This document shows, piece by piece, positions 1 to 64,000 of a DNA stretch of 64,000 nt (the stretch's first letter is position 1; every line of letters begins with the position of its first letter). The position numbers and the translations under genes are program-made. The stretch comes from a virus. The notes under the pieces were generated by a model, which was given only the letters and a program-made list of their open reading frames with translations, searched no databases and was not told the origin of the DNA. The stretch lies in IMG/VR virus record IMGVR_UViG_3300042988_001309, positions 30,094-94,093 of that record. One strand, written 5' to 3'.

Positions 1-2
1 CG

Positions 3-182
3 CTCGGTGGCCCCAACGCCAAGTGGAACCGGGTCCTGTGCTGCCAACGGTGCAACGTCCGCAAGAGCGACCAGACCTACGAGGAGTTCACCGGCAAGGA
101 CCAGCTCCCGGTCCAGTGCTGGCGCCACGCCCGCACCACGGCCGAGTTCCTGCTGTTCGCCGATCTGCATCGCCTGGACTGA
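3..182 (+). CDS. HNH endonuclease, C-terminal fragment (gene begins before the window)
   Basis: The first 60 codons are open from the window edge to a TGA at 180-182. They encode the end of an HNH nuclease: an Asn/Trp-rich strand, then CCQRCNVRKSD, which matches the family pattern of a Cys pair followed by Cys-Asn and Lys. The catalytic His-containing part lies upstream of the window. HNH genes beside the terminase are common in cos-type phages, where they assist terminase cleavage. That role is inferred from position only. Confidence 0.7.
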   Translation, partial: LGGPNAKWNRVLCCQRCNVRKSDQTYEEFTGKDQLPVQCWRHARTTAEFLLFADLHRLD

Positions 183-185
183 TCA

Positions 186-203
186 GGTCAACCGAGCCTG
201 ACC
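186..203. promoter_or_regulatory. Operator-like palindrome without a -10 box
   Basis: GGTCAA, six bases (CCGAGC), then CTGACC: one mismatch from the repeated palindrome GGTCAA-N6-TTGACC. No TATAAT-like hexamer follows at 17-18 bp, so it looks like a bare binding site. It shares its CCGAGC spacer with the site at 3956. Confidence 0.4.
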
Positions 204-242
204 ATCCGCCCCAGCCGTCATCGCCCCGACTGGAGTAGCCCC

Positions 243-518
243 ATGGCGATCCGCACCTTCCGCAAGCGCCCGATCCTCATCGAGGTGGTCCGCTGGACCG
301 GCGACAACCTGGCCGAGTTGGTCGAGTGGGCGGGCGCCCGCAACCTGAGCTACCGCACCGACGCCAACGGCCAGCCGCACCTGCGCGTCAAGGTCCACGC
401 CGAGGAGGACTGGTGCAACTGCCCGGTCGGCCACTACGTGGCCCGAGGGGTCTACGGCGAGTTCTACCCGATCCGGGAGGACATCTTGCACGCCACCTAC
501 GACGAGGTCGACGCCTAG
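243..518 (+). CDS. Conserved small phage protein (GEFYP family)
   Basis: This is a 91-residue protein. It starts with FRKRPILIEVVRW and ends with a block containing GHYVARGVYGEFYPIR and ATYDEV. Both ends match a widespread family of small phage proteins of unknown function (FRKKPVxVEAxxW ... GEFYPxxPDIFxATYE). A GGAG ribosome site lies 7 bases before the ATG. It stands alone between the HNH and terminase genes. No catalytic role is known. Confidence 0.75.
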   Translation: MAIRTFRKRPILIEVVRWTGDNLAELVEWAGARNLSYRTDANGQPHLRVKVHAEEDWCNCPVGHYVARGVYGEFYPIREDILHATYDEVDA

Positions 519-602
519 CGGGGTCCTTGAACACCGTCCCCCACAGCGACCAGACTGACTGATACCTACCAGAGATGGTGGTGTGAGAAGCGAGGTGCAG
601 TA

Positions 603-1211
603 GTGGAACGCGACGAGCTGGAACTTGAGGACCCCCTGGAGGGCCTGGAGCCACCCACCGACGCCTGGGGCGCCCCGGACATGAGCGGGCTCACCCCCGT
701 CAAGGCCACCCACCCGAGGGCCGACTGGGTCCGCTTCGATCGCAACCGGCGCAAGCGCTACTTGGACCTGCGCTCCTCCGGCGTGCCGCACTCCCAGGCC
801 GCCAAGATGGTCGGGGTCGGGCGCAACACCATCTGGCGCCACGCCAAGGTCGACCCGTTCTTCGCCGAGGCCGTCAAGCGGGCCGAGGCCAGCGCCGTGG
901 AGATCGTCGAGGACGCCCTGTTCCAAGCGGCCAGCTCCGGCAACGTCACCGCCATGGTGTTCTACCTGGAGCGCCGGGACCCCGCCCGCTGGGGCAAGCC
1001 GGAGAACCGAGGAGTGGTCATCAACGCCACCGCCACTGCGGTGACCGGAGCCCCGGCCAGCGACCCCGAGCGGGTCGACGTGGGCTCGCTCGATCCCCTG
1101 GAGCTGCGCCGCCGGGCCCTGGCCCTGCTCCATGAGGCGGCCGCCGAGCACGACGAGCTGACCTTCGGCGGGGCGATCATCGACACCACCGGCGTCGAGG
1201 TGGCGTCGTGA
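603..1211 (+). CDS. terS: Terminase small subunit
   Basis: This 202-aa protein has a helix-turn-helix in its middle, around residues 60-85 (VPHSQAAKMVGVGRNTIWRH). An acidic/helical oligomerisation segment follows with an FYLERRDPARWG block typical of small terminases. The N-terminal 40 residues are acidic. The GTG start is chosen because GAGG lies 8 bases upstream. It precedes a small membrane protein and the large terminase in one overlapping operon. The expected role is to recognise the packaging site and recruit the large subunit. The HTH and position support the call. Confidence 0.8.
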   Translation: MERDELELEDPLEGLEPPTDAWGAPDMSGLTPVKATHPRADWVRFDRNRRKRYLDLRSSGVPHSQAAKMVGVGRNTIWRHAKVDPFFAEAVKRAEASAVEIVEDALFQAASSGNVTAMVFYLERRDPARWGKPENRGVVINATATAVTGAPASDPERVDVGSLDPLELRRRALALLHEAAAEHDELTFGGAIIDTTGVEVAS

Positions 1212-1402
1212 GCACCCTGGCCTGGACGGCGCTCTACTACGCCGCCGGACCCTGGCGGGAGTTCGTGCTCACCGTGCTGTCCATCACCTTGCTGGTTCTG
1301 CTCGACACGACCGGGCGCATCGAGCGGTTCATGGCCAAGGTGGCCTGGCTGCTCGCGCCGCTGGCTGGCAAGTACCGCCACGGTCTGCACCCCCGCAAGT
1401 GA
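1208..1402 (+). CDS. Small membrane protein between the terminase genes
   Basis: This 64-residue protein has one clear hydrophobic segment (about residues 17-34, FVLTVLSITLLVLL) and a basic C-terminus. It overlaps terS at its start (GTGA) and terL at its end (GTGA), so it is translationally coupled to both. I do not recognise a family. A membrane protein placed between terS and terL is unusual. Confidence 0.6.
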   Translation: MSTLAWTALYYAAGPWREFVLTVLSITLLVLLDTTGRIERFMAKVAWLLAPLAGKYRHGLHPRK

Positions 1403-2919
1403 GCGTCCTGCTCCTGGGGCGGGACCAGCTCGCCGTCATGGAGCGGCGCCTGGAGGTCGAGACCGATCCCGACCGCATCCTGCTGCTCACCGAGACCATC
1501 CGCCGGGAGCGGGCCATTGCCTCGCCGGTGGCGTTCGCCGTTCACGTCACCCGAGGGCTCGCCTCGCCGTACATCCCCTACGAGTGGGTCCGCTACCTCA
1601 ACAGCCACCTGGTCGCCCTGGAGCAACGCAACATCGAGCTGCTCCTGATCGAGGCCCCGGTCCGTCATGGCAAGAGCGAGCTGGTGAGCGTCTACTTCCC
1701 GGCGTGGTATCTGGGCCGCAACCCGGACCATCGGGTGATCCTGGGCGGCCACAACGAGACGTTCGCCTCCCGGTTCGGGCGCCGGACCAGGAACCTGCTG
1801 CGCCAGTGGGGACCGAGCCTGTTCGGGGTGTCGGTGTCGGGGGAGCGCTTCGCCGCCAAGGACTGGAACCTCGGTGGCGTCTGGCGGGGCGGCATGGTGT
1901 CCACCGGCGTGGGCAACCCGCCGACCGGCGCCGGTGGCAACCTGATCGTGCTCGACGACCCGGTCAAGTCCTACGCCGAGGCCTATTCGCCGACCAAGCG
2001 GGAACAGCTCTACGAGTGGTGGCGTGAGGACATCCGCTCACGTTTCGAGCCCGGCGCGGTGTGCGTGATCGTCATGAGCCGCCGTCATGAGGACGACCTG
2101 TCGGGCCGGATCAAGACCGCCGAGCTGGAGGCCCGAGGGGAGATCATCGACGGGCCCCGTGACCGCTGGACGATCCTGCGCCTGCCCGGCCGGGCCGAGG
2201 CCAACGATCCGCTCGGTCGAGCCCCCGGTGAGGCGCTGTGCCCCGAGCGCTACCCGCTCGACTCGTTGCTCAAGCTGGAGCGTTCGATGGGCCCGGTGGC
2301 CTTCTCGGCGATGATCCAGAACGCCCCGGCCCCGGCCGAGGGTCTGTTGTTCAAGATCAACGACTGGCGCTACGCCAAGGCCGCCCCGGCGGGCATCAAC
2401 TGGGTGCGTTGGTGGGACCTCGCCAGCTCGGACCCCTCGGTGTCGTCATCGTCGGACCCGGACTGGACCGTGGGCGTGCTGGTGGGCCGCGACGACAACG
2501 GGGTGATCTGGATCGCCGATGTGGAGCGGTTCCGCCTGGAGCCCGCCGCCCGCGAGAAGCGCATCCGCCTCATCGCCGAGAACGACCTGGCCCGTGGCGT
2601 GAAGCGTCAGGCGCTGCCCCAGGACCCCGGCGAGGGCAAGACGACCGGCCGTCATTACATCGCCAACGTGTTCGGCCCGCTCGGGGTGTACGCCAAGGCC
2701 TACCCGGTGAAGGGCTCCAAGGGAGAGCGCGCTGGCCCCTACGCCGGACAACAGGGCGCCAACAACGTGGTGCTGGTGATCGCGGGGTGGAACGAGGTGT
2801 TCACCAAAGAGCACCGGGACTTCCCCAACGGCTCGCACGACGACCAGGTGGACGCCGCCGCCATGGGGGTGCAGGACGTGCTCGGTCTGCTCGGTGGTCG
2901 AGCCCGCCTGGTGCTCTGA
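1399..2919 (+). CDS. terL: Terminase large subunit (ATPase/nuclease)
   Basis: This 506-aa packaging motor has Walker A at RHGKSE (Lys about 92) and Walker B at LIVLDDP (Asp 186/187), with an SRRHEDDLSGRI segment after it. The C-terminal RNase H-like nuclease shows WDLASSD, then DWTVGVLVG, and ends with GSHDDQVDAAAMG, whose acidic residues fit the metal site. Length and motif order are normal for the family. The GTG start overlaps the stop of the preceding gene. It pumps DNA into proheads through the portal and cuts concatemers. Confidence 0.95.
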   Translation: MSVLLLGRDQLAVMERRLEVETDPDRILLLTETIRRERAIASPVAFAVHVTRGLASPYIPYEWVRYLNSHLVALEQRNIELLLIEAPVRHGKSELVSVYFPAWYLGRNPDHRVILGGHNETFASRFGRRTRNLLRQWGPSLFGVSVSGERFAAKDWNLGGVWRGGMVSTGVGNPPTGAGGNLIVLDDPVKSYAEAYSPTKREQLYEWWREDIRSRFEPGAVCVIVMSRRHEDDLSGRIKTAELEARGEIIDGPRDRWTILRLPGRAEANDPLGRAPGEALCPERYPLDSLLKLERSMGPVAFSAMIQNAPAPAEGLLFKINDWRYAKAAPAGINWVRWWDLASSDPSVSSSSDPDWTVGVLVGRDDNGVIWIADVERFRLEPAAREKRIRLIAENDLARGVKRQALPQDPGEGKTTGRHYIANVFGPLGVYAKAYPVKGSKGERAGPYAGQQGANNVVLVIAGWNEVFTKEHRDFPNGSHDDQVDAAAMGVQDVLGLLGGRARLVL

Positions 2920-2933
2920 CCCTCCGAGGGTCT

Positions 2934-2964
2934 GGTCAAGCCGACTTGACTCGTCGGTTATAAT
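2934..2964 (+). promoter_or_regulatory. Promoter region with operator palindrome and TATAAT
   Basis: GGTCAA-N6-TTGACT (2934-2951) is followed by a perfect TATAAT at 2959-2964. The TTGACT is only 7 bp from the TATAAT, so it cannot be the -35 for it. A promoter here would use an upstream TGGTCA or an extended -10. The next gene starts at 3006 with a GAGAGGAG ribosome site. Confidence 0.55.
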
Positions 2965-3005
2965 GGAACCAGGACGGGGGACCGCCCCGTCGAGAGGAGT
3001 TCCAG

Positions 3006-3359
3006 ATGCCAGCCCAGACCAAGCCCAGGACCACGGTGATCACGGTCGCCGAGTTACAGCCCGGCGATACGTTCCGCCTGATCGAGTCGAGCGTGACGGT
3101 CGATGCCTTCGGCACCGGCGCTCGCGCTGCACAGGAGAAGGTGTTGGTGGGCCGGTGCGAGTCGGCGACGTTGGTGGACAACGACGACAGCTACTACGTG
3201 ACGTGCCCCGACGCGGGCCCTCGCGTCCGGCTCGACTTCCAGCTCGTCCGCCAGCTCGACGACGAGGCGCGCCGGGTCGCCATCGGCCGCCACCCGCTGG
3301 TGGTCCCCACCCGCACCCGTTACCTGCGCCCCACCGACCTGGTGACCAAGGTCCTGTGA
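3006..3359 (+). CDS. Hypothetical protein
   Basis: This is a 117-aa soluble protein beginning with a Thr/Ile-rich strand and ELQPGDTFRLIES, which suggests a small beta-barrel. No family was recognised. A strong GAGAGGAG ribosome site precedes the ATG, and the gene has its own upstream TATAAT and operator palindrome. It is therefore probably a separately regulated single-gene unit. Confidence 0.65.
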   Translation: MPAQTKPRTTVITVAELQPGDTFRLIESSVTVDAFGTGARAAQEKVLVGRCESATLVDNDDSYYVTCPDAGPRVRLDFQLVRQLDDEARRVAIGRHPLVVPTRTRYLRPTDLVTKVL

Positions 3360-3377
3360 AGTCCCATCAGAGAATCT

Positions 3378-3419
3378 GGTCAAAGTGACTTGACCCGTAA
3401 TCTAACCCGTGACTATGGT
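3378..3419 (+). promoter_or_regulatory. Promoter overlapped by operator palindrome
   Basis: A perfect palindrome, GGTCAA-AGTGAC-TTGACC (3378-3395), places TTGACC as a -35 box exactly 18 bp before TATGGT (3414-3419). The same arrangement recurs at 21979 and 48650. A protein bound to the palindrome would occlude the -35. Confidence 0.7.
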
Positions 3420-3461
3420 TTGGCCACGGGGCACTTCCCACCCCAACCCGAGAGGAGCAAC

Positions 3462-3923
3462 ATGAACCCGACCATCACCCGCTGGAGCTTCGACTCCGAC
3501 TGCGGCCACCTGGCCATCGACCTGAGCGACGAGGTGTTCGGCCACATCGGCCGCTACCGGCTCTCCACCAAGGCCCTCCGCCACACCGGCCGCTGGACCC
3601 GCGTCAGTCGCGACGCCACCCGCACCATCTATAACCCCGAGCTGATCGACATCCTCGATCGCATCGTGTCGGCCCACCCGGTGGCCAACCTGGTCGCCGC
3701 CGACTCGACGCTCACCGCCCTCGCCGTGGCCTACCCGCCCGAGACCTTCGACGCCGTGGACGCCGCCCTCGCCGCCGAGGAAGCCGCCGAGGCCGCTGCT
3801 CGCATGGCCGACGCCATCGACGAGGCCGACTTCGCCCTCGCTGCCGAGGAAGCCGCCGACCCCGCCTGGGCCGCCGAGGCCGCCGAGGTCGCCGCTGCTC
3901 AAGCTGCCGAACCCACCGCCTGA
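3462..3923 (+). CDS. Hypothetical protein with Ala/Glu-rich tail
   Basis: This 153-aa protein begins MNPTITRWSFDSDCG. The ATG is chosen because GAGAGGAGC sits just upstream and the operator/promoter lies before it; the frame is open further back to 3390. Residues 1-100 look globular. The last 55 residues are an AAEEAA-type alanine/glutamate helix repeat. Function unknown. Confidence 0.65.
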   Translation: MNPTITRWSFDSDCGHLAIDLSDEVFGHIGRYRLSTKALRHTGRWTRVSRDATRTIYNPELIDILDRIVSAHPVANLVAADSTLTALAVAYPPETFDAVDAALAAEEAAEAAARMADAIDEADFALAAEEAADPAWAAEAAEVAAAQAAEPTA

Positions 3924-3940
3924 CCCCAACGGAACGTCCC

Positions 3941-4297
3941 ATGCCTCACGTAACTGATCAACCGAGCTTGACCAGCCTTGTCGAACCAGCCCGGCTCAAG
4001 CTGGCCATGCACCGGGTCCTGGTCGAGGCCGTGCGGGAGGTCGACGATGCCCGCCAACGCATCGTCGCCCTCGCCGACGACCTGGCCGATCAACCCGCCG
4101 ACGCCGACCTGCGCGCCGCCGCTGCGCTCGACGAGGCCGCCGCCCAGTTGGCCCTGTGGTCACTGCGCCGCCTCGCCGCCCAGCGCCTGCTCGCCATCTG
4201 GCCCAACGTGATCGACACCCTCAACATGGACGACCCTGCCAGCGGGGTCGCCTGGGTCATCGAGCGCCTGCTCGCCGCCAAGGCGGTGACCCGATGA
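3941..4297 (+). CDS. Hypothetical helical protein
   Basis: The frame is open from an ATG at 3941 and encodes up to 118 aa, mostly Ala/Leu/Arg-rich helix. The operator-like palindrome at 3956-3973 would fall inside the first codons and no ribosome site precedes 3941. The real start may therefore be the ATG at 4006 (MHRVLVEAVREVDDAR). Its stop overlaps the next ATG, implying coupling. Confidence 0.5.
   Translation: MPHVTDQPSLTSLVEPARLKLAMHRVLVEAVREVDDARQRIVALADDLADQPADADLRAAAALDEAAAQLALWSLRRLAAQRLLAIWPNVIDTLNMDDPASGVAWVIERLLAAKAVTR
3956..3973. promoter_or_regulatory. Operator-like palindrome without a -10 box
   Basis: GATCAA-CCGAGC-TTGACC matches the recurrent palindrome with one mismatch. 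It lacks a TATAAT-like box at the expected distance, so it may be a binding site only. Confidence 0.45.
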
Positions 4298-5487
4298 GCG
4301 ACACCCACATTCGCCGAGAGGTCGACGCCATCATCGCCGAGGCCAACCGTAAGGACGGCTGGACGGTCAAGCGCAACAAGGCCTCCATCACCCTGCTCGG
4401 CCCCGACGGCGTCCGAGTCGTCATGGCCCTCACCCCGAGCGACTGGCGCTCGATCCGCAACACCCGCGCCTACCTGCGCCGGGCTGGCTTCTACGGCCCG
4501 TGCAATGCCCGCGACGCCGAGGTTGTCGACGTGGATCTCGTCGTCCCCGCCATCACCGACCAGGCCGAGGCCCTCGGCATGAGCCCGATCGACTACGTCG
4601 CCGACATGGCCTCCCACAACGTGGTCGTCGGCAACGAGCACATGGTCGCCAAGGTCATCGAGACCCAGATCCTCGACCACGCCTACCTCGACCCCCTCAC
4701 CATGCGCGCCGAGGAAGCCGCCGCCAAGCGGCGCGCCGAGCGCACCCCCGAACCCGATCCCATCACCTCACCGGAGGAACCCGTGTCCATGCCCATCCCC
4801 ACCGAGCCCACCCCCACCCTGAGAGACGCCCTGCTCGCCCACGTCAACACCGCCGGGCACCCGGTCACCATCGACGACGCCGTGGCTCTGTTCCCCGACA
4901 ACCCGCCCGCCTCGGTCGGCTCGACCCTCAACTACCTGGCCCGCACCAACCAGCTCCGCCGGATCGGCCGGGGCCTGTACGTGTCGCTGGACGCCCCCGA
5001 GCTGCCTCTCACCACCCGCGAGCGGGGCGCCGCCCGCAAGGTCATGGTCGCCCTGCGCGACGCCGACGGGCCCCTCATGGCCGAGGAGCTGGCGACGGCC
5101 ACCGGGCTCACCCGGGACAAGGTCATGCGAGCCACCAACTACCTGGTCAACCTCGGCCAGATCCGCCGCCTCATCACCGGGATGTTTGAGTTCGTCGAGA
5201 CCACCGGCCACATCGAGCACGACGGTGTCGTGGCCCACCAGTTCACCGAGCCCGAGGCGCCGGTGGCCACCGTGACCCAGATCCACCCGGCCGCCATGGC
5301 CCACCCCGCCTTCGGAGCCCCCGAGGCCGTCATCGAGCCCGAGGCCAAGGCCCCGGTGAGCGCCAGCGACGCCCTGGCCCTGCTGGAACTGATCGTGCCC
5401 TCCGGCTCGATCAAGATCACCCACCTCGGCCTGGTCAACGACTGGGTCGCCGCCACCCAGAACCTGCTCAACGCCCTGGCCCAATGA
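4294..5487 (+). CDS. Putative DNA-binding protein: HicA-like domain plus two winged-helix domains
   Basis: This is 397 aa from the ATG at 4294, which overlaps the previous stop. Residues about 8-65 (EANRKDGWTVKRNKASITLL ... RNTRAYLRRAGF) resemble the small HicA/YcfA-like fold. Residues about 175-235 (LRDALLAHVNTAGHPVTIDD ... RIGRGLYVSL) and about 240-310 (KVMVALRDADGPLMAEELA ... MRATNYLVNLGQIRRL) each look like a winged helix with a GxY/F wing. It probably binds nucleic acid. It sits early in the accessory block before the portal. Target unknown. Confidence 0.55.
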   Translation: MSDTHIRREVDAIIAEANRKDGWTVKRNKASITLLGPDGVRVVMALTPSDWRSIRNTRAYLRRAGFYGPCNARDAEVVDVDLVVPAITDQAEALGMSPIDYVADMASHNVVVGNEHMVAKVIETQILDHAYLDPLTMRAEEAAAKRRAERTPEPDPITSPEEPVSMPIPTEPTPTLRDALLAHVNTAGHPVTIDDAVALFPDNPPASVGSTLNYLARTNQLRRIGRGLYVSLDAPELPLTTRERGAARKVMVALRDADGPLMAEELATATGLTRDKVMRATNYLVNLGQIRRLITGMFEFVETTGHIEHDGVVAHQFTEPEAPVATVTQIHPAAMAHPAFGAPEAVIEPEAKAPVSASDALALLELIVPSGSIKITHLGLVNDWVAATQNLLNALAQ

Positions 5488-5705
5488 CCGCCACCGCCGT
5501 GCCCCTGCCGGGCATGGAGCCGGAGTTCGTGCGCTGGAAGGGCCGGGTCTACCGAGTCAAGGGGACCTGGCCCGACGGCTCCATCAGTCTCTGGGGCCCC
5601 ATCGACGACCCCCACGCCCGCTACCGCGCCGCCAAGCCCGACGACGTGCGCCCCGCCAAAGAACCCGCCACCCGACCCTCCAAGACCGCAAGGACCCTCT
5701 CATGA
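5484..5705 (+). CDS. Hypothetical small protein
   Basis: 73 aa. A short beta-rich core (FVRWKGRVYRVKGTWPDG) is followed by a Lys/Pro-rich tail. It overlaps both neighbours by 4 nt (ATGA), so it is part of the 4.3-6.5 kb operon. No family recognised. Confidence 0.6.
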   Translation: MTATAVPLPGMEPEFVRWKGRVYRVKGTWPDGSISLWGPIDDPHARYRAAKPDDVRPAKEPATRPSKTARTLS

Positions 5706-5950
5706 TCCTCGACCTCACCCCCGCCAACTTCGTCGTCTCCCACGACGGCCTGTCGGCCCTCAACCCCCTCCACATCACCCGCCTCACCGTGGAGTCCGAC
5801 AAGATGAACCGGGTCGGCGGTGGCTACCTGGTGCGCGCCTACCTGACCCCGGCCAGCGTGAGCGAGTTGAAGTTCGTGCCCCACACCCTCGGCGTGTTCG
5901 ACACCGAGGACAAGGCACGCGACTACCTCGACGAACTGCTCGGAGCGTGA
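5702..5950 (+). CDS. Hypothetical small protein
   Basis: 82 aa, compact alpha/beta composition, ending in an acidic helix (EDKARDYLDELLGA). The start overlaps the upstream stop. No family recognised. Codon use matches its neighbours. Confidence 0.6.
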   Translation: MILDLTPANFVVSHDGLSALNPLHITRLTVESDKMNRVGGGYLVRAYLTPASVSELKFVPHTLGVFDTEDKARDYLDELLGA

Positions 5951-5953
5951 ACC

Positions 5954-6487
5954 GTGGGCGTCATCGTCACCCAGAACGCCTACGAGCACCACATCGACGG
6001 CCAGCTCCACGCCCTGCGGGTCCGCTCCCGCGGGGCGCTGGGGGAGTGGAGCCCCGATGTCACCTACGGCCCGCCCGAGTGGGCCCTCGACGCCGCCTGT
6101 GCCGGGCGGGTCGACCCCGACGATCTGGTGCTCAACACCCTGCTCGGCCAGCCCGGCCAACGTACCCAGCTCTACAAGATGGCCCAGTGCGCCAAGGACT
6201 ACTGCGCCCGCTGCCCGGTGACCATCGACTGTGAGCGCCACGGGGCCCGTCATGGCGACGCCGGGCTCTACGGCGGACGCATCCGCCGGGTCCCGGTGGA
6301 CACTGCGGCATCGCTGGCGCTCTATCGCCGCCGCCTGGGCGAGGCGTGCGATCCCGACGACGGCCAGAACGCTCGACGCATCGAGACCGACGAGATGATG
6401 GCCCTCGTCGATGCCAAGCCGGGCGTGCCCCGCCCGCACCGCCGGGTAGCGATGCCCGAGGACGAGTCCATCCCCCTGGCACAATGA
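5954..6487 (+). CDS. WhiB-like iron-sulfur transcription factor
   Basis: This is 177 aa from a GTG. Cys 49 (AACAG) and the cluster C84-x2-C87-x5-C93 (CARCPVTIDC) reproduce the four-cysteine [4Fe-4S] ligand pattern of WhiB proteins. They are followed by GLYGG (residues 104-108), the counterpart of the family's G[VI]WGG turn, and a basic stretch. An extra Cys79 and a longer C-terminal tail of about 65 residues are atypical. WhiB proteins occur in actinobacteria and their phages and act by binding the principal sigma factor. A phage copy could redirect host transcription. Confidence 0.8.
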   Translation: MGVIVTQNAYEHHIDGQLHALRVRSRGALGEWSPDVTYGPPEWALDAACAGRVDPDDLVLNTLLGQPGQRTQLYKMAQCAKDYCARCPVTIDCERHGARHGDAGLYGGRIRRVPVDTAASLALYRRRLGEACDPDDGQNARRIETDEMMALVDAKPGVPRPHRRVAMPEDESIPLAQ

Positions 6488-6494
6488 CCAGTCC

Positions 6495-6986
6495 ATGACG
6501 GCGCCCCCGGGCTTCAACCCTTGGCTCGATCTGCTGGAGCAGGCCGACGGCGACCTCGCCGCCATCGACCCCGGCGCGGCGGCCGCGGCCATGCTGGAGA
6601 TCATCACCGCCGGGGCGAACCCCGAGCGGCTCCTGGCCGAGGCCCGCGTGGCGTGGTCGGTGGCTCAAGGCGACGAGACCCCGAGGCCCGCCACCCGGGG
6701 TCTCACCCGCCTGGTCCGCTCGATCCCCGACCCCCTCGGCCCGGCCCCGGCCCGCCGCCTGCTCGACCGCATCACCGAGACCCGGGCCGTCATGCGCCAG
6801 CTCCTGCTCCAGCTCGACGCCCTCGCCGCCCCGCTCGACGACTGGATCACCGGCGACCCGGCCACGGCCAGCGATGAGCTGGAGGCCCTTGACCTCATCG
6901 ACGAGCGCTCGTTCCTGGAGGGCAAGATCGCCGAGGCCGCCGCCCCCGCCCTGGCCGAGCTTGAACGTCTGATCGCCCTGCTGTAG
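6495..6986 (+). CDS. Hypothetical helical protein
   Basis: 163 aa, mostly alpha-helical with Arg/Glu/Leu repeats. The C-terminal half (RRLLDRITETRAVMRQLLLQLDALAAPLDDW and beyond) could form a coiled coil. A CACAAT box lies 9 nt before the ATG and there is no clear ribosome site. Function not recognised. Confidence 0.6.
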   Translation: MTAPPGFNPWLDLLEQADGDLAAIDPGAAAAAMLEIITAGANPERLLAEARVAWSVAQGDETPRPATRGLTRLVRSIPDPLGPAPARRLLDRITETRAVMRQLLLQLDALAAPLDDWITGDPATASDELEALDLIDERSFLEGKIAEAAAPALAELERLIALL

Positions 6987-7022
6987 TCCCGACGATCATC
7001 TGCGCCACTGGTAAATCGCACC

Positions 7023-7034
7023 TACCCTGGTGGC
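7023..7034 (+). promoter_or_regulatory. Candidate leaderless -10 (TACCCT) before 7035
   Basis: TACCCT is followed by exactly six bases (GGTGGC) and then the ATG, with no ribosome site. The same spacing and near-identical bases precede the starts at 49210 and 52993. Confidence 0.4.
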
Positions 7035-7313
7035 ATGGTGCAGGACCGGGGTGCTGACCCCAACGACCTGCCCGAGGACAACGTCAAGACCACGTCACGC
7101 GAGCCATTCATGGTCCGCTTCGCCGTGGCCTTCTCCGACGCTGACCGACGGGCATCACTGGCGATCATGGCGCTGTTCGCCGCCGTCATCGCCTTGGCCA
7201 CCGGCGGCTTCCTCATCAGTCCACCCGTAGGCGCGTTCTGTCTCGCCGCCGGGCTCGGACTGGTCGCCCTGGCGTTCGGCCGCACCGACACCGAACCCGA
7301 GGAGGGTGACTGA
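7035..7313 (+). CDS. Small membrane protein before the portal
   Basis: 92 aa. A polar N-terminus of about 35 residues is followed by two adjacent hydrophobic segments (about 43-60, LAIMALFAAVIALATGG, and 63-82, PVGAFCLAAGLGLVALAFG) and an acidic tail. It shares ATGA with the portal start. Function unknown. Confidence 0.65.
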   Translation: MVQDRGADPNDLPEDNVKTTSREPFMVRFAVAFSDADRRASLAIMALFAAVIALATGGFLISPPVGAFCLAAGLGLVALAFGRTDTEPEEGD

Positions 7314-8968
7314 TGGGCTTTGGCCAGTCCCGCAAAGCACGTAGCTCGACCGTGCCGACCTCCACCCAACGTCCCAGCCCGTACCCGGTCATGCCCGGCC
7401 GCGCGGGCCAGCCCTACCGCGACTCCTGGGACATGAACCGGGCCGTCGACTACGGCCTCAACAGGTCCATCTGGGTGTACCGGGCCATCAACGCCATCGC
7501 CACCAACCAGGCCCGCCTGCCCATGGTGGCCCGCAAGGGCGACTGGATCGCCGGGCCCGAGCTGCGCGTCGGCGCCACCCGCGACATTCTCAAGCTCCTC
7601 AACTACCAGGCCAACCCCAACGAGCACGCCACGGCGATCTTCCGCAAGCGGCTCACCCAGATCCTGCTGCTCAACCGCCAGGGCGTCATGATCGAGATCA
7701 TCCGCGACCGGGCCGGACGGCCGCTCGCGCTCTACATCCTGCCCCCGGGCTACACCCACCCGATCCCCGACGAGCGCACCTTCGTGTCGGGCTTCCGGGT
7801 CTGGTTCCCCGGCAAGAGCTTCGTGGACCTCCCGCCCGAGAACGTCATCTGGATCAGGGAACCGCACCCCACCGACCCCTACCTGGGCATCACCCCGCTG
7901 GAGGCGGCCGGAATCAACGTCGAGATGGACTACTACAGCCGTCTCTACAACCGGAACTTCCTGGCCAACGACATGCGCCCCGGCGGCATCTTGGTGCTCA
8001 AGGGCCACATGGACGACGCGGATGCCGACGAGCTGCGCCGCCGGTTCTCCGGCTACGGGCCCGGCTACGCCGGTGCTGGGCGCCTCACCGCCATCGAGTC
8101 CGACCAGGGCGCCGACTTCGTCGACACCGGCGCTGCCCCGCGCGACGGCCACTACCTCCAGCTCGACCGGCTCACCCGCGAGTCGATCCTGCTGGCCTTC
8201 GGCGTGCCCGAGTCGATCGCCGGGAACGCCAGCGGCCGCACCTTCGCCAACGCCGATGCCGAGAAGGAAATCTTCTGGCAAGAGACGATGCTCCCGCACC
8301 TCGACATGATCGCCCGAGGCTTCGACCGGCTCATCGACGACGACCCCGAGCACTTCGCCAGCTACGACTTCACCTCGGTGCCGATCCTGGAGCGCTACAA
8401 GCGCGAGGCGGCCGCCGCCCTCAAGGGCGAGCACGATGCCGGGCTCATCAGTGTGGACGAGTACCGGGAAGGCACTGGACGCAAGGCCGTGGGCCACAGC
8501 AAGCTCTACATCGGTCAGGGCCAGACCGCCGTCATCGACGTGGCCAAGCCCTTCCAACCGCTGGAGGACCCCGCCGCTGGCGCCGGTGGCGAGGACCCGA
8601 TGGCGGGCCTGGGCGCCCCCGCTGAACCCTTCGGAGCACCGGACTCCGCTGGTGCCGGGGAACTGCCAGGGTCGCCCTCCGCGTCGTTGCCCGGCGACGG
8701 GGGGGACCCCATGGGCCCCACCCCCCAGCCCGAGCAGGACCCCGCCGGGGCCGATGCGCCGCCGTCATCGCCGGACCCCTACTGGTCCCAGGTGGCGACC
8801 GAGGCCGCCAACCCGGCCCCCGGCACGCCCGAGTGGTGGGCCGCCTACGACTCGATGTTTGAGCGCGACGAGGCCAAGAGCTTGGAGCCCATCCCGGTGC
8901 GCCAGCTCAAGGCCGCGCCCGTGCTCCCCGCCCCGAGGGAGGATCTGTGGACGACGCTGCCTGGGTAG
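7313..8968 (+). CDS. Portal protein
   Basis: This 551-aa protein is an HK97-type portal. NRSIWVYRAINAIATNQARL begins the clip/stem region, then ENVIWIREPHPTDPYLG, EAAGINVEMDYYSRLYNRNF, and LAFGVPESIAGNASGRTFA with the following helices. A Pro/Ala-rich tail of about 130 residues follows. It forms the dodecameric DNA channel at one capsid vertex and docks the terminase. Position after terL and before a MuF protein is standard. The MuF gene starts inside its last codons. Confidence 0.93.
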   Translation: MGFGQSRKARSSTVPTSTQRPSPYPVMPGRAGQPYRDSWDMNRAVDYGLNRSIWVYRAINAIATNQARLPMVARKGDWIAGPELRVGATRDILKLLNYQANPNEHATAIFRKRLTQILLLNRQGVMIEIIRDRAGRPLALYILPPGYTHPIPDERTFVSGFRVWFPGKSFVDLPPENVIWIREPHPTDPYLGITPLEAAGINVEMDYYSRLYNRNFLANDMRPGGILVLKGHMDDADADELRRRFSGYGPGYAGAGRLTAIESDQGADFVDTGAAPRDGHYLQLDRLTRESILLAFGVPESIAGNASGRTFANADAEKEIFWQETMLPHLDMIARGFDRLIDDDPEHFASYDFTSVPILERYKREAAAALKGEHDAGLISVDEYREGTGRKAVGHSKLYIGQGQTAVIDVAKPFQPLEDPAAGAGGEDPMAGLGAPAEPFGAPDSAGAGELPGSPSASLPGDGGDPMGPTPQPEQDPAGADAPPSSPDPYWSQVATEAANPAPGTPEWWAAYDSMFERDEAKSLEPIPVRQLKAAPVLPAPREDLWTTLPG

Positions 8969-11900
8969 AGGACTGGGAACGGCGAGCCCAGCTCTATGAG
9001 GCGTCGCTCGCCAAGATCATCCGGGCCCATCTGACCCGCCAAGAGCGCGTCGTCATCGAGAAGCTCGGTGGCGCCAAGACCCGCCAGCGCTACGACCGTC
9101 ACCTGGAGGCCAAGGCCCGGTTCGGCAACTCCGGCACGGCTCAGCTCACCCCGGCCCGCCTGGCCAGCTTGATGGCCTCTGCCGCTGTGCCCGGCCGCCC
9201 CGGCGCCGCGGCGCGAGCCACCCTCACCCGGTTTGGCGTGAACTGGCAGACCGGCAAGCCCCTCGCCGGTGGCGCCCCCTCGACGCCCGCCCCGAGCGCC
9301 CCGAGCGCACCGAACACCCCGAGCGTGCCCTCGGCACCGAGCGGCCCGCCGCCATCGCCGCTCAAGATGGTCACCACGCTGATGGGCAACTTCGCGCCCG
9401 GCACGCCGCCCTCCCCGTTGGGGAATGGCGTGATCCCGAACGCCCCCCAGTCGGTCCACAACAACGCCGACATCGCTGCCAAGGCCACCGGCTACGCGCC
9501 CGGCACCAACGGCTACGACCTCGCCTACTACGCCTACCTCGACGCGGCCATGGACCATGCCCGAGGCCTGTTCAAGGTCGACCCCACCACCCATGACTTC
9601 ACCGCCTCCGAACTGGCCGTCCTCGACGCGGTCGCCACCCACGCCGTCCAGAACCGCATCGCCGCCGGTGCACCATCGCTGGCGATGATCTCCCGCAACC
9701 ACTTCCCCCATGCGTTCCCGTTGGCGCCGACGAGCGCCAACCCCAACCCGCCGCTCAATGCCCCCAACACCCCGAGTGCTCCCGCCGCGCCGACGCCGCC
9801 CCCAGTGCCGTCATCGCCCACGCCGCTGGCCAACCCCGGCACGCCGACCATCGTGTTCCAGAACCCGCTGCCCATCGAGCTGCCCGGCGCGATCTATGCC
9901 AACGCCACCAACTACTTCGGGGCCAACCTCATCAACGCCTCGCCGCCCGTGGGTGCCGCGAACCCCTATCGGGCCTTCCCGAGCCAGATGGCCTATGCCA
10001 CCTACGTGGTCGGCGCCATCGAGTCGATCCAGCGCAACGGCTTCCAGGTCGATCCGGCCACCGGCGACTACGACCCGGCCGACTTCGCCAAGTTCGACGC
10101 CGACGGGGCTCACGCCACGTTCACCTACTACAAGTTCGGCACCCCGCCGCCGCTCATGGTGTCGGCCTCGCTGTGGCCGACCGGCGCCCACAGCCCCGGC
10201 GTCTCGATCACCACCACCGGCGTTGCGGTGGGTGCCCCGTCATCGCCCCCGCCACCCCCGCCGGTACTCATGGTCCCCTCGCCGATCGGCATGGTCGCCG
10301 CGGGCTCCCCGGTCTCCCCGCTGCTCGGTGGTGGCCAGCTCCCGGCGATGCCCCAGTCCATCCATGACGCCGCCAACCGTCGAGCGTTGAGCGTCGGTCT
10401 CTCTCCTGGCTTCCAGCCCGGCACCAACGGCTACGACCTCGCCTACTACGCCTACATCGACGCCGTGTACGTCCAGGCGTCCCCGATCATGGGCCAGTCC
10501 CAGGTCCACCTCGACCCCAACACCGGGGACTTCACCCCCGCCGACCTGGTGCTGCTCGACAACGTCGCCTCCAGCGTGGTGGCCAGCACCATGATTGCCG
10601 GAGTCCCCAGCTCCACCATGGTCCAGCGGGGCAACATCCCCGCCAACTTCGCCAACGGTGCCACCCCCTCGCTCAACGCCCCCAACACCCCGAGCCCGTC
10701 ATCGGGCGCCGGTGTACCCCAGGGCCCCTCGATCTCCGCCACGGTCGGCACCCCGACCCCCGCCTTCGGTGGTCCTCCGACCCCTCCGGCCGGGCCGATG
10801 CCGTACCCCGACATCCACGATGTCCCCGACCTCCCCGACCCGCCGGACACCACCCCGGTCCCCGACGACCAGATCGTGCCCACCGTGTCCGGGCTCGACG
10901 AGCTGGTGGCCATGGGCCCGATCCCGCGGGCCAAGTCGCTGGCTGCCACCGTGCAGGCCCACCGGATGCGGATGCGGGCCTGGATCGGTGGCGACCCGAT
11001 GCGCCAGGACCTGGCCGACGCCGCCGCCATGTGGATCGGCGACTACCAGCTCCCCATGCGCGAGTACCAGGAGATCCGCTCGTCGGCCGACTACCTGGCC
11101 AAGAAACCCCGGGGCATGAAGGGCGGCCGCCTGGCCATGCGCCACGCCGCCACGTTGATGGCCGCCGCGGCCACCGGGCCCGTCATCCCCCGCATGTACC
11201 GGGGGATCACCGTGACCTCCAGCGACCTGACCAACATGACCAAGCCGGGCTACCGCTTCACCGGCTCCCTCGACGCCTACTCGCTCAACCGGGACCGGGC
11301 GCTGGCGTTCGGGAACCTGCGCTCCACCAGCGGCTACGGCGGTGGCAACAACCTGGTGATCATCGAGATCGACGGCGGCCACGGCGTGCCGGTCAGCCCC
11401 TTGTCGCACGCCACCGGCGCGGTGAGCTACCTCGACGCCGAGGAGATCCTGTCGTCGGGTGTGTGGGAGACCGTGTCGTCCTCGACCGCGTCCGAGACCC
11501 CGATGACCATGGTGCGCGACGGCATGACCCCCGGATCGAGCCCTCGGACGGTCACCACCATCCGGGTCCGCCAGATCGTGCGCGGCTACGACCCGGTCAC
11601 CGGCGACGAGATCCCCGTCATTGCCCCCGCTGCCGCCACCAAGGCCGCCCGGCGCGACTACCCCGAGATCATTCCGCACGAACCGATGTACCCGAAACCC
11701 AGCGACTTCACCCCCGACCAGGAGGCGATGAACCTGCTGGTGTGGGTGGACGACGGCATCGAGCTGCCCGAGGTCAAGGGCATCCACCTGCCCGGCATCT
11801 TCGACGTGGCTGCGTTCGCCAAGCGACTCATCGACGACGCCCTCGACTGGCTCAAGCTCATGTACGGCGACTGGGGGAGCGCCACGGCCCGTCATCTCGG

Positions 11901-14505
11901 CGCCGCCGACTGGAACCCCCGCGACCCCGCCGTGGTGCAGGCCATCGAGAACCAGGCCGAGCGGATGCGCGGCGTGGCCGAGACCACCTACAAGCTCATC
12001 GAACAGCGCATCGCCGAGGCCGAGGCCGAGGACCTCCCGATGCCCGACATCGTCGACCGGGTCGCCGCCGACTTCGCCCGCCAGCGCGAGACCCGTGCCG
12101 AGACGATCGCGGTGACCGAGGTCTCCGCGGCGGCCAACACCGCCAGCTTCCTGGCCGCCAACCAGATCCCTGGCGCCACGCTCACCAAGACGTGGTGGAC
12201 GATGCAGGACGAGCGGGTCCGCCCCGCCCACCGCCACGCCCATGGCCAGGTGGCCGACGTGATGGAGCCCTTCGTCGTCGGTGGCGTGCCGATGATGTTC
12301 CCCCACGACCCGTCCGCCCCGCTGCACCTGATCATCAACTGCCGGTGCCGGATCATCTGGAAGCCGGTGTACGTGATGACCGGAGCGACCGCTCCCAACC
12401 CGGCGCTGGCCAAGGCGTGGTCCAGCCGTCATGGCCAGTCCAAGGCCCGCTTCGGCAACCGGGGCGGGGCTCAGCTCACCCCGGTGGCCCTTGCCCGGCT
12501 CCTGGCCTCGGCGGCCACCCCCGGCAAGCCCGGCGCCGCCGCCCGCGCCACCCTCACCCGGTTCGGGGCCCGTGTCCCCGCCCCGGCGCCGGTGCCGACC
12601 CCGGGAGGCTCGCTCGACGCCGTCAAGGCCCGCATCGCCGCTCTCCACGCCTCCGGGCCCCAGGCTTCGTGGTTCGGGGCGCAACGGCTGCGCAACCAGA
12701 TCGACCCCAACGACCCGGCCAGCCGGGAACGAGCCGTGCAGGCCACCATCGACGTGATGCTGGGCCGAGGCCAACTCGACTACGACCGGATCATGACCGA
12801 CGACGGCCTCAACGCCATCCGGGACCTCATCGACAAGCGCCTGGCCGGACAACCGCCCAAGGGCCGCATCGGCGCGATCGTCGAGGAGACCTTGAACCGG
12901 CGCATGGGCGCCGCGCTGCGCGACGTGGACCCCGACGAGGTCGCCTCGATGATGGCCAGCCGCTACCTGCCCACCCAGGGCGACTGGGACGACAAGGCCA
13001 TCCGCCAGCGCGACCGTGACTACGCCGCCGCGGCTGCCCGTCATGTCCTGGCCGACTACCTGACCCGCACCACGTCGAACTGGCCGCCCGCTCCGGCCGG
13101 GATGGACGACACCCGCCGGGACCTGATCCGCGACTCGATGACCGCAGGCCTGCGCGGCACCAACGAGCCCGGCATCGCCGCCGTGCTCGCCCAGGCCCCC
13201 AGCCCCCGGGCCATGGCCAACGAGGCCGAGATCAACGCCATCGGCTCCGCCATCATCGACGCCGCCCTGTCCGACAAGGTCACCGACCAGGCCGCCCTCG
13301 ACGCCGCCTACGACGCCGCCTCGACGGCCCACCACGCCTCGATGCGAGCCCTGGCCGTCCACGACGACGCCTACGCCACCTCGGCCGCCGCTGCCGTCAT
13401 CGCCTCGTCCAACTCGATGGGGCTCCCCGACCCGCCGGTGACCGGCTGGGTGGCCATCGACACCAAGGTGGACAAGCGCCGAGGGGCGATCACCCTCATC
13501 TGGGGCAACGGTGGGGACACCTTGTCGATGCGGATCACCGCCCACGGCAACATCCACGCCCGCTACACCTCCGCCGGTGGGGTCGAGCGTGACGCCAGCC
13601 CGGCCATCTCCGACCAGGCCGCCTACGACGCCCTCGCCCAGGCCTCGGCCGACCTCCAGACCATGCGGGCCGCCTACGACGCCAGGGGCATGTACGGCAT
13701 CCGCCGGGTCGAGCGCGACGCCATCTTCGACGCCCTCGGCCAGATCCGCCCGTTCGCCAAGGGCCGCACCCCCCTCGTCGCCACCGACAACACGCCCATC
13801 GCCCACAACTTCGGCAGGGGCCACGGCGCCCCGCCGCCGGACCAGACGGTGATCGACGCCCTCACCTGGGCCACCGACTACTACCCGAGCGACTGGGTCG
13901 ACGCCGGTGACGCCAACGGCCCGGTGTACGGGATGGGCTTCGACCGGCGCGGGTTCTTCACCCAGGTCCCCGACCCGAGCGGCAAGATGGTGCCCGTCAT
14001 CATCGCCAGTCGGTCGGACCCGAGCCCGCTGGTGGAAGGTGGCGGCACCCCCGAGTTCAACGAGACCATGGCCCATGAGTACGGGCACTACATGGAGATG
14101 GTGATCCCCGGCCTGACCGACGCCGAATACGCCCTGTGGTATCGCCGCACCAACGGCGGCGAGGGGGCCATCTCGATGAACGAGGCCGAGGGGGTCCCCG
14201 CTCAACTCCAGGCCATGGGCATGGGCTATGGGCCCGAGGAGATCACCGCCCCCGACGAGTTCCTCTACGCCTACATGGGCAAGATTTACCCTGGCGGCAC
14301 CCAGACGAACCGGGAGATGTTCACCATGGCGATCGAGTCGCTCGTCGGTGGCCGCGGCGGCAAGCTCCCCGACGGCTCCCGGCCCAAGAGCTTCGTCCAG
14401 GGCGACCGGGACATGGCCAACTGGCTCGTCGGCCTGCTGGCCACGCTCAACCTCGGACCGGGCAACACCGCCACCACCTCGACCACTGCCGGAGCGCCGT
14501 CATGA
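8947..14505 (+). CDS. Giant MuF minor head protein with ART-like and metallopeptidase modules
   Basis: 1852 aa from a GTG with GAGGAT upstream, overlapping the portal. In order: the tag motif (56-97); Pro/Ser/Ala linkers separating three related approximately 100-aa repeats (core GTNGYDLAYYAY); an ART-like module with MYRG (Arg 752), SLDAYS (Ser 774/779) and AEEIL (Glu 833); a MuF head-morphogenesis domain, about 950-1140, ending INCRCRIIW; a second tag copy (1166-1207); and a C-terminal domain with HEYGH (1710-1714) plus downstream Glu 1790/1797 as a possible third zinc ligand. The residue two before the ART catalytic Glu is Ala, so activity may be divergent. MuF proteins with C-terminal toxin domains are known. 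This size and two-effector layout are not usual. Confidence 0.85.
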   Translation: MDDAAWVEDWERRAQLYEASLAKIIRAHLTRQERVVIEKLGGAKTRQRYDRHLEAKARFGNSGTAQLTPARLASLMASAAVPGRPGAAARATLTRFGVNWQTGKPLAGGAPSTPAPSAPSAPNTPSVPSAPSGPPPSPLKMVTTLMGNFAPGTPPSPLGNGVIPNAPQSVHNNADIAAKATGYAPGTNGYDLAYYAYLDAAMDHARGLFKVDPTTHDFTASELAVLDAVATHAVQNRIAAGAPSLAMISRNHFPHAFPLAPTSANPNPPLNAPNTPSAPAAPTPPPVPSSPTPLANPGTPTIVFQNPLPIELPGAIYANATNYFGANLINASPPVGAANPYRAFPSQMAYATYVVGAIESIQRNGFQVDPATGDYDPADFAKFDADGAHATFTYYKFGTPPPLMVSASLWPTGAHSPGVSITTTGVAVGAPSSPPPPPPVLMVPSPIGMVAAGSPVSPLLGGGQLPAMPQSIHDAANRRALSVGLSPGFQPGTNGYDLAYYAYIDAVYVQASPIMGQSQVHLDPNTGDFTPADLVLLDNVASSVVASTMIAGVPSSTMVQRGNIPANFANGATPSLNAPNTPSPSSGAGVPQGPSISATVGTPTPAFGGPPTPPAGPMPYPDIHDVPDLPDPPDTTPVPDDQIVPTVSGLDELVAMGPIPRAKSLAATVQAHRMRMRAWIGGDPMRQDLADAAAMWIGDYQLPMREYQEIRSSADYLAKKPRGMKGGRLAMRHAATLMAAAATGPVIPRMYRGITVTSSDLTNMTKPGYRFTGSLDAYSLNRDRALAFGNLRSTSGYGGGNNLVIIEIDGGHGVPVSPLSHATGAVSYLDAEEILSSGVWETVSSSTASETPMTMVRDGMTPGSSPRTVTTIRVRQIVRGYDPVTGDEIPVIAPAAATKAARRDYPEIIPHEPMYPKPSDFTPDQEAMNLLVWVDDGIELPEVKGIHLPGIFDVAAFAKRLIDDALDWLKLMYGDWGSATARHLGAADWNPRDPAVVQAIENQAERMRGVAETTYKLIEQRIAEAEAEDLPMPDIVDRVAADFARQRETRAETIAVTEVSAAANTASFLAANQIPGATLTKTWWTMQDERVRPAHRHAHGQVADVMEPFVVGGVPMMFPHDPSAPLHLIINCRCRIIWKPVYVMTGATAPNPALAKAWSSRHGQSKARFGNRGGAQLTPVALARLLASAATPGKPGAAARATLTRFGARVPAPAPVPTPGGSLDAVKARIAALHASGPQASWFGAQRLRNQIDPNDPASRERAVQATIDVMLGRGQLDYDRIMTDDGLNAIRDLIDKRLAGQPPKGRIGAIVEETLNRRMGAALRDVDPDEVASMMASRYLPTQGDWDDKAIRQRDRDYAAAAARHVLADYLTRTTSNWPPAPAGMDDTRRDLIRDSMTAGLRGTNEPGIAAVLAQAPSPRAMANEAEINAIGSAIIDAALSDKVTDQAALDAAYDAASTAHHASMRALAVHDDAYATSAAAAVIASSNSMGLPDPPVTGWVAIDTKVDKRRGAITLIWGNGGDTLSMRITAHGNIHARYTSAGGVERDASPAISDQAAYDALAQASADLQTMRAAYDARGMYGIRRVERDAIFDALGQIRPFAKGRTPLVATDNTPIAHNFGRGHGAPPPDQTVIDALTWATDYYPSDWVDAGDANGPVYGMGFDRRGFFTQVPDPSGKMVPVIIASRSDPSPLVEGGGTPEFNETMAHEYGHYMEMVIPGLTDAEYALWYRRTNGGEGAISMNEAEGVPAQLQAMGMGYGPEEITAPDEFLYAYMGKIYPGGTQTNREMFTMAIESLVGGRGGKLPDGSRPKSFVQGDRDMANWLVGLLATLNLGPGNTATTSTTAGAPS
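9112..9237 (+). repeat. Tag motif copy 1 (in MuF protein, residues 56-97)
   Basis: KARFGNSGTAQLTPARLASL, a variable Ala/Pro/Gly stretch, then ARATLTRFG. Bases 9181-9233 are identical over 53 nt to 14976-15028 in copy 3, which suggests recent duplication or recombination. Confidence 0.85.
9418..10660 (+). repeat. Three internal protein repeats of the MuF N-terminal half
   Basis: Approximately 100-residue units lie at about 9418-9720, 9865-10140 and 10300-10660. Units 1 and 3 share GTNGYDLAYYAYxDA, then an xVDPxTxDFT strand, LDxVA, and AGxPS. Unit 2 is more divergent (MAYATYVVGAIES, VDPATGDYDPADF). Pro/Ser/Ala linkers separate them. Confidence 0.7.
12442..12567 (+). repeat. Tag motif copy 2 (in MuF protein, residues 1166-1207)
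   Basis: KARFGNRGGAQLTPVALARL ... ARATLTRFG. It lies directly between the end of the MuF domain and the C-terminal metallopeptidase-containing region. Confidence 0.85.
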
Positions 14506-14807
14506 GGAAGCTCAAGGTCAACGACAACGCCGGGCATTGGATCGCGGTCGTCGACCTCGACGGCCAGCTCACCTGGTCCTACGCCCTGCCGGAGATCGGC
14601 GAGTACCACCAGGAACTGATCGAGTGGGGCCGCCCGTGCGCGTGGGGGGAGCGCACCGTGGCCGCCACCGACGTGCCCGGCGAGCCCGGCTTCATCCCGG
14701 CGATCTATGAGGCCCTCGGCTGGCGCCCCTACATCGCCGAGGCGGTGGGGGACTGGTCGGGCTCGATGCCCGATCCCGGCGACCTCCCCGACGGCGCGGT
14801 GCCCTGA
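14502..14807 (+). CDS. Small protein downstream of the MuF effector (immunity or chaperone candidate)
   Basis: 101 aa from the ATG that overlaps the MuF stop. It is acidic and Trp-rich, with no signal or membrane segment, and ends in a Pro/Asp-rich tail. Family not recognised. A small gene directly after a polymorphic-toxin-like gene is the usual place for an immunity protein, but that is position-based inference only. Confidence 0.55.
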   Translation: MRKLKVNDNAGHWIAVVDLDGQLTWSYALPEIGEYHQELIEWGRPCAWGERTVAATDVPGEPGFIPAIYEALGWRPYIAEAVGDWSGSMPDPGDLPDGAVP

Positions 14808-14849
14808 CCGTCACCAGGTCAACCCGGCATCATCGGCAACGATGGTGGC

Positions 14850-17800
14850 ATGGCGTTCGTGTGGAGATGGGCCCCCGGTGAAGTGAAGGCCACGGTGGCA
14901 GGGACGGCCAACCGTTTCGGCAACCTCGGTGGCTCCCAGATCAACGCCGCCAAACTCGTCTCGCTGGTGACCCGAGCCGCTGTGCCCGGCCGCCCCGGCG
15001 CCGCGGCGCGAGCCACCCTCACCCGGTTCGGCTACGACGCCGCTGGCAACCCACTGTCGGGGCAAGGGCCCACGGTCGCCCAGATGGCCGCGGCGGCCAA
15101 CGTCCCCGGCCCCAACGTCCCCAACGCCCCGAGCCCGTCATCGCCCAACGCCCCTGGTGCGCCCTCGACCCCGAACGCACCCAGCGCCCCCTCTGCGCCG
15201 TTGCCGCCCCCCCAGCCGACGGCGCCGAACGCCCCCGGCCCGGTGTCGTCCTCCACGCCTGGGCCGGGGGCACCTTCCGCCGCTGCGCTGCCAGCGATGC
15301 CCTCGGTGCCCGGCTCGGTGGCCGGTGCGAACACGGTGCCCGTGCTCGACGCCAACGGCTCACCCCGCCCCGTCATGACGGTCGACAAGGTCGACGACTT
15401 CCCGACCTCCAACGCCATCGTCGACTCCTCGATCATCCTGTCCGACGCCCTCACCGAGGTGGTGACCACCATGGGTGGCACCTACGGCGACGACACCCCC
15501 GAGAACTACACGGCGGTCAACGCCTTCGTGACCGAGGCCGCCCAGACCCTGGTGGACCTCGACCTGGCCGCCAACTTCGACGCCGGGCTCGGCGCCAACC
15601 ACCGCCCCTGGCCCACGGCCGACCAGCTCTACACCGCCGTCACCCGTGGCTACCAGGCGGCCTGGCAGTCGGTGGCCAAGCTCCACGGCGACACCCCGAG
15701 CGACCAGAGCACGACCGACGAGGTGCTCACCCCCGGGCCGGGATGGCACTCGCCGATGACCGGCCGGGACTACCCCGGGATGCCCGCCGACGTGCCCCTG
15801 CCCGACTACTTCGACAACGTCACCATGGGGCCCGAGCCCACCTTGCCGAGCGGCTCCCCGCGGCCCCCGCTGCGCCTCCCCGATCCCAATCTGCCCCAAC
15901 GGCCGACCGTCATCGTCAACCAGGACGGCCGCCTGTTCAGCCTCATGGCCTCGATCTCCTCGGCGTTCCGCACCACCTACGGCAAGGACTCCCCGGAGCG
16001 CCGCATCGCCATCGGCGCGTTCCTGGCCGAGACCTCCCAGAGCGCCACCGACTTCGGCTTCAAGCCCACGGGCTGGGGCTCGTTCGCCAACGGCAAGAGC
16101 CCGACCGACGAACAGCTCATGGTCATCGCCGACCGGGGCCGCCGCTCGGCGTTCCAGTCGGTCGCCGACTTCCACGACGCCCAGCTCGCCCCCGCGGCCG
16201 TCACCGAGCGCGACGACATCTATCTGCCCGACCGGGGCGAGCAGACGATCAAGGTCAACTCGCTCACCGACGTGGTCGACGACGCCACGCTGCCCTACGT
16301 TGAGATCCCGCCGAGCTGGGGCAACGGCGGCCCGGGAGCCGCCAAGAGGCCCTCCGACGCCGAGCTGGCGTGGAAGTTCTCCCTCGACTACGGCGCCCCC
16401 GGAACGGTCGCTCAGCGCCTCGCCTACAACACCTGGGCCGTGTGGGCCTCCAAGTGGCGACGCAACGACCCCGCCAAGTACCGGGTCCTGGCGATGTCGA
16501 CGGCCGAGGCCCAAGGCATCGAGGAGAACGCCCGGTTCGACATGGTGACCAGGGTCCTGGCCCACCCCTCGACCGAGGCCATCGCCGTGCCCGGCTCGCG
16601 TTCGGTGCAAGACACCGAGCACCGCGAGTGGGTCGAGCTGCCCGCTGGCGCCGGAGCCCCCGACCCCAGGGCCAACCCGGGCAAGACCTACACCGCCGCC
16701 GGACTGCGCGATGGGTCGGACCCCTACGTCCCCCGCCCGGTCGGGCTGGCCCGCTCGGGGAGCGCGTTCGACAAGCTCATCGACAACCCCATCGACGCCG
16801 AGTGGATGACCAGCCACGGCTATCCACCCGACCCGGTGCTCCTCGCCGTGGCCCAGTCGGCGTGGGCCGATGCGGTGAACGAGCGGACCTTCTACGCCGA
16901 GCGCAGGGGCTACTCCGTCATCCCCTCGATCAACACCATCGTCCTCGACGCCGAGACCGACATCGCTCGACGCCTGGCCGACGCCCAGTGGTCGCGCACC
17001 CAGGACCCGCCGGTGCCGATCAACCTCGGCTGGGGAGACGGTGTCAAGGACGACGACTACTCGGTGCTCACCGACCCGTACCTGTTCGGGCCCAACGGCC
17101 GCACCGGCGCCAAGAACCTGTGGGACCTCAACTTCGACGCCTGGGAGAAGATGGGCGGGGACCGTAGCTCCGTCATCGCCCGGAGCACCCAGCTCATCGC
17201 CGACCACAAGTACGCGCCCGACGACGTGACCCCGCTGCTGCGCACCGACTTCCGGCGCGGCTCACCGGCGATCGACATCCCCCACGACTACCTCGACGCC
17301 TACCTCAAGACCGGCGGCATGGACGTGGCCCGCCGGGACCGCTCGGTGCTCGCCCAGAACGACCAGTTCGCCATGCTCTCGTTCACCCCCGACTCGGCCT
17401 ATGCCCAGTGGATTGCCGTGGACATCGCCAAGCGCCGCGTCGACGGCGAGGCGACCCGTCATGACGACATGATCCAGGCCCGCATCGACGACGCCACGGC
17501 CCAGGACCTGATCGCCTTCGCCCAGGGGCTCGCCGGTGTCGATGTCAGCGACCCGACCGCCCCCCAGTACCCGGCCGGGCGCGACACCTACATCGTGGCC
17601 CTGGCCGCCATGGGCAACCAGTTCGACCAGCTCCCCAAGATCATCTCCGGCAACGACATCGACGCCGCCAAGGCCGCCGCCGTGACCGCCGTCAAGGCCG
17701 CCTCGATGGCGCAGTTGCCTGGCCTGGAAGCCGCCCTCGCCTTCGCCAAGTCCGGCGACCCCAACGACGACTACGGCTGGGCCGACCTCGACGCCGAGTA

Positions 17801-20800
17801 CCAGGCGATCAAGATGGCCATCGGCCCCGCCGCGGCACGCGCCTACCTCGCCGGTGGGCTCTCCCTGGTCGCTCAGGAAGGCAACACGCTCGCCCAGCCG
17901 CGCGACAACGCCCGCGGCGTGCTGGCCCGTGTCCTGGAAGCGCGTGACGCCCAGACCCCGCTCGACCCGACGCTCATCTCCGCCCTGCTGGCCGTCAACC
18001 CCGAGCTGCTCCCGATCCAGTACCGGCCGGTGGTGCGCCAGCCTCGGGTCACCCTCAACCTCGTCGGCGACCCGCTGCCGCCGGTGAAGGTGGGCCTCCC
18101 CATCGGTGGGCCCGACCCGGCATCGCTGATGCCGTCACTCGACGTGACGCTCCCACCGCCGGTGGCGCTCCCCGCCGCCGACGCCGACCTCTCGATCCCT
18201 GCCGGGCCTGATCTGACCGGCACGCCGCCGGTGCAGATGTTGGCCGAGATCGAGGTGGGCAACCGCATGGCCCACGCCAACGGCGAGCCCCGGCCGTGGC
18301 TGATGGAGAGGGCGGCCAGCGCTCTGGCCAACGCCATCGAGGGCTACGTCTGGGAGACCTGGGACGGTGGGCCGGGAAGCGCCCACGACCAGAAGTTCAA
18401 CACCCAACAGGTCGACGTGCCCGCCGGTGAGGCCGTCATCCGCCTGCTGTCGAGGGACGTGACCAACTTCGGGATGGTCACCGACGTGGCCCGCCAGAGT
18501 GCCACGGCCGAGATCGTCGGCAAGATGGTCGACTCCTGGAACGGCGACCAATACAGCTTCCGCTACGGGTCCAACAAGCCCCCCACGGGCCTGTCCGGTC
18601 CGGCCATGGCCGACGTGGCCATCAACCTCGTCAACAAGTTGCTCGGCGACCCCGGCCCTGACGCCAACCCCGAGCCCGGCCGCCCGAACCGTGGCTGGGT
18701 GGGCCGCGCCGACTCCAACATGCGCATGATGATGGCCCTCGCCATGGTCCCCAAGGTCCGCGACGACGGGACGATCTCCGGGCGGGGCGAGCGCCTGGTG
18801 TTCCAGGCCCTCGACACGATCTCCAAGGCCCAGCTCAACGAGCTGGGCGGCCGCTACGACCTCACCAAGCTGTCGATGCCCTCGATCGACCAGCTCCGCG
18901 GCATGAAGTTCTTTCGCCCGGTGGCGGCCACCTACCAGCGGGCCGTGCTCAACGGCGACGACCCGATCGCCGCGGTCGACGCCCTCATCGACAACATCGG
19001 GCCGCTCAACCTCGCCGTCACGGGGTCCACCAGCTACGACTCGCCGACCCAGAAACTGCGCTTCCACGACCTGATGCAGCAGGCCGGGAACGGCATCGTG
19101 CGCGCTGCGCTCCCGCCGCACAGTTCGGCGCCGGGCACCGGCGCCAACAAGTGGCGCTTCGTCATGACCGGCGACCTCTACGTCGAGCTGGGAGTCGACA
19201 TCGGCGACCCCCAGGCGACCACGATCGAGTTCACCATGGCCTGGAACGCCGCCATGGCCAAGCTCGACGAGTACGACAAGAAGTACCCCGGCATCAAGGA
19301 CAGCCCCGAGGCGTTCACCTCGGCCCGGTTGTCGGGCGCCCGCAAGGCGATGCTCAACGCCGCCAAGAAAGAATGGGACGCCCTCCAGAACGGCTCGCGC
19401 AAGCCGCTCAAGCTCACCGACTACTCGGCGGTGCCGAGGGCCAAGTCGCCCGACCCGGCGCTCGATCCCCAGCTGGCGATCATCGCCCCCGGCTCCGGCC
19501 CGGTCGTCGTCCCCTACTGGCTCGACGCCAAACAGCTCCCCAACACCAAGGCCTACTTCGACGCCCGAGGCGCCGCTGGGGACCGGGGCCGCAAGGTGGC
19601 TGGCCGCGAGGTGTCCGGGGCGCTCGACGCCCGCTACGCCAACGACCCGGCGGGACGGGCCGACCTCGACGACCTGATCGGCGCGGTCACCGTCGGGCTC
19701 CCCGGCGACAAGGTCGGCGATGTCACCTTGGCCGCCTACTCGGCCGCCGCCAACCCGGCCGCCATCCACCCCCTCGACGCCGCCTACAACGCCGCGGCCG
19801 AGATGGTCATGACCTACAAGCTCGACCGTGCCACGGCCGACGTGAACAGCCAGGGCGACCTGCCCGGCCTCAACGACATCGAGTCGGCGATCTCCGACGA
19901 CGGCAACCGGGCCGTCATCTCGGCGATCTATCGGGCCCAGATCAACGCCAACGCCCGCCCGGTGGTCAACACCCTCGTCGCCGCCCAGACCCTGGTGCGC
20001 CACGGGCAGATGAACCAGAGCGAATACGACTCCCTGGTGAACGTGGTGCAGTCCACCTACCGCCAGCGAGCCATGGCGTCCTCGTTCGCCGCCGCCCGAG
20101 CCCGCATCGGGGCGATCAACACCGCCACCTACAGCGGCATCGCCTACGACGACCCGGCAGTGGCTCACGCCATGGCCAAGGTCGCCGAGTTCGACATCGT
20201 CGCCGACATCCCCGACGAGTCCAAGGTGGTGGCCACCAACGCCGCCATCGCCGTCATCGCCGCCGCCGACATCTTGAACCCCGGCTGGGAGTTCGACGAC
20301 GACCTCAAGGGCCAGGTCTGGAACGCCGCCACCGACGCCGCCAACGCCGCCCATGAGCTGCGCTCCAACGGCGAGCCGACCTCGATGGTGTTCAACCCCG
20401 ACGGGGCGCTCACCTTCCTCGGCTACGGCGACCGGGCCCCCGAGCAGATCCTCGACGGGACGGTCCACCACGTCCTGGCCCGGCGCTCCAGCCACGTCAT
20501 GGACGTGCCGGTGGCGCTCGACTCGCACGTCAACAACGGCGCCTACTACGTGGACGACCCACTCGGCGTGCTGGCCGACGAGGCGCTCGACGAGACGATC
20601 AAGAACATGGAGCGGGGCCTGCCGGGCTCCAAGCTGGCGGCCAACATCTTGCGCGACGACGGGGGAGCGGTCTACGACGGCCTGCTCCAGGCGATCTATC
20701 TGGCCCAGGGCTACAGCGTCGAGCCCGACATCATCTCCGAGTCCGAGTGGAACCTCGACGTGCAGAGCGAGTTCGGCTTCGCCCGCGGCGTGGGCCCGGC

Positions 20801-21392
20801 CGACTCCGGCGGTGAGCAATGGGGCGACGTGATCCCCGACCACCCGGCCGACCAGTACCGCACCGGCATCTGGCGTGGTGGCAACTCGGGGATGTCGGCC
20901 TACGGCGCTGGCGTCTACATGGCCATCGGCGTGCAGACGGGAGCCGCGGCCGTTGCCGACATGGCGAGCCGGGTGTCGACGGCTCGGACCTATTCGGGGA
21001 GTTCCAACACCTACAACTTCTCGACGCCCACCGCGGCGGCAACGGCGGCGGCCGACTACAAGGCCCGCAACCCGCACGCCTCGGTGACGGTGAGGGGGCT
21101 CCGGGTCGAGGTCAGCGACCAGCGCGTCATCCGGGGCACGATCAAGCGTGACGCCCGCCTGGTCCCCGGCGGTCAGGACCAAGCCGAGGTGCTCGGCAAA
21201 CAGCTCCAGGCCATGTTGCGCAAGGACCCCCGCTACAAGGACAACGACGCCCTCATCTCCGCTGTCGGCAACCCCGGCATCGCCGCCCCGCTGTATGGCT
21301 ACGACGGCTACAAGGCCAACGACGGCGCCGACTACTTCGTGCTCCACAACCGTGGGGCGATCCGCATCGTCGACAACGACATTAAGGTTTGA
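14850..21392 (+). CDS. Giant virion-effector-like protein with C-terminal ART-like module
   Basis: 2180 aa. Residues 20-61 are the tag motif, followed by about 80 residues of Pro/Ala/Ser linker and two related approximately 100-aa repeats (15391-15700 and 15910-16190). A very long region without recognised domains comes next. The C-terminal 180 residues have WRGG (Arg 2009), GAGVYMA around 2019-2025, and DYFVLHNRGAIRIV at the end. That layout resembles ART-like toxin domains of phage MuF proteins (RG, then GxGxY, then a terminal VLNR-type strand). No ExE motif is obvious. The ATG is chosen from the open frame; GGTGGC precedes it by six bases and there is no clear ribosome site. It may be loaded into heads and ejected with DNA (inference). 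Confidence 0.7.
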   Translation: MAFVWRWAPGEVKATVAGTANRFGNLGGSQINAAKLVSLVTRAAVPGRPGAAARATLTRFGYDAAGNPLSGQGPTVAQMAAAANVPGPNVPNAPSPSSPNAPGAPSTPNAPSAPSAPLPPPQPTAPNAPGPVSSSTPGPGAPSAAALPAMPSVPGSVAGANTVPVLDANGSPRPVMTVDKVDDFPTSNAIVDSSIILSDALTEVVTTMGGTYGDDTPENYTAVNAFVTEAAQTLVDLDLAANFDAGLGANHRPWPTADQLYTAVTRGYQAAWQSVAKLHGDTPSDQSTTDEVLTPGPGWHSPMTGRDYPGMPADVPLPDYFDNVTMGPEPTLPSGSPRPPLRLPDPNLPQRPTVIVNQDGRLFSLMASISSAFRTTYGKDSPERRIAIGAFLAETSQSATDFGFKPTGWGSFANGKSPTDEQLMVIADRGRRSAFQSVADFHDAQLAPAAVTERDDIYLPDRGEQTIKVNSLTDVVDDATLPYVEIPPSWGNGGPGAAKRPSDAELAWKFSLDYGAPGTVAQRLAYNTWAVWASKWRRNDPAKYRVLAMSTAEAQGIEENARFDMVTRVLAHPSTEAIAVPGSRSVQDTEHREWVELPAGAGAPDPRANPGKTYTAAGLRDGSDPYVPRPVGLARSGSAFDKLIDNPIDAEWMTSHGYPPDPVLLAVAQSAWADAVNERTFYAERRGYSVIPSINTIVLDAETDIARRLADAQWSRTQDPPVPINLGWGDGVKDDDYSVLTDPYLFGPNGRTGAKNLWDLNFDAWEKMGGDRSSVIARSTQLIADHKYAPDDVTPLLRTDFRRGSPAIDIPHDYLDAYLKTGGMDVARRDRSVLAQNDQFAMLSFTPDSAYAQWIAVDIAKRRVDGEATRHDDMIQARIDDATAQDLIAFAQGLAGVDVSDPTAPQYPAGRDTYIVALAAMGNQFDQLPKIISGNDIDAAKAAAVTAVKAASMAQLPGLEAALAFAKSGDPNDDYGWADLDAEYQAIKMAIGPAAARAYLAGGLSLVAQEGNTLAQPRDNARGVLARVLEARDAQTPLDPTLISALLAVNPELLPIQYRPVVRQPRVTLNLVGDPLPPVKVGLPIGGPDPASLMPSLDVTLPPPVALPAADADLSIPAGPDLTGTPPVQMLAEIEVGNRMAHANGEPRPWLMERAASALANAIEGYVWETWDGGPGSAHDQKFNTQQVDVPAGEAVIRLLSRDVTNFGMVTDVARQSATAEIVGKMVDSWNGDQYSFRYGSNKPPTGLSGPAMADVAINLVNKLLGDPGPDANPEPGRPNRGWVGRADSNMRMMMALAMVPKVRDDGTISGRGERLVFQALDTISKAQLNELGGRYDLTKLSMPSIDQLRGMKFFRPVAATYQRAVLNGDDPIAAVDALIDNIGPLNLAVTGSTSYDSPTQKLRFHDLMQQAGNGIVRAALPPHSSAPGTGANKWRFVMTGDLYVELGVDIGDPQATTIEFTMAWNAAMAKLDEYDKKYPGIKDSPEAFTSARLSGARKAMLNAAKKEWDALQNGSRKPLKLTDYSAVPRAKSPDPALDPQLAIIAPGSGPVVVPYWLDAKQLPNTKAYFDARGAAGDRGRKVAGREVSGALDARYANDPAGRADLDDLIGAVTVGLPGDKVGDVTLAAYSAAANPAAIHPLDAAYNAAAEMVMTYKLDRATADVNSQGDLPGLNDIESAISDDGNRAVISAIYRAQINANARPVVNTLVAAQTLVRHGQMNQSEYDSLVNVVQSTYRQRAMASSFAAARARIGAINTATYSGIAYDDPAVAHAMAKVAEFDIVADIPDESKVVATNAAIAVIAAADILNPGWEFDDDLKGQVWNAATDAANAAHELRSNGEPTSMVFNPDGALTFLGYGDRAPEQILDGTVHHVLARRSSHVMDVPVALDSHVNNGAYYVDDPLGVLADEALDETIKNMERGLPGSKLAANILRDDGGAVYDGLLQAIYLAQGYSVEPDIISESEWNLDVQSEFGFARGVGPADSGGEQWGDVIPDHPADQYRTGIWRGGNSGMSAYGAGVYMAIGVQTGAAAVADMASRVSTARTYSGSSNTYNFSTPTAAATAAADYKARNPHASVTVRGLRVEVSDQRVIRGTIKRDARLVPGGQDQAEVLGKQLQAMLRKDPRYKDNDALISAVGNPGIAAPLYGYDGYKANDGADYFVLHNRGAIRIVDNDIKV
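14907..15032 (+). repeat. Tag motif copy 3 (in the 2180-aa protein, residues 20-61)
   Basis: ANRFGNLGGSQINAAKLVSL ... ARATLTRFG. It shares a 53-nt identical block with copy 1 although the first half differs, so the exchange covered only part of the motif. Confidence 0.85.
15391..16190 (+). repeat. Two internal protein repeats of the 2180-aa protein
   Basis: The units share TTxGxTYGxDxPE-type starts, then AxxAFxxExxQ, a Phe/Gly-rich turn, P(T)xxQL, and AxQSVAxxHxD. They are separated by a Pro-rich linker. Confidence 0.6.
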
Positions 21393-21397
21393 GCCCC

Positions 21398-21793
21398 ATG
21401 ATCGACGCACAGGCCCGCATCGCTTTCGGCCAGCGCCTCGACGAGGCCGCCAAGTGGCCGCCGCTGTGCTTCCACTTCGCCGGGTCGCCGTCATCGTTCA
21501 TCGGCCCTCGGGTCAACCTCGACGAGGGGACCATGACCGAGGACCTCGCCGCCGAGGTGGAGGCCGCCGAGCTGTACGCCCAGACGTGGACGGGCACCTA
21601 CGAACAGTTCCTCCACGACGTGTGGCGTCCGGCGTTCGACGAGTGGATGGACCTCAACGAGGCCGCCATCGAGGAACGGGCGCACGCCTACCGGCTCGCC
21701 GACGGCAAGCTCGACGACGAGGAGCGAGCGGCGCCGCTGGTGCGCCTCGATCGGCCGGGGCCCGTCATCGACCCCGACGACGAACTGTTCTGA
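21398..21793 (+). CDS. Hypothetical protein following the 2180-aa gene
   Basis: 131 aa, acidic and helix-rich (EVEAAELYAQTWTGTYEQFL). The ATG at 21398 is chosen over the TTG at 21389, which overlaps the preceding stop. It is the last gene before a terminator. Like the gene at 14502, it is positioned where a toxin's cognate immunity protein would be. No family is recognised. Confidence 0.6.
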   Translation: MIDAQARIAFGQRLDEAAKWPPLCFHFAGSPSSFIGPRVNLDEGTMTEDLAAEVEAAELYAQTWTGTYEQFLHDVWRPAFDEWMDLNEAAIEERAHAYRLADGKLDDEERAAPLVRLDRPGPVIDPDDELF

Positions 21794-21800
21794 GACGCGC

Positions 21801-21843
21801 AACAGGCCGACTCCGAGAGGTGCGCGCTCCGGGTCGGCCTGTT
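21801..21843. terminator. Intrinsic terminator stem-loop
   Basis: AACAGGCCGAC and GTCGGCCTGTT form a perfect 11-bp stem around a 21-nt loop, directly after the gene ending at 21793. The AA/TT ends allow function in both directions. It also separates + strand transcription from the minus-strand tRNA. Confidence 0.75.
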
Positions 21844-21877
21844 ACTGGGCGGCCCCGGGGGGACGGGACACTGCCAG

Positions 21878-21953
21878 TGGCACCGACCGGATTTGAACCG
21901 GCGACCTCCTGGTTATGAGCCAGGCGAGCACATCCGAACTGCTCCACGGTGCG
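21878..21953 (-). tRNA. tRNA-Met (CAT), initiator-like
   Basis: Read on the minus strand it folds as a 76-nt cloverleaf. The acceptor pairs G2-G7 with C66-C71 and has a C1xC72 mismatch, a hallmark of bacterial initiator tRNA. The anticodon arm is CCTGG-CTCATAA-CCAGG with anticodon CAT, and the T-arm has TTCAAAT. The three consecutive G:C pairs expected in an initiator anticodon stem are incomplete (T:A at the first). No 3' CCA is encoded. It is the only gene seen on this strand. Confidence 0.8.
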
Positions 21954-21978
21954 GGGTGCATCATGCCACAGAGGTTCT

Positions 21979-22020
21979 GGTCAAGGTGACTTGACCTAGA
22001 GGGATACCAGTCATTATGGT
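21979..22020 (+). promoter_or_regulatory. Leaderless promoter overlapped by operator palindrome
   Basis: GGTCAA-GGTGAC-TTGACC (21979-21996) is a perfect palindrome. Its TTGACC serves as -35, 18 bp before TATGGT (22015-22020). The ATG of the next gene is six bases after the -10, so the transcript is predicted to start at the start codon. Confidence 0.75.
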
Positions 22021-22026
22021 GACCTC

Positions 22027-22398
22027 ATGACCACTTCCCAGAACCTCACCCCAGACACCAAGGTCGAGATCATGTTGATCGACGACGGCTACTACGGGGC
22101 CGCCGACGTGACGCTGGGCTCGCTCGATGCCTATCTGGACCTCCTCGCCATCAACGACCAACTCCTCCTCGCCCTCAACGACGGCCTCGGCCGCCATGAG
22201 TGGGTCCCGACCGAGCCGCTGGAGGCCCGCTCGGTGACCGTGGACGTGTGCATCAACGGCTGGGTCACCTGTGGCGGCAAGATCACCCTCGCCCGGGTCG
22301 TCGAGCTGGCCGCCGACCGCGGTGGCGCCGCCGATGCCCTCGCCGCCGCCGCTGCCGAGCTGCTCGACAGCCTCCCCGCTGAACGGCGCCAGTCATGA
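22027..22398 (+). CDS. Hypothetical protein, first gene of a small-gene operon
   Basis: 123 aa, acidic. It has a beta-rich first half and an Ala-rich C-terminal helix (GGAADALAAAAAELL). It lies six bases after a TATGGT -10 with no ribosome site, so it is probably translated from a leaderless mRNA. It heads a chain of overlapping tiny genes to 24754. Function unknown. Confidence 0.65.
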   Translation: MTTSQNLTPDTKVEIMLIDDGYYGAADVTLGSLDAYLDLLAINDQLLLALNDGLGRHEWVPTEPLEARSVTVDVCINGWVTCGGKITLARVVELAADRGGAADALAAAAAELLDSLPAERRQS

Positions 22399-22922
22399 AG
22401 TCCAAGGACATCGAGGCCATCATCGGCCAGACCCGCATCATCCAGCCCCCCAACTCGACCTGGAAGCCGCCCACCATCGGGCGCATCCTCGGGGTCGGCT
22501 ACGACGCCGGGAACGGCTGGACCCGCTACGAGCCGCGCAAGCGCCCCGGCGCTCGGGGCATCTTGGTCGAGGTGCCCGACACCGGCTTCCACATCCCGGC
22601 GGACGAGCGCAACGCGCGGAGCCTGGACGGCCGCACCCGCAAAGAGGTCGTGCCCCCCGCCCACGTTCTGGCCGTGGACCCCGACACGTTCTGGGCCGAG
22701 CTGGACGCCCAGACCGAGCGCCAGCGGGCTCAGATGGACGCCGACAAGCGCTACATCCAGGACCTCGACGACGCCATGGAGCCCATCGTCGTCGCGCTGG
22801 CCGGGCTCGACATCGTGGCCTCACCCCAGGGCTACAACTCGCGCCTGACCATTTACCTGGACGCCGACAAGGCTCGCACCCTCGCCGACATCATCGCCCG
22901 AGGTCTGGCGGCCCAGTCGTGA
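22395..22922 (+). CDS. Hypothetical protein
   Basis: 175 aa. It begins MKSKDIEAIIGQTRIIQPPN with a globular basic N-half. A helical middle (ELDAQTERQRAQMDADKRYI) and a short C-terminal domain follow. ATGA overlap with its upstream neighbour and GTGA with the next. No recognised family. Confidence 0.6.
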   Translation: MKSKDIEAIIGQTRIIQPPNSTWKPPTIGRILGVGYDAGNGWTRYEPRKRPGARGILVEVPDTGFHIPADERNARSLDGRTRKEVVPPAHVLAVDPDTFWAELDAQTERQRAQMDADKRYIQDLDDAMEPIVVALAGLDIVASPQGYNSRLTIYLDADKARTLADIIARGLAAQS

Positions 22923-23167
22923 CCGAGGTGATCTCCGAGCTGGAGCGGGTCCGCAACCAGCGCAATATGTACCTGGAGATCGGCGAGCGGGCCATGCGCG
23001 AGCGTGACGCCGCCCAGGCCGTCATCGCCGAGGTCCGCAAGCTCCACCGCCGCATCGACCGGGTCCACAACGACGAGCCCGAGTCGGTGTGCGCCGTGTG
23101 TCGCGAGGAGTGGCCGTGCGACACGATCGCCCTGCTGCCCCCGATCGAGGGCGACGACGATGAGTGA
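22919..23167 (+). CDS. Small coiled-coil/zinc-knuckle protein
   Basis: 82 aa from a GTG overlapping the previous stop. An N-terminal charged helix (about 1-45) is followed by CAVCREEWPC, a short Cys motif common in small actinobacterial and actinophage proteins that may bind zinc. The last residues are acidic. Role unknown. Confidence 0.6.
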   Translation: MTEVISELERVRNQRNMYLEIGERAMRERDAAQAVIAEVRKLHRRIDRVHNDEPESVCAVCREEWPCDTIALLPPIEGDDDE

Positions 23168-23450
23168 GACAAACGCCGACCACGTCCAGCGGGCTAGATC
23201 GGTTTACGTTGCCGACTGCTGTCCCTCATGTGCGTCGGTTGAACACCTCGCCTCGATTGTGTCGGCTCCTGGGGTGGTGGACCTCGACCCCGCACACACC
23301 GCCGAGATCCTGACGTGGCTAGTGGAACTAGGGCGTCTATCGATCGCCACCAAGTACACGACTGCGTGGGCGGCGTGGAGCAAGTTGTGGGATCACATCG
23401 ACACCTGCCCGCCCCATGTGGCCGAAGCACTCAGGAAGGTGACGTCATGA
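23160..23450 (+). CDS. Hypothetical protein
   Basis: 96 aa. It starts at ATG 23160, overlapping the upstream gene by 8 nt. It contains a Cys trio (DCCPSC) near residue 22 and several Trp in the C-half. Its codon use is less extreme in GC (more A/T third positions) than the neighbours, so it may be a recent acquisition. Confidence 0.6.
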   Translation: MSETNADHVQRARSVYVADCCPSCASVEHLASIVSAPGVVDLDPAHTAEILTWLVELGRLSIATKYTTAWAAWSKLWDHIDTCPPHVAEALRKVTS

Positions 23451-23605
23451 GCGCCTTCGATCAGTTCGTCGCCGAGGCGCAACGGTTCGCTGGGCTCAGC
23501 GAGCAGAGGATTCGCGCCATGTTCTACAGCGAGGCCGAGGTCTACGCCACGCTCGCGCTCGTCAACGCCACCCTGGCCGTGGCGCACAAGGACGAGGCGC
23601 CCTGA
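23447..23605 (+). CDS. Hypothetical small protein
   Basis: 52 aa, a single amphipathic helical unit (FDQFVAEAQRFAGLSEQRIR), coupled to its neighbours by ATGA overlaps. No family recognised. Confidence 0.55.
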   Translation: MSAFDQFVAEAQRFAGLSEQRIRAMFYSEAEVYATLALVNATLAVAHKDEAP

Positions 23606-23748
23606 TGGCCGACGACATCGAGTGGGAGTACGAGAAGGCGATCCGGCGGGCCGAGGCCACCCACGACTCCGACCGCGCCCTGGAGCTGTCAATCGGCCTT
23701 GCGCAGTATCGAACGATGTTCAAACCGGGAGGACCAAGCGATGGCTGA
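23605..23748 (+). CDS. Hypothetical small protein
   Basis: 47 aa. It starts with MADDIEWEYEKAIRRAEATH and ends FKPGGPSDG. The ATG overlaps the upstream stop by one base and it overlaps the next gene by 8 nt. It is too short to classify, but stop-start packing and codon pattern support it. Confidence 0.5.
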   Translation: MADDIEWEYEKAIRRAEATHDSDRALELSIGLAQYRTMFKPGGPSDG

Positions 23749-23875
23749 GTGTCGACCCATGCCCGCCAGGCAGACCTGGCTGTACGGCCCCGGCTATGTC
23801 CGGTTCCGGTCGCACGCCTATCACCGCCAGCTCAAGCGGGCGCGCACCTGGAAGATGCGCAGGAGGGCACGATGA
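23741..23875 (+). CDS. Hypothetical small basic protein
   Basis: 44 aa, rich in Arg, Tyr and Trp (WLYGPGYVRFRSHAYHRQLK, then a basic tail). It overlaps both neighbours. A net charge this positive suggests nucleic-acid contact, but nothing more can be said. Confidence 0.5.
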   Translation: MAECRPMPARQTWLYGPGYVRFRSHAYHRQLKRARTWKMRRRAR

Positions 23876-24123
23876 CCCACCGAGACGACCTTGAAGCCGT
23901 GTTACTCGCCCTACCGAGGGCAACAGCGAAACACTCAGCCGACGCGGTGATCGAGTTCTACCGCAACCCCGAGCGCCTCATGGCCCTGATCCGCGAGGTC
24001 CGCGGCCCGGTCGAGGAAGTGTTCTCGTCGGGGGTCAACCTCTGGTCGAGCAAGTTCTTCACCACCCACCTGCCCGATGACCGCGCCACATTGCTCGCCC
24101 GACGTTGGATGGAGGGGACATGA
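23872..24123 (+). CDS. Hypothetical protein
   Basis: 83 aa, helical, beginning MTHRDDLEAVLLALPRATAK. ATGA overlaps at both ends. No recognised family. Confidence 0.55.
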   Translation: MTHRDDLEAVLLALPRATAKHSADAVIEFYRNPERLMALIREVRGPVEEVFSSGVNLWSSKFFTTHLPDDRATLLARRWMEGT

Positions 24124-24323
24124 GCGACACGGAAGTCCAATACGGCCGCCGCCTCGACTGCGCCATGAACGGCTGCAACCCGCCACACGGCGACGACGGC
24201 ACCACCTACGCGTGGCCCGAGACCTGGGGCGAGCCCGATGTGACCGAGCCGCTCCCGATCAACAACCACGCCGCCGTGTGGGTGAAGCGGACCATCGTCA
24301 TCAGTGACTGGGAGGAAGCGTGA
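24120..24323 (+). CDS. Hypothetical protein
   Basis: 67 aa with CAMNGC and three Trp. The ATG overlaps the upstream stop and it ends in a GTGA overlap with the next gene. Not recognised. Confidence 0.55.
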   Translation: MSDTEVQYGRRLDCAMNGCNPPHGDDGTTYAWPETWGEPDVTEPLPINNHAAVWVKRTIVISDWEEA

Positions 24324-24754
24324 GCGCCGATCACCGCATCCATGTCACCGGCTGGGACGACGGCCCGGTGTACGAGCTGGAGTGCCTCCACGGCCCCGAC
24401 GAGTTCGTCCCGTACTACGAGCGACCCTCCGGCCCGTGCCGGTGCATCGAGGACTTCCCACCGGGCTGCACGATGTGCCTGCCGGTCGAGAACGACGACG
24501 ACCCGGACCACTACGGCTGTGAGAACTACGGCGAGGCCAACACCCTCGGCCCAGAGTGCCAGACCAACCCCGGAGCGCCCGGCGAGTGCTGGCTGACCGA
24601 CTTCTGGAACGAGCTGGGCACCGAGAACATCCACGGCGTCATGCACGGCCCCCCGCCGTGGGACATGGTCACCGAGGTCTCCGCCGACGAGTACCCCGAG
24701 ATGGGTCAAGACCCCGAGCAGGCCAAGGCCCGCCTCGACACGGCTGCGTCGTGA
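24320..24754 (+). CDS. Cysteine-rich hypothetical protein
   Basis: 144 aa from a GTG, with eight Cys including CxC and CTMC and an ECW-L-x-x-F motif in the middle. This resembles small zinc-binding actinophage proteins that carry a CW...W/F...NELG block. It is acidic overall. Last gene of the coupled run from 22027. Confidence 0.55.
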   Translation: MSADHRIHVTGWDDGPVYELECLHGPDEFVPYYERPSGPCRCIEDFPPGCTMCLPVENDDDPDHYGCENYGEANTLGPECQTNPGAPGECWLTDFWNELGTENIHGVMHGPPPWDMVTEVSADEYPEMGQDPEQAKARLDTAAS

Positions 24755-24810
24755 ACCTCTGCCCGTCATGGGTCGGCCCCTACATCACCCCGAGCGAAAG
24801 GAAAGTTGAC

Positions 24811-25233
24811 ATGACCGATGGAGCCCACCTGGGCCTCACTGCCGAGGCCTCCCTCGATGCCGTGCTGGGAAACGCGCGCCCGAAAGAGAACAGTGGGATG
24901 AACCCCGTGGAGATGCGCGACTACCTGATGAGCCAGAACCAGCCTGATGGCTACTCCGGCACCGCCGCCTACTGCGCGCGTCTCCTGCTGGAGGCGTTCC
25001 TCACCGAGCCCACACTGGCTCGCCTGCCCGGCGACGACGTGTGGGACCACTCCGATGGTTTCGAGAACCGCAAGCTCGTCACCAAGGGCCTGTGGAGCAC
25101 GCTGAAAGAGCGGGGCTCGGAGATCGCCGAGCTGGACCTCACCGGCTTCATGTGGGGCTGGGCCGTCAATGCCGCCCGGTTCTGCGTCGAGCTGGAGCCC
25201 GTGGCGAACCCGGCGATCATCACTGTCACCTGA
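24811..25233 (+). CDS. Hypothetical protein
   Basis: 140 aa from ATG 24811, preceded by GAAAGGAAAG. The middle is helix-rich (YCARLLLEAFLTEPTLARL) and a Trp-rich C-terminal helix (FMWGWAVNAARFCVEL) is typical of a compact single domain. No recognised family. Confidence 0.6.
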   Translation: MTDGAHLGLTAEASLDAVLGNARPKENSGMNPVEMRDYLMSQNQPDGYSGTAAYCARLLLEAFLTEPTLARLPGDDVWDHSDGFENRKLVTKGLWSTLKERGSEIAELDLTGFMWGWAVNAARFCVELEPVANPAIITVT

Positions 25234-25281
25234 GCCCGCCCATCAGAGTCATCGAGGTTGACCTGGTGCGATGATGGCGTC

Positions 25282-25572
25282 ATGCGGATCACCCTCGGGG
25301 CAGGACTGGAAGTGAAGGCCGGACCGCAAGGCGGGGCCGACCGCAACCGTGGGGGCGCCGAGCAACTGCGCCGCTACTGGACGGTCGGGCCCGGCGCGGC
25401 CCGTATCCGCTGGGGCACTCCCGGCGACTGGACGCGCTGCGTCCGCCAGCTCACCGAGCACATGGGCCCTCGCGCCCGTGGCTACTGCCAGCTCCGTCAT
25501 ATCGAGGCCACCGGCGTCGGGACCGGCTCCAAGCTGAACCCCGGCCGCCGCAAGGGCCGCAAGCGCGCGTGA
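25282..25572 (+). CDS. Small conserved actinophage head-region protein (LRRYW family)
   Basis: 96 aa. The core LRRYWTVGPGAARIRWGTPG followed by DWTRCVRQL and GYCQLRH-x-EATG resembles a family of short proteins that sit beside capsid genes in many actinophages. Their function is unknown. The tail is strongly basic (GRRKGRKRA). The ATG at 25282 is chosen over the one at 25258. There is no ribosome site, so the start may be leaderless. Confidence 0.65.
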   Translation: MRITLGAGLEVKAGPQGGADRNRGGAEQLRRYWTVGPGAARIRWGTPGDWTRCVRQLTEHMGPRARGYCQLRHIEATGVGTGSKLNPGRRKGRKRA

Positions 25573-25573
25573 C

Positions 25574-28500
25574 ATGACCGCCGACCAGGGCCGCATCTTG
25601 GCCATGGCGATCCTGCTGGAGGGCGCGATCCGAGACGCTCCTGCCCTCCCCGGCAAGGGTCCGCTCGCCTCGATCGCCGAGGTCTACAACCGCCTGCTCG
25701 CCGACCCCTCCGATCGCTACGGCGGCCCGGCGTTGATCGAGTTCGTGCTCGACGCCGCCCGCCGTCATGGCGCTGCGGTGCCCGGCGGTGAGGGCAAGTC
25801 GATCGAGCAGAGGTTCGGCAACCGGGGCGGCAAGCTCACCCCCGACGGCCTGCTGCGCCTCACCTCCACCGCCCTGCTCCCCAACGACCGAGGCCGAGCG
25901 GCACGGGCCACCCTCACCCGCTTCACCGGCCGGGGCAAGCTCGACCTCCCCGACGGTGATCGCCGCCAGGTCGACCACGCCCAAGCCTCGACGCTGTTCA
26001 ACCGTGAGCGCCAGCGCAACCTGTTCGGCGCCCAGGCGGGCCATCTGTCGGCCGTGGAGATCGGCAAGCGGTTCACCCTGCCCGAGTCGTTCAAGGCCCG
26101 CGCCATCGGGGACCTGATCGCCCAGGACCCCTCCCGCGGCACCGAGTACGGCGGGACCGGCCGGTATCAAGACGGCTTCTACAGCGGCAACTGGAGCGTC
26201 GTGCTCGCCAACGCCCAGCGGCTCGACCCGAGCCTGGACGAGCGCTCCCCGGTCGGTGACGTGCTCGCCGCCTCCCAGCCGCCCGCCATCGGCTTCAACA
26301 ACCCCGAACAGGACCCCGCCTCGATCGCGCTGGCCGCCCGCCTCGCTGCCTCCGCCGACCCCGACGCCGAGCGCCGGGCATGGGCCACCGAGCAGGGCTG
26401 GACCGCCGAGGCCGGATACGTCGCCGCCCTCCAGGGCTGGTGGATCAACGACAGTTCCTCCCCGTGGGCCCAAGCGATGACGCTGGCCGCCGCTCAACGT
26501 CTCGGCGACCCGAGCGACATGGCCCGCTCGCTCAGTCACCTCCAGGCCAAGGCCGCCGAGTGGGAGCCCGGCACGCTGGTCGGCCAGGACATCCTCGACT
26601 CCGCCGAGGGCCCGGCGCTGCGCCAGGCCGTCATGGCCATCTATGACCACACCCAGGCCCGCCTCGCCGACTACGGGCTCCGGCCCGACGACCTGATCGA
26701 GCTGTACCGAGGGATCGGCCCCGACAACGAGATCCGCACCGGCGACACCGCCATCGCCGACCCGCTCACGTCGTGGTCGTCGAACCCCGCCGTGGCGTTG
26801 TCGTTCACCAAGGTCCGCCGCGGCGGATCGGTGCTCAGCGGCTCGGTGCCCGCCCGCTCGATCCTCATGCTCATCACCGACGCCACCGGCTACGGCGGGC
26901 TCCACTACGCGAAGTGGGAATGGCACCTCGACTCCCAAGAGGAGTTCGTGACCCTCGGTGGCCCGGTGAACGTGACGGTGACCAGGACCCAGGACCCGGT
27001 CGGGCTCCTGCACGGGTCGACCCCGGTCGAGTCGGTGATCGCCCGAGGTCCCGGCTTCAAGTCGGCCCGGCGCGAGGTGTACGTGGACGGCGACAACTGG
27101 ATGCACGTCGTGCGCTCCGCCATGCCGTCATCGGGCATGAAGGCCCGGTTCGGCAACGCCGGGACGGCCAAGCTGTCCGCCGCTCGCCTCGCCAGCTTGA
27201 TGGAGCGAGCCCCGACGAGCCCCCAGGCGCGAGCCACGCTCACCCGGTTCGGGATCGACTGGCATCGCCCGGCCGCTCCGGCCGCTCCGGCCAAGAACCC
27301 CGCCGTGCCGGAGCGCCTTGTCCTCGGCGTGCCCGGCTGGGACCAACAGTTCACCGCCCACCCCGAGGCGATCGAGCCGGTAATGCTGGCGCTGGAGGCC
27401 GAGGACCGCCTGCGCGCCTACGCCGCCAACGTCGGCACGGTCACCGACCGCTGGTCGGGCCGCTCCGAGGACTATCGGACCACCATCTTCAACAACGCCC
27501 AGTCGTTGCAGGCCGTCATGAAAGCGACGGTCAACGACCCGGACAACATGCCGGTCGATGTGGATTGGACCTCCGAGACCGTCGACATCGCCCACCAGAC
27601 ATGGGTCGACGCTCGCCCGTTCACCGACTGGTCCGTTCATGGCCCCGAGGACCGTTCGGCGTGGCTGCTCGCCGCGGCCAAGCGCCGGGTCTCGGGCGAG
27701 GACTGGGGCGTGGCGGTGACCAACGTGGCCCGCCGCCTGGCCGACGGCACGGCCCCCGAGGACACCTACGACCCCAACGACCAAGACGCCAACCAGCGGG
27801 CCGGGGTGACGAGGTACGACCCGTTCCTCGATCTCCAGCACGGCTGGGCGCTCTACAACGGTCTGCGCGACCCGGCGGTGACGACCCCCTCGCCCACCCC
27901 GCTGTATCGGGGCATGTCGTTCACCCCTGACGGCAAGGCCATCGCCGTCGGGGACCGGATCGACATCGCCGCCGCCTCGTTCTCCCTGTCGAGCGACGTG
28001 GCCGACTCGTTCGCCCTCGACCGCAACTTCGACGAGGAATCTCAGGTCGCCACCGATGACGAATCCCTCGCCGCCACCGATCGGATGCGAGCCGAGCACT
28101 ACCCCAACGCGTCGCGCGTCGTGTACGTCGCCGCCCCCGGCACCCCGGGCTTCGATGCCACCAGCTTCTCGGTGCGCGGCGAGCAGGAGTGGCTCGTTGG
28201 CGGCACGTTCACCGTGACCGCCATCGACGAGGGCGACCGCGTCCGCTACATCCACATCGCCCCCGCTGCCACCAAGGCCGCACGCCGGTGGCGGATGGAC
28301 CCCACCGACTTGCCCGCCGATCTGGACTGGCCGGTGCGGCCGTCATCGGGGATGAAGGCCCGTTTCGGCAACGCCCACTCCGCCAAGCTCACCCCGGCCC
28401 GCCTGGCCAGCCTGCTGTCGCGTGCGGCCACCAGCCCCCAGGCGCGAGCCACGCTCACCCGGTTCGGCGTGGATTGGCGCACCGGCGCCATCGCCAACCC

Positions 28501-30451
28501 ACCGGCCCCCCGGGTGCCTCGCCGCACGCTTCCCCGTCCGGCCCGTGACGGCAAGTGGCACCTCGTCGGCAACGTCGATGTCCGGGCCCTGCCCACCGAC
28601 CCGGCCGACACCTGGCGGGTGTCGTGTGAGCGTTGTGGCGGCACCGGCTACGTCACCAGCGGCAACGCCGCCCACGGCACGATCTGCTACCGCTGTGGCA
28701 GTGGGGGGGACGAGCCCGCCGTGCCCGTCAACACCGCCACCTCGCCGCTGCCCCCCAAGCTGCTCACCTGGGACGGGGTCGAGCTGCTCGACCAGCACCG
28801 CGCCCAAGTCGCCGCCGACGAGCAGGCCCGCAACGAGGCCCGCAAGGCCGAGTTCGTCCGCAAGCTCACCGTGTTCGACAACGCCGTCATGGCCGACCCC
28901 GAGTTCGGGTCTCGCATGGCCCGCCTGCGCTACCTCGACGACATGGCCCAAGGGGCAACGACCGAGCCCCCATCGGCATCACTGGCCATCGTGCGCCACG
29001 ACGCCGTGGCCGACGCCGACGTGGGCAACACGTTCGACCTGACCCCGCACCGCGCCGAGCTGGCCCGAGCGTTCGACGCCGCCGAGGCCTACACCGCCCG
29101 GGTCTACCCCGAGCTGGCCGCCGAGGTCGGCATCGGGCCGGAACGCTCCGGCCGAGCCCCGAGCCCCAAACAGGTGTCGTACCTGCGCAACCTGCTGCGC
29201 CGCTCGGGCATCAACCCCGCCGAGGCCGACACGGTCGACGACTCGACCATCGCATCGGCGCTCATCGACGCGCTCAACGAGGGCGACACCCGCCGGGCCC
29301 GCTACCTCCTCGACGCCTCAGCCCCGCCGTCATCGGAGCTGGGTCCAGTGCTCGACGCCCTGCTCGCCCGCCACCAGTTCGACCCCGACGCCGAGGAGGC
29401 TCCGCTCCCGGGGCTCAACCCTGACCGCGTGGTCGGCGACATCGGCCGCTCGCTTCTCGACCAGGGCTTCGCGCTACCCGACCAGCTCGCCGCCCGGCCA
29501 GCGAACGATCCGGTGACCTCGATCGGGCTCGACGGCGCACTGTTCTCCGGCATCCGCGACGAGGGCGAGGCGTCCACGTTCGGGGAACTGCTCACCGCCT
29601 GGGCGCGCTTGCGCGAGCAACGAGCCGCCGACGAGGTCTGGCAGGGCACGCGGGACATCCTCGACGAGCAGGACGCCCTGGCCGACGCGGCCCGGCGCAC
29701 CGGGGCGCCTTACCCCGAGGCCGAGATCGCCCGCCTCGGGGATCGACTGCGCGCTCGGGAGGCCGAGCTGACTGCCCAGGCCGAGGCCAAGTACCGCATC
29801 GGGCCCAGCCTGGGTTACGCCGTCATGATGCAAGACGCCTGGAGCGAGACCACCGCCGGTGACCGTTCGGCGGCCATGATCACCGCCGCCGCCAACCAGT
29901 TCCCGAACCCGACGATGACCGAGGGGCTTCAAGCGTTCCGGCAGTTCCAACCCGGCTTGGCCGCATCTGCCGAGACGATCGTCAACGGCCCAGAGGCCCC
30001 GGCGATCGGCGCGTTCATGGCGACCACCTACGCCGCCACCCAACGGTTCCTCGCCGACAACGGCTTCCCCCCGGGCTCGACGGTGACGCTGTATCGAGGG
30101 GTCTCGACCGGCGCCGACCAGGTGGGTGGGGAGGTGTTGGTCAACCCGCTCTCATCGTTCACCACCGACCGCTCCATCGCCGAACGGTTCTCGCGTGTCG
30201 ACTGGGGCCTGGAGGGCCAAGGCGGGGTGATCACCGCCCAGGTGCCGGTCGAGCGGATCTTCTCGATCGCCGGGATCGGCCCCGGCCACCTCGCCAGCCG
30301 GGAAGTGGTGGTGCTCGGGGGACGGCTCCCGGCATCGGCCGATCTGACCTTCCGGCCGACCTACAAGGGCCTGGGCGGGCCGTCATACATCGACGCCGAC
30401 AGCGACTGGCTGCGCGTGGCGGCCCGGTTGATCGCCTCCGCCAGCGCCTGA
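25574..30451 (+). CDS. Giant protein with three ART-like modules and two or three tag motifs
   Basis: 1625 aa. An N-terminal helical part is followed by a divergent tag (78-118). ART-1 has YRG Arg 379, SWSS, and Q455-x-E457. Tag (523-560). ART-2 has YRG Arg 779, SFSLSS, and a canonical E870-x-E872. Tag (928-965). A zinc-ribbon-like CxxCGGTG...CxxCGSGG lies around 1017-1042, then a PSPKQVSYLRNLL segment. ART-3 has YRG Arg 1508, SSFTT, and S1575-R-E1577. The ExE pair is complete only in ART-2. ART-1 has Gln, as in Gln-x-Glu arginine-type enzymes, and ART-3 has Ser. It probably modifies host proteins after injection, as T4 Alt does, but that is inference. It sits immediately upstream of the prohead protease. 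Confidence 0.75.
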   Translation: MTADQGRILAMAILLEGAIRDAPALPGKGPLASIAEVYNRLLADPSDRYGGPALIEFVLDAARRHGAAVPGGEGKSIEQRFGNRGGKLTPDGLLRLTSTALLPNDRGRAARATLTRFTGRGKLDLPDGDRRQVDHAQASTLFNRERQRNLFGAQAGHLSAVEIGKRFTLPESFKARAIGDLIAQDPSRGTEYGGTGRYQDGFYSGNWSVVLANAQRLDPSLDERSPVGDVLAASQPPAIGFNNPEQDPASIALAARLAASADPDAERRAWATEQGWTAEAGYVAALQGWWINDSSSPWAQAMTLAAAQRLGDPSDMARSLSHLQAKAAEWEPGTLVGQDILDSAEGPALRQAVMAIYDHTQARLADYGLRPDDLIELYRGIGPDNEIRTGDTAIADPLTSWSSNPAVALSFTKVRRGGSVLSGSVPARSILMLITDATGYGGLHYAKWEWHLDSQEEFVTLGGPVNVTVTRTQDPVGLLHGSTPVESVIARGPGFKSARREVYVDGDNWMHVVRSAMPSSGMKARFGNAGTAKLSAARLASLMERAPTSPQARATLTRFGIDWHRPAAPAAPAKNPAVPERLVLGVPGWDQQFTAHPEAIEPVMLALEAEDRLRAYAANVGTVTDRWSGRSEDYRTTIFNNAQSLQAVMKATVNDPDNMPVDVDWTSETVDIAHQTWVDARPFTDWSVHGPEDRSAWLLAAAKRRVSGEDWGVAVTNVARRLADGTAPEDTYDPNDQDANQRAGVTRYDPFLDLQHGWALYNGLRDPAVTTPSPTPLYRGMSFTPDGKAIAVGDRIDIAAASFSLSSDVADSFALDRNFDEESQVATDDESLAATDRMRAEHYPNASRVVYVAAPGTPGFDATSFSVRGEQEWLVGGTFTVTAIDEGDRVRYIHIAPAATKAARRWRMDPTDLPADLDWPVRPSSGMKARFGNAHSAKLTPARLASLLSRAATSPQARATLTRFGVDWRTGAIANPPAPRVPRRTLPRPARDGKWHLVGNVDVRALPTDPADTWRVSCERCGGTGYVTSGNAAHGTICYRCGSGGDEPAVPVNTATSPLPPKLLTWDGVELLDQHRAQVAADEQARNEARKAEFVRKLTVFDNAVMADPEFGSRMARLRYLDDMAQGATTEPPSASLAIVRHDAVADADVGNTFDLTPHRAELARAFDAAEAYTARVYPELAAEVGIGPERSGRAPSPKQVSYLRNLLRRSGINPAEADTVDDSTIASALIDALNEGDTRRARYLLDASAPPSSELGPVLDALLARHQFDPDAEEAPLPGLNPDRVVGDIGRSLLDQGFALPDQLAARPANDPVTSIGLDGALFSGIRDEGEASTFGELLTAWARLREQRAADEVWQGTRDILDEQDALADAARRTGAPYPEAEIARLGDRLRAREAELTAQAEAKYRIGPSLGYAVMMQDAWSETTAGDRSAAMITAAANQFPNPTMTEGLQAFRQFQPGLAASAETIVNGPEAPAIGAFMATTYAATQRFLADNGFPPGSTVTLYRGVSTGADQVGGEVLVNPLSSFTTDRSIAERFSRVDWGLEGQGGVITAQVPVERIFSIAGIGPGHLASREVVVLGGRLPASADLTFRPTYKGLGGPSYIDADSDWLRVAARLIASASA
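25805..25927 (+). repeat. Tag motif copy 4 (divergent)
   Basis: EQRFGNRGGKLTPDGLLRL ... ARATLTRFTG. The RFGN start and the ARATLTRF end are both kept, but the middle differs from the other copies. Confidence 0.75.
27140..27253 (+). repeat. Tag motif copy 5 (between ART-1 and ART-2)
   Basis: KARFGNAGTAKLSAARLASL ... ARATLTRFG. The last 35 nt are identical to copy 6 (27218-27252 and 28433-28467). It is preceded by PSSGM in both copies. Confidence 0.85.
28355..28468 (+). repeat. Tag motif copy 6 (between ART-2 and ART-3)
   Basis: KARFGNAHSAKLTPARLASL ... ARATLTRFG. A 25-nt block around LTPARLAS matches copy 1 exactly. The PSSGM lead-in is the same as copy 5. Confidence 0.85.
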
Positions 30452-30469
30452 CCATCCCCCCTCACCGCC

Positions 30470-30490
30470 AGCGTGGCCACCACGCTTGGT
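30470..30490 (+). terminator. Weak terminator hairpin
   Basis: AGCGTGG-CCA-CCACGCT is a perfect 7-bp hairpin 19 bases after the stop of the ART protein. It is followed by TTGGT rather than a T-run, so termination would be weak. Confidence 0.35.
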
Positions 30491-30492
30491 AG

Positions 30493-30744
30493 CGTGAAAG
30501 GATCAGCACACCTGGTAACGATCAGGCAGAGTGGTCGTGGCTCGGTCGTCCGGGCACGCTGCACGCTCCGATCCGCTTCCTCGGGCTCGCCGTCGGGAGC
30601 GTCACCTTTGACGCCCCGGTGCCCGATCCGATTCCGATCCGCCCCAAACAGCTCGCGCTGTTCGACGACGAGGTGAGCGATGACCCTGGAGTTCAAGAGC
30701 GCCCAGAGCCTGACCGCCGTAGACGCAAACCAGGGGATCGCTGA
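30493..30744 (+). pseudogene. Coding-like frame without a start codon, before the protease
   Basis: The frame from 30493 has phage-like codon use and reads ...LHAPIRFLGLAVGSVTFDA, then IRPKQLALFDDEVSDD. It runs 65 nt into the protease gene before a TGA at 30742-30744. It holds no ATG, GTG or TTG start before its conserved-looking part; a CTG at 30559 is the only plausible one. Either a non-canonical start is used or the 5' end was lost. The alternative open frame from 30473 has low-complexity sequence and is not preferred. Confidence 0.3.
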
Positions 30745-33700
30745 GGCGATCGTCTCGGTCACCAACATCGTCGACCACGTCGGCGACAAGATCATCCCCG
30801 GCGCCTACGCCGAGACCCTCAAGACCCGTCGCCCCAAGGTCTGCTGGAACCACAAGTGGGACAACACCGTGGGCAAGGTGCTGGAGATCGTCGAGTTGAT
30901 GCCCGGCGATCCACGCCTGCCCGACAAGCTCAAGACGATCGGGGCCGGGGCGCTCAAGGTCAAGGTGCAGTTCAACCTCAACTCCACCCGAGGCCGCGAT
31001 GCCTGGGAGGACGTGAAGTTCTACGGCGAGGAGGGCGAGTGGTCGATCGGCTACGACGTGAACGGCCCGACGGGCAAGAGCCGCAACGTCGGGGGAGTGC
31101 GGGAACTGCACCAGATCAACCTGTTCGAAGTCAGCCCCGTACCGTTCGGCGCCGCCCCGCTCACCGGAACCCTCGCCCTCAAGAGCCTCGGCGCACCGAG
31201 CGCACCTGAGGCCGTCATGGGCCGGGTCCCGTTCGACAACGCCGTGAAGGCCTACGGCGCCGGTGCCCAGCTCTCCGCCGGTGGACGAGCCCGCCTCACC
31301 GCACGGGCCGCCCTGCCCGGTCGCGAGGGGGCCGCGGCGCGAGCGACGCTCACCCGGTTCCTCGGCGGCGGCAAGCCCGAGGCGCCACGCCCGGCGGCTC
31401 AGCCGACCCATTTCATGCCCCCGGACGCCCCGACGTTTCGCTTCCCCGAGAGCATCGACAACCTGCTCGCCGCCGGACCAGACGCCCTGTCGAGGGCCGC
31501 GTGGGCGCCCGTGGAATGGGACGAGACCGAGGACCCCTACTCCTACGAGAGCCGGTACATCATCGGCGGGCCCGACTCCGTCGTGACGCTCACCCCGGAC
31601 CCCGGTCAGGGGCGGGCCTTCCTGTCAATCCCCGGCAACGACAGCCTGGAGATCAGGACCGTCGGCGATTTCGAGAAGGCCTACACGGCCATCGACCGCG
31701 GCTTCGTCGGCAAGCTGGAACTGCGGGATCTCTCGGCTCGCAACATCGCCGTCCTCATCGAGGACAACATCCGCGAGTCCGTCAATGCCGATGGGCGCCG
31801 GTCCGCCACGGTCGACGGCGCCCCGGGGTTCGGCCTGGTGTTCACCCCCGACGGCCTGAACGTGGTCACTCCTGACGGGGCCGTGAAGCGGGTCAATGAG
31901 GTCGACGACCTGCGCTTCGTCCTCGGCAAGCCCCCCTATCCGCACACCAGCCTCACCGGCTCCACCCCCAAGCCGAGGGGGACGACCTACGTGGTCCCGG
32001 CGGGGCGCATCCCCCGGAACCTGGGGGCGATGACGACCTCCGAACAGTACGAGGACATGGATCGCTACAACGCCTTCGTGGCGGCCGGTGGCGAGGGGCG
32101 CACCTGGATTCCCACCGTCCGCGACTACCCCGACCCTGGAGGTCACGTCATGAACTGGCCGAAATCCGCCGAGCCCGTCATGGACCCGCTCGTCGCCGAC
32201 TACCTCGATCTGACCGGCAAGGCGTGGACCCGGGGCGGGAAGCTGTCCGACGCGGGTCGAGCCAAGCTGGTGGCACGCGCCGCTGTCCCCGGCAAGGAAG
32301 GCGCCGCCGCCCGCGCGACGTTGACCCGCTACCTCGGCGGCGACAAAGAGGCGGCCGGACGGATGATCCAAGCGCACCGTTCCGGCGACAAGCTGCCCGA
32401 CGCCGCGGCGACGGCCAAGATGCCGTCGCGTCGCGAACGGCGCCTCATCGAGGCCGCCACCAACGGTGACAAGGAAGCGGTAGCCGCGTTGCGCGACATG
32501 GGTCTCGAAACCGACGGCCTGCCCGGCTACGGCTTCCAGCGCCCCGAGATCGCCGAAGGACTCGCCAGCGTGGAGCGCGCCGGGTTCGCCCCGTTCGTCC
32601 GTCAATGGAGTCGGGCGACCGGCAAACCGCAAACGGCCAGCGAGATTTACGGCATCCCCCGAGAGTTTCGCGACCCGCCCCCTGGCTATTCGACGAGGCA
32701 GGAATGGACCGATGCTGTCGGCAGGGGTGTCCGCGGCGGCGACGGCACGGCGGCCAAGCCGTTCCTGGTGAGCGGTGATCTCCCCCCGGAAGAACGGCAA
32801 CGACTGTTCAACGCCCTCGCCGACTCGTCCGCGGACGGGGTGCGTGGCGTCGCGATCGGGGACCCCGAACTTGGTGTCTCCGACCCGAAACTCACCGAAC
32901 GTGCCCGCGCTCGGGCGGGGAATGACCTGCTGTCGTCGGCGTTCACCACCGCGAAACTCGACGAGTTCCACGCCGACTTCGACGGACGCAAAGACCTGTC
33001 CGACGCGATTCAATCCGGCACCGGCAGTCAACGCGACCCGTACATCACCGACAACCCCGAAGCGGCCGCCATGGCGATCGGCAAAGGCAGGTTCGTCGAG
33101 CTGCAACAGCCCGACGAACTGGCGACCATGATCGACGTGATCGCCGACTGGGTGAACGAGGCCAAGGCCAAGGGTGAGAAGGCCCCGACCTACGACCTGT
33201 GCCGGGCCATGGTCAAGGGCACCAACCTGTTCTGCATCGAGTCCAAGGGCATCCCCCGCATCAAGATGCCCCAGCTCTCTGGCATCCCGACGCCGGGCTC
33301 TCCGGCCGACTCGTTGCCCAAGCGGCCCAACGGCGAGGTCGACCTCGTCCCGTTGTTCCTCCAGCACCTGGCGTCCAAGGGCATCCGCTCCCAGCGCACC
33401 TCGGTGAAGGCCAGCCACCTGCGCGCCAGCCAGAACGAGCTGAACGGCGGCAAGGTGTCCGGCATGGTCCAGTCCATGGCCGCGGGCAAGCTCCCGCCGG
33501 GCTCGATCATCTCGACGACCGACAACTACGTGGTCGACGGGCATCACCGCTGGGCGGCCACCATCGGCACCTCGATCAAACAGGGCGACGATCTCATGGT
33601 CGACACCGACCAGATCGACGCCCCGATCCTCCAGGTGCTCGCCCTGGCCAACCTCTACGCCGTGGAGATGGGCATCCCGCCCGCCGGGGCCGATGCCCCC

Positions 33701-33838
33701 GTGCCCCAGGCCAAGCGCTTCCGCCGTCATGGGTCGCTGCGCAAGAGCCGCGACTCCGCTCCGCCGTGCATCGGATGCGGGGACGAGCCCGACCCGATCG
33801 CCCAGTACGTGGCCCTCAAGGCCAACCGCCCCCACTGA
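30680..33838 (+). CDS. Prohead protease (HK97 type) fused to tag motifs and a ParB-like domain
   Basis: 1052 aa. Residues 1-170 are a complete S78-type maturation protease: VTNIVDHVGDKIIPGAY, CWNHKWD (His 58), and EWSIGYDV (Ser 122), then NLFEVSPVPFGAAPLTGT. Tag copies follow at 190-229 and 514-553, with unrecognised sequence between and after them. The C-terminal domain (about 860-1000: VKASHLRASQNELNG, VVDGHHRWAA at 951-960) is ParB/sulfiredoxin-like, of a type also found on actinophage capsid proteases. A CIGCGDE pair lies near the end. Normal proteases of this family are about 200 aa. It should cleave scaffold and capsid. The tags beside it may be self-processing sites (inference). Confidence 0.85.
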   Translation: MTLEFKSAQSLTAVDANQGIAEAIVSVTNIVDHVGDKIIPGAYAETLKTRRPKVCWNHKWDNTVGKVLEIVELMPGDPRLPDKLKTIGAGALKVKVQFNLNSTRGRDAWEDVKFYGEEGEWSIGYDVNGPTGKSRNVGGVRELHQINLFEVSPVPFGAAPLTGTLALKSLGAPSAPEAVMGRVPFDNAVKAYGAGAQLSAGGRARLTARAALPGREGAAARATLTRFLGGGKPEAPRPAAQPTHFMPPDAPTFRFPESIDNLLAAGPDALSRAAWAPVEWDETEDPYSYESRYIIGGPDSVVTLTPDPGQGRAFLSIPGNDSLEIRTVGDFEKAYTAIDRGFVGKLELRDLSARNIAVLIEDNIRESVNADGRRSATVDGAPGFGLVFTPDGLNVVTPDGAVKRVNEVDDLRFVLGKPPYPHTSLTGSTPKPRGTTYVVPAGRIPRNLGAMTTSEQYEDMDRYNAFVAAGGEGRTWIPTVRDYPDPGGHVMNWPKSAEPVMDPLVADYLDLTGKAWTRGGKLSDAGRAKLVARAAVPGKEGAAARATLTRYLGGDKEAAGRMIQAHRSGDKLPDAAATAKMPSRRERRLIEAATNGDKEAVAALRDMGLETDGLPGYGFQRPEIAEGLASVERAGFAPFVRQWSRATGKPQTASEIYGIPREFRDPPPGYSTRQEWTDAVGRGVRGGDGTAAKPFLVSGDLPPEERQRLFNALADSSADGVRGVAIGDPELGVSDPKLTERARARAGNDLLSSAFTTAKLDEFHADFDGRKDLSDAIQSGTGSQRDPYITDNPEAAAMAIGKGRFVELQQPDELATMIDVIADWVNEAKAKGEKAPTYDLCRAMVKGTNLFCIESKGIPRIKMPQLSGIPTPGSPADSLPKRPNGEVDLVPLFLQHLASKGIRSQRTSVKASHLRASQNELNGGKVSGMVQSMAAGKLPPGSIISTTDNYVVDGHHRWAATIGTSIKQGDDLMVDTDQIDAPILQVLALANLYAVEMGIPPAGADAPVPQAKRFRRHGSLRKSRDSAPPCIGCGDEPDPIAQYVALKANRPH
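31247..31366 (+). repeat. Tag motif copy 7 (after the protease domain)
   Basis: KAYGAGAQLSAGGRARLTAR ... ARATLTRFLGG. RFGN is replaced by AYGA but spacing and the ARATLTRF end are conserved. Confidence 0.7.
32219..32338 (+). repeat. Tag motif copy 8 (inside the protease fusion)
   Basis: KAWTRGGKLSDAGRAKLVAR ... ARATLTRYLGG. It is closest to copy 7. The terminal Phe is Tyr here. Confidence 0.7.
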
Positions 33839-33851
33839 GGAGGAACAGACC

Positions 33852-34904
33852 ATGATCATCGAACCCATCGACGCTGCCACGGGTAGCTACGAGGACACCC
33901 TGGCATCACTCGATGACGCCGTTGACCGTTGGCTGACCGAGGCCCTGCCCGAGGAGATGCTGACGAGCTGGGTCGAGTCGACCTTCCCCGAGCACCTGGT
34001 GGTGGGGGTCGGCAACGCCGACGCCAGCCGCTTGGAGTTCTGGACCGTGCCGTATGCGATCGGCGACGACGATGTCATCTCGTTCGGGGAGCCCGCTGAC
34101 CTCGCCGTCATCGGCGCCACGCCGGACCTGGTGCTGCCCAACTCCGAGGTGCTCATGGAGCCCGCCGAGAAGGTGATCGCCGCGGCCATCAGTCGCAAGA
34201 GCATCCTCCAGCGCCGCCGCCGCATCCTCATCGCCGCCGCCCAAGGGCTCGACGCCGCTCGCAACACCGGCGAGGCCGTGCCCAGTGCGGTCGGTGGCGG
34301 CCACATCCCCTCCGAGGGCTCTCCCGGTTCGCTCACCGCCCCCGGCGACCAGCGCGGCGGGATGCTCCCGAGCGACTCCAACACTGGCCTGGTCGGCGCG
34401 GGGAACATCACCGCTCGCAACCCCAAGGGCTGGACGACGGGCACGTACTGGATCGACGGCGAGGGCAACTTGTCGGCCACCCCGGTGCGGGCCAACCTCG
34501 GCGGGGGCAACTACCTCACCGGCGCCCAGGGCGACATCAAGTCGCTGCCCGGCGGTGAGACCAAGTCGTTGTCGGCCAAGCTGCGCGAGGCGATGGGGGA
34601 GACCCCGGCCGTCATCTCCGCCGACGCCGAGGCCAAGGCGCTCGACGACGCCGCCGCCGCTGCCATCGAGGTGCTGCGCTCGATCAAGGAAGCCAAGAGC
34701 GGTTGCGGGACGTGCGAGCACTCGCGCATCTCCACGGCGCTCGACATGCTGGAGGACGCCCTCATCGAGGCCGGGATGGTCGAGGCCGACGGCGACGACT
34801 GGGCCCCGAGCACCGGCGCCTACGGCGACCTCGGCGACATGGGTGGCGACCTCAAGGACGAGCTGGCCGCCTACTCGGCGCTCAAGGCTTCGTCGCCGCA
34901 CTGA
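33852..34904 (+). CDS. Scaffold-like capsid-associated protein
   Basis: 350 aa with a GAGGAGGAAC ribosome site, between the protease and the major capsid gene where scaffolds lie. An acidic N-half is followed by a basic helix (RKSILQRRRRILIAAAQG), a Gly/Ser-rich middle, and an acidic helical C-terminus with a CGTC pair. It has no sequence signature beyond position and composition. It could instead be a minor capsid component. Confidence 0.5.
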   Translation: MIIEPIDAATGSYEDTLASLDDAVDRWLTEALPEEMLTSWVESTFPEHLVVGVGNADASRLEFWTVPYAIGDDDVISFGEPADLAVIGATPDLVLPNSEVLMEPAEKVIAAAISRKSILQRRRRILIAAAQGLDAARNTGEAVPSAVGGGHIPSEGSPGSLTAPGDQRGGMLPSDSNTGLVGAGNITARNPKGWTTGTYWIDGEGNLSATPVRANLGGGNYLTGAQGDIKSLPGGETKSLSAKLREAMGETPAVISADAEAKALDDAAAAAIEVLRSIKEAKSGCGTCEHSRISTALDMLEDALIEAGMVEADGDDWAPSTGAYGDLGDMGGDLKDELAAYSALKASSPH

Positions 34905-34920
34905 CCGCTAGCCCCGGGCG

Positions 34921-34964
34921 AGCGCCCTCGGTCCACTCCTCCCGGTGGGCCGAGGGCGCTTTCG
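34921..34964 (+). terminator. Intrinsic terminator
   Basis: AGCGCCCTCGG pairs perfectly with CCGAGGGCGCT (34950-34960), extended by CCAC/GTGG, and is followed by TTTC. It lies 16 bases after the scaffold-like gene, isolating the capsid gene's transcription. Confidence 0.85.
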
Positions 34965-35092
34965 CGTCCGGGCAAAGAAATCGTCCCGACCATCCACCCC
35001 CACGTTCTCCCCTCGGTCGAATCTGTGCAACCAGAGGCGCCGGTGCTTACCAGAGCCGCAGATAACCCCTTCGACACAAGGAGATCGCCGAC
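34965..35092 (+). promoter_or_regulatory. Capsid gene leader
   Basis: About 130 bases between the terminator and the major capsid ATG. It holds TTACCAGAG-like sequence at about 35047 and an AAGGAG ribosome site at 35078-35083. No convincing -35/-10 pair is visible, but the upstream terminator implies a promoter here. Confidence 0.35.
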
Positions 35093-36415
35093 ATGGCAAC
35101 CACCGATGTGGACTCCCGCCTCCGGGAACTCAAGAGCGCCTGGAGCCGTTTGGAGACCGAGAACGATTCCATCCTGGCCACCGCACCCGTCAACGACGGC
35201 GTCCTGACCATCGACAACGACCGTCGCCGTGCGTTCCAGAAGAACGTCGCCGACATGACCGAGATCAAGGGCCTCATCTCGGACCTGGAGGCTCAGTCGG
35301 GCCTCAAGGCCTGGGCCTCGGGCGCTGCTGGCTCGGTCGCCGCGGCTCACGCCGCCGGTGCCGCTGCCCGCCCGCAGTTCAAGTCGCTCGGCGCTGCGTT
35401 CGCCGAGTCCGACGAGTTCAAGTCGTTCATGGCGAACGGCGGCATCAAGGGCGGCTACATGAACAGCCCCTGGGCCGTGCCGGGCATCGACCTCGGCGGC
35501 CAGGCCAAGAGCCTCGGCGGCCTGGAAGTCAAGGATGTCTACACGGCATCGCCGACCGGCGACATCGCCACCGGCTTCGCCCCGATCACCCGCGAGGCCA
35601 TGGTGCCCCGCCCGTTCCGCCGGATGCGGGTCCGTGACCTGTTCCCGGTCCAGAACACCTCCTCGTCCGTCATCGAGTATTTCCGGGTCACCGGCTTCGT
35701 CGGCAACTCGTCGGCCTCGGTGGTGCCCGAGCGTTCCGGTGGCGTGTTCGCCGCTGCGCCGCAGACCTCGCTGAGCTTCACGTCGCATCAGAGCGTCGTG
35801 CGCAACATCCAGCACTGGGAAGCGATCCACCGCACGACCCTCGCCGACACCCCGGCGCTCCAGGGCGTCATCGACAACGAGCTGCTCTACGGCTTGCGCC
35901 TGCGTGAGGACGATCAGATCCTCAACGGCACCGGCACCAGCGAGGACCTGCTCGGCCTCATGGTCGACCCCGACGCCCAGACCTACAGCCGTCCGGGCAC
36001 CCCGGCGGCCAACGAGAACAAGGCCGACGACATCCGCCGTGCCGCCACCAAGGTCATCTTGAGCTACTACGAGCCCACCGGCGTCGTGATGCACCCCAAC
36101 GACTGGGAGGACATCGAGCTGCTCAAGGACTCGACCGGCGCCTACGTCCTGGCCGTCGCGGTGGCCATGGGTGCCGAGCAGAAGCTGTGGCGTCTGCCCA
36201 TCGTCGACACCCCGGCCATGACCGAGGGCCGCTTCCTGGTCGGCTCGTTCGGCCTGGGCGCCAAGCTCTACGACCGCCTGGAGGGCTCGATCCGGGTCGC
36301 CGAACAGCACAGCGACTACTTCCTGCGCAACGCGGTCGTGGTCATGGCCGAGGAGCGGATCGGCATGACGATCCCGCGGCCCGAGGCCTTCGTCAAGGGC
36401 ACCTTCGGCGCCTGA
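35093..36415 (+). CDS. Major capsid protein (HK97 fold)
   Basis: 440 aa. An N-terminal coiled-coil delta region (about 1-100) precedes the mature fold, which starts near FKSLGAAFAESDEF or GGLEVKDVY. Features of the fold include PFRRMRVRDLFPVQNTSSS, the spine-helix region TPALQGVIDNELLYGLRLRE, GTGTSEDLLGLM, and the P-domain strand PTGVVMHPNDWEDIELLKD. It ends with a basic/hydrophobic strand. Strong ribosome site and flanking terminators fit the most abundant virion protein. Confidence 0.92.
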   Translation: MATTDVDSRLRELKSAWSRLETENDSILATAPVNDGVLTIDNDRRRAFQKNVADMTEIKGLISDLEAQSGLKAWASGAAGSVAAAHAAGAAARPQFKSLGAAFAESDEFKSFMANGGIKGGYMNSPWAVPGIDLGGQAKSLGGLEVKDVYTASPTGDIATGFAPITREAMVPRPFRRMRVRDLFPVQNTSSSVIEYFRVTGFVGNSSASVVPERSGGVFAAAPQTSLSFTSHQSVVRNIQHWEAIHRTTLADTPALQGVIDNELLYGLRLREDDQILNGTGTSEDLLGLMVDPDAQTYSRPGTPAANENKADDIRRAATKVILSYYEPTGVVMHPNDWEDIELLKDSTGAYVLAVAVAMGAEQKLWRLPIVDTPAMTEGRFLVGSFGLGAKLYDRLEGSIRVAEQHSDYFLRNAVVVMAEERIGMTIPRPEAFVKGTFGA

Positions 36416-36444
36416 TCCAACGCCAGCACCACCAACTAGACAGG

Positions 36445-36478
36445 AAGGGCCCCGGGTTTCGGCTCGGGGCCCTTTCGC
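36445..36478 (+). terminator. Intrinsic terminator after the capsid gene
   Basis: AAGGGCCCCG / CGGGGCCCTT, a perfect 10-bp stem with a 10-nt loop, then TCGCG. It ends capsid transcription and marks the beginning of the accessory island. Confidence 0.85.
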
Positions 36479-36525
36479 GTCCCGACCGTCCGCCCGCGCG
36501 CCCCGGGGCGTTGGGACCATGACGC

Positions 36526-37041
36526 ATGGTCTACGAGCCTGCGCAGTTCCCCAAGGTCGCCGACACCGCCGCCCGCAAGCTCGGGCTCATCCGTGACTCG
36601 GTCGCCTGGGACGAGGCCATCTCCGGCGCCCTGTGGCGCCTGACGGCCGACTACATCCGAGGGGCGCTCACCTCCAACGCCCGCGTCCACCTCTCGGCCC
36701 GCGCTGGCGCCATCGAGGGGCTCCGGGACTGGCTGGGGCGCGACGGCCGTCATGTCCACACCAGCCTCGACGAGCTGCTCCCCGACGGCCAGCACACCCG
36801 TGGCGATCTGCTCGCCGCCACGCCGTGCGACCCGCTCGACGAGGCGCTGGCCCGAGAACTGGTCGAACAGCTCGGGCTCAACCGCCACGGGCGCATCGCT
36901 CTGGCCCGAGCGTGCGGCTGGGGTAACACCGAGATCGCCCAGGCGCTGGGGGTCACCCAGGCCCGCATCAGTCAGATCAACACCAAGGTCGCCGATCGCC
37001 TCCGCAAGCCGCCATCAGATGGTCTGGTCAAGTCCGCATGA
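36526..37041 (+). CDS. Sigma-region-4-like DNA-binding protein
   Basis: 171 aa. The C-terminal 50 residues (HGRIALARACGWGNTEIAQA, then LGVTQARISQINTKVADRL) match sigma-70 region 4 or a LuxR-type HTH in spacing. The N-half is helical (AWDEAISGALWRLTADYIRG) and could be a reduced region 2, but the -10 recognition residues cannot be confirmed. GACCAT lies five bases upstream of the ATG and there is no ribosome site. It may drive late transcription or be a plain transcription factor. Confidence 0.55.
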   Translation: MVYEPAQFPKVADTAARKLGLIRDSVAWDEAISGALWRLTADYIRGALTSNARVHLSARAGAIEGLRDWLGRDGRHVHTSLDELLPDGQHTRGDLLAATPCDPLDEALARELVEQLGLNRHGRIALARACGWGNTEIAQALGVTQARISQINTKVADRLRKPPSDGLVKSA

Positions 37042-37043
37042 GC
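37026..37043. promoter_or_regulatory. Half operator at the end of the sigma-like gene
   Basis: TCTGGTCAA matches the left arm of the recurrent palindrome. The right arm (ATGAGC) is degenerate. Confidence 0.3.
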
Positions 37044-37057
37044 CGTAGGCTGCCGTC

Positions 37058-37276
37058 ATGAGCGACACCCCGAGCACCGTGCGCCAGCGCTTCATGGAAC
37101 AGCGCGAGGCGGCCACCAGCGCCCGCGACTGGGTCGACCGACTCTCGACCGACTTCGGGATCACCGTGCGCGTGGCCCAGGTGGCCGGGCAGTTCACCGG
37201 GGACGTGGCCGTGGACCCTGCGTGGCTCAACGACCAGCTCACCGAGCTGGCTGCGTTGCGAGCAACGACGCCCTGA
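37058..37276 (+). CDS. Hypothetical small protein
   Basis: 72 aa with a helical N-half (RQRFMEQREAATSARDWVDR) and a beta-type C-half. TAGGCT lies six bases before the ATG and the ATG overlaps a CCGTCAT heptamer. No recognised family. Confidence 0.55.
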   Translation: MSDTPSTVRQRFMEQREAATSARDWVDRLSTDFGITVRVAQVAGQFTGDVAVDPAWLNDQLTELAALRATTP

Positions 37277-37284
37277 GAGAATCT

Positions 37285-37325
37285 GGTAAATCAGGCTTGA
37301 CGTGATTGGTCAGGCCGGTTAGGTT
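37285..37325 (+). promoter_or_regulatory. Promoter for the Y-RNA array
   Basis: A variant palindrome GGTAAA-TCAGGC-TTGACG (37285-37302) gives a TTGACG -35, 17 bp before TAGGTT (37320-37325). Start of transcription is predicted near 37332, just before the first Y-RNA-like stem. Confidence 0.6.
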
Positions 37326-37336
37326 GTCACCCGTCC

Positions 37337-37405
37337 CACTGGTGTGAAACCGCCGGATACTTCCATTTGATCAGGACCCCCTCCGGTGGTGCCCGGTTCT
37401 CAGTG
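37337..37405 (+). ncRNA. Y-RNA-like element 1 (compact)
   Basis: The ends pair as CACTG/CAGTG and the inner stem CGCCGGA/TCCGGTG closes a short loop starting TACTTC. The 3' strand carries GGTTCTC before the outer stem. Layout (outer stem, interrupted helix, conserved TACTTC and GGTTCTC) is shared with the next three elements. No tRNA-like domain is present. Confidence 0.55.
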
Positions 37406-37428
37406 AGACCACAACACCAACTGAATAC

Positions 37429-37513
37429 GACCTCGCCGGTGCGAGGGTGCGGGTTACTTCTGACTGTGAATCAGATCCAACAAACGCCCGTGCCGCCGGT
37501 TCTCGGCGAGGTC
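37429..37513 (+). ncRNA. Y-RNA-like element 2 (compact)
   Basis: GACCTCGCCG pairs perfectly over 10 bp with CGGCGAGGTC. Inside are GGTG/CGCC and TGCGGG/CCCGTG, TTACTTC, and a small hairpin TCTGA-N7-TCAGA. GGTTCTC precedes the closing strand as in the others. Confidence 0.65.
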
Positions 37514-37522
37514 CTGAACGCA

Positions 37523-37631
37523 CCCGATGGTGCGCAGTCGCGAGCTACGTCGATGGTTCAAATCCACCCGGCCCTGTAGGGCTGTAGCTCAACTGGTAGA
37601 GCATCGCTCGCGGCGCCAGGTTCTCATCGGG
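37523..37631 (+). ncRNA. Y-RNA-like element 3 with permuted tRNA-like domain (YrlA type)
   Basis: Nested stems are CCCGAT/ATCGGG, GGTGC/GCGCC and CGCGAGC/GCTCGCG, with GGTTCTC on the 3' strand. Inside is a tRNA-like fold in permuted order: a T-arm (TTCAAAT loop), an acceptor-like stem CGGCCC/GGGCTG closed by TGTA, then a D-arm GCTC-AACTGGTA-GAGC. This is the organisation described for bacterial YrlA RNAs that bind Ro60. Confidence 0.8.
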
Positions 37632-37644
37632 CCCTTCGACATCG

Positions 37645-37786
37645 GCTGGCGCCGGTGCGTAGTCGCGGGATACTTCGCCTTTCAAGCGGGTGGTCGTGGG
37701 TTCGACTCCCACTCCCGGGTTCACCCCCGGGGTAGCTCAGTGGCCAGAGCACCTTCATCCCGTGGCGCCCAGTTCTCGGCGCCAGC
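37645..37786 (+). ncRNA. Y-RNA-like element 4 with permuted tRNA-like domain (YrlA type)
   Basis: GCTGGCGCC/GGCGCCAGC pair over 9 bp, then GGTGC/GCGCC and CGGGAT/ATCCCG. The core has a T-arm (GTGGG-TTCGACT-CCCAC), a 7-bp acceptor-like stem TCCCGGG/CCCGGGG (one G:U) closed by a short loop, and a D-arm GCTC...GAGC. An additional TTCGC-CTTTCAA-GCGGG hairpin resembles an anticodon arm. It ends 38 bases before the Ro60 ATG. Confidence 0.85.
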
Positions 37787-37824
37787 TTCGTCGATCGGGC
37801 CCCTCAACCAGAGAGGAGCCCGTC

Positions 37825-39387
37825 ATGGGCAAGTTTGCCAACCAGTCCTTTGCCACCCCCAACGCCTTGAGGGTGGTCGGCCCGACCAACACCGTGGCCC
37901 CCACCTCGACCTACGAAGGTGGCGATGGCTACACCCTCGACGCTCGCACCGAGCTGTTCACCTTGGCCACCACCGACTTCGGTGGCGAGGACACCTTCTA
38001 CCAGTCCGGCAACGACCGCCTCGATCGCCTGGCGCGCCTCGTCGCCACCTTGGTCCGCGGCGGCGACACCGACTGGCTGGCCGGGTTCGCCCGCTGGCTG
38101 CGCGACGGCGCCAACATGCGCTCGGCCGCCGTGGCTGTGGCCTGTGAGTACGTCGCCGCCGGTGGCCCCAACGGCCGGGCCGTCATCGACTCGGTGTGTG
38201 TGCGCGCCGACGAGCCCGCCGAGGTGCTCGGCTACTGGCTGGCCCGCAAGGCTCGCAACATCCCCAAGCCGGTCAAGCGCGGTGTCGCCGACGCCGCCGC
38301 TCGGCTCTACACGCCCCGGAACCTCGCCAAGTACGACGGTGGCCGCTCCCCGCTGCGCTTCGGTGACGTGATCGAGCTGACCCACGCCAAGCCGGTCAAG
38401 TCCGGCCAGAGCACGCTGTTCCGCCACGCCATCGACCGCCGCCACGGCCGCCCCACCCAGCTCCGCCCCGGCGAGCTGTTCGACGAGACGCTGGAGTCGC
38501 TCTACGGCCTGGAGACGCTGCCCCCCGAGGTGCGCGTGGCCAATCTGGCCGCCGCCACGGCCCATCCCCTCATGACCTGGGAGCGCCTCGCCGGATGGCT
38601 GCCCGGCGGGATGAACGCCGCCGCCTGGGAGGCCCTCATCGACGCCGACCGGCTCGGCTACATGGCCCTGCTGCGCAACCTCAACAACTTCGACCGTGCT
38701 GGCATCTCCAAGGCGCACATCGCCAAGGTGAACGCCCGCCTGGCCGATCCCATCGAGGTCGCCGCCAGTCGCCAGCTCCCGTTCCGGTTCTACACCGCCT
38801 ACCGCACGGTGGGCTCGCTGACCTACGCCTCGGCGCTGGAGCAGGCCATGGAGTACGCCACCAGCAACGTCCCGACCCTGTCGGGGCGCACCTTGGTCGC
38901 GGTCGACACCTCGGGCTCGATGCAGTCGACGCCCTCGGGCAAGTCCACGGTCCTCATGTCCGAGATCGCCGCGGTGTTCGCCGGTGCCCTGGCCCAGCGG
39001 AGCGACGTGGACCTCATCCACTTCGCCACCGGCTCCGAGCGCATCACCCCGGCCCGGAGCGTGCTGCGCACGGTCGAGTTGATCCGCTCCCGGATCGGCT
39101 CGGTCGGCGGTGGCACCAACACCTGGCCCGCCATCGAGCGCCACTTCACCCCAGGCCGTCATGACCGGGTGATCGTGCTCACCGACATGCAGTCTCGGCC
39201 GAGCACTGCGCCGGTGCCCGCCGAGGTGCCGGTCTACGTGTGGGACCTGCGCGGCTACGGGTCGAGCGACATCGACCTCGGTCGGGGCCGGTTCCTGCTG
39301 GCGGGGTTCAGCGACAAGGCGTTCTCCCTCATCGGGACGCTGGAGCGCGGCCGCAACGCCGACTGGCCCTGGATCGTGGCGGCATGA
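37825..39387 (+). CDS. rsr: Ro60-like RNA-binding protein (TROVE + vWA domains)
   Basis: 520 aa. Residues about 20-340 are a TROVE HEAT-repeat ring (early segment GNDRLDRLARLVATLVRGGD; later SKAHIAKVNARL and LPFRFYTAYRTVG). The C-terminal vWA domain has the MIDAS set D361-T-S-G-S365, GGTNTWPAI, and VLTDMQS. A GAGAGGAG ribosome site precedes the ATG. Ro60 rings bind misfolded RNAs and Y RNAs, and in Deinococcus a Y RNA tethers Ro60 to PNPase. Finding it directly after four Y-RNA-like elements supports a functional phage RNP. Confidence 0.92.
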   Translation: MGKFANQSFATPNALRVVGPTNTVAPTSTYEGGDGYTLDARTELFTLATTDFGGEDTFYQSGNDRLDRLARLVATLVRGGDTDWLAGFARWLRDGANMRSAAVAVACEYVAAGGPNGRAVIDSVCVRADEPAEVLGYWLARKARNIPKPVKRGVADAAARLYTPRNLAKYDGGRSPLRFGDVIELTHAKPVKSGQSTLFRHAIDRRHGRPTQLRPGELFDETLESLYGLETLPPEVRVANLAAATAHPLMTWERLAGWLPGGMNAAAWEALIDADRLGYMALLRNLNNFDRAGISKAHIAKVNARLADPIEVAASRQLPFRFYTAYRTVGSLTYASALEQAMEYATSNVPTLSGRTLVAVDTSGSMQSTPSGKSTVLMSEIAAVFAGALAQRSDVDLIHFATGSERITPARSVLRTVELIRSRIGSVGGGTNTWPAIERHFTPGRHDRVIVLTDMQSRPSTAPVPAEVPVYVWDLRGYGSSDIDLGRGRFLLAGFSDKAFSLIGTLERGRNADWPWIVAA

Positions 39388-39548
39388 CCCGGTTCAAGGT
39401 CACCTTGGTCTCCATCGTCGACATCCCCGACTCCGACCCCGAGGACGAGGTGGCTGCGTTCGTCTTTGCGGGCGCGGCGGTGCTGCGCGGCGAGGGCGAC
39501 AACCAGAGCCTTGAGGTCGAGCGGCTCCAAGATGGTCAGCCCGAGTGA
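39384..39548 (+). CDS. Hypothetical small protein
   Basis: 54 aa, beta-rich then acidic (DIPDSDPEDEVAAFVFAGAA). ATGA overlap with the Ro60 stop suggests co-translation. It overlaps the next frame by 17 nt. Function unknown. Confidence 0.55.
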   Translation: MTRFKVTLVSIVDIPDSDPEDEVAAFVFAGAAVLRGEGDNQSLEVERLQDGQPE

Positions 39549-39777
39549 CGCCAAGGCGCGACGGCGGGTGTCGGTCGACAAGGACGGCCGTCATCTGCTC
39601 GGCGTGCTGGTGTACGCCCCGCCGCTCGATGGCCAGCCGCACCGCGATGGCTCCAAGCGTTCCGGGGTCCACTGTCGGGTCGAGCTGAGCCCCGGGGTCT
39701 ACCTGTCGGTACGCCCCGAGCGCATCACCTTCCTCGATCCCGACCCCGACGAGTCATCAGGCCAACTGGTAATCTGA
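39532..39777 (+). CDS. Hypothetical small protein
   Basis: 81 aa. The start is taken as the ATG at 39532; the overlapping GTG at 39535 is possible. Beta-rich with VELSPGVYLSVRPERITFLD. Last gene of the Ro60 operon before a strong terminator. No recognised family. Confidence 0.55.
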   Translation: MVSPSDAKARRRVSVDKDGRHLLGVLVYAPPLDGQPHRDGSKRSGVHCRVELSPGVYLSVRPERITFLDPDPDESSGQLVI

Positions 39778-39785
39778 TCGCCACC

Positions 39786-39830
39786 AACCCCCCTGCTGGT
39801 TCCTCCTCTCGGACCGGGCAGGGGGGTTTG
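39786..39830 (+). terminator. Intrinsic terminator after the Ro60 operon
   Basis: AACCCCCCTGC pairs over 11 bp with GCAGGGGGGTT, then TGG. The loop is about 21 nt. Confidence 0.8.
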
Positions 39831-39837
39831 GCGTTCT

Positions 39838-39878
39838 GGTCAATCCCACTTGACCCGATGGGCCAGTGGGTGTTTACT
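39838..39878 (+). promoter_or_regulatory. Leaderless promoter overlapped by operator palindrome
   Basis: GGTCAA-TCCCAC-TTGACC, then TTTACT at 39873-39878 (17-bp spacing) and the ATG six bases later at 39885. It lies immediately after the terminator. Confidence 0.65.
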
Positions 39879-39884
39879 TACGCC

Positions 39885-40109
39885 ATGCACACCGCTCACG
39901 CCACCCCAAACGCCACGCTCACCTGGTTCCCCGGTGCGTTCCCCAAGACCTACATGGGCGACAAGGGCGTCGGCGCCCCGTATCAGGTGTTCCTCGACGA
40001 CGACGGCACCTGGACCTTCACCCCCGACACCTGCGCGACCTGCTTCCCCGGCTACAAGACCGCCAACGCCGCCAAGGCCGCCGCCGAGAAGCACTGGGCC
40101 GAACGATGA
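39885..40109 (+). CDS. Hypothetical protein
   Basis: 74 aa. Core GVGAPYQVFLDDDGTWTF, then DTCATCFPGYKTANAAKAAA. No ribosome site; the predicted transcript starts at the ATG. It opens the glycosylation/accessory operon. Confidence 0.6.
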   Translation: MHTAHATPNATLTWFPGAFPKTYMGDKGVGAPYQVFLDDDGTWTFTPDTCATCFPGYKTANAAKAAAEKHWAER

Positions 40110-40492
40110 GCCACTACGACGACCTCCTCCTGCCCGATCACCGCTTCGACTTCCCCGAGCCGCTCTACGACGAGGCCGAGCTGGCCGTGCCCGAGGTGCC
40201 CGAGCCCGAGTTCCTCAAGCGCTGCGTCGAGCTGAACCGCTACGCCAACCCCGAGCGGATGGACCAGGACGACGCCGACATCGACCTGGCCATGCTGCGC
40301 CTGGCGCTCAAGCTGGCCGCCCACCACGGCTACGAGGTGGTCGGGGCCACCATCGACGGCGAGGCGGGCTGGGCCCTGGTGTTCCGGGGCAACGTGATCG
40401 AGGCTGCCACCGACGGCGCCGTGGTGCTGCGCTCGCTGTACGAGGACCTGGCGTGCTCGCTCGGCCTGCCGTGCATCTGGGGCCCGTTCTGA
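40106..40492 (+). CDS. Hypothetical acidic protein
   Basis: 128 aa from the ATG overlapping the previous stop. A Pro/Glu-rich N-terminus is followed by a helical core with RLALKLAAHHGYEVVGATID and a C-terminal ACSLGLPCIWGPF. Not recognised. Confidence 0.6.
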   Translation: MSHYDDLLLPDHRFDFPEPLYDEAELAVPEVPEPEFLKRCVELNRYANPERMDQDDADIDLAMLRLALKLAAHHGYEVVGATIDGEAGWALVFRGNVIEAATDGAVVLRSLYEDLACSLGLPCIWGPF

Positions 40493-40535
40493 TTGTCGCT
40501 GCTACCAGAGAGACGTGTAGTAACCTGACTCCCTG

Positions 40536-40949
40536 ATGGGAAACCTGTTCGACTCGGCTGACGCCAACCGCTGCCCCATCTGTGGCGCTCCCGGAGCGAC
40601 CTGCTCGATCATCCCCACCCCGACGACGGCCAGCCCCTTTGCGGCCCAGATCGTGGTGCTGGAGGACGTGTGGGTCGACACCCCGTATGGGCGCCATCAG
40701 ATAGCGGTGGCGGGCGACATGGTCGACGAGCTGGAGGCCCGTGACATCGAGGCCAAGGGAGGCACCGTGCAACGTCCGAGCGAGAACAAGACCCTGGAAC
40801 CCCAGGACCCGGCGACCAAGATCCTCACCCCCGAGGAAGCCGCCCAGGCCAAGGCCGACGAGGCCGAGCCCGCCGCCCCCAGTTCGGGCAACGTGACGGT
40901 CTGCCCTCCGACCATCGAGGCCAGCACCGCCGCCGGTCTCGGCATCTGA
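40536..40949 (+). CDS. Small CPICG-motif protein
   Basis: 137 aa. The N-terminal CPICGAPGATC knuckle may bind zinc. Short CPxCGxPGxxC proteins are common near actinophage head genes. The C-terminal 60 residues are Glu/Ala/Pro-rich and probably disordered. Function unknown. Confidence 0.6.
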   Translation: MGNLFDSADANRCPICGAPGATCSIIPTPTTASPFAAQIVVLEDVWVDTPYGRHQIAVAGDMVDELEARDIEAKGGTVQRPSENKTLEPQDPATKILTPEEAAQAKADEAEPAAPSSGNVTVCPPTIEASTAAGLGI

Positions 40950-40955
40950 GCCGTC

Positions 40956-41774
40956 ATGGCCAACGACCTCGCCGGTCTGCTCGTCGCCTCGACGATCGCC
41001 GCCCACAAGGCCAACGGCTCCGAGGAGCTGGGATGGCTCATCCATGCCGAGGACTGGCTGTCGCGTGGCGCCCGAGTGTTCTGCGCCGTGCAGACCGGCC
41101 ACGGTCACGACCGCAACTTCGACGCCCTCTACTTGCGCATGGTGGCGTTGCGACAGGCCTTCCCTGGCCAGGTCTCCCTGTGGACCTACTCGATCGACCA
41201 GGGCGAGGACGAGGTCACCAGCGACAACCGGCTCATCGCCATCTGCACCGGCCGCAACCTCGCCCATGAGGTGGCGATCCGCGACAAGACGTGCGAGGCG
41301 ATCCTGTTCCTCGACACCGACGTGCGTCCGCCCGAGGACCTCCCCGAGCGCCTGCTGGAGATCGAACGCCCGCTGGTGGGTGGCAACGTCCCGGCCTACT
41401 GCCTCAACGGCCCGCCCGTCATCTGGGAGCCGATCACCACCGAGGGCTGGAGCGGGCCCGGCCACGCCATCTGTGGCGACGAGATCCGCTTCAACACCCA
41501 CCCGCCGTTCCCTCAGGGCGCCGACGTGCGCGAGCACTGGAACACCGCTGGCTGCCTGCTGGTGCGCCGCATGGTGTTCACCTCGATCGCCTGGCGCTGG
41601 AACCCCGACGCCGGGCTCACCGACGACCCTGCCTTCCAGACCGCCGCCCACGCCGCTGGGTTCGGCTGGACCTGGACCCGCCACGACGTGACCGTCTGGC
41701 ATGAATCCCTCGTCCCGCTGGAACAGCGCGGCCGCGACCGTTCCGTCATCCGTACCCATAGGAGCAACCCATGA
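40956..41774 (+). CDS. Glycosyltransferase, GT-A fold
   Basis: 272 aa. An N-terminal nucleotide-sugar-binding half is followed by the metal-binding DTD in ILFLDTDVRPP and VGGNVPAYCL. Later comes an FNTHPPF...EHWNTAGCLLVRR block, where the sugar acceptor loop usually lies, and a DDPAFQTAAHAAGFG segment as in family-2-like enzymes. The ATG is overlapped by a CCGTCATG heptamer. Probable role is adding a sugar to a virion or cell-surface target, with the other transferases of this island. Confidence 0.75.
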   Translation: MANDLAGLLVASTIAAHKANGSEELGWLIHAEDWLSRGARVFCAVQTGHGHDRNFDALYLRMVALRQAFPGQVSLWTYSIDQGEDEVTSDNRLIAICTGRNLAHEVAIRDKTCEAILFLDTDVRPPEDLPERLLEIERPLVGGNVPAYCLNGPPVIWEPITTEGWSGPGHAICGDEIRFNTHPPFPQGADVREHWNTAGCLLVRRMVFTSIAWRWNPDAGLTDDPAFQTAAHAAGFGWTWTRHDVTVWHESLVPLEQRGRDRSVIRTHRSNP

Positions 41775-41998
41775 GCACCACGACCCTGTTCAACGTCACC
41801 ACCCCGGCACGCCACGTCGTGACCACCAAGTCCAAGCGGCGCGCCCTGCGCAAGGTGGCCAAGGCTCATCGCCAAGGCGCCCGGCTGGTGTTCGTCCATG
41901 AGATCGACCTGGCCAACACCTCCCAGGCCCTGCTGCTCAAGAGCGAGCGCAACGCCGACCCCACCTGGTACGAGGTCGAGCTGACCCAGAAGGGCTGA
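41771..41998 (+). CDS. Hypothetical small basic protein
   Basis: 75 aa, Lys/Arg-rich (KSKRRALRKVAKAHRQGARL) then beta-rich. ATGA overlap with the glycosyltransferase. No family recognised. Confidence 0.55.
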   Translation: MSTTTLFNVTTPARHVVTTKSKRRALRKVAKAHRQGARLVFVHEIDLANTSQALLLKSERNADPTWYEVELTQKG

Positions 41999-42076
41999 CC
42001 CTGTGGTCATCAGGACCTCTGGTGACCATCAGTTACGGTGGTTCGTGTTCGGATCGAGCAACAACATGGAGGCGTC

Positions 42077-43156
42077 GTGAAGCGAGTGGCAGTGACCGGC
42101 GGGTCGGGGTTCATCGGCACCTGGGTGGTGGGGGAGCTGTTGAACCGTGGCTACGACCCGGTCGTGTTCGACCCCCACGGGCACACCAAGGTCCGTCAGG
42201 CCGACGTGATCATGGGTGACGTTCGCGACGCCACCGCGGTCACCGAGCTGGCCGCCCATGTCGACGGCATCATCCACCTCGCCGCCGTGCTCGGCACCCA
42301 GGAGACGATCGGCAACCCCCGACCGGCGGCCGAGACCAACCTCATCGGCTCGCTCAACGTCATGGAGGCCTGCGCCCAGTACCAGCTCCCCATGACCTAC
42401 ATCGCGGTCGGCAACGCCAACATGGCCAACGGCACCTACGTGCTCACCAAGACCGTCGCCGAGAACTTCGCCCGCATGTTCGCCGAGTACCGCGGGCTCA
42501 AGGTCAACTCGGTCCGGGTCATGAACGCCTACGGCCCCGGCCAGCTCGCCTGCGCCCCGTTCGGGCCGGGCAAGGTCCGCAAGATCACCCCGGCGTTCAT
42601 CTGCCGGGCCCTGTGCGGCCTGCCCATCGAGCTGTACGGCACCGGCGACCAGGTGAGCGACATGGTGTGGGTCGGCGACGCCGCCACCGTGTTGGTCAAC
42701 GCCTTGGAGCACGCCGCCCAGGGCGACGTGTGGCCGGTCACCGTCGAGGTCGGGCCGGAGCACTCGCTCACGGTGCGCCAGGTCGCCGAGGCCGTCATCG
42801 CCGCCTGCGTCGAGCGGGGCTACCCCGAGGTGCCGATCAACCTGCTTCCCATGCGCGCCGGCGAGCGCACCGAGGGCATCGCCAACGCCGCCCTCACCGA
42901 CGAGGTCATGCGCCTCATCGAGCACCGCACCACCTCGGTCGAGGAACTGTGGCGCCTGCGCCAGTGGGTCAAGCCGCTCCACAACCAGGTGCGCGCCGAC
43001 CCGACCACGCTGCGCCTCGCCGGTGTCGAGCCCTCCTCGCTCACCTCACTGGAGTTCGGCATCGCCCGCACCGTCGAGCACTTCATCGCCACCCGGGGCG
43101 TGCAGTGGCACGACCCCGACCCCACCGCCACCGTCATTGGAGGAGGAGCCGCATGA
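42077..43156 (+). CDS. NAD-dependent nucleotide-sugar epimerase/dehydratase
   Basis: 359 aa, extended short-chain dehydrogenase. The Rossmann motif TGGSGFIG is at residues 7-14. The catalytic YxxxK is YVLTK, within NGTYVLTKTVAENFARMF, and VNSVRVMNAYGPGQ follows. GTG 42077 is chosen because ATGGAGG lies upstream; earlier in-frame starts would put extra residues before the Rossmann fold. It probably supplies the activated sugar used by the neighbouring glycosyltransferases. Confidence 0.85.
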   Translation: MKRVAVTGGSGFIGTWVVGELLNRGYDPVVFDPHGHTKVRQADVIMGDVRDATAVTELAAHVDGIIHLAAVLGTQETIGNPRPAAETNLIGSLNVMEACAQYQLPMTYIAVGNANMANGTYVLTKTVAENFARMFAEYRGLKVNSVRVMNAYGPGQLACAPFGPGKVRKITPAFICRALCGLPIELYGTGDQVSDMVWVGDAATVLVNALEHAAQGDVWPVTVEVGPEHSLTVRQVAEAVIAACVERGYPEVPINLLPMRAGERTEGIANAALTDEVMRLIEHRTTSVEELWRLRQWVKPLHNQVRADPTTLRLAGVEPSSLTSLEFGIARTVEHFIATRGVQWHDPDPTATVIGGGAA

Positions 43157-43425
43157 CCGACCTCGCCCACGCCCAGGCCATGGCCCAGGCCAACGCCAGC
43201 GCCCGCCAAGCCGAGATCCCCCTCGGCCAGATCCCCACCATCGTCCAGTGCGGTGTCGCCATGGGGGTCGACGGCCAGCGCCTCGCCGTGCTGCGCGTCT
43301 CGACCCCGATGGGTCCGCTCACGTTCCTCATCACCGCCGAGCAGGCCGAGCAAGCGGGCGACCAGCTCAAGCTCGCCGCCGCCCAGGCCCGCACCGGCCT
43401 GACGATCCCCGGGATGCCGGGATGA
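43153..43425 (+). CDS. Hypothetical small protein
   Basis: 90 aa with a very strong GGAGGAGG ribosome site overlapping the epimerase end. It is beta-rich in the middle (LAVLRVSTPMGPLTFLITAE). Short proteins of this kind sit near actinophage virion genes, but no function is known. Confidence 0.55.
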   Translation: MTDLAHAQAMAQANASARQAEIPLGQIPTIVQCGVAMGVDGQRLAVLRVSTPMGPLTFLITAEQAEQAGDQLKLAAAQARTGLTIPGMPG

Positions 43426-44180
43426 CCCAGGCATCAGACATCGTCGCCTACGCCTTGGCCACCATCCCCGGCGCCCTGTATCGCCTCGGGGCCGAGGCCA
43501 ACCTCAACAACCCCGACAAGCCCAAGTACCTCGACTGTTCCGAGGCCGTCGAGTACGTCTGCTACCGCACTGGCGTCGCTCCCAAGATGCCCGACGGCGC
43601 CTGGCAACAGGCCGCCCACTGCCGCCGCCACGGCACGGAAATCTCCATCGCCGAGGCGTTCACCACCCCCGGCGCCCTGCTGTTCAAGGACTACGGCCCC
43701 GCCGGTGCCGGTGGGCTCGGCAACCACGTCGCCATCTCCCTCGGCGACGGCCGCTGCGTCGAGGCGCGCTCGGGGAAGCTCGGGTGCGGGGTGTTCAACG
43801 CCCACAACCGCACGCCGGGCTGGAACTTCGCCGCTCGCATCCCCGGGGTCACCTACACGCTGCTCCCGCCGCTGCCCGCTCCGCTGCCCCCACCCGTCAT
43901 CGCCCCCATCGAGGTGAAGCCCATGTACGACCCGCCCCTGGCCTTGCATCCCATCGTCGCTTCCTGTGACTGCCCCACCGGCGGCGCCTGGGCGCTGGCC
44001 AACGACTGGAGCGTCTACACCTTCGGGTCCGCCCCGTTCCACGGCCACGCCGGTGGCTCGGTCCACGTCGTCGGCCGGGCTCCGGCGGCCATTCGGGCCA
44101 TCACGCGCTCCGACGGCCAGCCCGGCTACGAGTGCATCGCCACCTCGGGCGAGGTGTACGGCATGGGGGGCTTCTACTGA
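43422..44180 (+). CDS. NlpC/P60-type peptidoglycan hydrolase with C-terminal repeat domain
   Basis: 252 aa. The catalytic Cys is in YLDCSEAVEYVC (about residue 40). The His is in GNHVAISLGDGRCVEA (about 104). A Pro linker then leads to an approximately 80-residue C-terminal domain (ALANDWSVYTFGSAPFHGHA) of the kind used in wall binding. It could be the endolysin or a virion-associated hydrolase. It lies among glycosylation genes, away from the holin-like genes at 62-63 kb. Confidence 0.75.
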   Translation: MTQASDIVAYALATIPGALYRLGAEANLNNPDKPKYLDCSEAVEYVCYRTGVAPKMPDGAWQQAAHCRRHGTEISIAEAFTTPGALLFKDYGPAGAGGLGNHVAISLGDGRCVEARSGKLGCGVFNAHNRTPGWNFAARIPGVTYTLLPPLPAPLPPPVIAPIEVKPMYDPPLALHPIVASCDCPTGGAWALANDWSVYTFGSAPFHGHAGGSVHVVGRAPAAIRAITRSDGQPGYECIATSGEVYGMGGFY

Positions 44181-44392
44181 TGGCCCGCTACGCCCGCCTG
44201 GAGGTCTACGAGTCCAAGGACCGCTCACCCAAACAGCGGTGGCGCTGGCGGCTGGTGAGCCGCAACGGCAACATCGTCGCCATCGGCTCCGAGGGCTACG
44301 CGCGCCCGAGCGTGGCCGAGCAGGCCGCCCTCGACGTGATCAACGGTGGCTACGACGTGACCGGCCGGATCGAGCGGGTCCACGCGACATGA
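44180..44392 (+). CDS. DUF1508-like small protein
   Basis: 70 aa. QRWRWRLVSRNGNIVAIGSE followed by GYARPSVAEQAALDVI matches the YegP/DUF1508 fold (WRWRLxAxNGxIVAxSxEGY). Family function is uncertain. ATG overlaps the hydrolase stop. Confidence 0.65.
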   Translation: MARYARLEVYESKDRSPKQRWRWRLVSRNGNIVAIGSEGYARPSVAEQAALDVINGGYDVTGRIERVHAT

Positions 44393-45351
44393 TCGACGGA
44401 CATCGGGTCGTCGGGTTCATCCCCTTCGGCCGCAAGCGCACGGTCGCCGTCATGGTCCCCTACCTGGTGCGCGCCCACCTGGAGGGCGAGCTGGACGAGG
44501 TCATGCTGTGCCTGAACTTTGAGCGCACCAGCCTCACTCAGCCGGGGTTCTTCCACCATCAACAGGCCGAGGACCTCGCCTACGCCCATGAGCTGGAAGC
44601 CCACCATCCGGGCCTGTTCCGCGTGGTCAACATCCCCGGCCCCGACACCCCCGAGCTGCTCGGCCAGGTGCCGGGGGAGTGGATGGACGGCTACCGCAAC
44701 CCCAAACAGCTCAACACTGGCCGCATCTATTGGTACTGCCAGGACCGCAACGCCGTCTACCTCCGCTTCGACGACGACATCATCTGGCTGCACCGCCACG
44801 CCATCCGCAACCTGGTGCGGGCCAAGCTCTCCAAGCCCGAGGCCCTGGCCGTGTTCCCGACCATCTGGAACAACGCCATCAGTTCCTGGACGCTCCAACA
44901 GCGCGGCATCCTCGACACCCGCATGGGCCGGGTCGCTGCGTTGGCGGTGGACCGCCTCGGCTGGGGGCACGCCCCGTTCGCGGAGTACGTGCATCAGACC
45001 CTGCTGGAGTCGATCGAGTCCGGCGACGACGGCGACCGCTTCGTGGACGAGAACTACTGGCACGCCCTGGGCTGGCGGCAACAGTTCTCGGTGTCGTGCT
45101 TCGCGGTGTCGGGCAACGAATACGCCGACGTGAACGGGGTGCTCACCTGGGACGAGGAGGAGCACTGGCTGACCATGCACCGCACGGGTGAGATCGGCAA
45201 GAGCAACTTCGTCTACGGCGGCGCCCACGTCGCCCACTGGACGTTCTTCACCCAACAGAGCTACCTCAACAAGACCGACCTGCTCTATCGCTACTGGCAG
45301 GCCAGCGAGAAGGTCACCCAGGCGCTGCCCGAGCAATGGCGATGGCGATGA
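44389..45351 (+). CDS. Glycosyltransferase, GT-A fold
   Basis: 320 aa. The metal-binding acidic cluster DDD is in YLRFDDDIIWL (about residue 127). The C-half has a WHALGWRQQFSVSC block and HWTFFTQQSYL. The start ATG overlaps the upstream stop. Part of the island's sugar-transfer set; acceptor unknown. Confidence 0.7.
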   Translation: MIDGHRVVGFIPFGRKRTVAVMVPYLVRAHLEGELDEVMLCLNFERTSLTQPGFFHHQQAEDLAYAHELEAHHPGLFRVVNIPGPDTPELLGQVPGEWMDGYRNPKQLNTGRIYWYCQDRNAVYLRFDDDIIWLHRHAIRNLVRAKLSKPEALAVFPTIWNNAISSWTLQQRGILDTRMGRVAALAVDRLGWGHAPFAEYVHQTLLESIESGDDGDRFVDENYWHALGWRQQFSVSCFAVSGNEYADVNGVLTWDEEEHWLTMHRTGEIGKSNFVYGGAHVAHWTFFTQQSYLNKTDLLYRYWQASEKVTQALPEQWRWR

Positions 45352-45584
45352 GATGCCGTCATGGCCTGTGCCTGCGCCGGGCCCGCTTCACGGTGAACGC
45401 CACCATCGGCAAGCCCGACAGCAAGGGTCTGCTCTCGTTCTCGGCGTGCGAGCGCCACGCCAACAAGCTGGCCGTGGCGCTCATGTTCGCCTACAACACC
45501 GAGGTCTCGGTGACCGGGCCCCGCTCGATCACCACGCTCACCCCCAACGGCGAGATGTCGATGGTGGTGTACCCCGATGAGTGA
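45348..45584 (+). CDS. Hypothetical small protein
   Basis: 78 aa. The ATG at 45348, which overlaps the upstream stop, is chosen over in-frame ATGs at 45336 and 45342. The N-terminus is Cys/Arg-rich (MRCRHGLCLRR) and has an AC...H pair later. Not recognised. Confidence 0.5.
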   Translation: MRCRHGLCLRRARFTVNATIGKPDSKGLLSFSACERHANKLAVALMFAYNTEVSVTGPRSITTLTPNGEMSMVVYPDE

Positions 45585-46092
45585 CTGGGTGGTCATCAAC
45601 GTCCGCATCGCCGACGAACACATCGAGGCCCCTGACGCCACGATCGTGCAACTCGACCTCGACGACTGGTGCGCCAAGGGCAACGAGCTGCTCGCCGCCC
45701 TGCCGTTCCCGGCCCCCGTCATGATCCTCACCGGCGCCTCGCTGGAGCCCGGCTGGACCACACCGATGGAGCTGGCGCTGCGCAAGGCGACGTTCGCCTC
45801 GCCCGTGCTGAGCTTCGATGGCGGCCAGACCGCCCCCGACTGGGAGCCGATCGGCTCGCTGGCATGGGCCGCATGGTCGAGCGTGCTGCTCGGCCTCGGT
45901 GGCTTCGACCCGGCGTTCACGCTGCTCCAGCACCGCTACATGGCGCTCAAGCTCGACGGCGACAACCGCACTGCAACCCACGTTGACACGGCCGTGGCGC
46001 GCCCGGCCGCCACCGACGCGCTCACCGAGCGACTGGGCCAGCTCTATTACCCGCTACTGGAGGAGCAACGACTCCTCGATGGAGGCAACTGA
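45577..46092 (+). CDS. Truncated glycosyltransferase-like protein
   Basis: 171 aa. FPAPVMILTGASLEPGWTTP and SVLLGLGGFDPAFTLLQHRY resemble pieces of a GT-A enzyme (start of the acceptor region and the GGFDxxF loop), but no DxD metal site is present. It may be a degraded or regulatory homologue of the neighbouring transferases. Confidence 0.45.
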   Translation: MSDWVVINVRIADEHIEAPDATIVQLDLDDWCAKGNELLAALPFPAPVMILTGASLEPGWTTPMELALRKATFASPVLSFDGGQTAPDWEPIGSLAWAAWSSVLLGLGGFDPAFTLLQHRYMALKLDGDNRTATHVDTAVARPAATDALTERLGQLYYPLLEEQRLLDGGN

Positions 46093-46421
46093 TGCGACCG
46101 TTCATCGAACCGTTTGAAGCCGTGAACAACCTCGACGACCTCGGTCGCCCCGCCGGTGGCTACGTCGTCGGAACCGGGCTCCAGATCGTGTGGCAGAACG
46201 GCCCACTCGGGCGCGGCGAGGAGCAGATCGAGCCCAACGGTGCGTTCGTGTCAACGGTGATTGCCGCCGTCATCCAACGGCTCCAGCACTACCAGGACTC
46301 CGAGTTCAACTGTCGGGAGAACGCGCTGGCCATCACCAAGCTGGAGGAGGCGCTCCACTGGCTGCAATCCCGCTTCGATGACCGCGAGGCGCGTGGCGTG
46401 CAAGGGACGCACGGCAAGTGA
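46092..46421 (+). CDS. Tad1/Acb2-family-like protein (candidate anti-CBASS/anti-Thoeris)
   Basis: 109 aa. A variable N-terminus is followed by VWQNGPLGRGEEQIEPNGAF, then the hairpin YQDSEFNCRENALAITKLEE, and a DREARGVQGTHG end. This matches the conserved QNGPxxxxGxNG / CRENAxAxTKLEEAL / RxARGVxGTH pattern of a common phage family that recent databases place with the cyclic-nucleotide-sequestering proteins Tad1/Acb2. From memory, Tad1 ligand binding uses a Phe and an Asn ten residues apart. Here Tyr67 and Asn77 have that spacing. Confidence 0.65.
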   Translation: MRPFIEPFEAVNNLDDLGRPAGGYVVGTGLQIVWQNGPLGRGEEQIEPNGAFVSTVIAAVIQRLQHYQDSEFNCRENALAITKLEEALHWLQSRFDDREARGVQGTHGK

Positions 46422-47167
46422 GCGAGGCACCCACCGGCTACGTCGCCACCGTGTGCTCGTACTGGCCGCTGCGTCGCGCCAACGTGGAGCGCATCGTGCG
46501 CGACCTGGCCGCCTCGACGCTGCCACCAAGCGAGATCATCGTGGTGAACAACGGCGACCTCGACTTCACCGAGCTGGCTGATGCCGACCTCGGCGTGCCG
46601 GTCGCCGTCATGACCCCGGGGTTCAACACCTGGACCCGTGGGAAGTTCATCGCCGCGCTGCTGACCCCGGCGCCCTACTACCTGATGATCGACGAGGACA
46701 CCTCGGTCGGACCGCGCACCGCCGAGGTGCTCATGAGTTGGGCCGGTGGCCGCCGAGGGATGGTGACGGGCTACTGGGGCGTGAAGCTGGCCGGGCGCTC
46801 GTTCATGTCCGGCGGCATCATCCAGCCCCACCTGCTGCCCTACGAAACCAAAGTTGACGCCTTCCACGGCCGGGCCATGTTCATGGCCTACGACGCCGTG
46901 GTGCGGATGCTCGCCGTCGAGGAGGACATCCGCATCCGCCCGGCCAAGGGTCGCCCGGCGTGGCATCACGAAGGCGACGACATCATCGCCGGGCTCGCCA
47001 ACCCCGAGGGGTCCTACGCCATCGCCCTCAAGGGCGACGCCGCGTTCGTGGACCTCGATCAGTGTGGCCAAGCCCTCCAGTTCCAAGACGGCTACTTCGC
47101 CGAGCGTGACTCGCTGACCGGCGACATCCTCGACGCTCTCGCCGCCCACCCCGCCCCGCAATGGTGA
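46418..47167 (+). CDS. Glycosyltransferase family 2-like
   Basis: 249 aa from a GTG. It opens with VATVCSYWPLRRANVERIVR, then SEIIVVNNGDLD. The catalytic DED is in YLMIDEDTSVGPR (about residue 92), and GWWGVKL-like and DDIIAGLANPEG segments follow. This is a standard GT-A layout. GTGA overlap with the Tad1-like gene. Confidence 0.8.
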   Translation: MSEAPTGYVATVCSYWPLRRANVERIVRDLAASTLPPSEIIVVNNGDLDFTELADADLGVPVAVMTPGFNTWTRGKFIAALLTPAPYYLMIDEDTSVGPRTAEVLMSWAGGRRGMVTGYWGVKLAGRSFMSGGIIQPHLLPYETKVDAFHGRAMFMAYDAVVRMLAVEEDIRIRPAKGRPAWHHEGDDIIAGLANPEGSYAIALKGDAAFVDLDQCGQALQFQDGYFAERDSLTGDILDALAAHPAPQW

Positions 47168-47182
47168 ACAGGAGACCATCCG

Positions 47183-47356
47183 ATGTCCGAGATGCGAGAA
47201 GTCGCACGGCTCACACAACCGATCCGCCTCACGACACTGCACGCCGTCATGTCGAGTCTCTCCGATCGGGCCCAGGTCGAGATCGAGGCGAGCCGCCCGC
47301 CCCGGCTGGTGTTCCTGGAGCCGGTCGACCCCGCCGAACCGAGCCCCCTGTCGTGA
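47183..47356 (+). CDS. Hypothetical small protein
   Basis: 57 aa, MSEMREVARLTQPIRLTTLH then Pro-rich. AGGAGA lies 8 bases before the ATG. It overlaps the next gene by GTGA. Not recognised. Confidence 0.5.
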   Translation: MSEMREVARLTQPIRLTTLHAVMSSLSDRAQVEIEASRPPRLVFLEPVDPAEPSPLS

Positions 47357-47529
47357 GCGCCAACCATGAGATCCCGATGGGCGACGCCGACGAGGTGGAT
47401 GCGTTCACCCGGTGGCGCACGGTGCTGCACTGGCGACCCGGTGAGCGCCACAAGATCAAGCGCCGCTACCGCAAGCGGGTCCGGCGCGAGGTGAAAGAGG
47501 CCCTGCGCCGGGACGGGGGCGAGGAGTGA
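47353..47529 (+). CDS. Hypothetical small basic protein
   Basis: 58 aa from a GTG. Acidic start, then strongly basic (RHKIKRRYRKRVRREVKEAL). Coupled to both neighbours. May bind nucleic acid; no family. Confidence 0.5.
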   Translation: MSANHEIPMGDADEVDAFTRWRTVLHWRPGERHKIKRRYRKRVRREVKEALRRDGGEE

Positions 47530-48665
47530 AGATCCACTTCGCATCGTGCGACTTCGCCGCCCCGGTCGGCGACGAGCTGCCGTCATTGGGAGGGTCGGGC
47601 TGGTATCGCTGTGGCCTGCCCGCCAAGGCGCTCGCCGCACTCGGCCATGAGATCCAGCTCGGCACGTTGGCCGCTGGCAACATCGGCGGACCACACGGCC
47701 GCCGCCGCCTCGGGGTGCGCACCTGGGACGGCGAGCTGCACTGGGACGCCGACGTGATCGTGCTCCAGCGGTGGATGCACTGGAACGTGGCCAGCGACAT
47801 CGCCGCGGCGCGCGCCGGTGGTCAGTTGGTGATCAACGACATCGACGACTGGTTCTTCGGGCTCGACCCGAGCAACCGGGCCTTCGCCAGCTCGCACCCC
47901 CGGCTCCACCCCGACGCCAACGTGAACCACTACCGCAAGGCGCTCGCGGCCAGCTCACTCATCACCACCTCGACGCCGTACCTGGCTGACCGCCTCGGCA
48001 AGATGTTCCCCCGCACCCCGATCGTGGTGCTGCGCAACATGGTCGAGGTCGACATCTTCCGCCAGCGCCACCAGCCCCGGAGCAAGCCCGTCATCGGCTG
48101 GGCCGGGGCCATCCCGTGGCGCTCGGGTGACATCGAGACCATGCAAGGCATCCTCGGGCCGTTCCTGCGCGAGTCGGGCTGCGCGTTCCACCACTCGGGG
48201 CATCGCCCGTGGGTCGATGCGTCCACCCGCGAGGAGTTGCCCACCTTCGCCGCCGCCGCCAAGCTCGACCCCTCGATCACGGTGACGACCTCACCGATGG
48301 TTCCCACCGATCAGATCCCGGCGCTGTACGAGTTCTTCGACGTGGGCATCGTGCCGCTGCGCAAGGCGCCGTTCAACGAGGCCAAGAGTGCGATCAAGGG
48401 CATGGAGATGGCCGCCGCCGGTATCCCGGTGGTCGCCGCCGACCTGCCCGAGTACCGCTGGGCCGCCAAGCTCGGCATCTGCACCGTGGCCGACCGGGCC
48501 CCTCGATGGCTCAAGGAACTGCGGGCCCTCATCCCCCAAGACGAGCGGGTCGATCGCGCCGCTGCCCAGCTCGCCGCGGTGCGCTCCCAGGCGCCATCGG
48601 TGCGGGCCCATGACTGGGTGGACGCCTACACTGACGCCTTGGATCATCTGGTCAAGACGGCTTGA
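47526..48665 (+). CDS. Glycosyltransferase, GT-B fold (GT4-like)
   Basis: 379 aa. An N-terminal Rossmann half has GGSGWYRCGLPAKALAALGH and INDIDDWFFGLDP. The C-terminal half starts PVIGWAGAIPWRSGD and carries NEAKSAIKGMEMAAAGIPVV, the nucleotide-sugar binding EXn-type segment of family 4. It is the last gene of the sugar island, ending at an operator/promoter. Confidence 0.8.
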   Translation: MKIHFASCDFAAPVGDELPSLGGSGWYRCGLPAKALAALGHEIQLGTLAAGNIGGPHGRRRLGVRTWDGELHWDADVIVLQRWMHWNVASDIAAARAGGQLVINDIDDWFFGLDPSNRAFASSHPRLHPDANVNHYRKALAASSLITTSTPYLADRLGKMFPRTPIVVLRNMVEVDIFRQRHQPRSKPVIGWAGAIPWRSGDIETMQGILGPFLRESGCAFHHSGHRPWVDASTREELPTFAAAAKLDPSITVTTSPMVPTDQIPALYEFFDVGIVPLRKAPFNEAKSAIKGMEMAAAGIPVVAADLPEYRWAAKLGICTVADRAPRWLKELRALIPQDERVDRAAAQLAAVRSQAPSVRAHDWVDAYTDALDHLVKTA

Positions 48666-48690
48666 CCAGAATCTCTCGGGTCGTTATGGT
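48650..48690 (+). promoter_or_regulatory. Promoter overlapped by operator palindrome
   Basis: GGTCAA-GACGGC-TTGACC (perfect palindrome, overlapping the preceding stop codon), 17-bp spacing, then TATGGT (48685-48690). The following gene has a GAGAGGAG ribosome site. Confidence 0.75.
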
Positions 48691-48713
48691 TCTCTCAACG
48701 AGAGGAGCCCCCT

Positions 48714-49160
48714 ATGTCCCCCAGTGACAACCCCGACTTCAAGGCCTGGTACGGCACCATCCGTTCCAACTGCCAACGCCTCATCGAGGCCGCCGTGGAT
48801 GGCGACCCGCACGGCAAGGAACTGGACGAGCTGGACGACTACGACTTCGCCGCCGTGGCCGTCATGCTCGCCCGCCTGTCGGTCCCGCCGGGAGCGCTCG
48901 ACGCCTGTGAGGAGCACGGCGTCGGGTTCGTGGTGTTCAACGCCGAGGCCGAGCCGGTCGCCATCGACGAGGCCCCGGCCGAGGTGCGGCTCATCGGCCA
49001 GTTGGTGGCGTGCGCTGCCAACCGCGACTACGAGACCGCCCACGCCCTGGCGATGGCGTCGGAGGCCTCGGTGTTCGCCAATGCGCTGGAGTGCCTGGCC
49101 ACGATGGCCGCGCAGGCCTATCTGGCCGACCGGGCCGCCCAGGCTGCCCGCTGGAACTAG
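48714..49160 (+). CDS. Hypothetical protein
   Basis: 148 aa, acidic and helical. Core DYDFAAVAVMLARLSVPPGA, then Ala-rich helices to the end. It has its own promoter and a strong ribosome site. Function unknown. Confidence 0.6.
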   Translation: MSPSDNPDFKAWYGTIRSNCQRLIEAAVDGDPHGKELDELDDYDFAAVAVMLARLSVPPGALDACEEHGVGFVVFNAEAEPVAIDEAPAEVRLIGQLVACAANRDYETAHALAMASEASVFANALECLATMAAQAYLADRAAQAARWN

Positions 49161-49197
49161 CACCCCGAGTAAGCCCTGGGTGACCAGATGACCGCCG

Positions 49198-49209
49198 TAC
49201 CATGGCGGC
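49198..49209 (+). promoter_or_regulatory. Candidate leaderless -10 (TACCAT) before the connector genes
   Basis: TACCAT, six bases (GGCGGC), then ATG at 49210 with no ribosome site. Same geometry as at 7023 and 52981. Confidence 0.45.
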
Positions 49210-49824
49210 ATGGCGCCGGTGACCGTGTCCGAGATGATCGACTACATGGGCCGGGCCTTCTCGGCCGGTGAGATCACCGCCGCCAGCGTCCTGCTCGACG
49301 ACGTGTCGGCCGAGGCCGAGGCGGTGATCAACCGCTCGATCGGCGTGCAGACCGTGACCGAGTCGGTGCAGGTCATCGTGCCCCCGTTCCGCGGCGAGCC
49401 GCTGTGGGTGGCGCTCAGCCGGGCCCCGGTCGCCTCGGTGACCTCGGTGTCGCTCAACGGCTCGGCACTCACCGCGTCGGGCTCCTGGGCCCAGGAACGA
49501 TCGGGCATCACGATCTTCGCCTACGCCGCCCCCAGCCCTGGCGTGGTGACCGTCGAGGTCACCTACACCGGCGGGCTCACCGGCTCCAAGGCCGACCAGG
49601 CCAAGGGCGTCATCAAGCGTCGGGTCGCTCGGGTCCTCAACAAACGGGCCGACGAGGCGCTCGGCACCGCTGTGGCCGAGGTCGACGGCTACCGCTCCCA
49701 GTACGAGAGCGAGAGCTTCACCGAGGAGGAACTGGCGACGCTGCGCCGCTGCCGGGGGGTGGCTGTCAGCTCGCCTCGCACCGACACCCCTGGGCTCATG
49801 GACCTCTCCTGGGGTCGATGGTGA
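49210..49824 (+). CDS. Head-tail connector (adaptor) protein
   Basis: 204 aa. An N-terminal helical part (MIDYMGRAFSAGEITAASVL) is followed by a beta domain with VTEVSVQVIVPPF-like strands, a WxxERSGIT turn and VTVEVTYTGG. That is the usual composition of HK97 gp6-like adaptors. The first of five genes in the canonical order adaptor, stopper, neck, terminator, tail tube. Confidence 0.7.
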   Translation: MAPVTVSEMIDYMGRAFSAGEITAASVLLDDVSAEAEAVINRSIGVQTVTESVQVIVPPFRGEPLWVALSRAPVASVTSVSLNGSALTASGSWAQERSGITIFAYAAPSPGVVTVEVTYTGGLTGSKADQAKGVIKRRVARVLNKRADEALGTAVAEVDGYRSQYESESFTEEELATLRRCRGVAVSSPRTDTPGLMDLSWGRW

Positions 49825-50165
49825 CCCGCCTGCTGCGCCACCGCATCGCGCTGCGCACCCCGTCGGGCCAGACGGTCGACGGCGAGGGTCGCTGGGTCGA
49901 CAACGATCGGGTCGCCATCGTCTACGGCCACGCCGAGGTGTCCGGTCCGGCCACCGCCTCGGACATGGGTGGCGTCCGCCTCGCCGCCGACGGCACCACC
50001 CAGCGGGCCTCGATCGTGATCCCCAAGCGCCCACCGATCCCGGTCGGCGTCCACACCCGCGTCACGGTCTCGGGCTCGCCCACGGCCGACGGGGACTGGC
50101 TCGTCGAGTCGGTCCTCACCACCCGCCTCAACATGCGCCTCGGGGTGACTCGCTATGCCCACTAA
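49818..50165 (+). CDS. Head-tail stopper protein
   Basis: 115 aa from ATG 49818, overlapping the adaptor end. A small beta-barrel (RIALRTPSGQTVDGEGRWVD ... ASIVIPKRPP ... DWLVESVLTTRLN) as expected for SPP1 gp16/HK97-type stoppers. Assigned by gene order and size. Confidence 0.65.
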   Translation: MVTRLLRHRIALRTPSGQTVDGEGRWVDNDRVAIVYGHAEVSGPATASDMGGVRLAADGTTQRASIVIPKRPPIPVGVHTRVTVSGSPTADGDWLVESVLTTRLNMRLGVTRYAH

Positions 50166-50661
50166 CGCCGCCTACAACCGAGCCCAGCTCGCCGCCGGGC
50201 GACTGCGCCTGGAGATGCTCGGGCTGGCCATCAAACACGCCGTGGCCGACGAGGCCGAGTGGGTCGGCCAGGCCGTGGTCAACGTGATCCAGGCCCAGCT
50301 CGCCCGGCCGGTGTTCCCCCGCTCCGCCCCCGGCGGCTGGCCAGCGCGTGAGACCGGCCGCCTCTCGGGCTTGGCGCCGTCATTCAACGCCCGGCCCAGC
50401 GCGCTGCGCAAGGGCACCGGGTCCCCGGCCACCGGCTACCAGTTCTCGGTCGACGTGAACCGGGCGCTCGACAACGTGAGCATCGAGATCGGCTCGCCCA
50501 TGGAGTACGCCCCCTACCTGGAGATGGGCACCCGCCGCATGGCTGCCCGCCCCCATCTGCGCCGCGCCGCCGACATCGTCGAGCCGACCATCGGGCCCCG
50601 ACTGGCATCGGCGATCGTGGCCGCCGAGACGCGCGTGGCCACCGGGAGCCGTGTCGCATGA
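50155..50661 (+). CDS. Neck / tail-completion protein (HK97 gp10-like)
   Basis: 168 aa. The family signature YAPYLEMGTRRMAARPHLRR is at about residues 118-137. An N-terminal helix precedes a beta core. It overlaps its neighbours by 4-11 nt. It is needed for head-tail joining or tail completion. Confidence 0.8.
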   Translation: MPTNAAYNRAQLAAGRLRLEMLGLAIKHAVADEAEWVGQAVVNVIQAQLARPVFPRSAPGGWPARETGRLSGLAPSFNARPSALRKGTGSPATGYQFSVDVNRALDNVSIEIGSPMEYAPYLEMGTRRMAARPHLRRAADIVEPTIGPRLASAIVAAETRVATGSRVA

Positions 50662-51026
50662 GCCTGCGCTCGGAGATCCGCGCCCGGATGCTGACCGTGT
50701 CGGGCATCGGGGAGGTCTATGCCGACGAGGCCCCCGACTCGGCCACCTACCCGCACGCCGTGTTGACCGTGGACGAGACCGCCAGCCCGGCGCTCAAGGG
50801 CGACGGCGCCGTCATGGCCTGGCAACGCGATGCCCGCATCGACCTGTGGGAGGAGCGGGGCTCGACCGAGGGCGAGACGCTGCGCACCTCACTGCGCGAC
50901 ACCCTCGATGGGTTCCGCCTCACCGACAACTCCAAGCTCCGGGTCCAGTCCAGCTTGCGGGACCCCGACGCCACCCACCGGGTGGTCCACCACATCATGA
51001 CGATCCGGGTGATCACCTTGCGGTGA
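50658..51026 (+). CDS. Tail terminator protein
   Basis: 122 aa. SLRSEIRARMLTVSGIGEVY followed by YPHAVLTVDETASP, RIDLWEERGSTE and a C-terminal strand fit the tail-terminator fold. Position directly before the major tail protein agrees. Confidence 0.7.
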   Translation: MSLRSEIRARMLTVSGIGEVYADEAPDSATYPHAVLTVDETASPALKGDGAVMAWQRDARIDLWEERGSTEGETLRTSLRDTLDGFRLTDNSKLRVQSSLRDPDATHRVVHHIMTIRVITLR

Positions 51027-51105
51027 CCCGACCATCCGCCCACCTGGGGTAATCAGCGCGGATGATGGCGATCAGTAGCGCCGATCCAACCCCAGGAGGC
51101 CCCCG

Positions 51106-51702
51106 GTGTCGAATCTCAGTACCGAGACCGTCGTATTCGATGTCAGTGACTGCAAGGTCTACCCGCTGCTCACCGACGTGACAGGAGCCAGCCCGACCTA
51201 CGGTGCGGCCGTCGATGTCCCGGGCATCGCCCAGGTCTCGTTGGAGCCGAACCTGACCTCGGCCGAGTTGAAGGGCGACAGCCGCATCATCGCCAAGCGC
51301 GGCCGTGTGGACCGCTTCAACTTCTCGGCGACCTACGGCAAGCTCAGCTTGGACGTGCTCAACACCCTGCTCGGGTCCAGCACGCTCAACGCCCAGGGCA
51401 CCACGCCGAGCCGGACCCAGAACCTGGTGATCGCGTCGCCGGGCTCCAGCCCGTACTTCAAGCTGGAGTTCCTCATCGCCGACGTGGACGAGGGCATCGG
51501 GTCGCTCAACGTGATCCTGTTCAAGTGTCTGCTCACGGGCGGCACGTTGTTCCAGTCCAGCTCGGACTCGTTCGGCCAGCCGTCGCTCCAGTGCGAGGCC
51601 ATCGCCACCAACGGTGGCTACACGCCTCCGGGGGGCTCGCTGGTGACCAACCCCATCTTGGCGCTCCAGCTCAACGAGACGGCCGCCAACCTCAGCTCCT
51701 GA
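51106..51702 (+). CDS. Major tail (tube) protein
   Basis: 198 aa, rich in Ser/Thr and beta strands. The N-terminal segment (DVSDCKVYPLLTDVTGASPT) and AELKGDSRIIAKRGRVDRFN loop are typical for tube subunits, which resemble Ig-like or tail-tube folds. An AGGAGG ribosome site precedes the GTG. It is followed by a terminator, fitting high expression. Confidence 0.8.
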   Translation: MSNLSTETVVFDVSDCKVYPLLTDVTGASPTYGAAVDVPGIAQVSLEPNLTSAELKGDSRIIAKRGRVDRFNFSATYGKLSLDVLNTLLGSSTLNAQGTTPSRTQNLVIASPGSSPYFKLEFLIADVDEGIGSLNVILFKCLLTGGTLFQSSSDSFGQPSLQCEAIATNGGYTPPGGSLVTNPILALQLNETAANLSS

Positions 51703-51735
51703 TCCATCGGGTCAACTGGGGTAAACCTGGACCAC

Positions 51736-51775
51736 GACCCCGCTGTGGCCGAAATCGGGGGGCCACGGCGGGGTC
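51736..51775 (+). terminator. Terminator after the major tail protein
   Basis: GACCCCGCTGTGGCC pairs with GGCCACGGCGGGGTC over 15 bp with one mismatch, with a 10-nt loop. No T-run follows, so read-through into the chaperone genes is likely. Confidence 0.7.
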
Positions 51776-51811
51776 TGGTCGCGAGATGCCATACACACAG
51801 AGGAGGACACT

Positions 51812-52336
51812 GTGGAAGCTCCCAGCCCCATCGTGCTGAGGAACAAGGGCGTGCCCATCGAGGCCGCCGTCATCACCAACGGCGAGCGCACCTTCAACGG
51901 TGACGATCTCGTCGTCGAGACCCGCTACGTCCGGTTCGGCAACAACGAGATCGCCGACCTGGAGGATGCGTTCGGGGACATGGAGGGGTTCAGCGAGGCC
52001 ACGGCCAAGACCCCGTCCAGGGCTGTGCGCGGGGCGCTGGCGTGCGCGTGGGGCGTCGAGCCCCGTGTCGCCGGGCTCATGATGCTCGACGGTCGCCTCA
52101 ACGACTACGCCACGGCGGTGTCGACGGCGCTGGCCATCGCCAACGGCGTGGACCCTACGCAAGCCGCCGAGCTGCTCCGGGTGGGCGTCAAGGCGGCGGA
52201 CAAGATGAGCGAGGCGCGAACGGCAATGATCGCGGAGACGATCGCCAAAGCCGACGCCGCCGTGGAAGCCCTCGCCGAGGCCCCATCCCCTGGGCCCAGT
52301 GGCTCGGAGCCTGGGCCCGAACCGGACGTGCTGTAG
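51812..52336 (+). CDS. Tail assembly chaperone, short form (G-like)
   Basis: 174 aa from a GTG with GAGGAGGA upstream. N-terminal beta strands (EAAVITNGERTFNGDDLVVE) precede a helical C-terminus ending in a Pro/Gly/Ser tail. Its stop lies within the overlapping frame of the longer form. It helps the tape measure fold and recruits tail tube. Confidence 0.75.
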   Translation: MEAPSPIVLRNKGVPIEAAVITNGERTFNGDDLVVETRYVRFGNNEIADLEDAFGDMEGFSEATAKTPSRAVRGALACAWGVEPRVAGLMMLDGRLNDYATAVSTALAIANGVDPTQAAELLRVGVKAADKMSEARTAMIAETIAKADAAVEALAEAPSPGPSGSEPGPEPDVL

Positions 52337-52527
52337 ACGAGTTCTGGCACCTGAGCCCAGCTCAGTCGGTGTTCGTGATCAACGAGCACGCCAAGAAATA
52401 CGGGCAGGGCAAACAGAAACGCAAGGGCACGGCCCGCGACCTGCTGCGCATGTTCGGCGACCCCCGAGGCTTTGAGGGCCGCGGGGACATCGACTACTCG
52501 ACGGTCGATACCACCGGCGCTGGTTGA
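52262..52527 (+). CDS. Tail assembly chaperone extension (T part, by -1 frameshift)
   Basis: The -1 frame (same frame as 52042) continues past the G stop and reads PWAQWLGAWARTGRAVDEFW, then LSPAQSVFVINEHAKKY and KGTARDLLRMFGDP. No start or ribosome site is seen for it. A shift from the G frame to the -1 frame between about 52262 and 52333 would give the fusion. A canonical X-XXY-YYZ heptamer is not obvious; candidates are GCC-CCA (52280) and CCT-GGG (52289). The region contains CCTGGGCCC twice. Confidence 0.65.
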
Positions 52528-52559
52528 ACCGGGCCGTCCTGGTCGCTATCTTCCGGCGC

Positions 52560-52940
52560 ATGGGCAAGCTCTCCGCCGTCATCGTCACATCCGCACTCCT
52601 GGCCGCCTGTGGCGGGGGAGGCTCCCAGCTCTCCGACGAGGAGCGCACCGCTGTGAGCCAGCTCGCCCAGGTGGCCAAGGAATCCAAGTCGGCCAAGGCC
52701 TGCACGGAGATGTTCGCCGAGGGCGCCGTCATCGTGCTCGACGACCTCGACAAGCCGTGCAAGGACGCCGCCGGGAAGCTCCACCTCTACGGCTACGCCA
52801 ACCACGACTGTGTCGACGGCGGCACGCTCGGATGGAACGACGTGGCCTGGTGGGACGAGACGATGGTCGCCCACGCCATCGACCAGACGTTGGACACCAA
52901 GACGGCCCCCGACGACCTGATCGCGGCCTGCCAGGGCTGA
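52560..52940 (+). CDS. Lipoprotein before the tape measure gene
   Basis: 126 aa. A signal peptide with lipobox (MGKLSAVIVTSALLAAC, Cys at 17) is followed by a GGGG linker and a soluble domain with four Cys. ATG 52560 is chosen because the lipoprotein signal begins there; an upstream TTG at 52524 would add residues before it. Lipoproteins encoded beside tape measure genes are known as superinfection-exclusion factors (for example Ltp of TP-J34). That role is an inference from position. Confidence 0.75.
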   Translation: MGKLSAVIVTSALLAACGGGGSQLSDEERTAVSQLAQVAKESKSAKACTEMFAEGAVIVLDDLDKPCKDAAGKLHLYGYANHDCVDGGTLGWNDVAWWDETMVAHAIDQTLDTKTAPDDLIAACQG

Positions 52941-52946
52941 ACCTGT

Positions 52947-52965
52947 CCCCAGAGTCCCTGGGGGT
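52947..52965 (+). terminator. Short hairpin, possible terminator
   Basis: CCCCAG-AGTCC-CTGGGG, a 6-bp stem, followed by GTT. It lies 6 bases after the lipoprotein stop, before the leaderless start of the tape measure gene. Confidence 0.4.
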
Positions 52966-52980
52966 TACCAGAGGCGCCGT

Positions 52981-52992
52981 TACCGTGGTGGC
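52981..52992 (+). promoter_or_regulatory. Candidate leaderless -10 (TACCGT) before the tape measure gene
   Basis: TACCGT, six bases (GGTGGC), then GTG 52993, with TTACCAG ten bases upstream. No ribosome site. Confidence 0.45.
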
Positions 52993-55900
52993 GTGCCCCT
53001 CATGCTGCCTGAGATCGTCCAGCGCATCGTGCTGGAGACGAACACTGACCAGGCGATCTCCAACCTGCGCCGGGGTCTCGACGACATCGCGACCAGCTCG
53101 ACCAGGGCATCTGACTCCACCGACGATCTCGGCCGCTCGATCCGCACTGCCGGGTCCGAGGCGGGCACCACCTCGCGCACCGTGGACAACGCGACCGCCT
53201 CGGTGTCGCGCAACACCTCAGCCACCGACTCCAACACCCGCTCCCAGGACCGCGCCGCCAGCGCCACGCGCGACCACGCCCGAGCGCGCGAGACCCACAC
53301 CCGGGCCCTCGACGCCGACGAACGGGCGATGCTGCGCTGGATCGCCAAGGCCGAGGACGCCTCGGCCGCCGCCCGGCTCCAGCACTCGATCCTCGGTGAC
53401 AACGAGCGCGCCCACCTCTCCCTGACTCGGGCCATCGACCGCTTCATCGACCGGAGCCAGTTGTCGGCGGTGGCCATGAGCGTGCTCGGCGACGCCATCG
53501 GGGCGCTCAAGCTCCCGGCGCTCGCCTCCGCCATCGGCCCGGTCACCTCGGCCATCGCCTCACTCGGCACCACCCTCATCGCCGCCACCGGCGCCATGAG
53601 TCAGATGTTCGGCGTGGCCCTCGCCCTGCCTGGTGCCCTGGCCGCCATCGGCACTGCTGCCATTGGCGCGTTCGTCGGCTTCCGAGGCATCGGCGACGCC
53701 GTCAAGGCGGTGGGCGCGGCTACCGGCGGTGGTGGTGGAGGAGGCCGGAGCGCCGCCCAGGAAGCCATGGACGAGGAACGGGCCATGCGTCGCGTCGAGC
53801 AGGCCACCCGCGACCTCGCCGCCGCCAAAGCCGACCGAGCGGCGCAAGACGCCGAGGACGCTCGGCGCACCATCGAGTGGCTCGGCCGCGTCGAGGACGC
53901 CGAGACCCAACTGCGCGACGCTCAGCGGGTCGCCACCCAGATCCAAGAGGGGCTCACCGAGGCCCGGCGCATGGCGGGGGAGGAGCTGGAGGACCTCGCC
54001 TTCCGGGCCACCGGGGCCGCGCTCAGCGAGGAGCGCGCCGTGCTGCGCCTCCAAGACGCTCGGGACAACGCCGGAGCGGCCCAGGCCCGGCTCGCCGCCC
54101 TGGAGGCCAGCGGCACCGCGACCGCCGAGGAGTTGGCCGCCGCCCGCCGAGCCGTCATCGACAGCGACCTCGATCTGCGCGAGGCGGAGCTGAACCTCGC
54201 CGAGGCCCAGGACCGAAACCAGGACTCGACCCTGGCGCTCAACGAGGCCAACGCCGCCGGGCTCGACGGGACCCGGACCATGACCGACTACCAGCGCCGA
54301 GCCCAACAGGCCGCCCGGGACGTGGCCGATGCCCAGGAGAACCTCGCCGACATCCAGGCCGAGGGCATCGAGATCCAGCGCGAGCACAACCAGAACGTCA
54401 TCGACGGCGAGCAGGCCATCAAGGACGCCGAGTTCGCCCTGCGCGAGGCCACGTTCGCGTTCGAACAGCTCGGCGAGAAGGCCGGGGGCTCCGGTGGTGG
54501 CATCGACAAGGCCAAGGAAGCCCTCGACAAGCTGTCCCCCTCGGCGCGCGCGTTCGTCGAGCGCTGGGGTGAGCTGAAAGAGGCGTTCACCCCCGTCAGG
54601 ACCGACGCCCAGGAGGCGCTGTTCGCTCCGCTGCTCGGTGCGTTCGACTCGATCGTCCGCCTGGCCGCCCCGGCCCGGGACATCCTCGTCGATGTCAACA
54701 CCGCGCTCGGCAACTTCCTGGCCACCTTCGCCCAGCGCATCACCACGCCGCAGTTCATCGAGGATCTGCGCGAGCTGAGCGGCAACAACGCCGGGTTCGT
54801 CACCGCCCTCGGTGACGGCATCATGAACCTGGTCGACGCGTTCGTGGGGCTCGGCGTCGCGGCCGGACCGACCCTGGAGCGCATCGGCGAGTCGATCCGC
54901 ACCGGCACCGGCCATCTGCGCGACATGATCAACGCCGGGCGCGAGTCGGGCGAGCTGGAGGCGTTCCTCGACCGCGCCTACGACCGCTTCCAACAGGTCT
55001 GGCAGATCGTCAAAGACCTCGGCATGGGGCTGTTCAACATCTTCTCGGCGGCCACGCCGATGGGCAACGAGTTGATGGGCACGATGGCCGAGATGGTGGC
55101 CCGCTTCCGGGAGTGGACCGGCTCGGCCGAGGGCCAGAACCGCATCGTCGCCTACTTCAACGACCTGCGCCCCGTGGCGTCAGAGATCGTCGGGCTGGTC
55201 GGCGACATCGCCCGAGCGTTCGGTCGCCTCAGCTCCGAGGGTGCCCCCGGCGCGACCACGATCATCCAGCGGCTGCGCACCGAGTTCCTGCCGTTGCTCA
55301 TCGAGATCGTGGACGGCCTCAGCGACCCCGAGTTCGTCGACAACATCATGGACATCGGGCTCGCCATCGGGGAGGGCTTCAAGAACATCTCGGTCGGTCC
55401 GCTCAAGACCTACTCGTCGATCATCGCCGAGATCGCCAAGACGGTCGCCTGGCTCATCGAGGAGATCCCTGGGTTCGGCACGTTCATCGGCCTGGCCGGG
55501 ACGATGGCGCTCGCCGGGAAGGCGGCCAGCCAGTTCTCGACCGGCATCTCCACCGTCGGGCGGGCCTTCGATGCGTTCAGCGCCGGGGGCTCCCTCGCCA
55601 ACTCCCTCGCCCAGTTCCGGGCTTGGCACGCCGGGATCATCAGTCTGGAGGGCACCAGCGCCGCCACCCGCGCCCTCGCTGGCCTGTCGCGCGGCTTCGA
55701 CGCCCTCAAGGCCGCCATGGTCGGTCACCCCATGATCGCCATCGGCGTGGCCGTCATCGCCCTCGGCGTGGCGCTGTGGCAGTTGTATAAGCACAACGAG
55801 GCGTTCCGCAACTTCGTCGACTCGACCTTCGTGCGCCTCAAGGAAGTCGCCCAGGATGTCTGGCGGGCGGTGAAGCCGATCCTGGAGTCCATCGGCGAGT

Positions 55901-57609
55901 TCGTGACCGGCACCGTGGTCCCCGCCTTCCAGGCCTTCGGCCGGGCCGTAGCCCAGATGTGGACCAACGCCCAACCCGCCCTGCGCGCCGTGGCGGCCAT
56001 CTTCGCCGACGTGATCGTGCCCGCCATCGCTGACTTCGTCGGCTGGATTCGTGACAACTTCCCCCCGGTCGGCGACCTGTTCCGGGCGGTGTTCGGCCGC
56101 GTGGTCGACACCGTGCGCCTCGCCGCGGCCACCCTCGACACGGCGTGGACCCTCATCGTGGACGGCATCAACATCCTGCGCCCGGCGGCCAGCGCCATCG
56201 GTGACATCTTCCGGGCCGCGCTCGACATCGCCATCGGCGTCATCCGCCGCTTCGTCGAGTTCGTCGGCGACGTGTGGCCCTCGATCGCCGACATCATCGG
56301 GGTGGTGCTCGACGTGGTCACCGATGTGATCGGCACCGCGCTGGGGTTCATCGAGGACGTGTGGAGCCGCTGGGGCGACAACCTGCTGGAGATCATCGAC
56401 GCCGTGTGGGACTACATCCGCCGGGGCGTCGAGGCGGCCATGCGGGTCATCTCCGGCATCATCGAGGTGATCACCGGCATCATCTCCGGCGACTGGCGCC
56501 GGGTCTGGGAGGGCATCCGGGACATCTTCGGCGGGGTCTGGGACCAGATCCGCAACGTGGCCTCCACCGCCACCCGCCTGCTCGGCGAGGTGCTCCAGAT
56601 GGGCTGGGACCTGATCGTCGCCGGGATCACCGCCTTCCTCGACCTGGTCGTGGATTTCTTCACCGCGCTCCCTGGCCGGATCGTCACGGTCGTGTCCGCC
56701 ATCGGCAACATCGTGTGGGAGGCGACCCAGGCGGGCTGGGACTTCTTCCGCAACTCGCTGAGCACCTTCATCGACGCCGTCATCGACTTCTTCACCCGCC
56801 TCCCCGGCCGCGTCGTCGCCACGCTCGGCAACATCGGCCAGTTCATCTGGGACGCCGTCACCGGCGGCTTCGATCTGCTGCGCCGCTCGATCGGCGGGGT
56901 GCTCGACGACGTGGTGGATTTCTTCACCAAGCTCCCCGAGCGAGTGTGGCGGGGTCTCGGCAACATCGGGCTCTACATCTGGGACCATGCCAAGAGCGGT
57001 TTCGACACCCTCAAGACCGAGATCGGCAACGTCGCCTCGCACGCCGTTGACGTGTTCACCAAGCTCCCCGGCCAGATGTGGGACGGCTTCTCGCGTGGCA
57101 TGAGCGCCATCGCCGACATCGGCCGCAACATCGTGTCCAAGCTCATCGAGGGGATCGGCGCGGCCCCGGGCGCGGCACTGAATCTGGCCAAGAACATCGC
57201 CAACGCCCTCATCGACGTGGTCAACAGCCAGATCATCAACCGGATCAACCGGGCTGTGGAGTTCACCATCCCGGTGCCGTTCGCCCCGGACATCCCTTTC
57301 AACCCTCCCGACATCCAGAACATCCCCCACATGGCCAAGGGTGCCGTCGTGGACCGGCCGACCCTGGCGCTCATCGGCGAGGCCGCCGCCTCGGTGCCTG
57401 AGATCGTCACCCCCGAGCGACTCATGCGCTCGGTGTTCGCCGAGGAGATGGCCAAGGTGCTCGCCGAGCAGGCCAAGGCCAACCGGGCCGATGACCGGCG
57501 CCCCGGTGGCCCGGCGGTGCAGATCGAGGAGGCCAACTTCTACGACCAAGCCGACCTCGACCTGCTGATGCGTCGGAGCGAGTTCGCCCTCGCCGCCCGG
57601 AGGTTCTGA
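52993..57609 (+). CDS. Tape measure protein
   Basis: 1538 aa, the expected longest tail gene, after the chaperones and before the distal tail protein. The N-half is coiled coil (Ala/Arg/Glu/Asp, about 250-480). Hydrophobic segments lie at about 180-260, and the C-half has Trp-rich repeats. Four approximately 44-residue repeats at about 56650-57085 share DFFTxLPxR, an IGxxIWD strand and GF/GW. Rule-of-thumb tail length from 1538 aa is on the order of 230 nm (inference). GTG 52993 is chosen; an in-frame ATG lies 9 nt later. Confidence 0.92.
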   Translation: MPLMLPEIVQRIVLETNTDQAISNLRRGLDDIATSSTRASDSTDDLGRSIRTAGSEAGTTSRTVDNATASVSRNTSATDSNTRSQDRAASATRDHARARETHTRALDADERAMLRWIAKAEDASAAARLQHSILGDNERAHLSLTRAIDRFIDRSQLSAVAMSVLGDAIGALKLPALASAIGPVTSAIASLGTTLIAATGAMSQMFGVALALPGALAAIGTAAIGAFVGFRGIGDAVKAVGAATGGGGGGGRSAAQEAMDEERAMRRVEQATRDLAAAKADRAAQDAEDARRTIEWLGRVEDAETQLRDAQRVATQIQEGLTEARRMAGEELEDLAFRATGAALSEERAVLRLQDARDNAGAAQARLAALEASGTATAEELAAARRAVIDSDLDLREAELNLAEAQDRNQDSTLALNEANAAGLDGTRTMTDYQRRAQQAARDVADAQENLADIQAEGIEIQREHNQNVIDGEQAIKDAEFALREATFAFEQLGEKAGGSGGGIDKAKEALDKLSPSARAFVERWGELKEAFTPVRTDAQEALFAPLLGAFDSIVRLAAPARDILVDVNTALGNFLATFAQRITTPQFIEDLRELSGNNAGFVTALGDGIMNLVDAFVGLGVAAGPTLERIGESIRTGTGHLRDMINAGRESGELEAFLDRAYDRFQQVWQIVKDLGMGLFNIFSAATPMGNELMGTMAEMVARFREWTGSAEGQNRIVAYFNDLRPVASEIVGLVGDIARAFGRLSSEGAPGATTIIQRLRTEFLPLLIEIVDGLSDPEFVDNIMDIGLAIGEGFKNISVGPLKTYSSIIAEIAKTVAWLIEEIPGFGTFIGLAGTMALAGKAASQFSTGISTVGRAFDAFSAGGSLANSLAQFRAWHAGIISLEGTSAATRALAGLSRGFDALKAAMVGHPMIAIGVAVIALGVALWQLYKHNEAFRNFVDSTFVRLKEVAQDVWRAVKPILESIGEFVTGTVVPAFQAFGRAVAQMWTNAQPALRAVAAIFADVIVPAIADFVGWIRDNFPPVGDLFRAVFGRVVDTVRLAAATLDTAWTLIVDGINILRPAASAIGDIFRAALDIAIGVIRRFVEFVGDVWPSIADIIGVVLDVVTDVIGTALGFIEDVWSRWGDNLLEIIDAVWDYIRRGVEAAMRVISGIIEVITGIISGDWRRVWEGIRDIFGGVWDQIRNVASTATRLLGEVLQMGWDLIVAGITAFLDLVVDFFTALPGRIVTVVSAIGNIVWEATQAGWDFFRNSLSTFIDAVIDFFTRLPGRVVATLGNIGQFIWDAVTGGFDLLRRSIGGVLDDVVDFFTKLPERVWRGLGNIGLYIWDHAKSGFDTLKTEIGNVASHAVDVFTKLPGQMWDGFSRGMSAIADIGRNIVSKLIEGIGAAPGAALNLAKNIANALIDVVNSQIINRINRAVEFTIPVPFAPDIPFNPPDIQNIPHMAKGAVVDRPTLALIGEAAASVPEIVTPERLMRSVFAEEMAKVLAEQAKANRADDRRPGGPAVQIEEANFYDQADLDLLMRRSEFALAARRF

Positions 57610-58529
57610 TGTCCGTCATCACGCTGCTGCGCCTGGAGGACAGTCGGGTCTCGTCGACCCCGGGGTGGTTGTCGCCGCTGGTGCTCGCCCCGATCAACGG
57701 CTACGTGCCCCAGAAGATCGACCTCGGGTTCCCGGAGATCCGCGAGGTGGCTAACCCGCGCACCGATGCCCACGGCATCATCGACTCGACCGCGTACGTG
57801 GGGGCCCGGCCGGTGGTCCTGGAGGTCGCCTTGGCCCCCGAGCTGACCGAGCTGGCCAGCACCGAGCGCTCCCTCGGGGACACGCTGCGCGCCTGGCTGG
57901 CCCCGGCCATGCGGCCCTACCTCGTCTACCAGCTCGACCCGAGTGACCCGATCCGCCGCCTGGAGGTGCGCAACACCGGCGCCAGCTACATCTCCAGCTT
58001 CGTCGATGACGACTACCAGATCATGGGGATCGGCTGGAAGGCCCCCAACGGGTTCGCCGAGGACTACGAGGCCACCGAGGCCACCACCTGGTCGACGACG
58101 GCGCCGACCACCGAAACGGGCCGCACCTACGACTTGACCTTCGACCGCGGCTATCCGGCGACCGAGGAGATCGAGCCCAACAGCGTGACGGTGTCGGGCA
58201 ACGTGGCAGTCGATGCCGTCATCCGGCTCTACGGCCCGTGCGTCAGCCCGGCCATCTCCAACGAGACGACCGGAGCGGTGCTCGACTTCTCCGGCAACGG
58301 CGGGCTCACGCTGAACGCGGGGGAGTACCTGGAGGTCGACGTGCGCAACCGCACCGCCTATCTGAACGGCGACACGTCCCAGTCTCGATACAGCTACCTG
58401 AACTTCTCGACCTCGTCGCGCCTGCCCGAGTTCCGGCTGGAGCCGGGGACCAACACGCTGCGCTACACGCCAGCCTCGACGACCGGCACGCCGCAGGCCG
58501 TCATCACCTTCCGCAACGCCTGGATCTAG
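57609..58529 (+). CDS. Distal tail protein
   Basis: 306 aa. It overlaps the tape measure stop by one base. Beta-rich, with VLEVALAPELTELASTERSL and WLAPAMRPYLVYQLDP in the N-half and a jellyroll-like C-half (VTVSGNVAVDAVIRLYGPCV ... GGLTLNAGEYLEVD). This order and composition fit the Dit-like hub adapter. Confidence 0.75.
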   Translation: MSVITLLRLEDSRVSSTPGWLSPLVLAPINGYVPQKIDLGFPEIREVANPRTDAHGIIDSTAYVGARPVVLEVALAPELTELASTERSLGDTLRAWLAPAMRPYLVYQLDPSDPIRRLEVRNTGASYISSFVDDDYQIMGIGWKAPNGFAEDYEATEATTWSTTAPTTETGRTYDLTFDRGYPATEEIEPNSVTVSGNVAVDAVIRLYGPCVSPAISNETTGAVLDFSGNGGLTLNAGEYLEVDVRNRTAYLNGDTSQSRYSYLNFSTSSRLPEFRLEPGTNTLRYTPASTTGTPQAVITFRNAWI

Positions 58530-58538
58530 GAGCCTGCA

Positions 58539-59678
58539 ATGACCGTTGAGTACCCGATCTGGACCCAGACCCGTGCCTACTCGGCCCGGCTGGATCGCAA
58601 CGTCGTGGCCGCCGCCTGGTTTGAGGGCGTGCTGGAGGGCCTCACGGTGTCCCAGCGCGGCGCCGGGGCGAACATGAGCGTGGACGTGGCGATCGGCCGG
58701 TGCGTCATCGACGGCGACAACTCGTCCAACCAGAACAGCTACATGGGCGTGGTCACCGCCACCGAGAACGTGGTGATCTCCACCCCGCCAGCGTCCAACT
58801 CCCGCTACGACATCATCGTGGCCCGGGTCTACGACATCACCGCCGGTGGCGGTGGCGGGGCCTCGGCCACGTTCGTCATCGAGGCGGTGGCCGGTGTCGC
58901 CGCGGCATCCCCGGTGGCCCCAGCGGTGCCGGACACGGCGATCTTGCTCGCCACGATCGGGCCGCTCGTCCCGGCGACCACGTCGGTGACCACCGGCATG
59001 ATCTCCGACGGCCGGTCCTACGCCGGGCGCCGCGGCGTGGCCGGTGAGTTGCAAGCCGTCGCCCACTCCAAGACGATCAACGGCTGGCTGGCCTGCTACG
59101 GCCAAGCGGTGAGCCGCACCACCTACGCCCGCCTGTTCGCCATGATCGGCACCACCTACGGCGTCGGCGACGGCGCCTCGACGTTCAACCTCCCCGACCT
59201 GCGCGGCCGGGCCCTCGCTGGGGTCGACAACATGGGCGGCTCCCAGACCTCCGACGGCACCCGCCAGCTCGGCTCGACGCTCGGCACCTCGGTCGGGGCG
59301 GCAACCCACACGCTGGCGGTGAGCGAGATGCCCGCCCACACCCACGGCGGGTCGACCTCGACCGAGACGGCCAGCCACACCCACTCGTTCTCGGCCACGT
59401 CCGGCACCGAGTCGGCCGACCACACCCACTCGTACAACAAGTCGACGTTCACCGATCAGTGGGTGGACGGCCCGCCCTATGACACCCAGACCTCGGTGTC
59501 GACCGGCTACGGCTCCTACACCTCGGGCACCAAGTCCAACACCCACACCCACTCGGTGTCGGGGACCACGGGCTCGGCGTCATCGGGCCACAGCCACACG
59601 ATCAGCTCGCAAGGTGGCGGCGGAGCGCACAACAACACCCAGCCGACCACCCTCGTCCAGTACCTGATCTGCACCTGA
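58539..59678 (+). CDS. Tail collar/fibre protein with HxH motifs
   Basis: 379 aa. A structural N-terminus (SARLDRNVVAAAWFEGVLEG) is followed by a tail-collar domain WLACYGQAVSRTTYARLFAM with GTTYGVGDGASTFNLPDLRG. The His-rich C-half repeats HTHS/HSH, then a terminal TLVQYLICT. Collar domains trimerise in tail fibres. The His-X-His turns are known in other phages to hold metal along the fibre axis. A paralogue lies at 60729. Confidence 0.8.
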   Translation: MTVEYPIWTQTRAYSARLDRNVVAAAWFEGVLEGLTVSQRGAGANMSVDVAIGRCVIDGDNSSNQNSYMGVVTATENVVISTPPASNSRYDIIVARVYDITAGGGGGASATFVIEAVAGVAAASPVAPAVPDTAILLATIGPLVPATTSVTTGMISDGRSYAGRRGVAGELQAVAHSKTINGWLACYGQAVSRTTYARLFAMIGTTYGVGDGASTFNLPDLRGRALAGVDNMGGSQTSDGTRQLGSTLGTSVGAATHTLAVSEMPAHTHGGSTSTETASHTHSFSATSGTESADHTHSYNKSTFTDQWVDGPPYDTQTSVSTGYGSYTSGTKSNTHTHSVSGTTGSASSGHSHTISSQGGGGAHNNTQPTTLVQYLICT

Positions 59679-59706
59679 GCCGACCAGGTCAACTGGGAGA
59701 TACCTG

Positions 59707-60732
59707 ATGACGTACACCTTCGCTCTCGCCGCCGGTGCCGGTGGAGCCCTCTACGCCGAGACCGCCTCGGCTCGATCGCGCTCGGTCACCTGGCGTCTCG
59801 TCGGCGCGGCCCAGGCGTCGTTCGTGCTCGACGGCTCCAGCGCCGAGGCCGCTCAGCTCACCGAGCTGGAGGACGATCTGGTGGTGCTGCACTCCTCGGT
59901 CGCCGAGCCGGTGTTCCGGGGTCGCATCGGTCTGGTGCAAGACACCCTGAGCCCCGATGTCCACACGGTCAGCTACACCGCCATCGACTACTCGGAGATC
60001 CTGCGCCGCCGGATCATCCTGGACGGCGACACCCTGCTGTATCTGAACATTGCCCAGGACACCATCGCCTGGAACCTGATCCAGCTCACCCAGGGGCGCA
60101 CCAACGGCGACCTCGGCATCACCCGCGGCGAACAGCCCAGCACCCCGCATCTGCGCACCCGGCGCTACGAGGCGGGTCAGATCATCGGCCAGCTCATCGA
60201 CCAGCTCTCGGCGGTGGACAACGGTTTCGAGTGGGACATCGACGGGCTGCTCCAGTTCAACGTCTGGCAACCGACCCGAGGGGTCGCCGGTGGACTGGTG
60301 CTCGACTACGGCGGCACGGTGGCCGGACTGAGCCGGACCAAGAATCCCGGCGGGTTCTCCAACGTGGTGCGCCAGACCGGCGACCCGTCATTGACGGCGG
60401 TGACCGCCACCTCGGCGACGATCGCCACCGACCCCCGTGGCCGGTGGGAGGCGAACTTCGCCAACTCCGACCTCAAGGAACAGGACACGGTCACCGACCG
60501 GGCGGCGTTCGCGCTCACCCAGACCTCCAAGGAACCAACTGCCTGGTCGCTCGCCCTCAGCCGCGGCTGGTGGTATCCCAAGCTCACCGGCGCATGGATC
60601 GGCGACACCGCCACGCTGGTGGTCAAACACGGCCGCCTCGACGAGGTGGTCACGGTCCGCATCACCGAGATCGCCCTGCGCCTCGGGGAGAGCGGCGAGG
60701 AGGACGTGCAGATGACGGTGGAGGCGGCATGA
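59707..60732 (+). CDS. Baseplate hub / minor tail protein
   Basis: 341 aa. Beta-rich N-half (SVTWRLVGAAQASFVLDGSS) followed by RRYEAGQIIGQLIDQLSAVD and NGFEWDIDGLLQFNVWQPTR, a pattern found in gp44/gpD-type hub proteins of actinophages. It lies between the two collar proteins. The start is preceded by GGGAGA. Confidence 0.65.
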   Translation: MTYTFALAAGAGGALYAETASARSRSVTWRLVGAAQASFVLDGSSAEAAQLTELEDDLVVLHSSVAEPVFRGRIGLVQDTLSPDVHTVSYTAIDYSEILRRRIILDGDTLLYLNIAQDTIAWNLIQLTQGRTNGDLGITRGEQPSTPHLRTRRYEAGQIIGQLIDQLSAVDNGFEWDIDGLLQFNVWQPTRGVAGGLVLDYGGTVAGLSRTKNPGGFSNVVRQTGDPSLTAVTATSATIATDPRGRWEANFANSDLKEQDTVTDRAAFALTQTSKEPTAWSLALSRGWWYPKLTGAWIGDTATLVVKHGRLDEVVTVRITEIALRLGESGEEDVQMTVEAA

Positions 60733-61868
60733 CGACCGCTACCCGGTTCACCGGCGAGCAGGCCTCGATCGAGCGCCTCGCCGTCATCCAGGATCGCATC
60801 AGCGCCATCGAGCGCATGATCGGCACCGGCCTGTCCGGCGCCATCGTCCCGATCGGGGGAGTGGTGCCCTTCTATGGCACGACCGCCCCGATCACCTGGC
60901 TGCTGTGCTACGGCCAGCTCGTCGCCAAGACCGACTACCCGGTGCTGTGGAACACCATCGGCCACGCCGGGAACGCTGGGGTCGACCCGGGCGGTGGGCA
61001 GTTCAAGATCCCCGACCTGCGCGGCAAGACGTTGGTGGGGCTCGACAACATCGGCGGGAGCGACGCCGGGATCTTGTCGATGGCCAACACCCTCGGGCTC
61101 ACCGGCGGGGCCGAGACGGTCACCCTCATCACCGCCAACCTGCCGAGCCATACCCACGCCATCGACCATGACCATGCCTCGGTGACTTCGGCGGCCGGTT
61201 CGTCGCACACCCACTCGGGCTCGGGCTCGACCGGCTCGGGTTCGTCGCACTCCCACTCGGGCTCGGGCTCCACGTCGGCGACCAGCCACTCGCACACCGC
61301 GTCGGGCTCGTCATCGGCGACCTCGCACTCCCATACGGGCTCGACGGCGTCGACCTCGCACTCCCATACGGGCTCGACGGCGGCGGTGGCTCACGGCCAC
61401 CCTGGCTCCGAGATCGGCAACGTCACCTACATGCTCACCCAACAGGCTCACGACCACTCGTCGGGGAGCGGCGGGTACGTGTCCGAGGCGTCGGACCCGA
61501 ACGACGGGGTGGGCACGCCGGTCCCGCTCAACATCGCCACCGAGTCGACCCACACCCACGGCGTGACGGTCAACTCCGAGTCGTCGCACACCCACGGCGT
61601 AACGGTCAACTCCGAGTCGTCGCACACCCACGCGGTGTCGGTGACGGTCAACTCCGAGTCGTCGCACACCCACGCGGTGTCGGTCTCTGTCGGCTCAGAG
61701 GCCAGCCATACCCATTCGGTGACGGTCTCTGTCGGCTCCGAGGCCACCCATACCCACTCAGTCGACATCGCGGCGTTCACCGGGGCGTCCGGCTCCGCCG
61801 GATCGGGCACGGCGGTGTCGCTCCTCCAGCCCTACTCGCTGTGCAACTGGATCATCCGCGCCGAGTGA
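60729..61868 (+). CDS. Second tail collar/fibre protein with extended HxH repeats
   Basis: 379 aa from ATG 60729, overlapping the hub gene by 4 nt. A short coiled coil (EQASIERLAVIQDRISAIER) precedes a collar domain like that at 58539 (ITWLLCYGQLVAKTDYPVLW ... GQFKIPDLRGKTLVG). About 180 residues follow with HTH/HSH motifs every 8-12 residues, ending SLLQPYSLCNWIIRAE. It is almost certainly a paralogue of the 58539 protein. Confidence 0.8.
   Translation: MTTATRFTGEQASIERLAVIQDRISAIERMIGTGLSGAIVPIGGVVPFYGTTAPITWLLCYGQLVAKTDYPVLWNTIGHAGNAGVDPGGGQFKIPDLRGKTLVGLDNIGGSDAGILSMANTLGLTGGAETVTLITANLPSHTHAIDHDHASVTSAAGSSHTHSGSGSTGSGSSHSHSGSGSTSATSHSHTASGSSSATSHSHTGSTASTSHSHTGSTAAVAHGHPGSEIGNVTYMLTQQAHDHSSGSGGYVSEASDPNDGVGTPVPLNIATESTHTHGVTVNSESSHTHGVTVNSESSHTHAVSVTVNSESSHTHAVSVSVGSEASHTHSVTVSVGSEATHTHSVDIAAFTGASGSAGSGTAVSLLQPYSLCNWIIRAE
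61140..61765 (+). repeat. HxH-repeat region of the second collar protein
   Basis: Tandem units of S-HTH-x-x-(S/V) such as NSESSHTHGVTV occur several times, with near-identical bases between 61540 and 61680. They are likely metal-binding turns in a trimeric fibre. Confidence 0.75.
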
Positions 61869-61910
61869 CCATACGTGCCGATCATCCTGAGATGACCCGA
61901 TAACGACCCT

Positions 61911-61922
61911 TAAGGTGTGTCC
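61911..61922 (+). promoter_or_regulatory. Candidate leaderless -10 (TAAGGT) before 61923
   Basis: TAAGGT, six bases (GTGTCC), then ATG 61923. TAAGG could also act as a weak ribosome site, so the interpretation is not unique. Confidence 0.35.
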
Positions 61923-62156
61923 ATGGCAGAGATGTCGATCGAGGTGACCGACCAAGGTGGCGTGAAGCTCACCATGCACCACGGGCCGGTCCTGGCGTCC
62001 ATGATCTTCGACCACAGCGACGGGGAGCGGGTACTGACGGGTCTCACCGAGGCCTTCGCCGCCGCCGCCAAGGCCCAGGGCGAACCGCACCCACACCCGC
62101 ACCCGGAGCCCCCGGCCCCCGAGAAGCCCAAGCGGACAAAGAGGAAGTCGACGTGA
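61923..62156 (+). CDS. Hypothetical small protein
   Basis: 77 aa. Beta-rich N-half then a His/Pro stretch (PHPHPHPEPPAPEKPKRTKR) and basic end. ATG 61923 is chosen over the GTG at 61917 for spacing. First gene of the lysis/membrane cluster. Not recognised. Confidence 0.55.
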   Translation: MAEMSIEVTDQGGVKLTMHHGPVLASMIFDHSDGERVLTGLTEAFAAAAKAQGEPHPHPHPEPPAPEKPKRTKRKST

Positions 62157-62599
62157 AGGCGCAACGGCGCCTCCTGCTTCCTGTCAGCACCCCCGGCCGC
62201 GCCCTCGTCGGGCTGCTGTGGGTGAACGTCTGGTTCGCCGTCATCATGGCCTTCTCGCTCCTGGTTCTCGACGACAAGCTCGACCCCAAGTTCGCCGAGT
62301 CGGTGTTCCCCAAGATCAGCCACGACTGGTGGAGCCTCGGCTGGACCGCGGTGATCGCCCTCACGGTCTGGGGTATGGCCTCGACTCGCTTCGACCGTTG
62401 GCGCCTCGGGCTACTCGCCTGTGCGGGGATGTGCGTCATGTGGGCCGTGGCACTCCTCGTCGCCGGAGCCCCCGACGTAAACCCGACTGCGCCCGCTGCG
62501 TTCATCGCCATCGCCGGTATTGATTTCTGCTCGGCCGCGTTCGCTCTGGACCCCCGCACCATCCAGCGGTGGTTCGCCAGCCACCTGGAGGGGCCCTGA
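62153..62599 (+). CDS. Four-helix membrane protein (holin-like)
   Basis: 148 aa from a GTG. Hydrophobic segments at about 14-38, 59-78, 85-105 and 112-133. Ends SHLEGP. It overlaps the upstream gene by GTGA and sits one base before the next, in a cluster with two other membrane proteins. Likely part of lysis, not proven. Confidence 0.6.
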   Translation: MKAQRRLLLPVSTPGRALVGLLWVNVWFAVIMAFSLLVLDDKLDPKFAESVFPKISHDWWSLGWTAVIALTVWGMASTRFDRWRLGLLACAGMCVMWAVALLVAGAPDVNPTAPAAFIAIAGIDFCSAAFALDPRTIQRWFASHLEGP

Positions 62600-62944
62600 A
62601 TGAAGCTGACCGAGGGAGTTCTCATCGCCGCGTCCGGCGGCATGACGACGGTGATCGGCACCGTCATGGCTCGCCGCACGTCGAAAGAGTCGAACGCCAT
62701 CACCGCCAGCGCCCAGGTGATCGAGGCATGGAAAGAGATGGCCCGCGAGGCCGCCGAGGAAGCCAAGTCGCTACGTGAGGCCCTGGCCGAGGTGGACGCC
62801 GCCCGGGTGAAGGCTGAGGCGGAGTGCTCGGCCCAGTTGGCCGAGCTGCGCGCCCACATCCGGGAGCTGGAGCTGCGCTCTGAGGAACAGCCTCCCCGCC
62901 GCACCCGCAAGCGCCCCGACACTCCACCACCCGCCGGAGGGTGA
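62600..62944 (+). CDS. Single-helix membrane protein with coiled coil
   Basis: 114 aa. One N-terminal hydrophobic segment (GVLIAASGGMTTVIGTVMA) is followed by a long charged helix (about 40-90, EMAREAAEEAKSLREALAEV) and a basic Pro tail. Spanin-like or anti-holin-like topology; function unproven. Confidence 0.55.
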   Translation: MKLTEGVLIAASGGMTTVIGTVMARRTSKESNAITASAQVIEAWKEMAREAAEEAKSLREALAEVDAARVKAEAECSAQLAELRAHIRELELRSEEQPPRRTRKRPDTPPPAGG

Positions 62945-62954
62945 GCCCTACCGT

Positions 62955-62988
62955 TTGCCATCAGAGCCGCTGATTGCGGCACTGGCAA
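62955..62988. other. Two-part stem-loop before the holin gene
   Basis: TTGCCA pairs with TGGCAA (62983-62988), enclosing GCCGC-TGATT-GCGGC. It lies between the coiled-coil protein and the holin ribosome site GGAGGAG. It may modulate translation or termination. Confidence 0.4.
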
Positions 62989-63001
62989 CGGAGGAGTCCA
63001 C

Positions 63002-63307
63002 ATGACCATCGACGCGTTCTTGGTGACGGTTCTGCTCAGCCTCGTCATCCCCGTCTTGGTGAGCGCCCTCACCAAGGCCGCCGCTCCTGACTGGGTCAAG
63101 GACGTGGCCAACTTGATCCTGACCGGCGTCGCCGCGTTGATCACCACGGCAACCCAGGTTGACGGCACGGCCGTCATCAGTTGGGTCACCTTCCGCGAAT
63201 GGGCCCTCGCCCTCGCCATCTCGATCGCCATGTACGTCAAGGTCTGGAAGGCCGTGGGCCTCAACGACCGGATGCTGCCCAACATCGGGCTCGGGAAGGC
63301 CGCATGA
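63002..63307 (+). CDS. Holin-like protein
   Basis: 101 aa with two or three hydrophobic segments (about 4-22 AFLVTVLLSLVIPVLVSAL; 36-50; 64-80) and a short basic C-terminus. ATG with a strong GGAGGAG site. Size and topology fit small actinophage holins. Confidence 0.65.
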   Translation: MTIDAFLVTVLLSLVIPVLVSALTKAAAPDWVKDVANLILTGVAALITTATQVDGTAVISWVTFREWALALAISIAMYVKVWKAVGLNDRMLPNIGLGKAA

Positions 63308-63534
63308 GCACCGAGTTCGCCGAGAAGCTCCGGTCGATCAGTTTCGGTCGCCGCACCGGCCAGTCCGAGCGCGTCACCGTGCTGCGCGAGGACACCGAGA
63401 AGCCGGGCGAGACCTACGCCCGGGACCGAGAGGGGCGTCCCATCTCCTCGGTCGAGACCCGCCACTGGGACGGTTCCGTCGATACCACCGTGTTGGCCCC
63501 CTGCCTCACGGCGAAGCTCAGCCTGGAGGGTTGA
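63304..63534 (+). CDS. Hypothetical small protein
   Basis: 76 aa, basic N-half (RSISFGRRTGQSERVTVLRE) then an acidic/hydrophobic end. ATG overlaps the holin stop. Not recognised. Confidence 0.5.
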   Translation: MSTEFAEKLRSISFGRRTGQSERVTVLREDTEKPGETYARDREGRPISSVETRHWDGSVDTTVLAPCLTAKLSLEG

Positions 63535-63537
63535 ACA

Positions 63538-64000
63538 ATGGCCTGGTCCGCATCTGCCATCTTCCGAGCGTTCCTCGTCGACACCCTGGCTGGCACCAGC
63601 GTGTTTGACCTGGACGCCCCGAGCGACACCTACATGGTCGCTCTCTACGACAACGACATCACCCCCGACAAGGACGCCACCAGCGCCAACACCGCGTTCA
63701 ACGCCGGTGCCTGGGTGACGACCGGCAACGAGGTTGTCGACGTGTCGAACTGGCCCACCGGCGGCCGGGCGCTCGGCTCGATGACGCTCACGGGCCCGGC
63801 CTCGGGCGTCGTCATGCTCGACGCCGCCGACACCGCATCGTCGGGCTCGACGATGACGGCCAGCAATATCTACGGCTGCCTCATCTACAACACGACCAAG
63901 GCCAGCCCAGTCGCCGATCAGGGTGTGTGCTTCGTCTACTTCGGCGGCGCCCAGTCGGTCACCAACGGCACGTTCACGATCCAGTGGTCCACGAACGGCA
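63538..64000 (+). CDS. Tail protein, N-terminal part (gene continues past the window)
   Basis: 154 residues are open to the window edge. Starts MAWSASAIFRAFLVDTLAGT, then SDTYMVALYDNDITPDKDAT and a Ser/Gly/Thr-rich beta region. This resembles actinophage tail-fibre or minor-tail proteins that begin with a short beta domain. The 3' end is outside the window. Confidence 0.6.
   Translation, partial: MAWSASAIFRAFLVDTLAGTSVFDLDAPSDTYMVALYDNDITPDKDATSANTAFNAGAWVTTGNEVVDVSNWPTGGRALGSMTLTGPASGVVMLDAADTASSGSTMTASNIYGCLIYNTTKASPVADQGVCFVYFGGAQSVTNGTFTIQWSTNG

What the first reader, a model, noticed from the sequence alone, without database searches (positions are those of the whole stretch)
37285..39387. 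Four tandem Y-RNA-like elements next to a phage Ro60
Four consecutive stem structures share interrupted outer helices, a TACTTC-type loop start and GGTTCTC on the closing strand. Two enclose a tRNA-like domain in permuted order (T-arm, closed acceptor stem, D-arm), the YrlA design. They lie between an operator-promoter and a Ro60 gene. Y RNAs near Ro60 are known in bacteria and phages; an array of four, two compact and two tRNA-like, is unusual to my knowledge.
Basis: partly seen in the sequence, partly recalled or inferred. Interest (0 to 1): 0.9.

Follow-up and report, generated by a model that had tools for sequence, protein, structure and literature searches.

The report
Tandem Y RNA array beside Ro60
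A phage carries four small structured RNAs in a row just ahead of the gene for the RNA-binding ring protein Ro60, and the same kind of row, absent from the standard RNA-family library, sits ahead of Ro60 genes in many other phages and in soil bacteria such as Streptomyces, which suggests these proteins work with a set of RNA partners rather than one.

Summary
A covariance model built without any window sequence finds exactly four elements in 64 kb: 37332-37410, 37429-37513, 37520-37634 and 37646-37784 (58.7, 57.4, 38.1, 42.8 bits; next best 13.7). The first two are compact stem-loops. The last two enclose a permuted tRNA-like domain and match Rfam YrlA significantly (E 5.8e-8, 3.1e-6) but below its gathering score. 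The outer helices covary strongly. The downstream ORF is a Ro60 (TROVE+VWA; model TM 0.75 to Xenopus Ro60-RNA).

The array is not peculiar to this phage. A 24-nt motif from it, scanned over IMG/VR, landed in 150 loci; 105 encode Ro60, 103 with the motif upstream on the same strand. Similar arrays of 1-5 elements precede about 75 of 80 actinobacterial Ro60 genes. The compact element usually comes first. No Rfam family reaches its gathering score for any array element tested.

Best reading: one transcript supplies several Ro60-binding Y RNAs, compact ones as gates/stabilisers, tRNA-like ones as tethers or tRNA mimics. Binding and processing are inferred. Novelty: new variant of a known kind; prior literature only partly checkable.

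The parts
37298..37326 (+). sigma70-like promoter, TTGACG-17-TAGGTT; a start about 7 nt downstream would fall at the first base of element 1
   Evidence: Sequence; promoter score enriched upstream of first elements across 109 loci (19% vs 3% at score >=9), -10 end to element start median 10 by the script's measure. Inferred.
37332..37410 (+). Y element 1, compact (no tRNA-like domain)
   Evidence: Held-out model R2 58.7 bits, E 4.3e-14; no Rfam match to any Y family; fold
37428..37514 (+). Y element 2, compact
   Evidence: R2 57.4 bits, E 1e-13; fold z -4.1; no Rfam match to any Y family
37520..37634 (+). Y element 3, tRNA-like (YrlA architecture): T-arm, closed acceptor-like stem, D-arm inside the Y stem
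   Evidence: R2 38.1 bits, E 2.7e-8; Rfam YrlA RF02553 42.3 bits, E 5.8e-8, below gathering 69; T-loop GTTCAAATC and D-loop AACTGGTA
37644..37788 (+). Y element 4, tRNA-like (YrlA architecture) with an extra hairpin before the T-arm
   Evidence: R2 42.8 bits, E 1.3e-9; YrlA 36.3 bits, E 3.1e-6, below gathering 69; tRNA model 27.7 bits, below its 29; fold z -4.1
37796..37822 (+). hairpin CGGGCcCCTC/GAGGaGCCCG that pairs the likely Shine-Dalgarno of Ro60; possible translational control; no T-run, so not a standard terminator
   Evidence: Fold (z -2.3); inferred function
37825..39387 (+). Ro60 orthologue, 520 aa, TROVE ring + VWA domain
   Evidence: Pfam TROVE 65.8 bits vs cut-off 23; AlphaFold pLDDT 89.7, TM 0.75 to 1YVP; DxSxS..T..D residues and H187 invariant in an alignment of 19 Ro60 proteins from viral contigs, window included

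Best explanation
The locus is a phage Ro60 ribonucleoprotein cassette. One promoter makes a leader transcript holding four tandem Y RNAs followed by the Ro60 mRNA. Each Y RNA is released by cleavage in the short spacers and binds the outside of the Ro60 ring through its conserved two-helix stem. The two compact RNAs carry only the Ro60-binding stem and a small loop, and would stabilise Ro60 and gate its cavity. The two tRNA-like RNAs put a permuted tRNA elbow in the position of the loop, and would tether the ring to a partner such as the host exonuclease PNPase or compete with tRNA for tRNA-binding enzymes. Shown here: the four elements, their covarying stems, their tight link to Ro60, their conserved order and the Ro60 fold. 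Inferred: transcription, processing, binding and the division of labour.
For: Held-out model finds exactly the four. Covariation score 0.676 against 0.181 shuffled and at most 0.163 slid; 169 two-sided changes against 56. Motif scan of IMG/VR gives Ro60 in 105 of 150 loci, 103 with the motif upstream on the same strand. A model built from viral elements finds arrays upstream of about 75 of 80 actinobacterial Ro60 genes. In ten bacterial genomes of 7-11 Mb, all 19 matches at E <= 0.01 lie in the Ro60 locus. The compact element comes first in 62 of 85 viral and 29 of 50 bacterial multi-element loci (permutation p <0.0002 and 0.003). D-arm with GG in the loop after a T-loop in 111 of 154 tRNA-like elements vs 27 shuffled. 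Spacers median 11 nt. Ro60 model TM 0.75 to Ro60-RNA complex 1YVP. Literature: Rsr/Ro60 orthologues bind the lower stem of bacterial Y/Yrl RNAs, Y RNA tethers Rsr to PNPase and gates RNA entry (PMC4726728); the YrlA tRNA-like domain is modified by DusA and TruB (PMC8394870).
Against: No transcript, processing site or binding was measured. Elements 3 and 4 fall below Rfam's YrlA gathering score. The array could act in cis on Ro60 expression. No PNPase, RtcB or other RNA-processing gene turned up among the 26 window proteins scanned against Pfam; 30 kb of the record outside the window was not annotated.
Confidence: 0.8

Rival explanations
1. Cis-regulatory leader: the stems act in the 5' region of the Ro60 mRNA, sensing Ro60 or tRNA-like ligands and controlling its translation, rather than as free RNAs.
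For: The elements lie in the Ro60 leader and a hairpin pairs the likely Shine-Dalgarno. No terminator-like hairpin with a T-run was seen by eye between array and Ro60 in this window.
Against: The stems match the known Ro60-binding architecture of trans-acting YrlA RNAs. Tandem copies with full tRNA elbows are not needed for a leader switch. Several relatives have terminator-like or extra promoter-like sequences between array and Ro60 (read directly, e.g. L003, L009, L005).
Confidence: 0.1
2. Phage counter-defence: the tRNA-like elements are decoys that occupy host tRNA-cleaving or tRNA-modifying enzymes, with Ro60 as a stabilising carrier.
For: Conserved D/T elbow. Several relatives sit inside phage tRNA clusters. 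A competitive-inhibitor role against an anticodon nuclease was proposed for Salmonella YrlA (PMC7790460).
Against: The elements have no anticodon arm. Half the array is compact with no tRNA mimicry. The same arrays precede Ro60 genes in genome assemblies of Streptomyces and relatives, so the function is not only anti-host, unless those are all prophages (not checked).
Confidence: 0.15
3. Remnants of tRNA genes rearranged next to Ro60, without function.
For: The tRNA model scores element 4 at 27.7 bits, just below its cut-off.
Against: Permuted order, covarying outer helices, a shared Ro60-linked motif and two compact members without tRNA parts. ARAGORN calls no tRNA here.
Confidence: 0.01

Closest known systems
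YrlA bacterial Y RNAs (Rfam RF02553; Chen et al. 2014)
   Same: Elements 3 and 4: outer Ro60-type stem enclosing T-arm, closed acceptor-like stem and D-arm; gene next to Ro60; significant covariance match
   Different: Scores 42.3 and 36.3 against gathering 69; tandem with compact elements that lack the tRNA-like domain; conserved TACTTC and GATCTC/GTTCTC strands differ from the YrlA consensus
Deinococcus radiodurans Y RNA (RYPER) and vertebrate Y RNAs
   Same: Compact elements share the general plan: lower helix, internal loop, second helix, variable loop; Ro60 partner
   Different: No match to any Rfam Y family for elements 1 and 2; short loops; tandem array in one leader; PMC4726728 states that bacterial Y RNAs are not homologous to vertebrate ones
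Salmonella rsr-yrlBA-rtcBA operon
   Same: Ro60 orthologue with more than one Y RNA in one operon (PMC7790460)
   Different: RNAs lie upstream of Ro60 here, with up to about six detected copies in relatives; no RtcB/RtcA found among the window proteins scanned
Thermus phage phiLo Ro60 (PDB 9l5y; related TROVE entry 9kop)
   Same: Phage Ro60 of the same fold
   Different: About 28% identity to the window Ro60; Y RNAs near it were not examined here

Membership tests
YrlA (RF02553), elements 3 and 4 | Score at or above the Rfam gathering threshold (69 bits) | tested here: not met
   42.3 and 36.3 bits; so they are not filed as RF02553 members, although E is 5.8e-8 and 3.1e-6
YrlA (RF02553), elements 3 and 4 | Outer stem enclosing T-arm, closed acceptor-like stem and D-arm in that order | tested here: met
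   Full-length alignment 1-114 to the model; folds; elbow motifs
YrlA (RF02553), elements 1 and 2 | tRNA-like domain | tested here: not met
   Short loops, no T- or D-arm; no Rfam hit to YrlA
Y RNAs as a functional class | Two-helix Ro60-type stem with internal loop, covarying and linked to Ro60 | tested here: met
Y RNAs as a functional class | Physical binding to Ro60 | not testable with these tools
   Needs pull-down or gel shift
tRNA | Recognised as a tRNA gene | tested here: not met
   No ARAGORN call in the array; RF00005 27.7 bits against 29 for element 4
Ro60 / Rsr (TROVE protein) | TROVE domain above Pfam cut-off and Ro60 ring + VWA fold | tested here: met
   65.8 vs 23 bits; TM 0.75 to 1YVP
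Ro60 / Rsr (TROVE protein) | VWA metal-site residues D-x-S-x-S, T, D | tested here: met
   D361, S363, S365, T431, D454 invariant in alignment A3

The most novel reading that the evidence does not exclude
The compact-first array is a previously unmodelled, conserved multi-RNA operon design in which one Ro60 ring is offered a programmed set of interchangeable Y RNAs (compact gates plus several tRNA-elbow modules), with phages carrying and diversifying the tRNA-like modules to redirect host tRNA-binding or tRNA-cleaving enzymes during infection.
Probability: 0.15. Interest if true: 0.85.

Novelty: new variant of a known kind. Interest (0 to 1): 0.6.

Why it matters
Papers read here treat bacterial Ro60 as working with one or two Y RNAs, and its role in phages is unknown. 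A conserved leader array of compact plus tRNA-like Y RNAs, found with one covariance model in phages and Actinobacteria and below threshold or absent in Rfam, gives many genetically tractable test systems (for example Streptomyces and its phages BRock, Alone3, Quantum) for asking what each Y RNA type does. It also offers a seed for an RNA family that would annotate such loci.

Tried and rejected
Folding energy as sole evidence: rejected, because GC-rich DNA folds well anyway (z -1.7 for elements 1 and 3; the duplex-only detector gives many background hits). Arm-swap test (native arm best partner in 33 of 42): kept as supporting only, because elements were partly selected by duplex energy. Operator: no inverted repeat. 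tRNA remnants: rejected. A first regex for counting motifs was faulty and was replaced by the strict motif. Key papers (Chen 2014; Sim and Wolin 2018) are not held, so how far phage arrays were already described could not be checked; from memory, Chen 2014 reported YrlA candidates in many bacterial and phage genomes. Similarity of the CGAAG...GUUA and CUUGA strands to vertebrate Y RNAs is a memory-based lead, not a test.

Full report
Setting. The window is bases 30094-94093 of a 94,093-base IMG/VR virus record. Terminase, portal, prohead protease, capsid and tail genes mark it as a tailed phage. The Ro60 cassette lies just after the capsid gene (35093-36412) and two small ORFs.

The observation. 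Between a promoter-like sequence (TTGACG-17-TAGGTT, 37298-37326) and the Ro60 start codon (37825) lie four tandem stem structures. Elements 1 (37332-37410) and 2 (37428-37514) are compact. Elements 3 (37520-37634) and 4 (37644-37788) enclose T-arm, closed acceptor-like stem and D-arm. Rfam's YrlA model matches elements 3 and 4 over its full length (42.3 bits, E 5.8e-8; 36.3 bits, E 3.1e-6), both under its gathering score of 69. It finds no other such site in the whole 94 kb record. No Rfam Y family is reported for elements 1 and 2.

More than chance. Upstream regions of Ro60 in other actinophages (Streptomyces phages Alone3, GiJojo, BRock, pSt2308, Quantum, Frankenweenie; Arthrobacter phage Atuin; Gordonia phages VanLee and Rabbitrun; three IMG/VR contigs) show similar elements, most with a motif close to G(A/G)TGCGnAG, n4-8, GGTTACTTC. 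I aligned compact elements with MAFFT and tested an 18-pair structure. Model R1 used 42 elements including the window's two. Model R2 used 34 elements and no window sequence. On the R2 alignment 88.2% of cells pair, with 169 two-sided changes against 56 in shuffles, and a covariation score of 0.676 against 0.181 shuffled and at most 0.163 when partners are slid (the R1 alignment gives the same picture). R2 then finds the four window elements at 58.7, 57.4, 42.8 and 38.1 bits; the fifth match is 13.7 bits. A separate motif and duplex detector gives 4 hits in the array and at most 1 in each shuffle or other window segment.

Link to Ro60. Two exact-pattern scans of IMG/VR gave 150 loci carrying the 24-nt motif. 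An HMM built from Ro60 proteins finds Ro60 in 105, and in 103 of these the motif is upstream on the same strand. For scale, only 88 of 50,697 GenBank phage records have any Ro60 match. Many loci without Ro60 are short fragments or are not recognised by R1, although a few (for example L035, L038, L060, L078) carry strong R1 matches with no Ro60 in the DNA held.

Bacteria too. R1, built from viral elements, finds elements upstream of about 75 of the 80 best actinobacterial Ro60 genes (Streptomyces, Nonomuraea, Planobispora, Micromonospora, Rhodococcus, Lentzea and others), with 54 holding two or more and seven holding four or five (counted by hand from the table at E <= 0.1). In ten of these genomes of 7-11 Mb, all 19 matches at E <= 0.01 fall in the Ro60 locus (only the best 150 candidates per genome were scored). 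Rfam at gathering threshold reports none of them in 20 loci. I did not check which of these loci are prophages.

Architecture. By the detector, 85 viral and 50 bacterial loci have at least two elements. The first is compact in 62 and 29, more than expected from composition (permutation p <0.0002 and 0.003). The commonest orders are compact-tRNA-like-tRNA-like and compact-tRNA-like; the window is compact-compact-tRNA-like-tRNA-like. Spacers have a median of 11 nt. The detector has background: 46 hits on the opposite strand against 387 upstream under looser settings, and some listed loci are near-copies of each other. tRNA-like members keep the elbow: a D-stem with GG in its loop follows the T-loop in 111 of 154, against 27 after shuffling. 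Promoter-like sequences are enriched just upstream of the first element, so the first RNA may start at its own 5' strand.

The protein. The ORF has a TROVE domain (65.8 bits against 23). AlphaFold gives pLDDT 89.7 and Foldseek returns Ro60 structures first, including Xenopus Ro60 with RNA (1YVP, TM 0.75) and Thermus phage phiLo Ro60 (9l5y). VWA metal-site residues are invariant in the 19-protein viral alignment, and H187 aligns with H187 of Xenopus Ro60 (its role in Y RNA binding is from memory). In a tree of 163 Ro60 proteins the window sits in a set of 15 (14 viral, 1 bacterial), on a long branch, and the tree needs 17 phage/bacterium label changes overall, so the gene appears to have moved between phages and bacteria repeatedly.

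How it most likely works. One transcript carries four Y RNAs and the Ro60 mRNA. The RNAs are cut out in the spacers and bind Ro60 by the conserved stem. Published work shows that bacterial Ro60 orthologues bind the lower stem of Y/Yrl RNAs, that Deinococcus Y RNA tethers the ring to PNPase and gates RNA entry (PMC4726728), and that the YrlA tRNA-like domain is modified by tRNA enzymes (PMC8394870). By analogy, compact elements would gate and stabilise, tRNA-like ones would tether or mimic tRNA. A decoy role against a tRNA nuclease has been proposed for Salmonella YrlA (PMC7790460) and is kept as a rival. A hairpin pairing the Ro60 Shine-Dalgarno (37796-37822) leaves room for cis control.

Verdict. 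It is a member of a widespread actinophage and actinobacterial design, not a one-off. What appears new, as far as the held library allows, is the compact element type as a recognisable covariance family, its compact-first tandem order with YrlA-type elements, and its near-exclusive link to Ro60.

Noticed in passing
window 37796-37822: A 9-bp hairpin between element 4 and the Ro60 start pairs the likely Shine-Dalgarno; L001 has a similar arrangement by eye.
   Followed up: partly
window 41000-48700: Sugar-nucleotide epimerase (42038-43153) and a possible glycosyltransferase (47526-48662) lie between capsid and tail genes, suggesting phage glycosylation functions.
   Followed up: no
window 61150-61770: Imperfect 36-42 nt tandem repeats with TCGCACACCCAC-type cores near the tail genes.
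   Followed up: partly
window 21877-21953 (-): Single tRNA-Met(cat) gene on the strand opposite to its neighbours.
   Followed up: no
L005, L006, L007, L008, L010: In several Streptomyces and Arthrobacter phages the Y arrays and Ro60 sit inside large tRNA gene clusters, and Alone3 and GiJojo annotate a tRNA-Ser or tRNA-Arg where a Y element lies just upstream of Ro60.
   Followed up: partly
L012 (Gordonia phage Rabbitrun): Annotated small hypothetical proteins upstream of Ro60 (genes 93, 94) overlap predicted Y elements and may be spurious.
   Followed up: partly
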